A stretch of DNA of 64,000 nucleotides from Allodiplogaster sudhausi (Eukaryota > Nematoda > Chromadorea > Rhabditida > Diplogasteridae): assembly GCA_945643635.1 (NCBI GenBank), contig CALZFC010000298.1, positions 552,001 through 616,000 on the forward strand, read 5' to 3'. The notes beneath the pieces are model-generated. The model was not told the origin of the DNA. It searched no databases and was given only the letters and a program-made list of their open reading frames with translations. Both the position numbers and the translations under genes were made by a program. Below, one piece after another: positions 1-64,000 of this stretch (the first letter of the stretch is position 1; each line of letters begins with the position of its first letter).

Positions 1-84
1 CCCCCCGCATTAAACACCTCCTTTTTCCATTAGATAAAGTGTCTATCCCCCCCCCGCATTAAACACCTCCTTTTTCCATTAGAT
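1..84. repeat. Direct repeat, two copies of about 35 bp at the window edge
   Basis: A C-run followed by GCATTAAACACCTCC and TTTTTCCATTAGAT occurs at 1-35 and again at about 50-84, giving a unit of roughly 49 bp. The tandem array may continue to the left of the window. No coding potential is seen. Confidence 0.8.
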
Positions 85-1157
85 GACAATCTATAAAAGA
101 ACAACATCTACAAATAAAGGGAAAGTTATAGAAAAAAATTCTTTCCTTATTTAAAAAAAATTGACATATAAGAATAGTTGGCAAATTTTCCAATTTGTTC
201 GAATACATTTTTTTTTAACGGAACATAAAGTAACATAACTCGGGATTTACTTGAACTGGGATGCCAATCTCCAGTGAACTTCGTCAAATTGAATATTGTC
301 CCAACCAAGAAGGAGAACCAAAAATCAGGTAATAAAACCCACTTTCGAGAACGCAACAAAAGAGGGTTCAACAGACGATTCAACAAAACAAACAATACAA
401 ATACATTTATCTTACTTGACTTGGCAGCAGTAGGCGAGCGAGCTTGGCAGATGAGGTGGAGATCGTGAAGATGGCAACGGAACGAGCGGGAAGGGTGGCC
501 TCTCTCACTAGCAGCATCAAATGCAATCAGCGTGGCGCCTGGACGTTTTGGAATGACATTAGTTGAAGATAAATGCAAAACGATAAGAATGGAAAGAATA
601 AAAAGGAATCAAATGAATTTTCTTCATTTTCAGCAAATGGTTAAAAAAAAAAGATTATTTGCCATGGATCAAAAGTATCTCATTTATTTTTATTAAAAAA
701 ATACGCAGATTAACAACTCGACAAACCTTTCAGGCGTCCTTTCGCTACACAACACGAGTCGCAGCTGACGAGCAGCCGCAAACCGCTCCCGAGTACACTT
801 AATGCAAAATCATTAACTAAAACACTTCGCATAACAAGTGATACAATTTATGCCGAGAATCAACTTGTAGCACTTCCCATGCAACCTACAACAATCGGCA
901 TGGTCCTTGACGAGAAATATGCATATTTCAAGCAAATTTAAAAGAAAACAACAACAATATCACGCGCAATCACAACTTGGAAGGCTGATGTAATCAGCAA
1001 AAGCTTCTCCTCAGCTTACTTGCATTTCATTTATTTAAAAAATGCGTGGTCCTGTTATATGCTTCATAAAAACTGTAGCTTTGCAAATTTGTAAAACCCA
1101 CCAAAAATCATGCAATTTCTCACACCAAATGTTGAAACTGCACGGGACAGATCCTTA

Positions 1158-1222
1158 AGAAGCAAAGCGCTGTGGGTAGAGCGTCACTCTTGTAAGGCGA
1201 AGGTCGCAGGTTGTATTCCTGT
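1158..1222 (+). pseudogene. tRNA-Thr(TGT)-like relic, possible SINE head
   Basis: D-arm sequence GGTAGAGC at 1174-1182, an anticodon loop CTTGTAA at 1189-1195 (anticodon TGT) and a T-arm GCAGG/TTGTATT/CCTGT at 1207-1222 appear in the right order and spacing for a tRNA-Thr. The T-stem pairs well, the anticodon and D stems each carry a mismatch, and no acceptor stem can be formed. The T-loop has lost TTCGA. It is therefore a decayed tRNA copy or the head of a tRNA-derived SINE, not a working gene. Confidence 0.6.
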
Positions 1223-1977
1223 AAGTGACAATATTTCTGGCTTCCGTTTCTGATTAAAGCTTTAGATCTGAAATTTGTCCACTGTGTCCACCTTTCTTCT
1301 AGATTCTCGCCCACCTCGACGTTGCTTGTTTTCTGCAACTGGAGGACGAGACGCAGCCGGCGAAGCAGCTAACCCTTGATGGACGGCAGAGGTGATTTGG
1401 GTGCTGGAACAGCCCCGGGCCGGGTCCAAAATAGATGACCGTTGGCATGTTCGGGCCCAATTAGCACACACTGCCGTCCAGTCTATACGGCTGGCGGGGA
1501 AACCTCATTTTCGTAGCATCAGCATGAATTTTTTGTGGGTGTCCTTTTTCGTAGAATATTGAAACCCGAGCATGACATTCCTCATGCAGCGCCCCAAACG
1601 CTGAATGCCATTGCTGCTTTCTGCTGGAATGTCCTCCTGAGCTGCACTCTCCGATAGCACCCTTCATTACTTTGAAAGAGCAATGACTTCTCTCTCGTGC
1701 TCAGTGCCGAGATGCGGGAATGCATTCCCGCCTCTCATTTTCGATCTGATCATTTATTTTAATTGAAAACATGTTTAATGCTACATGTAAACACGTTTAA
1801 TCGTATAAATTGTGTACTTTAAGATACATAATACATATGCTCATCAGACTTTTTTCCCCGAATTAGGCCCACTCGAGCACGAAAGAAAATCGGGCTCAAA
1901 TGGGCCTACTGGCCGAGCCAGGCCCAAATTCTTGAGCCCAGAAATCGTCCATGTCTCGGCCGGGTCGAGACCTTGGG

Positions 1978-2053
1978 CCTGACGGGCCGGGTCGGCCCAC
2001 AATTTTTGGGCTATTTACCACCCAAAAATTTTGTGCCGACCCAGCCCGTCAGG
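1978..2053. repeat. GC-rich foldback: two 33-bp arms with a 10-bp loop
   Basis: Arms 1978-2010 and 2021-2053 are reverse complements with about four mismatches. They carry GGGCCGGGTCGG and CCCAAAAATT blocks. Related GGCCCG-rich sequence precedes it (1861-1960) and recurs near 28793-28850 and 48180-48240, so it looks like one member of a small dispersed foldback family. Confidence 0.75.
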
Positions 2054-2299
2054 TCCTTTGCGGAGCCGATTAGGCGATTTTTCCGCTTCGTCCTGATCTG
2101 GATACAGACCTTATTTCACTCACCCCACTTACAATTAGTTTCTCAATATCGCTTTGCAATATTATGCTATAATTCTTCTTATCAAATGACTTTTCAGCCT
2201 TTTACAATCAATTAATTTCTTTTTTTAGTCCTTCGCTAGCACTTGAATTACTCCCAATAACTGAATCCCTCTAGTAACTGAAGAGACTGGCATTCCCAG

Positions 2300-5200
2300 A
2301 CGCGCGTCCGTGCTGGCCGAAGCCATGCGCCACGAGCATCGGCGCCGCGCCGGTCTGCCATTCCTGCTCATGGAGGGCGCCTACGCAGACGCCTTCATCT
2401 TGCATGATCCGTCCGAGGTTTCTCTTCTCTAGCTCTTTCACGTGCTTCTTCATCACTTCGATTACAGAAGGAGCCCTTCTTCAAGCGCCTAAAAGACAAT
2501 GACGTCATTGACTTTGAGCAGTGGGCTGCTGAGGTTTGGTCTGAAAGACGTGTGTATGAGTAACTGAGAGTGGATGGGTAATAGTGGAGAGTGTTGAGAT
2601 GGATGACGACCCTCGCTGTCGTCTCTCTTCTGTCTGGCAGCGATGGACGCGCGCGCAGCCGCTGAACCTCGTCCGCGACTACTTTGGCGAGCAGATTGCC
2701 TTCTACTTTGCGTGGCAGGTCACCACGACAATTTAAAAAAAGGAACACATGATTTAGAATAATATATCATCTCAGCCTATCCAACTCTTACAAATATTTT
2801 CTACCAGGGCACGTTCTGCACGATGCTCTGGCCGGCGGCCCTCGTTGGCATTGCAGTCTTCATTTACGGGCTAGTTACGAGGTTAGTTTGTCTAATATAC
2901 TTGTCTTCTCTACATATGAAGACTGTGGTTTTGTGGGCGCTAACCAATAATAAGTACGCTACTCGTATTAGTGTCTGAGCTAGGCGAATGTGACTGCTAG
3001 ACTGTTGGGTGGATGTGGCAGCTCTTTCTCATTTGCTGCAGTATTCACGAGGCACATCCGGTCGGTGCATGTTTCTCGATCAACTCGACCGGAGGCACTG
3101 AGACTCGACCTCAGTCCGAGTGTTCTACGAGAACTATGTTCATGCGCCATTCAAGCTCTTCTTCCCACCTGAGAATCTTTACACTCATTTGTATTCATCA
3201 TTTGAATTCATTTCTTTTAAGAATCACCAACATCTTTAATACGGTCTCAAGCTTTCTGATGAGCTCCTTCGACTCGGACTTAACGGCCTTCTACGCTGCG
3301 TTTATGTCCATTTGGGGTTTCTCATAAACAAAAACATATTTTTTCTCCTCAACATTTACAAACGAGTCCGTGGATTGTTGAGAGTTTTCAGGCTCGGTGC
3401 TCTGCCAGATCTGGAAGCGGAACTCGGCAGTGCTCTGTTCTCAATGGGATGCCGGCGACGTGGACGAGGACGAGCCGGATCGGCCTCAGTATTCCGGCAG
3501 CGCCATGCAAACTGTTCTCTTCTCCAATAATAACCGTTTCTTTATAAATATGCAACAAAGAGTACCGTCCAACATGGCTGGGTCCGTAATTAATAGGATT
3601 AATCCAATTAATAGGATTAATTAAATTAATTTAAATAATTCAAACAAATTGTAGATGGTTTACGCCTTCTCTTGCGGTTTTCTTTATAGATGAGTAATTT
3701 CTCGACATGGAATAAGCATTCTTCAAGTGATACTGCGAAAATGTCATAAAATGACAGAAATCTGAACGTGTGGCTTTCCCCCTTGTTTAGCGATAGTTTT
3801 GTATGTATGAAAATGTTATTTTTCAAAGTATATACCTTAAAAGTCGTGTTAAAAATATAAATTGAGACTTTTGAATAATTTTGAAACTGTTCCACAAAGA
3901 GTATGCAAGTAAAATTATAACGTAATAATCACAAATAAGAATATGCTAGTTATGAAAGTCGTACGCTTCTCGAGCATGCGGCTGGCTCGGTCTGGCATCG
4001 CATAGTGCTAAACAACGGTAAAAGAAACCCTTCTAGATTTCTGCCACTTTATGACTTTTTTGGATGAATGCTGATTACATATCGAGAACATGATATTCTG
4101 CAAAAAAAACAGCAAGAGAAGGCGTCCCCGCTCCGAAATTTGAGTTTGAAGTATTTAATTAATTTAATTGCGGACCCAACACTGCAGGACGGTACGTGTG
4201 TTATTTTAAACTAAAGCAAAAGATTTCCGCAATATCCTGGTAATTCGGAGCAGGACGCGGTGACGGGCGAGCCGGAATGGGTGCAGCCGTATGCGCAGAC
4301 TCTGCTGCGGGGCGCAGTCTCCACGTGCGTCGTGGCCTCCGCCATGGCCGCCGTCGCCCTCTCCGTCATCCTTGTCATTCTCTTCAAGCTGTTCGTTCTG
4401 CAGGCACTCGAGTGCAAGAAGGAGGTTGGGACGGCAATTTGAAATTGCATGTAAAGCGGAGTTTTGAATGTAAGAGCTTGACAAAGTTCTTCCAAAGATG
4501 ACCTTGGGTTGCTGGCTGGCCGGGTCACTAGCCCCTTCACTGCTGAACACGGTGTCAACAATGTTGCTCGGTTACGGGTACACGACGGTCGCGAGACGGC
4601 TCACCGATTGGGGTCAGCTGCGTTCCCTATAGAAATTGATACAGAAATATCTTTTTATGTGGTAATATCAATCTTTAGGATATTTCTGATCATGCCTTTA
4701 TAATTCCTAGTTACGTATTTGCCCCGTTACATGCCAGAAAACCACCGAACGCAGTCGCAGCACATGAATTCGCTGATCTGGAAACTCTTCAGCTTCCAGT
4801 TTGTCAACAACTACACGTCGCTGTTCTATATCGCTTTTGTTCGCCCCGACCAAAATGTTAGCAGTTCTACATTTCTAGTCCCTTTTTTATCGGTTTATTT
4901 TCGGAAGTACTTACATATAATATTATATAAATAAATAAATAAATAAATATATATATATCTCTTATTTTTATTGAAGAAATATGTTGACTTTTGCATAAAA
5001 CTCTTTCCTGTACAGAATCTACAACCAAACGGCCTGTTCGGCCTCGGCCCCCAGTACAAGGACACCTGCGAAGAGGGAACGTGCGGTTCCCTGCTCGCGC
5101 TTCAGCTTATTCTTCATATTCTGATTAAGCCTTTTCCCAAATTCACCAAGGACATCATTATTCCGTTAGTGTGACAAACTTTCCGTGGAAATGTAAAATG

Positions 5201-6685
5201 CACGAAACTAAGCCACTTCTTATTTTTACATCAACAAGTGACGAGCAACATTTCGTTAACTAACCAAAGAATCGGCCTTAATAGCAATGATTAGATATTT
5301 GACGCGAATCGTCCGCCTTCTTCTCTGGCGGCGTCGGGTGAGCGTAGACGGACAAGGAGGAGATTCCCTTGAAGAGAAGCTGAGAGAACGATCGGAGAAC
5401 TATCGAGAGCAGTCCGTGCTGGTGGGTAGAAAGAACATCCTTCTTAATCTTCATCCTCTCAATACTTCACAAGGTACGTGAGTGGCTGAAGCCGGACGCG
5501 GGCGACTTCGCGCTCGGCGAATTTACCGAAAAGATGTTGCAGTTCGGCACGACCGTGGTGCGTGGCCAATTACTGAAAAGAAGGAAACAAATATGAGGGC
5601 CGGAAAATAGGAAAAGAAGATGGAGACGATAAAATGCTGCTAACGATGCTTAGAATGGTGAATATCGCAGATGTTCGCGGCGCTTTTCCCGCTGGCACCT
5701 CTTCTCGCTCTCATCATCGGCGTTGCTGATATTCGTATCGACGCGTCGCGACTTCTGTGGTAGCGCTCCTTTTTGGCAATCTGCCAAGTCGATTAAAGAC
5801 AGCTTATTGAATTTGAAATAATGTAATCCATTCATTCGAGGTTCAACCGCCGGCCCGTGCCCGTGCGAGTGGATGGAATTGGCTTCTGGATGGATATATT
5901 TACCTTCCTACAGTACGCCGCCGTTATCACGAACTCTTTTATCGGTGCGTTATTTTCATCTTCTTTATCACTGACTTTTATTTGACAACATTTTTTGTGT
6001 CTGTTTTTAAGAGCAAAACAAAATTTTAGTCGCGTTCACATCGAACTTCTGCCCCAAGTTCTTGAACAGACTCCTGCTCACGTGCAGTCTGCAGAACCGC
6101 CTGCTCATCGTCATTGTCTTCCAGGTTTCGTGCCCATTCGCAATCCACGGGCACATTCATAGCTTCACGTGCAAAAATTGCCAGAAGTATAAATTTACGC
6201 GAAAATGTATATGGATAGGTATAAAATCGTAATGAGCATGCCTTCTTGTCTGCAGAATGCGACTGTCTTACTCAAGTTCCTTCTGCAAGCCATGATGACA
6301 GCAACACCCGAAGACATTAAGATTGCGCAACGACGAGTCCGTTCAATCCTATCGTGCAAGAAGCTCTTTTAATACTTTTTTCAATCATTTTGACTTTAAC
6401 ATTGAATTGACTGCTGGAAAGTGCTTTGTCTGCAGAAACGTTATGTTGCCCGCTATGTCAGCGAGAATGGCTCCGGTCCGGACAAAGTCTTCAAGTTAGA
6501 TTTGCAATCAGTTCTATAATAAAAATTTTTATTGCAAGTGTCATTAACAACTTTATTTACGAAGAACAATCGTATTGTTTTGAAAATTCAGGAACAAGTC
6601 GCAGAGGGTTAAACTCGCTTGGATGAAGCTAAAGAGACAGAGGAAAGAGAAGAAGATTGCACCAGTAAGTTCTAACGCAACTTAG
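2300..6685 (+). CDS. Anoctamin / TMEM16 family membrane protein (5' end missing)
   Basis: TMEM16 proteins are ten-helix Ca2+-activated chloride channels or lipid scramblases. Exons read as 2300-2417, 2468-2533, 2641-2718, 2808-2881, 3042-3316, 3392 to about 3513, 4251-4424, 4532-4612, 4738-4856, 5016-5164, 5285-5421, 5474-5557, 5671-5759, 5841-5944, 6030-6124, 6256-6336, 6436 to about 6505, 6592-6685 (TAG). Family landmarks in order: AYADAFILHD; QPLNLVRDYFGEQIAFYFAW; WPAALVGIAVF; FYAAFMSIWG; WKRNSAVL; NHRTQSQHMNSLIWK; FSFQFVNNYTSLFYIAFV; LPLAPL-type FPLAPLLAL; ADIRIDA; LIVIVFQN. Acidic residues matching the helix 7 and 8 Ca2+ site are kept (GEFTEKMLQFG, ADIRIDA). The helix 6 Glu of CLMEL seems replaced by Ala (SLLAL), and the loop between the last helices is much shorter than in ANO1. 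Splice edges at 3316, 3513 and 6505 are uncertain, and first exons were not found. Confidence 0.88.
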
Positions 6686-7617
6686 CCAGAAGGAACAGCC
6701 ATAAAGCGAGTATTCAACTGCAATGCTCTTTCTAGCATATCGTTTATTCTACCTTTTTAACGTGAATTTCTTCTCTAATTTTGTGTTTTTATTCACGATA
6801 AACTACGTAAAGTAATTTTATGGCTCAAGACCTCGCCTGGCTGGGGCTGGGGCCCACGGCAAAAGAGCGATTCCCCCTCTCTAAACCACACGTACTATAT
6901 ATAAGAAAGCACTACGCGGGGCTACCGCTACACCCACACAAGGATAGAAGAGGATGCAAACTTCTACTTGGAGGCCCCGACCATGAGATATATACGTGAT
7001 TCGCAATATGATCGCATAGAGGAACTCGCCCCATTCCTAGTAAGTTAGAATATATTCAGATAAAATTAGCTTCTTCAGAACGGTGTTTAGCAAGTAGACG
7101 ACCAAGGGGCCTTTAAATGTAAAAATTTTTTTCTATTTTGCATAATTTTTCATTAACGATTCTCTCGCATATCGCGCGCGTCATATGTACATATGTAGAT
7201 ATGTAGTTGCGCTATAAATACGAGCAGACGAACTAAATTATTGATCTTAGATGTAAGAATTTAACACTATTGTATTTTGAAGGAATCTTAACATAATTAC
7301 AAAATTGTGCACATGTTACATTACTATTCAAGTTGAAGTTAGCACTATGCAGTGATCAACAAATTGAACATTCAAGAGGGAAGAACTTTAAAAGGAGAAT
7401 GAGAATACTTGAAACTGCTGTTTATCACGAGAAGGCGGAATGAATTATTCTCAACTAATTGCAAGTGGATAAATGCAAATATAGTAGGTGTAAATATGTA
7501 TGTAAAAGTATAAGTATTAATTTATTTAGTTTGAATTTATAGCCAACGTTTAATATTACATACACATGTATGTATATGCATTTCGAATCTGCTAATTATA
7601 CTGGGAAAACTTAAGGC
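6686..7617. other. Convergent 3' region between anoctamin and RhoGAP genes
   Basis: Both genes end towards this AT-rich stretch, so it should hold two 3' UTRs. The minus-strand poly(A) signal at 7521-7526 belongs to the RhoGAP gene. A GC-richer patch at 6825-6960 is not explained. No other gene is seen. Confidence 0.5.
7521..7526 (-). terminator. Poly(A) signal AATAAA of the RhoGAP gene
   Basis: TTTATT on the plus strand reads AATAAA on the minus strand, about 92 nt past the RhoGAP stop codon at 7618. Confidence 0.55.
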
Positions 7618-9643
7618 TTAGAATTTAAGTATCGTCATCGTCCTTTCCTCGTGAAAGAAGAGTTCATCGGCGTGCTCAAATAGATAACACACGACCTCGA
7701 CGCGTGGCGTTGCATCTGCGAGCAGCTCGGACGCGTCGCGGCTGCAGTGGAAGTCGCTGAAGAGCGATGGAGCGAAGATCTGCAAGCATTTACATGATGT
7801 CCCATACCACTTCTCTCGTAATACTCCCGCCTTCTTTCTCTCTTGGCTGACCCTTGCAAGATTCTGAATGCTGGCCCCGCTGGCCGCTTCATGTTCGGCC
7901 GCGACGCGTGCGTAACGCGCGAGGGCGAGCGCCGTCGCTGAATGCACGCGCGGCAGGCAACGCGACTCGAATGCCCGCCTCATCTTGGCAGCTCGCGTCC
8001 ACTCGTCAGTCTCCTTTACTAATCACAGAGCAGCCAGGCTCGTTTAGTAATTATGCCTCCACATTTTTCCTAAATAATAGAAAGATTTGTTTTTCTCACG
8101 TACCCGCATCAAAGAGCGGCTCGTGCAGCACGTCCGGGAAGAGCGGCGATTGCATCCGGCGAAGGAATTCTCTGGGTATTCATAATATACGAAAAACTAG
8201 AATTCCAAAGGAAAACAATTAATCCCTCGTTTCGAATTTGTTTAATGTTACTCACTAATAAATTCATCCTGATATTGGCTTTTATGGCAATCGCGCCAAG
8301 GAATGGCAAGAGAAGAACGAGAATAAATGAAGGATAGAGCAAGAGGGAAGAGTCCATGAACTCAGAGAAAGATAAACCTGAGAGAATCGGCGACGACCAA
8401 TGCATTCTCTGCCGTCTCGGGTATGGGGTCACTGATGAAAACGTCTGCTGGAGCTGCAAAGAAAACCAAGATTTTCCGGGCCAACATTTCAAATAGGAAA
8501 TATGAGTAAAGATCTTTTAAATCTCACAATTAATCATTTTGTGGATGAGCTCTCGCTTGGCGGAGAAGCGGCCAGGAGTGCGGTGGATTCCCATCGTGGA
8601 GAGAGCAACGTCGCACGCCAGCCAACGAAGCGCCCTGAGGACAATCACTCTCAATATTAAGCAAGCTTGCAAAGAGTAAAGACTAACAAACTAAGGAGAT
8701 TGTGATGTTTGAATAAAACAGAAACCTGCTGACGACGACGGGAACTCCATGGGCGTCGAGTCGGCAGTCTTGAAGCGTTGTCTGCGGCTGGAGACACGCG
8801 ACGCGCAAGACGCGCAGCAGTCGCGGCAGCGTGCGTCGCGGGTCACCGCGCAGCTCGAGTTGCCTGTAGAGTTACACTTTATTCGCATGGTAAAAGGGTA
8901 GCAAATAGAGCGATGTTTTTGTAAAAAATAATCTTGCCTAGCGGCATCAAACTCAAGGACGACGCAGTCAGCCTCGGCATCCGCCACGTCGTCGCCGGCC
9001 GCGTTCCGCACGAGAAAGCGAAGCACCTGCAGTCTCTTTCAGATGAGAGAAGAAAAGAAAGAGAAGAGACAAACAGTGCGCAGATCGACGCAGCCGTGTC
9101 GATGGCGGTGTCGGAAGGAGACCAGCAAAGAGTGCGGAGCAGAGACGCAGACATTCGCCTCGTGCCAGCGGCGCAGAGTCGCGAGCGAGCTCCTTTTTAA
9201 CAGTTGGATTCTTCTTTTGGTCCATGTACAACTACTATGTCTTTCATATTTAATAACCGCTGAGTTCACTACCAACAGGAGAGAGTCAAAGTGAGACCGG
9301 ATTACGAAAACAAAAGCTCGCAGCCATTTTTGTCATCATCGAATGAAGAGCCGAAGAGTGGCGCGTTCCTCAGCCGCGCTAACCTGAAAGCGAGTCCGTC
9401 CTTCCGGTGGAGGATCCCCAATCCATTGCATTCTTCTTCTGTCCTCTCTTGCTCTTCGCCACTCTCGTAGATTCGGACGCGAGCGAGGAGGAAAGAGCCG
9501 TCTGAAGTAGAAGGGAAGACGTCATCCTCCGGCACACTTCGGCAGGCGCAGCCGAATGGAGAGGAATACCACATCTGGAGAGGGAGGGATGAGAGAGATA
9601 AGAGAGCTATGAGAGAGAGATGAGAGGGAGAGATGAGAGAGAT

Positions 9644-9686
<43 letters not shown>

Positions 9687-12440
9687 GGGAGAGATGAGCG
9701 AGCGCATATAAAGAGGGAGAAAGGGGGGTAGGGGGAGAGAGCGAAAAGAACGTACATATGTACAGTCGCGCCCAGGATCTTGGTACCAAGGACGCTTCGG
9801 ACGATTCGGACGCTTCCAAATGCATCCTCGCTAATAACCTTTGTTCTGGGAAATACTAAAATATTTTTAATGGTACATTAGTTTGCTTATAGAGTGCGGA
9901 TGCTACTGTTAAAAAATCGATAACTTTTTATCATTTGATAAAAAGTTATCAGTTTTTGCTAATAAAAAATTTCATTTCCAATGTTTTTCAACGAAATTTC
10001 TCCTGTATCATTATTTTGTCTCTACCCACATCCCCAAATAATAGAATGAGAGATTTTATCATTGATAACGGAAATCGATAAATCAGAACTTATCATTCAT
10101 ATTCATATGATGAAAAGATTCGCCTTACGATTCTGAATCTAATTATGTAATCAATTTTCAACAGAAACTGCCGGTTCACAACATATTTTCGATTGCGTGT
10201 ACTTTGCATTACTTTCTTCAGAAAGAACAGGGCAGGGAGGACAGAAAGAACTTCAGAAAGAACAGGGTAGGCCGAGGGGGCGTGGCCTAACCCTTTTTTT
10301 CTCTGCCTGTGCTATTTCACTACCTCAAACTTGGGTAATTAAACCGAAGACGAAAAGGGAGCGCGCTATATTTCTAGGTATCAATGCTAGCGCAGCAACC
10401 TAGATTTGAAGCATCATACCATCCAAAAGTTTTGACAAAGACTGAAACGATGGGGAATCCTGATGAAACTAATGCAAAGTACACACAATCATAAATATGT
10501 TGTTAACCGGCATTTTCTTCTGAAAACTGATTACATAATTAGATTCAGAATTGTAAGGCGAATCTTTATATCATATGAACATGTATGATAAGGTCTGATT
10601 TATCAACTTCCGTTATCAATGATAAAATCTCTAATTTCATTATTTGGTTATGTGGGTAGAGACAAAATAATGGTGCAGGAGAAATTTCGTTGAAAAACAT
10701 TAGAAATGAAATTTTTTATAAGCAAAAACTGATAACTTCTTATCAAATGATAAAAAGTTATCGATTTTTTTTACAGTAGCATCCGTACTCTATAAGAGAA
10801 CTAATGTACCATTTAAAATATTTTAGTATTTCTTAGAACAAAGGTTATTAGCGAGGATGCATTTGGAAGCGTCCGAACCGTCCGAAGCGTCCTTGGTACC
10901 AAGATCCTGGGCGCGACTGTAGTTTACATATGTTTTAAAAGAATGAAATTAACACAGCTATGTACATACATGCTTAAGCAGTTCGCCTATAACCTGCCGT
11001 GTTGCAGAGTCGGCGGCGATGAACTCGGTCTTCTTAAAATCCGGCGAGTCTTAAGATATAAGGAAAAAAAATCTAGCATCCATATTATTTTCGTAACGAG
11101 TAGGCGAGCAAGAATATACATACATATGTATATTTTAGATGTACAAATGAAATTCAAGTAAATAAAATATTTAGTATACCTTCCCGGGCATGAATGGCGA
11201 ACTTTCCATCGGAGGCCGCGTTGATGAACTGGATGTGCGAAAGCGAGATCGGTAGGGAGACGTTCCGAGAAGTCTAGAAAGATCTTCTCTTGCAAGGCAC
11301 GGACTAAGACTTCCAGCAGACCTCAAGGCTCTTGCGGAAGTAGATGTGCTCGTCACGCAGCACGAGCAGACAGCGCAGGCCGCCGAAGATGAGAGGCCGC
11401 CGCGCCGATCGCAGCACCACGCCGCCCACGTAGGAAATGCGCGTGCCGCTCGGGGGCCGACCACTGAAATGATCGCGTCGGAAAGGTAATCCTCCCTATC
11501 TATCTTGCACTTTTTGATTTATGTATATTTAATCAGACACGTATGTATGTACATATGTACATACATATATACATATGTATGTATGTATGTACATATCTGA
11601 TTTATCATATAATTTTCTACCTGGATCTAATCCATTATGTTGATGCTGCGAGTCATGAATATCTAGAGGATAGCGCGCCTTCCACTCGGCCTCTTCCTTG
11701 ATTGGCTCACTGGTTTCCGCGACCACCACGGAATCTCCCGCTTCAGACGCGGCTGCCGCATCCTGCAGCGTGATGAAGGCCGGCTCGCTGAAGGAACGGC
11801 GATGACAAGTAGCACTTTCTAGCGATTCCGCCGTGTGGCGCGTGCAGTCGGAAGTGCTTCTTGAGCGCCCTTGCTCTTCGTTGTCAGTCGAGAGGAGGGA
11901 AGCTGATGGCCACTCTTCTGAGCATTCAACTGACGACAACGGCAGGCGAAAGGCCATCCGGGGTCGAGGTGGCCGAATGGGCTTTTCTTCTTCATCGCGA
12001 GGACACTTCAATGGCGCGTCCACCACTTCCATCACTTGTCGATGATGTCCAAAGCGAGCGAGTGGCTGAGCACTGGCCACGGGGCGGAAGCGCACCGGAG
12101 GAGGGGGCTGGGGCGGGGCAGAAGCTGAGGGGGAAACTGTAGAGGAGGCTGAGGAGGAAGCTGAGGGGGAGGCTGAGGGGGAGGCTGATCGGCGTCTCGA
12201 TGACATCACTCCTGGCAGGTGTCGTTGGCTAGGAGAGAGCTGTGGCTGACCATGAACAGAGGAAGGCAGAGAAGCCGAGCCAGGCCGGCTCTCTCCCATG
12301 GATTGGGCAGAAGAAGCCCAGGGGAAGGCATCACTCGAAGAATCCTCGTTAGCAACGTACAGGGAATCTGCGATATGCGCGACTGACGAAGAAAGATTAG
12401 GCGAGAGCGCCGCCGAAGGAGGCGCCGCTCGGCAGTCCAT
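7618..12440 (-). CDS. PH and RhoGAP domain protein, Rho GTPase activator
   Basis: Predicted to speed GTP hydrolysis by Rho-family GTPases at membranes. Thirteen exons: 11621-12440 (ATG at 12440; Ser/Pro-rich, low complexity), 11322-11463, 11180-11273, 10994-11032 and 9384-9574 (PH domain: GRPPSGTRISYVGGVVL, HIYFRKSLE, AADSATRQMW), 9123-9192, 8938-9026, 8726-8863, 8528-8634, 8378-8453, 8104-8171, 7852-8018, 7618-7779. The RhoGAP domain keeps the arginine finger in GIHRTPG, SLREFLRRMQSPLFPD, and NLARIFAPSLF with the conserved Asn. Exon phases close from PH to stop, but exon 1 to exon 2 does not close in frame, so a small exon may be missing. The first ATG follows CTAG, so upstream exons are possible. 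The intron after 8938 has a GC donor. The SL1-bearing foldback lies in the intron 9575-10993. The protein ends about 40 residues after the GAP domain. Exact ARHGAP subfamily is not clear. Confidence 0.87.
9585..9722. repeat. GA microsatellite in a RhoGAP intron
   Basis: (GA)n with interruptions. On the coding (minus) strand it is CT-rich and runs into CTCTCCAG, the 3' splice site of the exon that starts at 9574, so it forms that site's polypyrimidine tract. Confidence 0.9.
9763..10919. mobile_element. Foldback / Tc1-mariner-like MITE with 450-bp inverted repeats, TA target duplication
   Basis: The left arm 9763-10211 is the near-perfect reverse complement of 10470-10919. Both outer ends read CAGTCGCGCCCAGGATCTTG and are flanked by TA (9761-9762 and 10920-10921), the target duplication of Tc1/mariner transposases. 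The site lies in an ACATATGTA-type sequence. There is no transposase reading frame, so movement would need an enzyme from elsewhere. The 258-bp single-copy centre (10212-10469) carries the spliced-leader sequence, a direct repeat of CTTCAGAAAGAACAGGG (10217 and 10252) and a GGCC hairpin. The arms differ at scattered sites, so the copy is not brand new. Confidence 0.93.
10324..10345 (-). ncRNA. Nematode SL1 spliced-leader sequence inside the foldback element
   Basis: Read on the minus strand from 10345, all 22 bases equal the canonical SL1 leader (starts GGTTTAATTACCC, ends AAGTTTGAG). It is followed directly by GTAGTG, a GT donor as in SL RNA genes. Some 50 nt further on, GGTTAGGCC and GGCCTACC can form an 8-bp stem. 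The usual U-rich Sm site was not found (an A-run sits there), so this may be a decayed or captured SL RNA gene and not a working one. It points in the same direction as the host RhoGAP gene. Confidence 0.85.
11535..11597. repeat. ATGT/ACAT simple repeat with palindromic core
   Basis: Alternating GTATGTATGT and ACATACATA blocks form overlapping palindromes just downstream of RhoGAP exon 1. Shorter ACATATGT clusters occur at 7185-7205, 9753-9762 and 11118-11136. Confidence 0.8.
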
Positions 12441-13600
12441 CCACTCCTAGGTCAAGCATTCCATTCATTCCTATTACATCTTCACTTTCATCCAATATCT
12501 CCAAATGTACATATGCAATACATCCAACTCAGTGCAATTCAATCATATCCTTTCAGAAAAATGAAGAGATAAGGAGAAGGAAAATATCAGCAAGATTAGA
12601 ACGAATCTGTCAATGTATCTACATGAAAATATGCAGACAATATGCATAGATAGTAGTTGTAAGAAAGACTGGAGGAGGAAGACGCGAATTGCAGGCAGAC
12701 CATGCGATGCAATCATACGAATGAACAGGAAAGGGGCGAGGCGGGCGAGGAGAAGAAATAGGGAGAGAGAGTGAGTGACAGAGAGATAGAGAGAGAGAGA
12801 TAGGGTTAGAGATAGAGAGAGAGCGGAGAGACAGAGGTTAGAGACAAGTAAGAGAAATGGAGATGACTAGTGAATCGAAAGCGCTGATAGTGAGGTGGCC
12901 ATGTGCGGGAAAGCAAGACGACACAAAGAAAGCATCAAAAATACTGGATGCGTGATCGTGGAGGAAAGGTGGACGGCGTTAATTGGAAAAAAGGAAAGGT
13001 GGGAAGGGCAGAAGAAGACCTTTCGTTCTTGAACAAGCCACGGAAAGCCATTGAAGACTGGTGAAAGTTGCTAATTGTCTCCGACACCAAAAAGACTGAC
13101 AACCGCAGAAAACTCTTTAGTTTGCTGGAGAGAAAGCTAAATGATCAGGAATCCAAATGCTTTTATTAATTTTCTGGTGAAAGAAATATCTTTATGTCTT
13201 CGAATCGAAAACTTCTTTCTTCTACAAGGAAATAGATAGTCAATCGTAGTTGAGACGGAGATGCCTCTGGCGTGAAAAGGTTGACACTAAGCAAATACTC
13301 TCAATGAAGGTATGCACAGCAAAGAGTCATCTGTCTGCTAAGACGTGAAATAGCCTTTTTCTTTCCCATTTCGCCTTTCTTCTACATTTATTTTTTACTA
13401 TTTCATCTCTCTGACCCAAATTCAAACTTTTAGCATATCCAGCGCAAACAAACAAATTGATAGCATAATGTACTCAAGACAAACGATGTTTCATAAGCTA
13501 TGAGAAAGGATGACTCTGGTTGTCATCTAGCGATCTCTCTCTCTCTCTCTCTCTTTCTCTCTTTGTTTCCCTATCTCTCTCTATCTCTCTCTCTCTCGCT

Positions 13601-13631
<31 letters not shown>

Positions 13632-13800
13632 AATCTGGGTCTCATGAACAGAGCAACCCAAATATTGTATGAGTTGACTCAATCTGAGTGATAGCGCGAC
13701 GATAGAACACCAGCCAATCCAAAGGATGGCCACGAAATCGTTATTGAAACAAAATAGTTGAACTTCGCTCTCTCCCTCATCCTTCTCTCTTCTCTTTCTG

Positions 13801-13848
<48 letters not shown>

Positions 13849-15585
13849 ATGTATCTTATGCCTTTCTATCATTCTGCACTTAACTTGTGAAGTTTGAATG
13901 TTGTCTAGGATTTTAAAGCGTCAACCAAAAGTTAACTGGTAACGCAATACGACTGGGGGAGAACATCGGACGACAGGAACTTCGCAGCAGCAGCATTTCA
14001 GGGGTATAATAAATATACGTTAAACTAAAAGTCTGTGCCACTTCGTTGCCAGATATATTGTAGAAAGAAGCTCCTTCGAACCATAATTGACCTTGTAAGG
14101 CAGAGAGAAAGAGAGAGAGAGAGACAGATAAAGAAAGTGCGAGAAAGGAGAGAGATATCCACAACCTGTAACTTGATAAAGAAAATAACAATAACAACAT
14201 AAGAGTTGAAATCAGTGAGAAGCGGAAAGAAAAGGAAATAGAGAATGCAGCAGAGGCTCTGTTCATCAATGATTGCATGAAAACGGCGGTGATCGATTGC
14301 TCGTTTGGCTGCCGCCTTAGAACTGCTATGGCTCATCATGAAGAATTCACGCCACTTTTCAGTAAGTTTTTTTTTACATAACGAACGAATCTTTTCAAAG
14401 AGACTACGAAAAGAAGTCATAGGGTGGAACATGGCGAAATATTAATGTGAGCTGGGGCGGGCGCAGACAGTGAGAGAAACAGAGATGTAGAGAGAGAGAG
14501 AGTGAGAGAAACAGAGATGTAGAGAGAGAGAGAGAGAAGACAGAGAAGAGAATTGATGCAAAATAAAGAGAGAGTACAGGAAATTAGACAGGGAAAGAAG
14601 TATTCTGGGACAGAGCAAGGACTCTGCCAAGGAGAGAAACTTCCGGCCATGACTGATTGAGAAGTCGTGTTCATCCACAGAATGAATCACGTCTGTCACT
14701 TACTCTCAATGGTCATACAATCCACTTGGGAAGCGGCTCCAACCTATTCCAATTTTTCTTTAAATATATTTCGTTAATAAGCGCGTTTCATACTTTTTTA
14801 TCGAATGGTTATTTTTGTCATGCAGCACATGGTGATACTTCGTTGAAGAGGAAAAATAAGAAGGAAAGTTGGCGAAGAGGGTAAAATGTAAAAAAAGCCA
14901 ATGGCGGAGTAGATCGAGTCACTAGCAAATCTACCTATCATTTGACAGGCCTTTCAACTTAGAAATAAAAGAAGAAGAAAATCATAGCACACAGCTAAGC
15001 GCGACACGATAGATTCGTAAATAATAGAAAGACATACATAAATATTTTAAAACATCTCAAAATCATAGGAAAAAAATGGGTAACAAGTAGGAAAGATGAG
15101 AGATATGAGGTAGCAGGCAATAGTAGATCAATTCGACTGAAGGAGATCAGGCAGTCGCAGAGGAACTCGCATGATTGGGAAGAAATAAAGCGAAATATGC
15201 AAAATAAAAACAACCATAAATGTACAAATAAATGTTTAAAGAGACAGGGGACGGTTGCTTTCGTAAAACAAAATGATATCTGGGACGAATTCGACAGAAT
15301 GTCTGCCTGGCAAGCCGAAAACAATAAAAATTACAATGAATAAAATTAGCTATAACACTTGCAACAACCTCTCACTCACTCTTCCTTCTCTTTCTCTCAC
15401 TCCCGTCTTTCTCTCACTCCCTTCTCTCTCCCATCTCTTTCTCTCCCTCCTTTTTCACTCCCTCCCTTCTCTTCTCCCCCTCCCTTCTCTTTCTACCTCT
15501 ACCATCTCTTTCTATCTCCCTTTTCTCTCTTTCGTATCTCTCCCTCGCTCTACATCTCACTCTCTTCCTCACCGACCGGCAAATC
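12441..15585. other. Interval between RhoGAP start and ced-4 stop, microsatellites and possible stray exons
   Basis: GA or CT tracts lie at 12765-12835, 13530-13632, 13802-13850, 14100-14130, 14465-14550 and 15365-15575. Two minus-strand pieces look coding but match nothing I know: 14432 to about 14250 (begins MFHPMTSFRSLFEKIRSLC) and about 14696-14625 (DVIHSVDEHDFSISHGRK). They could be 5' exons of the RhoGAP gene or chance. No RNA gene is seen. Confidence 0.45.
15365..15575. repeat. CT-rich tract just downstream of the ced-4 stop
   Basis: A degenerate (CTTTCTCTCC)n tract. It is purine-rich on the ced-4 coding strand and lies in its presumed 3' UTR or flank. Confidence 0.8.
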
Positions 15586-16651
15586 CTAAATGATGGTGCA
15601 TTCCTTTGTGGAAAGAGGAGAGACGCTGAAGGTACCAAAGGCGTGAGGATGTCTCGCGAGGAATTGCCTGATGACGAGTGAGTTCCTTCCTCTTGCTTCC
15701 CCTTTTGCATCGTTGATGGCGCGCTCCAGCAGAGACTGCAGCTTCTCAACCAACCATTTCAACTCACAGTAGTTAGAAAATAAGGATTTAGGATTAGAAA
15801 AATCTCTCCAACTAGGTGCAGGTTTTTTTTAACGCACAGGTTTTTATTCGACGAAGAAAAAAAATGCAATGGATTTTCGGAGAAAACAAGGAGACTATTC
15901 TCTTGAAATAAATAAAAAAATATATTTTTGAAATATATTTAACTTGCCTGCTTATTCCCATCCCCAATCTTCTTGCGGAGAAAGTCGCCCACAACTCGGC
16001 TGAGCTGGAAGTGTTGCACGTCGTTCCCGTCCATGCTACAGTACCCGTCCTCCGGATCTCCGTTTTCGAACTCCGCAAAGGACCCAGAAGATGGCATCGT
16101 CTGTTCACTGTCCTTCTTCTCGAGCCAGGAGAGTTGGCAGAGGTCGTGCAGAAGGTTCGAGACCTAAACGAACTCTTGACAACATTCTTTAATTCTATTC
16201 AACAAATGGTTTAATAACGCCAAAATGGGCACGTTCCAATGAATAGAAGAAAAGAAAAAGAAAAACCCGGAGATTTGCATCGCCATGGTCAACGACATCG
16301 ACCGGGACGAGCAGAGCCCACACCTCAACAGCAAGAATTCATTGCAGATGGAGAAGACAAAGGAAGCAACCTGCACAGGAATGGGGATGCAGGGAGGAAA
16401 GAGAGCGACTGCCTCGAGTGCGTCGTAGTAGGCCGAGGGGGTTCTCTTGTATTGTTCTAGCAAGGCGTCCCACATCGAAGAGAAGGAGTACGGCATGGAG
16501 GTGCGGGGCAGACTGGCCACGCCAAGCGACTCCAGCCACTCCTCAAGCCTGCAACTCCATTTGTGTCAACGATGAACGATCTCTCTGTGCGTCTTTCTCT
16601 CTGTGCCTCTCGCTCTCTCTGTCTCTCAATCTCCTGCTCTCCCTCTGAGTG

Positions 16652-16692
<41 letters not shown>

Positions 16693-16840
16693 ATCCCTCT
16701 CTCTGTGAGTCTGCTCGTCTCTATCTCTCAGCCTCTCTCTCTCTCAATCTCCGGCTCTCCCTCTGTATGCGTCTCTCTCTCTCTCTCTCCCTCCTCTGTC
16801 TCTATCTCTCCGACTCTCTTTCTCTCTCTTCATGTGCATC

Positions 16841-16882
<42 letters not shown>

Positions 16883-19800
16883 TTCGGATCTTTGTCTCTC
16901 TTTCTCTCTCTCTCTCCTTTATCTCTCTCTGTATCTCTCTCTCTCTCTCTAACATTCTCGGCGTGCGCTTAGCTAGCTTGAGCAGGAATCCGATGCTGGC
17001 CGCGTGTCCTTCTGTCACCCTTGCCACTCTTCCCTTCATGGCCACTGAATCACATCCACAGAGCAAATCGCCAATCTGAAACAGGGAAATAAATATATTT
17101 CAATAAATGTTTTCATTGAAACTATCTCTTCTTAGATTAAACAACGTAAAAAATGAATTGACTGGTTACGGCAGATTGATTCCTGTGGGCGGCAGGATTG
17201 GTGGATTTGGATGAAACTTTCCAGAAAGGTACTTTGAAGTCTCGGCTATCGTCCTATGAGGGTTTGGAAATTTTTGGTTGGCGCCGGCGCCGACGCCGGC
17301 GCCGCAAAGGGGGGTCACTCGGGAAACTTTGGAAACTGGGGCACTTACAAAAATAACAAAAATAGTAGCTTGTTCGTCAGGCGGGAATCTATCAATGGCC
17401 AGAAGCTCAATAACGTAGATCGATTGGTAGATCGGTGGGAATTGATTTTCTAAAATGGGCACTTTTTCGCATGTTTTTGCCCCTTATCTCAAAATCCTGA
17501 CGTGCGCTTGGTTGATTGTCGGGTTCTATCGATGCAGTTTTTCAAGACGCATCTTTTGATGTGTGACTTGTAAACTTTTGCGCATCAGGGATATCAAAAA
17601 AATCGATAAAACTGAAAATTTTATTCGTTAGGGACCAACTTTGAACTTTTATATCTCAAAAAGTAGGAACGGTATCGGGATGGGACTTGGTGCATTTTGT
17701 TAAGAATTGAACTGGCTTCAATATGAGCCTAATTTGGTTAGGCTGGGTTTCCGGGAAAATGCCCTGACTGTGAGGTGAAATTTAGGTCACTTTCCTGACA
17801 TTTTTTTCCTCGGTTTTAGAACATATGGCTACATGTCGCATACCACTCGGTAGCTTAGGATTAGGGGAACAACTCTCTCATACAAAACTGTTTCGTATGA
17901 TCAATTTTTGGTCTACAAAATGGGGTTCGAATTCTTTAGTGCATCTATAGGCCAGACAGCCAAATGAAACATTTTTTATCTGACTCTACATGAAAAACTG
18001 ATCCTAATAGTGGGTTCCTTTTGAAATTTTGATTAAAGGAAAAAATTAGAATCGTAGGCAGAACATTTTTTTGGTAATCGAGAGGTCGCAGGTTCGAACC
18101 CGCGCGCGTGCAAACCCTTTTGCGCGCTTTTATATGCCTATTGAGTGAACATAATCGATGATAGCATAGTCTAATGACTTTTTTCTCATGTTTAAGACCT
18201 TAAAGGAGCCGGTTTCGTTAAGGTCTACTTTGAGCTGATCGAATACTAGGCGCTCTAGCGGAATATGGAACCCGAATCCTAATATGAACTCGATATATTT
18301 TTAAGAAAAGACAATAGAAAACGTGAAATGTATGTAAAATAATAAAGAAATAAAATTAAAAGTGAAATAAACATATTTTGCATTCATAATCACAGTGGTC
18401 CTGTTTTTGAAAATCGTTTTTGAATCAAAAATTGTATCGAAAAGAAAAATAAGGGAAAACTTACAGTACTTGAACAAAGCCATGCCGCATGAAATGTTTC
18501 GAATTATGTTTTATTTCTGTGGAGTTTTATTTCCATGCGGCTTTTTTTTTGTTATTTTTCGTAATAGTTTGTTATTATTTTGTGTGTTATGGTTGCGCCG
18601 CGATTCTCGCTTCCCTTTTTGTTGTTGCGGCACGTGATAATTGTTTTGTTGCCGGGTGAATCTTTTTCTTAAATGTATAGGATGCTCACTGTTTCGTGGA
18701 ATTGCGTCTAATTTAGTTTATTTTTGCAGTTCTCCTCTTGACAGCGTCGGATGAACAGGAGCCTCCCCTCAAGCGACCGCACAACGACGATGAGGATCCC
18801 TTTGACCTCGATGAACTCTTCCGCAAGGTCTATGAACGCGTCAGTCAGTTAATGTCAGTCATGCATTTTGCTTTGCTTGGTCTTTTTAGTGTCCCATTTG
18901 GCGTATTCTTCTTATTCAGATGTTATTGTAAGTGACTGGAATGAAATTAAAGCATCATACCTTTTTGGTATTCTTATTATCATTATCCAATTTGGCGTAT
19001 TCTTTTTATTCAGATGTCATTCTAAGTTACGCTAATGAAATTAAAGCATATTACTCAGGTGCAAGAGGCGTCCCCGTCTACCTCGACTTCCGAAGACGAT
19101 GAGATGACAGTGCTCTCCTTTCCTCTTGACCGGTCCATGTCTCCCACCCAACTGCTGGCCGTTGCCATCAAGAAGCGTCGTTTCCTTGCCGCGTCGGATG
19201 AACAGGAGCCTCCCCTCAAGCGACCGCGCAACGACGGTGAGGATCCCTTTGGCCTCTTCCTTTTTGCAGCATGGATCATCATGGAATGATTGTTAGAATT
19301 GCTAAATTCTAACGGCTTAATATGTTAAGTGGTAATGTATTTGATTATTTGAGTAAGTGCTTTCCTTCAAGTGCCAAAGGTTTATATTATGATGTTCCAA
19401 AAATTATTTTTAGATATCAGCGTGCTCTGCTGAAGTTCGCGGTGCACACTCCTAGCTTCGACTGTGTCCCTCCTGGTTGCCTCACCAGCCAGCACTTCAC
19501 ATTTATAATGTTCAAGCTGCGTGCCACGAGTGGAACGCATACCACCCAGCCCAGGAGCTCAGTCCACGCTCCGCGCCTCTGGCACGAAGATTGGCCGCAT
19601 CGAGGATGTCACTCCCATCGCCACCGATTGCACTCGCCCCAAGTGGGCCACAGGAGTCGTCTTTAAGTCAACAATCGGACTCTTCGTTGTTTTTATTCTG
19701 TTGACAAAGTTGTTTAGTTTTCAATCCGTGTCTGTTTACTAATTTAATAAAGTGCTATAGTAAGAAAAAAGGCTTTATGTGAAACAAAATTAAAGACATC

Positions 19801-20952
19801 ACGAACACACCAAGCAGGATAAGCACAAACACACCAAACAGGATAGAGACAGCGGGGTTAAAGGAAAGGTGAGTGAGGAGTTAAGGGAAAGTAAGTGGGT
19901 GTCACATGGGACGAAGGACAAAGTGTGGGCCGTGCGATAGTGAAGCGGGAGTGCAAGCCATGCACAGCGATAACCTGAAGATATAAGAATTATACAAGAG
20001 CATATGAGATTTCCGCTAGAACAACCCTCACCTATACCTTCTTAAATCGGGAAATGATCACCGGGGCGATAGCCCCGGTGGTCATTGACCGGGCCGAAGG
20101 CCCGTAGCGTGCCGAAGGCACGCTAGTGTTATAAACAAAAAATAAGAAGGATCAGGTATTCTAGACCTTGATATCTTCTCTTCAAAGGTCATAAAAAATG
20201 TTGTCGCTGAACATCTTTAATTAAAAAAAACTTGCTAATGTACCTCTTGCTCTGAAAGCGCTTCGACAGGAATCAAATCACAGGGCACGGCGCATCGCTC
20301 GAAGAGCAACGCGTTCCGCGAAGTCACCAGCACGCGGCACTGCAAGGCATTCTCATCATGGTACGTGCAGTTGCTGTCATTATTTCATTATAGAAACAAA
20401 TTAACTTATATCCTAAAAGAACCATTCTATTGCAGCCTTGTGACAATGTGCGTGATAAGAAAGACGTTCTGAGAGCCAGAATAAAAAGAAACACTGAGTT
20501 GATCGATGAAGTCGACAGTGTCCTGCAGGACGACATCATCAATGACCAGCAGAGTGTTCGGGCGGTCGAGGAGGGCCTCCCGTACCTGGCAAAAGCAATG
20601 ACTTCCTGCGACAAAGCGACAAAACTCTCAAATAACCACTCAAAAACACACACGAATCACAAGAAAACTACTGAATGCAAACAATATATGTGTAGGATAG
20701 ACGACAAAACCTGTCGTTTGAGTATCGGCAGGTTCTCCCTTGTGGCGGGGGGCGGCTCGGCCAGGTGAGCAGAGTCAACCAGGAGGACAACGAGGTCGAC
20801 CAGGAGTTCAGGCAACGAGGTTCGGCTGTCATTCAGCCAGAACACAGTCTCGAAGTGACTGGAGAGAGAGAGAGAGAGAGAGAGTGATTGGGATAGAGGG
20901 AAAAAAGGAGCGAGAGAGCGCGAGAGAGTGAATGAGAGATGGGCAGGGAGAG

Positions 20953-20988
<36 letters not shown>

Positions 20989-22338
20989 GAGGTAAAGGTA
21001 CAAAGCCAGAAGCTGTGGCCTGAGCCGTAGCGAGGCGGCAGCTGCGGCAGACTTGCCCGTGCCAGCCATGCCGTGCAGAACGACGATGAATGCATCTCAA
21101 ATAACAAGCACTCAGGGACGTTCATTTTATATTAATTAAAATAGGAAAAAAGATTAAACTATACGATTAGAAGTTTTTGAAATGCCTGGCCACTGAACTG
21201 ACCACAAAAGGAGTTCCGGGTGAGAGTGGAGGATATATTGTGGATGAGTTCTCCTCGCTCAATGTATGAACGGGGGATGGCAGGAACTCCGCCCGCCGAC
21301 AACGCTTGAGACACCTTCAAATCTCTCTTACAATTACAATTTTCATTCAAAATATTAGACATTAACAAATTTAGAGAAGAAAAAAATTCTAATATGTTTG
21401 CAATATCTGCTCTCTTTTCTCTCTCTCCACCTGATTCCTTGCCCCTAGCTCTCTCTCCTGCTCTCTTTCTCTCTATCTCTACCTGATTCCTCGTCAGCTG
21501 GTCAATCTGTCCATTCTCACTGCCTCGGCCGTCCTCTCCTGCCTCAATTGCTCTCTCTCTCTCAGCAATCCACTCCGCAATGTGGTGTTGGCCAGCCGAC
21601 TGAAAAGCAAAAAAGGATCCACTTTTTTTAATTAGAAGGGTGTTGAGAGTTGTTTAAGTAAAGCAAGTCCGGCGAATGAGACAAGAGTAGCGCTAGAGAA
21701 ATATTTTTCTAATGCTCCTTTAGAACCTGGGCCCCGTTCTGGGCCCGAAAGGCGTGTGAAATAGGAGAGCATCTCTCAAATCTACCGTAGCCAATTCTCT
21801 ACCCGTGAGATTTAACTGGACTGTTCCTCCGAAATAAATGGAGAGATTCTTCATTTTATTCAGAAATGCAATCCTTCTAGATTTAAGTATGTCGACAGTA
21901 AGAATCAGTTCTTAAAAAAAACGATATGTTAATTTTCCCGCGTCAACCACCTGCAGCATGGAATTTCGTGAATAACCTCAAAATGGTGACGAAGCGGAGC
22001 CAGTTCGCGAGCGGATCGACGATAAGCTCTGTTGAACTCACGTATTTGCTCATTTCGTGTTCTCTGTAAAGTAATCAAAGATAAATGCAACCTTAGTCGA
22101 CGACTGTGAAAATCATACTGTAAGAGAACGGTTAGACACAAACTTCCGTAAGCATTCGTTCTAATTGAAGGAGGATGCACGAGCAAGAATACAAACCTTC
22201 TCAAAAATGGAGAGCACTTCGTGAGATTTTTCACTTCGTAAGAAGGTCCATCTTGTTTGCCATCTCCATCGGTTCCAGCTCGTTGTGGAACTTGATCAGC
22301 ATCCCGTGTAATGCACGGCATTCCGGTTCAGTCAGCAT
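15586..22338 (-). CDS. ced-4: CED-4 / Apaf-1 type apoptosis activator (CARD + NB-ARC)
   Basis: CED-4 binds the caspase CED-3 through its CARD and forms the apoptosome; CED-9 at mitochondria holds it in check. Thirteen exons close in frame: 22235-22338, 21977-22103, 21483-21599, 21203-21314, 21002-21095, 20711-20858, 20493-20585, 20244-20339, 16954-17075, 16371-16548, 16267-16323, 15948-16163, 15586-15762, giving about 546 residues; C. elegans CED-4 has 549. Start [10 protein letters not shown] and [12 protein letters not shown] match the CED-4 CARD. NB-ARC: P-loop [23 protein letters not shown], Walker [13 protein letters not shown], sensor CRVLVTSRN. The winged-helix part contains [11 protein letters not shown] and [14 protein letters not shown]. 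There are no WD40 repeats. The intron 16324-16370 is only 47 nt, the intron after 15948 uses a GC donor, and intron 17076-20243 is 3.2 kb. CCTAG stands two bases before the ATG, which suggests a trans-spliced or spliced leader. Confidence 0.95.
16585..16952. repeat. CT microsatellite in ced-4 intron (purine-rich on coding strand)
   Basis: Imperfect (CT)n between exons 16954-17075 and 16371-16548. It is an exception to the window's rule, since the ced-4 transcript would be GA-rich here. It starts right after the donor of the upstream exon. Confidence 0.85.
17076..18737. other. Unclassified repeat-like DNA in the 3.2-kb ced-4 intron
   Basis: No gene is recognised. There is a GC palindrome GGCGCCGGCG/CGCCGGCGCC at 17280-17303 with a 4-base centre, in otherwise moderate-GC DNA. 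At 18086-18098 stands a perfect RNA polymerase III B box (GGTTCGAACCC) inside AGGTCGCAGG, the same context as the tRNA-Thr-like relic at 1158-1222; no full cloverleaf can be drawn. This suggests tRNA-derived or other mobile DNA in the intron. Confidence 0.5.
18738..19751 (+). pseudogene. Possible nested plus-strand gene or element with internal duplication
   Basis: Two segments encode nearly the same peptide, [12 protein letters not shown] followed by a DEDPF/GEDPF block (18742-18807 and 19194-19259). A roughly 60-bp sequence around TTTGGCGTATTC and AATGAAATTAAAGCAT is also doubled (18898-18958, 18992-19050). One reading frame runs 19035-19289 (84 codons, acidic and Ser-rich, KKRR and LKRP basic motifs). 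Further open frames follow to about 19700, and AATAAA stands at 19746-19751. It lies antisense inside a ced-4 intron. I do not recognise the product; it may be a nested gene, a retrocopy or an element remnant. Confidence 0.35.
19780..20243. other. Intron end with short direct repeat and GC hairpin cluster
   Basis: A 20-bp sequence ACACACCAAGCAGGATA-like is doubled at about 19803-19825 and 19826-19848. Otherwise only the hairpin cluster at 20053-20125 stands out. Confidence 0.5.
20053..20125. repeat. Three adjacent perfect GC hairpins
   Basis: Hairpin 1 (20053-20086) has a 15-bp stem with one U-G pair and a GATA loop. Hairpin 2 (20090-20104) has a 6-bp stem CGGGCC/GGCCCG with a GAA loop. Hairpin 3 (20105-20125) has a 9-bp stem TAGCGTGCC/GGCACGCTA with a GAA loop. 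They follow each other with 0-3 bases between. Function unknown; they could be the terminal structure of a mobile element or a structured RNA. Confidence 0.9.
20859..20988. repeat. GA microsatellites upstream of the ced-4 exon at 20858
   Basis: Two GA runs (20861-20884 and 20958-20986). On the coding strand they are CT tracts that end in CTCTCCAG, the 3' splice site of exon 20711-20858. Confidence 0.9.
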
Positions 22339-22340
22339 TT

Positions 22341-22426
22341 CTAGGTGGGAAAGAGAGAGGGAGAGAGAGGGAGAGGGGGACAGAGCGAGAGAGAGAGAGA
22401 GACGGAGGGAAAGAGAGGGAGAGGGG

Positions 22427-22480
<54 letters not shown>

Positions 22481-22569
22481 AGAGTGAGAGAGAGAGACGG
22501 AGGGACAGAGAGGGAGAGGGGGACAGAGAGAGAGAGAGAGAGAGACGGAGGGAAAGAGAGGGAGAGGGG

Positions 22570-22620
<51 letters not shown>

Positions 22621-22661
22621 GGAGGGAGAGAGAGGGAGAGAGGGACAGAGAGAGAGAGAGA

Positions 22662-22700
<39 letters not shown>

Positions 22701-22722
22701 GGAGGGAAAGAGAGGGAGGGGG

Positions 22723-22759
<37 letters not shown>

Positions 22760-22788
22760 GGAGGGAGAGGGAGACGGAGGGAGAGGGG

Positions 22789-22841
<53 letters not shown>

Positions 22842-22858
22842 GGAGAGAGAGAGAGAGG

Positions 22859-22903
<45 letters not shown>

Positions 22904-22910
22904 TCAAATA
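22341..22910. repeat. 570-bp GA array directly 5' of the ced-4 start codon
   Basis: Units of GAGAGAGACGGAGGGAAAGAG alternate with pure (GA)n. On the coding strand the array is pyrimidine-rich and leads into CCCACCTAG two bases before the ATG at 22338. The long Ser-Leu and Arg-Glu reading frames across it are translations of the repeat. Confidence 0.95.
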
Positions 22911-23591
22911 ACACATCCGAAACAGCTAATAGTGTTGCATTATGTCTTTCCACGTACTGCCGAGACACGCACCAGGCACTTTCTGGAAGGTTGAACCAGG
23001 TACTGTTTGGGAAGGTCGAACCCTGCCAAACCCGTACGATTCATCGAATAAATAATTCCTTTATGTTATAGATTGAGTTGGGATAACAACTAAATGTCTA
23101 ACATAACAATTCAGTTTCTTACTAATGTATAGACAGATGAAATATTTACAGTCGAGAACAAGTAAGATGTGACATTGAAATGATATGCTGTAATAAGTAA
23201 TACTCTGTCGTGCCAAAAATCGAACAACTGAAGAATACGAAGGGACAGTACAGGTAAATGATAAAACATCCTGGCCGATGAAGTTAAAGCTGCAAGCCAA
23301 CCCGTTGATGCTAGTATTTTTGACACACAAAAAATCCGAGAATCAATGCCAACGTTAAGCGTGGAAGGAAGGGAGTGGGAGAGAATAAAGGAGCGAGCGA
23401 TAGACTGGACCAACTTTATCACGTTTAGCACCAAAAATGATATAGCGGCAATGGACAAAGATTTTTTTAGATCAATAATTATCACTTATGGTTAGAAGAG
23501 ACCTCCAAAGCTCGTGCTGGCGCAATTGAAAAGAACGTTTGAAAAGATAAAAAGGAAGATTTATTACTATTGCTCAGAAATGATTATTGTA
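22911..23591. other. Intergenic DNA between ced-4 and the remodeller gene
   Basis: About 680 bp of single-copy-looking AT-rich DNA. A 29-bp direct repeat (CAGGCACTTTCTGGAAGGTT and CAGGTACTGTTTGGGAAGGT types) lies at 22972-23030. It must hold part of the ced-4 promoter and the 3' end of the remodeller gene. No RNA gene seen. Confidence 0.5.
23560..23565 (-). terminator. Poly(A) signal AATAAA after the long remodeller isoform
   Basis: TTTATT on the plus strand, 27 nt past the stop codon at 23592 on the minus strand. The distance is short but usable. Confidence 0.45.
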
Positions 23592-46463
<22,872 letters not shown>

Positions 46464-47803
46464 TCTCGATGCTGCGGCGGAAATCCTCACAACAAACAGT
46501 CAAGCAAGCTCTCTGAGCTTCAGCAGTCGTGGCAAGACGGGCACATCCTATTACTGCCTAGGCTCGAGTGCAACAATAAAATAGAAGATTAACCGGGATA
46601 ATTATTATAGTTGGAAAGAAATGATTTATAATGCGAGCATTCAACAAAGAAAATAAATAAGCACATATGTTGTCAGCAACTCTTATAAACACCAAGAAAA
46701 TATAACGCAAACACAAATTTCGCGAGCAAACAAGTCTTTCTCGGATAGTGAATAAAATCTTAGTTGTTGCTGAACCAAACGTTGCGCTTAATCGTCATAG
46801 CGTCCAAGAGGGTGAATATAAACGATGAATGACCGCTCTTACATAGCGTAATGGAAAATGACTGTTTGAAATACTTCAGTGTCGCCAAAAATGCTGAATG
46901 TGGTATCTGAAGACCTGCCTCAGGCTGCTTCATCGTCATAATACACTTTCATTCTAAATAACCACCAGTTACCACTTAAATATTAAATTTTAATTATCTT
47001 AAGCATTTCGTGCGTACGCATCGCAACCGCGACGCGTTTGAGTACTCCGACTGGAAGAGATTTAAAGCGCGCGTGGTTTAAATTTTATAGTTAAACCACT
47101 GAACCATCTCTTACCTTCTTTCACTCATTTTAATTTGAGTTCATTGTGACCTGTCCACTTATTAACACCTAAATGTGGCCTTCGTTTACACGTTTCCTCC
47201 ACTTGTTGTGCCTGTCCTGTCTTATAATGAATGTAAAGTGATTTCCAGATGTCACTAAAGAAGTGTTGTTAGTTCACTTCCCTTGTAATTCATCACATTC
47301 CTCCTTGGCTGGATATTATAAAATTTAGCAATAACTTCATTTACATATCGTTCACTATTTATTATTTGACATATCGAAAATAATATCCACGGTAAGATAC
47401 ATCAGCAAAATCCTTTGTACCTGAAAATAAATATATTTGTTAACACTATTCCTATGAAAGCTATAACTTATTTGTTAATAATATCCCTATGAAAGCTATT
47501 ACTATTAGCGGTCTACAAAAAGCAAGAAAAGACCGAAAGAGAGTGCACGCACGAACCCAAAGAACGACGACTATGTCACAATCACAGATCCACCACAGCA
47601 ACGAGAGATAGATAGCAACAATGGGTAAAACCGAAGTTCATCATATTTCAACTGACCTATAATAGGTGAGAAATTCTGATATATCCTAGTACTGGTACAA
47701 AATGCACCTACAAAACAACAGTTAGGAAAACAGTATACTTTTACAATACAGTGTAATCAGTCAAGGTATGCTCGCCGTTTTAAACAATAAAACGGCGAGT
47801 ATA
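46464..47803. other. Intergenic DNA between remodeller start and SLC35B1 stop
   Basis: About 1.3 kb with no recognised gene. It should hold the remodeller promoter and the 3' UTR of SLC35B1. A CGCAG acceptor-like site stands 8 bases before the remodeller ATG. There is a small hairpin TGGTTTAA/TTAAACCA at 47074-47098 and a 38-bp direct repeat with CCTATGAAAGCTAT at 47444-47508. Confidence 0.5.
47771..47799. repeat. Hairpin right after the SLC35B1 stop codon
   Basis: Perfect 12-bp stem CTCGCCGTTTTA / TAAAACGGCGAG with a 5-base loop, four bases past the stop codon at 47804 in the 3' UTR. It may act in mRNA 3'-end formation or stability; no sequence match to the histone stem-loop. Confidence 0.9.
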
Positions 47804-50333
47804 TTACTTCTTATGTTGTTCAGTCTTCTTTCTCGACAGTTTGCTATCAATGGCGTCCATGATCAATCCGGTAAAGACCAGTGCAGTTCCAAGGACCTGC
47901 AAGCAGACTTCAAAATAGAATTGATTCAATAAACAAAGATAATTTACCGTTTTGCTACATGTCAAATATGGCATGCTTTATACTCTTCTTCACATCGCAC
48001 ATACCTGTCGCTGGCTCAGCGGATGATTCATAAAGATGACCGAGATGATGATGGTGAAGAGCTTGCGTGCAGTTGTGATGATCGAGCAGGTAAGCGGAGA
48101 GAACTCGCTGATCGTTTTGAAGATGAAGTACTGTAATCAGGGATACTGTAATTCCCAATTGATATGTCGTGCACAAGGATGGGCGGCCAGCTAGGGCCCG
48201 AGCCAAATAAAAATTTGCGAGCCGGCCCCGAGTCAAATTTCTAGTCTTTCAAACCAAATGTAACTGCGGAATCCAAAAATAAGCTGGAATATATGGCGGT
48301 GCGTATTTTTTTAAACCGTGTTTTTTTTTCGCTTTTTGACCTGTTTTGATCGATTTGTGCTATAACTGCAAAAATGTACACCTATGTTATTTAACTGTGC
48401 CCAACCAAAAAAAATTTCGGTATAAACTTCGGCCCGGACCGAAGTTTATAAATTTTTGGAGTATGGATCCGTTTTTTGTCCATGCTTGCTCGTGCATATA
48501 CTTTCCTATGTAATTGAATATGCAGAAAGTGAAGTTCCGGAATGAATACTTACTATTAGTCAAATACATTGGATCATCCCGCTAATTAAGAGCTAAAAAG
48601 TACTATATTAATAATGGATGAGAAAAAGAAATATCTTTGACCTGCCCTCCACAGCTGGCAACCGACATGAGAATGAGATCTCGAAGCACGCTCGGATGAC
48701 GCTGAACAAAGGCAACGAAAGCGAGGAGCTCGCCCGTTGCCACCAGACTGCAAGTGACAGAAGAAAATTAGAGAGAAAGAGATAAAGAGAGAAATTGAAT
48801 GGAAGATAATGTTAGAAAGAGTATTACATTGTTCGCTTAATTCTTTGAAAATATGATAAAAGACTATCGAAGCGATGAAACGGAAAAAATGAGATAAAAA
48901 GAAAATGATATAGATTAACTGACGACACAAGGAGATAAGCCGACGAGAAGAGATTCATGAATAGCATCATGCTAAGTGCACTTCTCTTGAAGCTACGATT
49001 GATGCGGTCTTGGATGGCAGTTGTTGTGCCATCGCAGGCGAGGGAAAGCAACTGAATGAGACAGAGAGAGGGCTAGAGTTTGAGAGCGAGAGAGCTACAG
49101 GGTGAGAGAGAGTCAGCTAGAGGGTGAGAGGCAGATCACAGAATCACGCAGGAAAAGGAGAGTAGGATGCGAGAGAAAAGAAAGAAGCATAGTAACAAAA
49201 CTTACAAGCAGAAGCTCGCCAATCCCGAACTGGCTCTCAACGCTGCCGCCCTTCTTGTCTTTGTACAGGAACATTGCAACTCCCACCACGATCATCAGGA
49301 CGAACGCGTACTTTCGGATACTGTAGATTTTATGGGCGAAGAGCACACCGAACAACATCACGGGAATCGGCTTACAGGACTTGGCTAATACCTGCAATTG
49401 AGAACATCAAGAGAGAAATTTCGTAAGGGCTTTTTTAATGCGACCAATCCAATAATATAAAAGATCACGGAGATTAAAAACTAAGATGTTTCAGTCAATC
49501 AGCGTACCTGAGTAGGGTACGGCAAGTGTTGGAGTGCCTGATTGCTGGACAGCATCGCTAACAAGTAACTGCCAGCACAGACTCCGTACATCTTCAGAGG
49601 GACGGTATCCTAAAAGACGGACATGACGTGACACTGGCAAGCATCTTTGTTAGTATGCAGACAGTGATGTCACTGCAAATACTATGACACATAGTAGTCT
49701 TATGATCAGACAAACAATAACATCATCAAAAGAAGCAGACTGTTATCGTGATAAAGAATACAGGATCAAACAATTCGTGAAGATACCTTGTCCTTCCTAG
49801 GACGAAGCATGTAAGCAAAGACGGTATTAATCGCGCACATAAAGAAGACCAATGCCTGTGTGTAGGTAAACTTCTCGCCGCCTTCGTACTTACCTTGAAC
49901 GCTGAAAGAGAAGCACATGTCACGATGTAATTGTAAATATATATTTCTTTATTTAAACAGCAAGGAAAGCTCAAAGCAACAAAGAAAGAGGAACTGACAT
50001 GATCTCTTGCTGAATGCCAAAGTAGAAGTAAAACAAAAGGATTCCGCCAGCGCAGATGAAGAAGTGCATTGCTTCAACGGCAAAAGAGCGACCTGAACCA
50101 GCATCATCATTATTCGCTTTTTTCAAATAACACAATGTTACAACGTTTATTTGGGTCCACTAATAAGGAAAGCAACAATTGAATAAAGAATATCCAGAAT
50201 TTAGAAACCATACATTTTCCAAAATCATGCAAAATATTTAATAAAAACAACCTGCTGCATTATGGTTGTCGTTTAAGGCGAGCAGTGGCTGCTTGTCCTT
50301 CGCTGTGACGTCTCCGTCCTCTTTTCGACCCAT
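47804..50333 (-). CDS. SLC35B1: SLC35B1-type ER nucleotide / nucleotide-sugar transporter
   Basis: SLC35B1 (hut-1 in C. elegans) is a ten-helix ER membrane carrier, first described for UDP-galactose and later for ATP/ADP exchange. Exons: 50252-50333 ([18 protein letters not shown]), 49999-50092 ([10 protein letters not shown]), 49787-49901 ([19 protein letters not shown]), 49508-49609 ([14 protein letters not shown]), 49206-49391 ([17 protein letters not shown]), about 48920-49051 ([14 protein letters not shown]), about 48642-48747 ([12 protein letters not shown]), a small exon near 48595-48561, 48005-48130 ([20 protein letters not shown]) and 47804-47896 ([20 protein letters not shown]). Landmarks [16 protein letters not shown] and SIITTTRKFFT of the family are present almost unchanged. 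The lysine-rich C-terminus KKTEQHKK fits ER retention. The ATG follows CTCTTCAG directly, as in a trans-spliced gene. Edges of exons six to eight are uncertain. Confidence 0.92.
48180..48450. repeat. GGCCCG-type repeat and a 12-bp hairpin in an SLC35B1 intron
   Basis: 48180-48240 holds GGGCCCGAGCC and GGCCCCGAG blocks like those at 1861-2053. At 48421-48450 TATAAACTTCGG pairs with CCGAAGTTTATA over a 6-base loop. Confidence 0.65.
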
Positions 50334-50383
50334 CTGAAGAGAGAGAGATAGAGAGGAGAGATAGAAATAGAAATAGAAATAGA

Positions 50384-50435
<52 letters not shown>

Positions 50436-50913
50436 TTCACAACAAACAGACTAAGACTAGCAACAAACGAAACCGGGCATCGGACATCGTCTGAATCGGA
50501 GGCTATTCCCACCTCTTCTAATCGCACACCGTTCATTAGACGCCAGTTCTTGAGAGAAACAAGAAGAAAATGAAAGAAAGAAATCAACACGAAGGAGCGT
50601 GTATGTTTATCCTTCTCGAGCGACAGAATGTCAGCGCTCTCCACAACATTTTGACGTGTACTAAAAAGTTGGCTTCTTGCCAGAATAGTTTGAAGTTCGT
50701 GATGGTAAAAAACGAAACTCTATGTGCAGCGCGTCAAGACTTGTAGCGCATTGCGGATGAACATGCTTGATCAATTCAAGAATTTTTAAAAGAATGTTAT
50801 TTATTTCGCTTTCGTCGTGGTTTGTGAATGATTTGCTATACTATGCTCTTTTGTAGTCGCTCCTAAGACTCGTGTGGGCACCAGGGCGCACCAGGCGCCC
50901 AAGGAGCCTGGCA
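50334..50913. promoter_or_regulatory. Shared 5' region of SLC35B1 (-) and MED1 (+)
   Basis: The two start codons are 580 bp apart on opposite strands, so this interval must hold both promoters. Next to SLC35B1 is a GA tract (50336-50430). A minus-strand stretch at 50640-50430 is open (KNWRLMNGVRLEEVGIAS) and might be a 5' exon of SLC35B1; I cannot place it in the family. Confidence 0.5.
50336..50430. repeat. GA microsatellite just 5' of the SLC35B1 ATG
   Basis: GAAATAGAAATA and (GA)n. On the coding strand it is a long CT tract ending CTCTTCAG|ATGG, a 3' splice site fused to the start codon. Confidence 0.92.
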
Positions 50914-53900
50914 ATGGCTTTGCCTCGCTTCGCGGCCGACGAAGAGGTTACTGGTTCTTTTCATTTCGGAACAGTTCTTATACAATAAAATTTGAACTGT
51001 TTGAGAGATTCGAGCCGTTGAGTACTTACTTGACAAATTGAAGGTTGGCATCGAGCGTATCGACGCTGACATTCTGATGGAGAACGTGCGGCAGTCCACG
51101 GCCAAGTTCACCTTCGAGCCATACTATGCTGCGGCGCGCAAAAATCTCATGGTTAGTTTATTCATTCATTGTTTTTTTCATTTATTATATCGTTTGTTCC
51201 CATTTTCTTACTTTCAACATGAATATATTTGAAGTTTGGTTTTAAGGATAAGCGCATGACTTTCGACAACGAAACACGAATCGATGTGATGCAGGCTCTC
51301 TCCATTATGCGGAGGCGATTACCAAGTGCGTTTTTGTTCCCAAACATTATATTGCTTGGAAAGATTATTAGCCACGATATTAGATTGCTCCGCTCTTCAA
51401 TATAATATTTTACAAGGAATGCCATGATACCGTGAGATCTTGATGATAACCGTTCTTCTTGTTCTACTTATCGTTTTTATTAGACTAGTTGGTTTTGAGT
51501 TTCGAAGACAGCGTCACTCGAGCAGAAGCTGGCGAGCCTTGCCAGCAATCTCGAATGTTCACTACGCAAGGAGCACGGCGGTGTTACCATACAGAATACC
51601 GACATTCATATCGAAATTGTGTGCTCCAATGAGCAGGTAAACTTATGTTAAAAATATGATGCTTAATATTTCTATTAAAATAACTGACAGTGAGTTATAC
51701 TCCATTTTGTAGGTAATCACCGTGAATATTGGCTACTTCGGCCGTGCACTGGGACCTTCCTCGGAGCTTGCTGCTATGCTTCAGGTTCTGCTATGGTCTT
51801 TTTACTTTGTAAGATTCAATGATAGTATCTGATTTAAAAGTTCTGTTCTCAGGCGGACGACTGGTCATCGTTTCGTAAGCACGTGCAGATCATGGCGAGA
51901 GTTGTCCCTGCCTCGGCCAATCGGTTCCTTTCTTTACATTCTATTTACTTCCTTCTATTAATTTGATTGCTTTTGAGTTAAGGAAAATATTTTGTGTGAA
52001 TTATCCTTTAATTGGTTACATTTTTACATAATTTTTTTTAGCGAATTGAAAGAGCGATTGGTCGCGGCACTCGAGGGGATAGAGAGAATGAGCGGAGGAT
52101 CAGCTGGCACTATGGCAAAGTTGACCGATGTTAGAATTCCTCCTCATTACTTAATTATAATTTTTTTTTTATAAACTAAAGACTCAGAAAAAATACAAGT
52201 TAGCATGAGATGTCTAACTGAAATCGTCAATAGTTAAAATATCCGGTTATTCACAGCGCTATTCCATGCATCTTGAAATATTGAGATAAACACGTCCGAG
52301 CTGGGCTTCGTCTTGCCACGAAATGCAGTTCGGCCTGCTCGTCTCTATTTTTCTGTCGAGCCAAGCTACATCTTTCAAGTGCAACCGAGGCCAGCCCTCA
52401 ATCCAGAATTGGGTTTGCAAAGTTGATCCTCCTTTTATGCACCACTTCAACATGTATTCATGACAAAGTAATCTCGAACAGTTATAATTATTTTCGATAG
52501 AGAAGCATCACTAGAAATGGTGAATACCTTGCCAAAACACAGCGTTCACTGCACTCACGTCTCCTATGTGCTGAAATTGCAGATATCGAAGTTCCTTATG
52601 CCGAATTAACGCTTGAGGAAGCGGCGAAAGAGACAGAACTTCACTTACCGAACGGAGAGTACGCGTTTCAATTGATGTTGTTCTACACTAAATTAGATGG
52701 CACAATCTAGAGAGTACTGTTATTGGATTGTCTTATGGAATGATCGTCATGTGCAGTGCCTTCTCCTTGCCGTGTGCCCTTCTCCTCCGCTTCTCGACCC
52801 CCTGGCTTCTCTCTGCTGCTACCTTGGATTCTCTTCGAAGAGTCGACGCGAGGCCCCTTGTCATTCGGCAACGAGTCAATCTCTTCCGCTACTTGGCCGG
52901 ATTTACGCAAAAGGTTAGAAAACGGCCAAAAGTCTGCAAAGGTGCGAACATTCTTCATACCGTCTACTTTTCTGAATTATTACCATTAGCAGTGTTACTG
53001 CAGTTGTGATAAATGATTTTGGAAAGAAAGATTATTTATTATACTATTATGCGTGATTATTAATAATAAAATGAAATAATATGAGGACTCAATCGTCGAG
53101 TTGTCGGGGGTGTTGGGCGGCCGAGAAGAAGTATTCGAGATAGAGCAGAGGCAACTCGGAGGAGAGCAAGACGCCATTGTGAATGAACTCGTAGTGGAAG
53201 ACACCAAGCACATGGCCAAGGTTCGCTTCCTGTAGTCACTTGTGTTTCTTAAGCTTTCTCCTATTTCCATTCGTCTTCCCCTTTTTTTATCTCTCTGTTA
53301 AGGTGATCTCTCTGCTCCGCTCCCAATGTGTCTTTAACTCTGCCTGGGAATCTCTGGTGGCTCTCAAGCCGTCGTCTGCTGAATCCGACAAGAGAAGGAG
53401 TGCTCCGCCCTCCGTAACATTCAAGCTGTCTCCGACTCCTCCCCGTTGCTACTCAGCTGTGTTCAGGACAGAGGAACACGGCATTCTCGTTGGTATGTCT
53501 GCAAGTTATGACTTCAAATATGCTCGTTCGAAAGATTTCAAATATACCTTGAAATGGTTCATGAACGGAGTTTTTTTTAATCTTCCGAAGAAATTTTCCC
53601 CCGAAATTTTAGGAGTAATGTTATAATAGCTACTATTCCTTATATGCATTCGATCACTTCTGTTCAGCGCGAATAGAGAATGAAGAAGACACGTGGATCG
53701 CACGTATCCTGACGCTGGAGGAGGAGTCGCTGTCACCAGAGACTGATGCCGTTGCCACCAAGGCTTTCGATAGGTTTACATCTCTCTCTCTCTCCCTCTT
53801 TCTCTCTCTCTCGTCCTTTCTTTGCTTTCCCCCTTTTCTGTCTGTTCACCTTCGTTAACTTCTAATCTACTTTCATCCTTAGATCTGAAACTTTGTTTAG

Positions 53901-55485
53901 TTTCTTCGACGTTGTGTCCGTTCTTCATTATAAAAACCTTTTTTGCATTATGCAAGTGATTAGTTTGAAGTTTTTTTCTTGAATGAAGAGTTTGCTTGCA
54001 GATCGTGGTCACTGGCCATTGCTCTCGGGAAAACTCTGGATTATCTCGGAATCGCAGGAGAGCCGAGAGAGAGAAAGCAATCGGCCGCTGTGAAGGATGA
54101 GGCCATGGATGTGGAAATCGCGGCCAAGGAGCTCAAAGCAACCCGGATATCGAGTGCTTGGTAATTAACTCCCACGCAGTATCGTAATCTAATCTACAAT
54201 ACACTTCAATTTTTGACTACTTGAGAGTGGGAAACGTCTATTTGAAACGTTGTGATCTCGTGTTACTCTGGACCCTTTTAGAGTTATTTCGTTTGTACTT
54301 GCCCGGAATAAACCGTTCTCGCTAATAAGCTCGACTGTTTTTCGCACCATACAAAAAGGCTGAGAATACCTTTGATTTGACTGGAAGCGAGGGACTGAGA
54401 GTTTTTCAGCGAGAACGGTCATTTCCGATAAGTAGTGCATTCAGCCAAATCTTTTGTAGTATTCTCCGATTTGAGATTAAGCGGAGAAAGGCGAAAGTTC
54501 CTGACCGCTATTAGTTGATCACGCATACCGATAACTAGAATAGTTTACTTAATTTGGTTCTACATTGCCTACATTATTTCCCTGTAAACTCCAATTTGGT
54601 CACAACGACTAGAAGGCAAAGTCATGTATGTTTATGGATATTTACACGATTACCGTATAACACTGATCTTATCGAAGAATTAGGATTTTTTTTCAATTTT
54701 GAAGGCGCATTAATCGACCGCGGCGACCACGCACTCCCGAGCACGTGCTGGAAGTTGATGAGAACATTGCAGCGCCTTGTGGACTGCTTGATCTCATGCT
54801 AGAGGCTAGCTCTCTCTCTCTCACTCTCTCTCTCTCTCTCTCTCTCTGTCTTTCTTGCTCTCTCTCTCTCACTCTCTCTGTCTTTCTAGCTCTCTCACTC
54901 TCTATCTATCTGTCTGTCTCTCCCTCTCTGTCTTTCTAGCTCTCTCTCTCTCTCACTCTCTCTCTCTCTCTGTCTTTCTAGCTCTCTCTCTCTCACTCTC
55001 TCTGTCTTTCTAGCTCTCTCACTCTCTATCTATCTGTCTGTCTCTCCCTCTCTGTCTTTCTAGCTCTCTCTCTCACACTCTCTCTCTCTCTCTCTGTCTT
55101 TCTAACTCTCTCTCTCACTCTCTCTGTCTTTCTAGCTCTTTCACTCTCTATCTATCTGTCTGTCTCTCCCTCTGTCTTTCTAGCTCTCTCTCTCTCACTC
55201 TCTCTCTCTCTGTCTTTCTAGCTCTCTCTCTCTCTCTCTCACTCTCTCTCTGTCTTTCTAGCTCTCTCACTCTCTATCTATCTGTCTGTCTCTCCCTCTC
55301 TGTCTTTCTAGCTCTCTCTCTCTCACTCTCTCTCTCTGTCTTTCTAGCTCTCTCTCTCTCTCACTCTCTCTCTCTCTCTCTCTCACTCTCTCTGTCTTTC
55401 TAGCTCTCTCACTCTCTCACTCTCTCTGTCTTTCTAGCTCTCTCACTCTCTATCTATCTGTCTGTCTCTCCCTCTCTGTCTTTCT

Positions 55486-55529
<44 letters not shown>

Positions 55530-56035
55530 TTCTAGCTCTCTCTCACTCTCTCTGTCTTTCTAGCTCTCTCACTCTCTATCTATCTGTCTGTCTCTCCCTC
55601 TCTGTCTTTCTAGCTCTCTCTCTCTCTCTCACTGTCTCTCTCTCTGTCTTTCTAGCTCTCTCTCTCTCACTCTCTCTGTCTTTCTAGCTCTCTCACTCTC
55701 TATCTATCTGTCTGTCTCTCCCTCTGTCTTTCTAGCTCTCTCTCTCTCACTCTCTCTCTCTCTGTCTTTCTAGCTCTCTCTCTCTCTCTCTCACTCTCTC
55801 TCTGTCTTTCTAGCTCTCTCACTCTCTATCTATCTGTCTGTCTCTCCCTCTCTGTCTTTCTAGCTCTCTCTCTCTCACTCTCTCTCTCTGTCTTTCTAGC
55901 TCTCTCTCTCTCTCACTCTCTCTCTCTCTCTCTCACTCTCTCTGTCTTTCTAGCTCTCTCACTCTCTCACTCTCTCTGTCTTTCTAGCTCTCTCACTCTC
56001 TATCTATCTGTCTGTCTCTCCCTCTCTGTCTTTCT

Positions 56036-56077
<42 letters not shown>

Positions 56078-56749
56078 TTCTAGCTCTCTCTCACTCTCTC
56101 TGTCTTTCTAGCTCTCTCACTCTCTATCTATCTGTCTGTCTCTCCCTCTCTGTCTTTCTAGCTCTCTCTCTCTCTCTCACTGTCTCTCTCTCTGTCTTTC
56201 TAGCTCTCTCTCTCTCTCACTCTCTCTCTCTCTCTGTCTTTCTAGCTCTCTCTCTCACTCTCTCTGTCTTTCTAGCTCTCTCACTCTCTATCTATCTGTC
56301 TGTCTCTCCCTCTCTGTCTTTCTAGCTCTCTCTCTCTCACTCTCTCTCTCCCTCTGTCTTTCTAGCTCTCTCTCTCTCTCACTCTCTCTGTCTTTCTAGC
56401 TCTCTCACTCTCTATCTATCTGTCTGTCTCTCCCTCTCTGTCTTTCTAGCTCTCTCTCTCTCTCACTCTCTCTCTCTCTCTGTCTTTCTAGCTCTCTCTC
56501 TCTCACTCTCTCTCTCTCTGTCTTTCTAGCTCTCTCTCTCACTCTCTCTGTCTTTCTAGCTCTCTCACTCTCTATCTATCTGTCTGTCTCTCCCTCCCTC
56601 TCTGTCTTTCTAGCTCTCTCTCTCTCTCTCACTCTCTCTCTCTCTCTCTGTCTTTCTAGCTCTCTCTCTCTCTCTCTCTCTCACTCTCTCTGTCTTTCTA
56701 GCTCTCTCACTCTCTATCTATCTGTCTGTCTCTCCCTCTCTGTCTTTCT

Positions 56750-56793
<44 letters not shown>

Positions 56794-57046
56794 TTCTAGC
56801 TCTCTCTCTCACTCTCTCTATCTTTCTAGCTCTCTCACTCTCTATCTATCTGTCTGTCTCTCCCTCTCTGTCTTTCTAGCTCTCTCTCTCACTCTCTCTC
56901 TCTCTCTGTCTTTCTAGCTATCTCTCTCTCTCACTCTCTCTGTCTTTCTAGCTCTCTCACTCTCTCACTCTCTCTGTCTTTCTAGCTCTCTCACTCTCTA
57001 TCTATCTGTCTGTCTCTCCCTCTCTGTCTTTCTAGCTCTCTCTCTC

Positions 57047-57091
<45 letters not shown>

Positions 57092-57739
57092 TTCTAGCTC
57101 TCTCTCACTCTCTCTGTCTTTCTAGCTCTCTCACTCTCTATCTATCTGTCTGTCTCTCCCTCTCTGTCTTTCTAGCTCTCTCTCTCTCTCACTGTCTCTC
57201 TCTCTGTCTTTCTAGCTCTCTCTCTCTCTCACTCTCTCTCTCTCTGTCTTTCTAGCTCTCTCTCTCACTCTCTCTGTCTTTCTAGCTCTCTCACTCTCTA
57301 TCTATCTGTCTGTCTCTCCCTCTCTGTCTTTCTAGCTCTCTCTCTCTCACTCTCTCTCTCCCTCTGTCTTTCTAGCTCTCTCTCTCTCTCTCACTCTCTC
57401 TGTCTTTCTAGCTCTCTCACTCTCTATCTATCTGTCTGTCTCTCCCTCTCTGTCTTTCTAGCTCTCTCTCTCTCACTCTCTCTCTCTCTCTGTCTTTCTA
57501 GCTCTCTCTCTCTCTCTCTCTGTCTTTCTAGCTCTCTCTCTCTCACTCTCTCTGTCTTTCTAGCTCTCTCACTCTCTATCTATCTGTCTGTCTCTCCCTC
57601 TCTGTCTTTCTAGCTCTCTCTCTCTCTCACTCTCTCTCTCTCTCTGTCTTTCTAGCTCTCTCTCTCTCTCTCACTCTCTCTGTCTTTCTAGCTCTCTCAA
57701 TCTCTATCTATCTGTCTGTCTCTCCCTCTCTGTCTTTCT

Positions 57740-57781
<42 letters not shown>

Positions 57782-58335
57782 TTCTAGCTCTCTCTCTCAC
57801 TCTCTCTATCTTTCTAGCTCTCTCACTCTCTATCTATCTGTCTGTCTCTCCCTCTCTGTCTTTCTAGCTCTCTCTCTCACTCTCTCTCTCTCTCTCTGTC
57901 TTTCTAGCTCTCTCTCTCTCTCACTCTCTCTGTCTTTCTAGCTCTCTCACTCTCTCACTCTCTCTGTCTTTCTAGCTCTCTCACTCTCTATCTATCTGTC
58001 TGTCTCTCCCTCTCTGTCTTTCTAGCTCTCTCTCTCTCACTCTCTCTCTCTCTGTCTTTCTAGCTCTCTCTCTCTCTCTCTCACTCTCTCTCTGTCTTTC
58101 TAGCTCTCTCACTCTCTATCTATCTGTCTGTCTCTCCCTCTCTGTCTTTCTAGCTCTCTCTCTCTCACTCTCTCTCTCTCTGTCTTTCTAGCTCTCTCTC
58201 TCTCTCTCACTCTCTCTCTCTCTCTCTCACTCTCTCTGTCTTTCTAGCTCTCTCTCTCTCTCTCTCTCACTCTCTCTGTCTTTCTAGCTCTCTCACTCTC
58301 TATCTATCTGTCTGTCTCTCCCTCTCTGTCTTTCT

Positions 58336-58385
<50 letters not shown>

Positions 58386-58638
58386 TTCTAGCTCTCTCTC
58401 TCACTCTCTCTATCTTTCTAGCTCTCTCACTCTCTATCTATCTGTCTGTCTCTCCCTCTCTGTCTTTCTAGCTCTCTCTCTCACTCTCTCTCTCTCTCTG
58501 TCTTTCTAGCTATCTCTCTCTCTCACTCTCTCTGTCTTTCTAGCTCTCTCACTCTCTCACTCTCTCTGTCTTTCTAGCTCTCTCACTCTCTATCTATCTG
58601 TCTGTCTCTCCCTCTCTGTCTTTCTAGCTCTCTCTCTC

Positions 58639-58675
<37 letters not shown>

Positions 58676-59321
58676 TTCTAGCTCTCTCTCACTCTCTCTG
58701 TCTTTCTAGCTCTCTCACTCTCTATCTATCTGTCTGTCTCTCCCTCTCTGTCTTTCTAGCTCTCTCTCTCTCTCACTGTCTCTCTCTCTGTCTTTCTAGC
58801 TCTCTCTCTCTCTCACTCTCTCTCTCTCTGTCTTTCTAGCTCTCTCTCTCACTCTCTCTGTCTTTCTAGCTCTCTCACTCTCTATCTATCTGTCTGTCTC
58901 TCCCTCTCTGTCTTTCTAGCTCTCTCTCTCTCACTCTCTCTCTCCCTCTGTCTTTCTAGCTCTCTCTCTCTCTCACTCTCTCTGTCTTTCTAGCTCTCTC
59001 ACTCTCTATCTATCTGTCTGTCTCTCCCTCTCTGTCTTTCTAGCTCTCTCTCTCTCACTCTCTCTCTCTCTCTGTCTTTCTAGCTCTCTCTCTCTCTCTC
59101 TCTGTCTTTCTAGCTCTCTCTCTCTCACTCTCTCTGTCTTTCTAGCTCTCTCACTCTCTATCTATCTGTCTGTCTCTCCCTCTCTGTCTTTCTAGCTCTC
59201 TCTCTCTCTCACTCTCTCTCTCTCTCTGTCTTTCTAGCTCTCTCTCTCTCTCTCACTCTCTCTGTCTTTCTAGCTCTCTCAATCTCTATCTATCTGTCTG
59301 TCTCTCCCTCTCTGTCTTTCT

Positions 59322-59369
<48 letters not shown>

Positions 59370-59622
59370 TTCTAGCTCTCTCTCTCACTCTCTCTATCTT
59401 TCTAGCTCTCTCACTCTCTATCTATCTGTCTGTCTCTCCCTCTCTGTCTTTCTAGCTCTCTCTCTCACTCTCTCTCTCTCTCTGTCTTTCTAGCTCTCTC
59501 TCTCTCTCACTCTCTCTGTCTTTCTAGCTCTCTCATTCTCTCACTCTCTCTGTCTTTCTAGCTCTCTCACTCTCTATCTATCTGTCTGTCTCTCCCTCTC
59601 TGTCTTTCTAGCTCTCTCTCTC

Positions 59623-59665
<43 letters not shown>

Positions 59666-62137
59666 TTCTAGCTCTCTCTCACTCTCTCTGTCTTTCTAGC
59701 TCTCTCACTCTCTATCTATCTGTCTGTCTCTCCCTCTCTGTCTTTCTAGCTCTCTCTCTCTCTCACTGTCTCTCTCTCTGTCTTTCTAGCTCTCTCTCTC
59801 TCTCACTCTCTCTCTCTGTCTTTCTAGCTCTCTCTCTCACTCTCTCTGTCTTTCTAGCTCTCTCACTCTCTATCTATCTGTCTGTCTCTCCCTCTCTGTC
59901 TTTCTAGCTCTCTCTCTCTCACTCTCTCTCTCCCTCTGTCTTTCTAGCTCTCTCTCTCTCTCACTCTCTCTGTCTTTCTAGCTCTCTCACTCTCTATCTA
60001 TCTGTCTGTCTCTCCCTCTCTGTCTTTCTAGCTCTCTCTCTCTCACTCTCTCTCTCTCTCTGTCTTTCTAGCTCTCTCTCTCTCTCTCTCTGTCTTTCTA
60101 GCTCTCTCTCTCTCACTCTCTCTGTCTTTCTAGCTCTCTCACTCTCTATCTATCTGTCTGTCTCTCCCTCTCTGTCTTTCTAGCTCTCTCTCTCTCACTC
60201 TCTCTCTCTCACTCTCTCTGCCTTTCTAGCTCTCTCACTTTCTATCTGTCTGTCTCTCCCTCTCTGTCTTTCTAGCTCTCTCTCTCACTCTCTCTCTCTC
60301 TCTCTGTCTCTATCCCTTCACAACCTCCCCTCTTCGTGCTCTTTCAGTCTTTATGTGCAGTGTTCACGTTTTCCCTTGGTTGTGTTAAAATGTATGTCTC
60401 CTTATTCTGAATTGTTTGGCAGCTAGAGCAGACGGAGGAACTTGTGCAGCCAGTGATGGTGACTCGTCCCCGAGGCCTAGGCGCTAGTCTGGCGCCAGGC
60501 ACTGGATTCCCCGGCGGCCTCCCTGGTGTCCATCTCATGGGCGCCGGCGCCCATCCATACGCTGCTGCCAGAGCAACGAGACTCGCGAGTGAGAACACGC
60601 TCAATCAGAATGCATACTCGGATCTGGTTAGAAGAGCCTTTACTCTTTCTTTATATTTTTCATCAAAATGACTAGTATACCATATGAAGAATGACTCCTT
60701 GATTGCTTGACCTTGATTGCAGGAAGCGATTTGCCAGATGGCTGACAGTCTGAACAACGACTCGACGGCCCGCTCGGCCACCCCCGGCATTCCTCTTGGC
60801 CACTCTCCATATCCCGTGGGAGGGGGGCAGCACTCGCCTTCCTCCCACCAGCCTTCCTCCTCTCTTCCCAGTCCTCACATGGGTACGGCTTCTTCTTTGC
60901 TTTGCATATTTTCAAGACTTTTTCCCTACCTGTTGGGTTAAAAGACGTATATATGTTATCTTGTTCAGCTCAATTTTTTCAACCCGGATGGTATTTTGTT
61001 TATTCTAAGTTTAGCTGTAACATTTTTTTAAGTGAAAAAGATAAATTGTTTATGTACTTGTTAGGTAATGTTGATAATGAATGTAGGCTGCGGCGGGTTC
61101 GACCCTCGGACGATCTCTCCACTGGCTGGAAATACACGTGTGATCCACGGTGCCTCCCCACTCGCCTCTTCGCTTCCCGGCCACCCTCCCCATCCTGGCA
61201 TGCGACTTCCCACTGCCGCCCCGCTTACCCCCTCTCCGCACCCCCAGATGGGACAGACTCCCCAGCAGCAGCATGGGCAGTACAGTCCGCAAGAGGCAGC
61301 CAGGCACAAGTTCCTGCTGGTTAGTTGGAAAGACGAATGAGAGAGATGTCATTATACAGGCTCATTTTGTGTCTGCAGCTTGAGGTAGCAAATAACTAAG
61401 AAAATTTACTGAAATTTAACTACTGTAAAGCTTCATGGGTTCTCACGTCTCCTTAACTTCATTTTTATTGGTGTACAAGTTTGGTCACTATCTTGAGTGC
61501 ATTGTTTCTCTTCATATCCACGCATGCTCTCTCTCTCTCTCCCTCCCTCTCTCTCTCTCTCACTGCTCTCTCTCTCTATCTCTCTCTCTCTCCTCTCTCT
61601 AGCAACAACAGCAGAACGCGGCGATCTTCGACTTCCCGGACGAGACGTCGCTGGCAGGTTCTCTGGCCTCCCCTGCGGGTAGCAATGCCTCTGGCAGCAG
61701 CAGCTACTCCTCTCCCTCTGCCTACGGCGCTCCCTTTGCTTATCCCACTGGGTACTGTCCAAACTATTCTTGACATATTTTATTTCACTCTCTACCCTTC
61801 AAGTATTCATCTTATTCCTTTCTCTTTCTTGCTTAATGATTATATTTAATTTTCTTAATGTTTGTGTGAACGGTTTAAGGCGTTAAATGATAATTTAATT
61901 GAATAGGATTATTTTATGCATATTTTATTAATAAGGCCCGTGTTTAAAATGAAGTTTTGGCCACCCGGGCGGTGCAACCCCGAGTCCGCACGCGTCTCCG
62001 CTCACGCGCGGCACCGCGGCCGGAGCCGTTCCTGGCAGCGGCGCGACTCCTAGAAGAAGAGGTGCCAGAGAGGGAGCGAGAGATACAGACAAGAGAGAGA
62101 ATGAAGGCAAAATGGAGTGATAGATATAGTGTGTGTG

Positions 62138-62184
<47 letters not shown>

Positions 62185-63194
62185 GACGTGGAAAAAAGAG
62201 ATCTTCCCCACCTCAGGCTAAGTACCAATAGTCAAATTCAGGGACTCGAGGAGCACGTAAAGCAGCGAATATAGGGGATCGAACTGCCAGCTCTTCTTCC
62301 CTGGACTCTCCTTCTTCTGTCGGGGAAGCACCGAAGAGAGCCAGGGGTGAGGACATTGAGTGGATTATAAAGTACTAGAGAGGGAATGTTGCAGGCAAAG
62401 GCCGCGGACGGTCAGGTCGTGGCGCGGGCGCCACTGCCATTCTGGCGGGCATCGGCGCGGGCGCCCTGCTGCCGCCGCCCGCCCGTCGCGGGGCCCCGGC
62501 TGGGGGCGCCGGACAGGCTCTGGCACTCGGGATGATGCAACGAAGTCTCTCCGACTCGCTGCCGCCACATCAAGCGATGGCTCCTTTGGGAGGTGAGTTC
62601 GCATGCTACCAAATCATTTTTTTTCATTTCTATTTATTCTATCTGTTTTAATTTGTATCTGATAATTTGTCACATATATCTTTAAAATTAATAGTATAAA
62701 GCAACTTTGAGTCTTTCCATGTAAAAAGTATATAGACTAGAGTTGCCTGTTGCTGACACTAATATAGTTCGTTTCAGCTGTGCCACAGCAACAAGCGAAC
62801 TACGCAGCAGCAAGTGCAGTGTATGGCGCGGCTGCTGGCAGTGTCTCAGGCGAGGAGGACTCGGACAGCGAGACCGACCCGCCACCACCACCACCACACA
62901 TGCAACAGCAACTGGCAGGTAGGAGAGGGAGTCATAGAGGGTGAGAGAAGAGAATGAGAGAGGGGAGGGTCATAGAGGGGGAGAGAAGAGAATGAGAGAG
63001 GGGAGGGTCATAGAGGGTGAGAGAAGAGAATGAGAGAGGGGAGGGTCATAGAGGGGGAGAGAAGAGAATGAGAGAAGGGAGGGTCATAGAGGGTGAGAGA
63101 AGAGAATGAGAGAGGGGAGGGTCATAGTGGGGGAGAGAAGAGAATGAGAGAGGGGAGGGTCATAGAGGGGGAGAGAAGAGAATGAGAGAAGGGA

Positions 63195-63231
<37 letters not shown>

Positions 63232-64000
63232 AACATCCTTGCCTCCATTGTTCTGGAAGGAACCGACATGGTGTTGAGGCACGTCCTTCCCTGCCTCTTC
63301 TTCTGTTCCCTCCTCACAGCCCTCTCTCTCCACTCCAAGCAGCACTCCAGCAACTGCGGCAGGGACATGGCAGAAGACTGAAGTGGCGCAGGCGGCGGCC
63401 GTAGCAAGCCAGCCGCCGCAAGTAGTGCCACCACGGCAGCCAGATGGAGAAGGGGGTGAGGGGGGAGGAGGGGGATGGCCCCAGGCACTACTACAGACTC
63501 CAGTACAGGCCAACCCCCAGCCTCCTCCACTGAAGAAGAAGAGCAATCTCGAGGTTAGCAGGCTTTTTTGTAACAAGACAAATAGAATTTCCAAGAATGA
63601 TAAAGAAATTCGACATTTTATAGTATATAATATCGTTGTGGAATCAAAGGTTAAAATGTCTAAGGCCCTGGTCGGGAAGCTGCAACGTTCAGTGGAAAGC
63701 GGCCAGGCGAGTGCGGCCGGGTCGAGGAAGGGGGTCGTAAATGATCTGTTCGATGCCGGTTCATTATTTCTGCTTTCTTTAGTACCAACTACAATCTCTT
63801 TTCTATGGTTCTGCTGAAGAATTGTCATTATTCTTCTACCCAAGTTGTTTTTATAGAAATTGAACATGAACATGCAGTGTCTCTTTTTGGTGAATACACT
63901 GCATGCCCTCAACATTTTCTTCTTGTAGAGACGTCGCCGCCGCCAATTTCATCCCACACTCAGAGTTCGGTAGGGAGTACGGTAGGAGGAACACCCGCAA
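50914..64000 (+). CDS. MED1: Mediator complex subunit 1 (MED1), runs past the right edge
   Basis: MED1 is a middle-module subunit of Mediator and links activators to RNA polymerase II. Exons: 50914-50946 (MALPRFAADEE), 51044-51151, 51235-51325, 51512-51636, 51713-51784, 51853-51923, 52042-52129, 52286-52378, 52501-52658, 52757-52913, 53086-53220, 53303-53492, 53668-53773, 54002-54160, 54705 to about 54804, 60423-60626, 60723-60882, 61087-61319, 61603-61751, 61955-62061, 62242-62346, 62395-62592, 62778-62918, 63351-63553, then about 63929 onward. The Med1 domain is clear: SLEQKLASLASNLECSL, HIEIVCSNEQVITVNIGY, FRKHVQIMARVVPAS, LKERLVAALEGIERM, LPCALLLRFSTPWLLSAATL. The C-terminal half is Gly/Pro/Gln/Ser-rich and disordered, as in other MED1 proteins. 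Nearly all phases close. The exon at 54705 has no clear GT donor before the 5.5-kb array begins, so that junction is unproven. Whether the part after 60423 truly belongs to this gene rests on strand, phase-compatible exons and composition. Confidence 0.85.
54809..60312. repeat. 5.5-kb pyrimidine array with higher-order structure
   Basis: Nearly every base on the plus strand is C or T. The unit is about 124 bp: (CT)n, GTCTTTCTAGCTCTCTCACT, CTATCTATCTGTCTGTCTCT, CCCTCTCTGTCTTTCTAG, with longer variants near 175 bp. Marker variants recur about 550 bp apart near 55163/55713, and about 1.58-1.59 kb apart further right (CTCAATCTC at 57697 and 59279; TATCTTTCTAG at 56819/58411 and 57808/59396), so segments of a dozen units were duplicated. 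The array fills a MED1 intron and is in the pyrimidine-sense orientation. Confidence 0.96.
61512..61602. repeat. CT tract leading into a MED1 splice acceptor
   Basis: (CT)n ends in CCTCTCTCTAG, the 3' splice site of exon 61603-61751. Confidence 0.88.
62138..62182. repeat. GA microsatellite in a MED1 intron
   Basis: GTGTGTGTGCGAGAG followed by pure (GA)n on the sense strand. It is an exception to the pyrimidine-sense rule. Confidence 0.9.
62927..63197. repeat. 38-bp minisatellite, seven copies, in a MED1 intron
   Basis: The unit is GTCATAGAGGG plus (T/G)GAGAGAAGAGAATGAGAG plus AGGGGAGG. Copies alternate between AGGGT and AGGGG, giving a 76-bp dimer. It is followed by a pure CT run at 63198-63230. 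Confidence 0.93.

Follow-up and report, generated by a model that had tools for sequence, protein, structure and literature searches.

SL1 spliced-leader sequence followed by GTA in a foldback DNA transposon family and in other repeats of the Allodiplogaster sudhausi genome

A foldback element with SL1 in its loop

The window analyzed here is a stretch of 64,000 nucleotides of the A. sudhausi genome. It contains a foldback element at 9763-10919, which is flanked by TA on both sides (9761-9762 and 10920-10921). The left inverted repeat is situated at 9763-10221 on the plus strand and has the tip CAGTCGCGCCCAGGATCTTGG, while the right inverted repeat occupies 10460-10919 on the minus strand. The arms align as an inner pair (9911-10221 with 10460-10770, 91% identity) and an outer pair (9761-9916 with 10766-10921, 95% identity). 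The first-pass annotation of this DNA had described 450-bp inverted repeats around a 258-bp centre; the repeats are real, but each arm is about 459 bp long and the loop between them is 238 bp. The loop carries an exact SL1 spliced-leader sequence on the minus strand (GGTTTAATTACCCAAGTTTGAG, 22 of 22 bases) at 10324-10345, with position 10345 as the putative +1. Directly 3' of SL1 is a GTA at 10321-10323 (minus strand), a putative 5' splice donor. The complete 22-base SL1 with a GT donor, which had been claimed for the minus strand of the centre, is thus present as described. A well-conserved stretch 3' of SL1 is found at 10294-10323, and TAGGTTG, putatively the half-site of an snRNA-type promoter motif, at 10396-10402, -57 from the putative +1, both on the minus strand.

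Apart from the SL1 at 10324-10345, the window has no match to the leader with three or fewer mismatches, and 100 dinucleotide-preserving shuffles of the window yielded no SL1 within three mismatches. In the whole genome, exact SL1 occurs at 1821 places against none for a reversed control pattern. A chance origin, already judged negligible from the length of the match, is therefore ruled out. An assembly artefact, which had been raised as a doubt, is excluded as well, since full-length copies of the element are present on many contigs. A scan of the whole window with Rfam at the gathering threshold gave no match. Elsewhere in the window, exon-like frames on the minus strand at 40564-44477 resemble by eye a Snf2/INO80-type helicase gene (putative). 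The region 52001-60000 shows strong strand asymmetry, and a pyrimidine-rich tract at 56-60 kb has a GC skew of -0.735 and an AT skew of -0.76.

Retention of SL1 and GTA in family A

The genome (351.8 Mb in 382 contigs) was searched for copies of the element, here called family A. The search gave 988 candidates, ranked by similarity to the window copy. As only the best 40 of these 988 were scored, the family A counts below are lower bounds and the sample is tilted to close relatives. From the 40 loci fetched, 39 long copies belonging to 37 loci were aligned. Two of them are tandem duplicates at L022 (G000:C16:3193890-3197732), where the element occurs in three tandem repeats with a period of 1156 bp. 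SL1 is exact in 33 of the 39 aligned long copies and has one mismatch in the other 6, while GTA follows it directly in 37 of 39; excluding the two tandem duplicates, the figures are 31/37 for exact SL1 and 35/37 for GTA. With a mean divergence of 4.55% in the family, about 14 of 39 exact SL1 sequences would be expected, against the 33 observed. All 39 long copies hold SL1 in their centres with at most one mismatch, so the suggestion that other copies might lack it does not hold. The remaining three loci have partial copies: in L038 SL1 is interrupted by another repeat, L039 shows no SL1 within 5 substitutions, and the SL1 of L040 deviates at one base and continues with TTA instead of GTA.

The family A tip sequence is CAGTCSCGCCCAGGATCTTGG, and the leader continues as SL1-GTAGCGAAAT. 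Two subfamilies were distinguished by their tips, CAGTCGCG and CAGTCCCG, and SL1 is present in both. Copies aligned end to end are homogeneous in length (1115-1162 bp), and 27 of these 29 have TA on both sides, in agreement with the earlier description of a TA-flanked, Tc1/mariner-like element. The window element belongs to a family of non-autonomous DNA transposons that have long inverted repeats and duplicate TA at the target, and the SL1 exon with its GT donor in the loop is a retained, inherited part of family A.

To describe conservation along the element, changes were counted on a tree of 37 family A copies. The 22 columns of SL1 show 6 changes, whereas the remainder of the loop has 0.87 per column (one-sided p 0.0008). 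In a ranking of all sliding windows of 22 bases SL1 takes place 24 of 1112, which means that some other stretches are equally conserved. The 30 nucleotides 3' of SL1 show 10 inferred changes in 30 columns, again compared with 0.87 per column in the loop outside SL1, and the region from -1 to -39 upstream is poorly conserved (53 changes in 39 columns). Raw counts had suggested a conserved promoter island at -40 to -60, but the changes counted on the tree rule this out, with -40 to -59 being average (rank 615 of 1114).

SL1 in tandem arrays and in other repeat groups

The 1821 exact SL1 places comprise 788 of SL1-GTAC, 540 of SL1-GTAT and a remaining 493. Among 100 listed SL1-GTAC places, 95 were clustered on contigs C1 and C7 and 5 were elsewhere. 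The SL1-GTAC units read on C1 are tandem SL RNA genes with a spacing of mostly 460 bp and the form SL1-GTACTAATTCGATCTGG...AAATTTTGG. A search for 5S beside the SL RNA genes of one array locus (L062) gave no match up to E 0.1. Of the first 100 SL1 places listed, 62 are in the C1 array region and 38 outside it on C1, C4 and C5. All 38 were read and assigned to family A (22) and, for the other 16, to eight further groups: B (6), C (2), C2 (2), D (1), E (1), F (1), G (2) and H (1). SL1-GTA is found in 34 of these 38 places and the remaining 4 are donor-less LTR-type repeats. Another 40 places, 36 picked for GTAT and 4 for GTAC outside the arrays, represent B (25), D (8), A (1), G (2, one of which is termed G2), I (3) and J (1). 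Other, unrelated repeat families carry SL1-GTA, several of them behind an snRNA-type promoter motif.

Family B is a 602-bp DNA transposon whose ends are TGGTGCTATTAATC, and 6 of 6 copies are flanked by 3-bp target duplications. It bears a promoter-SL1-GTAT module near its right end (L044, L048, L055, L073, L079 and L088). In group E (L050), 54 nucleotides from SL1 on are common with family A and the upstream sequence is different. In group F (L051), an imperfect second SL1 situated 98 bp further on continues into a family A segment, again with upstream sequence unlike that of family A. Such A-type segments from SL1 on span the first 54-65 nucleotides in L050 and L051, and on account of this common segment E and F may be related to family A.

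Groups C and C2 have another organization. C is a 341-bp repeat at two loci, followed in one of them by a reading frame that matches reverse transcriptase (E 5.5e-08). C2 has a direct-repeat pair, 94% alike over 205 bp, surrounding its two SL1 places, and its frame gave weak matches only, all below cut-off. In these LTR-type groups (L046:1207-1547; L072) SL1 lies within the repeat, just 5' of an AATAAA- or GATAAA-like signal, and the donor is absent. C and C2 look like LTR retroelements, C2 by its structure alone. Their SL1 without donor matches the expectation for leaders acquired via trans-splicing. SL1 is present in the LTR of Ascaris Tas.

In flatworm parasites, partial leaders were recorded at 597 loci, for the most part in LTR and LINE elements, and were read as products of trans-spliced transcripts in the part of the report available (PMC12582326). 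As in the flatworms, the leaders described here lie within repeated mobile elements and in large number, and groups C and C2 match the flatworm type. The flatworm elements are chiefly LTR or LINE elements with a partial leader alone, whereas here DNA transposons have the full leader and donor, some with an snRNA-type motif (PMC12582326, same part). By this precedent, SL1 could have entered by reverse transcription of trans-spliced element RNA, a route that suits the LTR-type C and C2, in which no GT follows SL1. As a general explanation we regard it as highly improbable. GTA, which is absent from trans-spliced RNA, follows SL1 in A, B and D-J, so that a chance GTA would be needed in the ancestor of family A and likewise in the other groups. 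The donor that such a retroelement would have lost is kept in 37 of 39 copies of family A. RNA would also not carry the snRNA-type promoter motif seen upstream in several groups, and A and B have DNA-transposon ends and target duplications. Among other nematode elements, Cer1 mRNA is trans-spliced to SL1, the available part of its account mentioning no genomic leader (PMC3315495), and in Heterodera glycines some of the trans-spliced transcripts are linked to transposons, as stated in the portion available (PMC6362198).

Group D interrupts SL1 at two loci, once in a true, tandemly arrayed SL RNA gene (L061:1100-1840) and once in a family A copy (L059:1007-1900). At the junctions TACCC plus about 16 bp is repeated, as judged by eye, and D bears its own internal SL1-GTAT. 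From these features D looks like a product of target-specific retroposition in the manner of NeSL, that is, an SL1-targeting retroelement without a coding part of its own. According to the available text, NeSL elements are SL-exon-specific retrotransposons (PMC4640811). They resemble the present case as mobile elements tied to SL sequence, group D being found inserted in SL1. They differ in that they insert into SL exons, whereas family A inserts at TA and has the SL exon as internal cargo (PMC4640811, same text).

Comparison of family A with SL RNA genes

It had been proposed that the element captured an SL RNA gene. Family A has the SL1 exon and GT donor of nematode SL RNA genes, and some of the repeat groups have a pol II snRNA-type motif at the usual distance. 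Unlike those genes, family A lies within a transposon, has no Sm site and shows no likeness to array genes outside SL1-GTA. The Sm site of the array SL RNA gene is AATTTTGG. Within 150 nucleotides, no Sm site was found in family A (5 of 5 copies checked), in B (6 copies) or in D (3 copies). Group H has ATTTTGG shortly after SL1 and one G copy has GATTTG at 122. Outside SL1-GTA, the comparison of one family A centre with one array gene gave p 0.08 upstream and 0.70 downstream, which goes against the proposed similarity of the centre to the SL RNA genes of the species. Against the Rfam SL1 model, family A scores 26.9 bits (model positions 1-103, E 0.028) compared with 39.4-41 bits for five array genes, all of them below the cut-off of 75. 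Capture of a complete SL RNA gene by family A is thus unsupported. Judged by the Sm site and by similarity, family A is unlikely to be a working trans-splicing donor.

A weaker form of the capture proposal is that a true SL RNA gene entered family A through transduction at the DNA level and that its Sm site and the greater part of its sequence later disappeared, leaving SL1-GTA as a slowly decaying, hitch-hiking relic. SL1 with its donor, the weak Rfam match and a fold like SL stem I, seen in the family A consensus and in some copies, are in line with it. Group I (L135, L136, L138) shows that something resembling an SL RNA gene can still be found dispersed elsewhere. It consists of dispersed SL1 genes with an array-like promoter and hairpin pairing across the splice site, and 2 of its 3 copies have an Sm-like site and 2 of 3 have ATTTTTTGA; these are perhaps real SL RNA gene variants. 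We nevertheless hold the relic explanation to be unlikely. The array-gene similarity is confined to SL1-GTA, SL1 is kept better than the remainder of the loop, which is unexpected of a relic, and capture would have had to occur several times over, in transposons of different types.

Promoter motif upstream of SL1

Eight U2 loci of this genome were read, and in 5 of them the gene is preceded by gaaatacccggaaagtgTAGGTTG at -62 to -39. Among the exceptions, L092 is one base short and L091 and L093 differ by 1-2 letters in TAGGTTG. U2 snRNA and 5S rRNA genes adjoin in L091, L093 and L095, and the spacing between U2 copies on C158 is often about 1577 bp. In nematodes, snRNA promoters carry a SNAPc motif whose ancestral 3' half was reconstructed as GTTTC, not TAGGTTG, in the available part of that study (PMC6436959). 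TAGGTTG is here putatively assigned as an snRNA-type motif, with the U2 genes as the sole basis of the assignment.

The 24-base U2 window was compared with the sequence upstream of SL1 at equal distance within 4 bp. The p values of the promoter comparisons derive from letter-only shuffles and are uncorrected. Matches were found in F (16/24, p 0.0004), B (15, p 0.001), H (14, p 0.001), G (13, p 0.009) and D (12, p 0.035), and none in A (p 0.84), C, C2, E or the SL array. All pairs were also compared with a 28-base window in 91 tests, 10 of which were below 0.01 and 17 below 0.05; these low values include the pair G/G2, which is one group, and the kindred B, D, H and J. With this window U2 gave p 0.001 with J, 0.006 with F, 0.008 with G2, 0.012 with G, and 0.03 with H and D each, and was not significant with B. 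The promoter of the SL-array gene gave p 0.003 with group I at equal position, and G2 paired with the LTR-type C gave p 0.011. The donor-less C and C2 showed no U2 match in either window. F and U2 have the exact 14-mer gaaagtgtaggttg in common. Because the promoter module is common to B, D, H and J, these groups are not independent of each other. The base at -1 is C in every group but C2, with deviations in single copies (T in L075 and L080, A in L129).

An exact TAGGTTG is found in 36 of the 39 family A copies, 35 times at -57 and once at -56. Relative to U2 and most other groups, its distance from +1 is greater by about 10 bp, and beyond this displaced half-site family A has no match to the U2 or SL-array promoter at the right position. 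The family A TAGGTTG is perhaps a truncated version of the motif seen in B, H and J.

Possible mode of action

The arrangement of these parts suggests, tentatively and at somewhat less than even confidence, that non-autonomous transposons carry an snRNA-type promoter together with SL1 as a first exon and a donor for splicing in cis. RNA polymerase II with SNAPc would start the transcript at the first base of SL1, which would form a 22-nucleotide first exon, and GTA would be its donor used in cis. This donor could join SL1 to the next acceptor, either in transposase exons of a full-length partner or in a neighbouring gene at the landing site. The resulting mRNA would be indistinguishable from a trans-spliced one. 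In family A the weak point is the promoter, with the TAGGTTG half-site alone, shifted by about 10 bp. A role of SL1 as a first exon in cis agrees better with the parts, because the motif is present in the better groups, the transcript would start at SL1, the donor is kept and an Sm site is not needed.

An alternative is that SL1 acts as DNA, for instance as a promoter element, as a binding site for a factor or as the place where an SL1-targeting retroelement inserts, with the donor never used. The SL sequence itself is reportedly part of the Ascaris SL RNA promoter, and the position of D inside the SL1 of an SL RNA gene and of a family A copy marks SL1 as a target in this genome. GTA is unneeded for a promoter or a target, yet it is kept in family A, and the status of a target would be expected to harm the carrier. 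We judge this DNA-level role distinctly unlikely.

Tm1 is a Mutator/Foldback family of root-knot nematodes with a histone hairpin, one element being 1080 bp long, according to the available part of its description (PMC3169594). Like family A, it is a nematode foldback element with a host-type RNA-processing signal between its repeats. It differs in the length of its target duplications (8-10 bp) and in the tandem motifs of its repeats, while family A duplicates TA, and by this difference an identity of the two is ruled out (PMC3169594, same part). In that part SL1 is mentioned solely at the acceptor site of the transposase gene, whereas the cargo of family A is leader plus donor (PMC3169594). 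Among the titles and abstract openings listed in a literature search, none described a DNA transposon carrying SL1, with or without donor.

A broader form of the cis-splicing proposal is that several unrelated transposable element classes independently carry one functional module of snRNA-type promoter, SL1 start and GT donor. These would be mobile, cis-encoded spliced leaders, and part of the SL1 transcriptome would be transposon-made and independent of SL RNA. We consider this generalization doubtful.

Significance

Even without any function of these elements, the 1033 of 1821 exact SL1 sequences that fall outside the SL1-GTAC class, the class which holds the array genes, matter for leader-based annotation of SL RNA genes. 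If the cis-splicing proposal is true, the elements and nearby genes would gain SL1-headed mRNAs through cis-splicing. Counts of trans-spliced genes from RNA-seq would then be affected, because an SL1-headed read would no longer be proof of trans-splicing. The spliced leader would also be a module used and spread by transposons, beyond dedicated SL RNA genes. This would bear on the origin of new SL RNA genes and variants and on how SL trans-splicing arises or persists.
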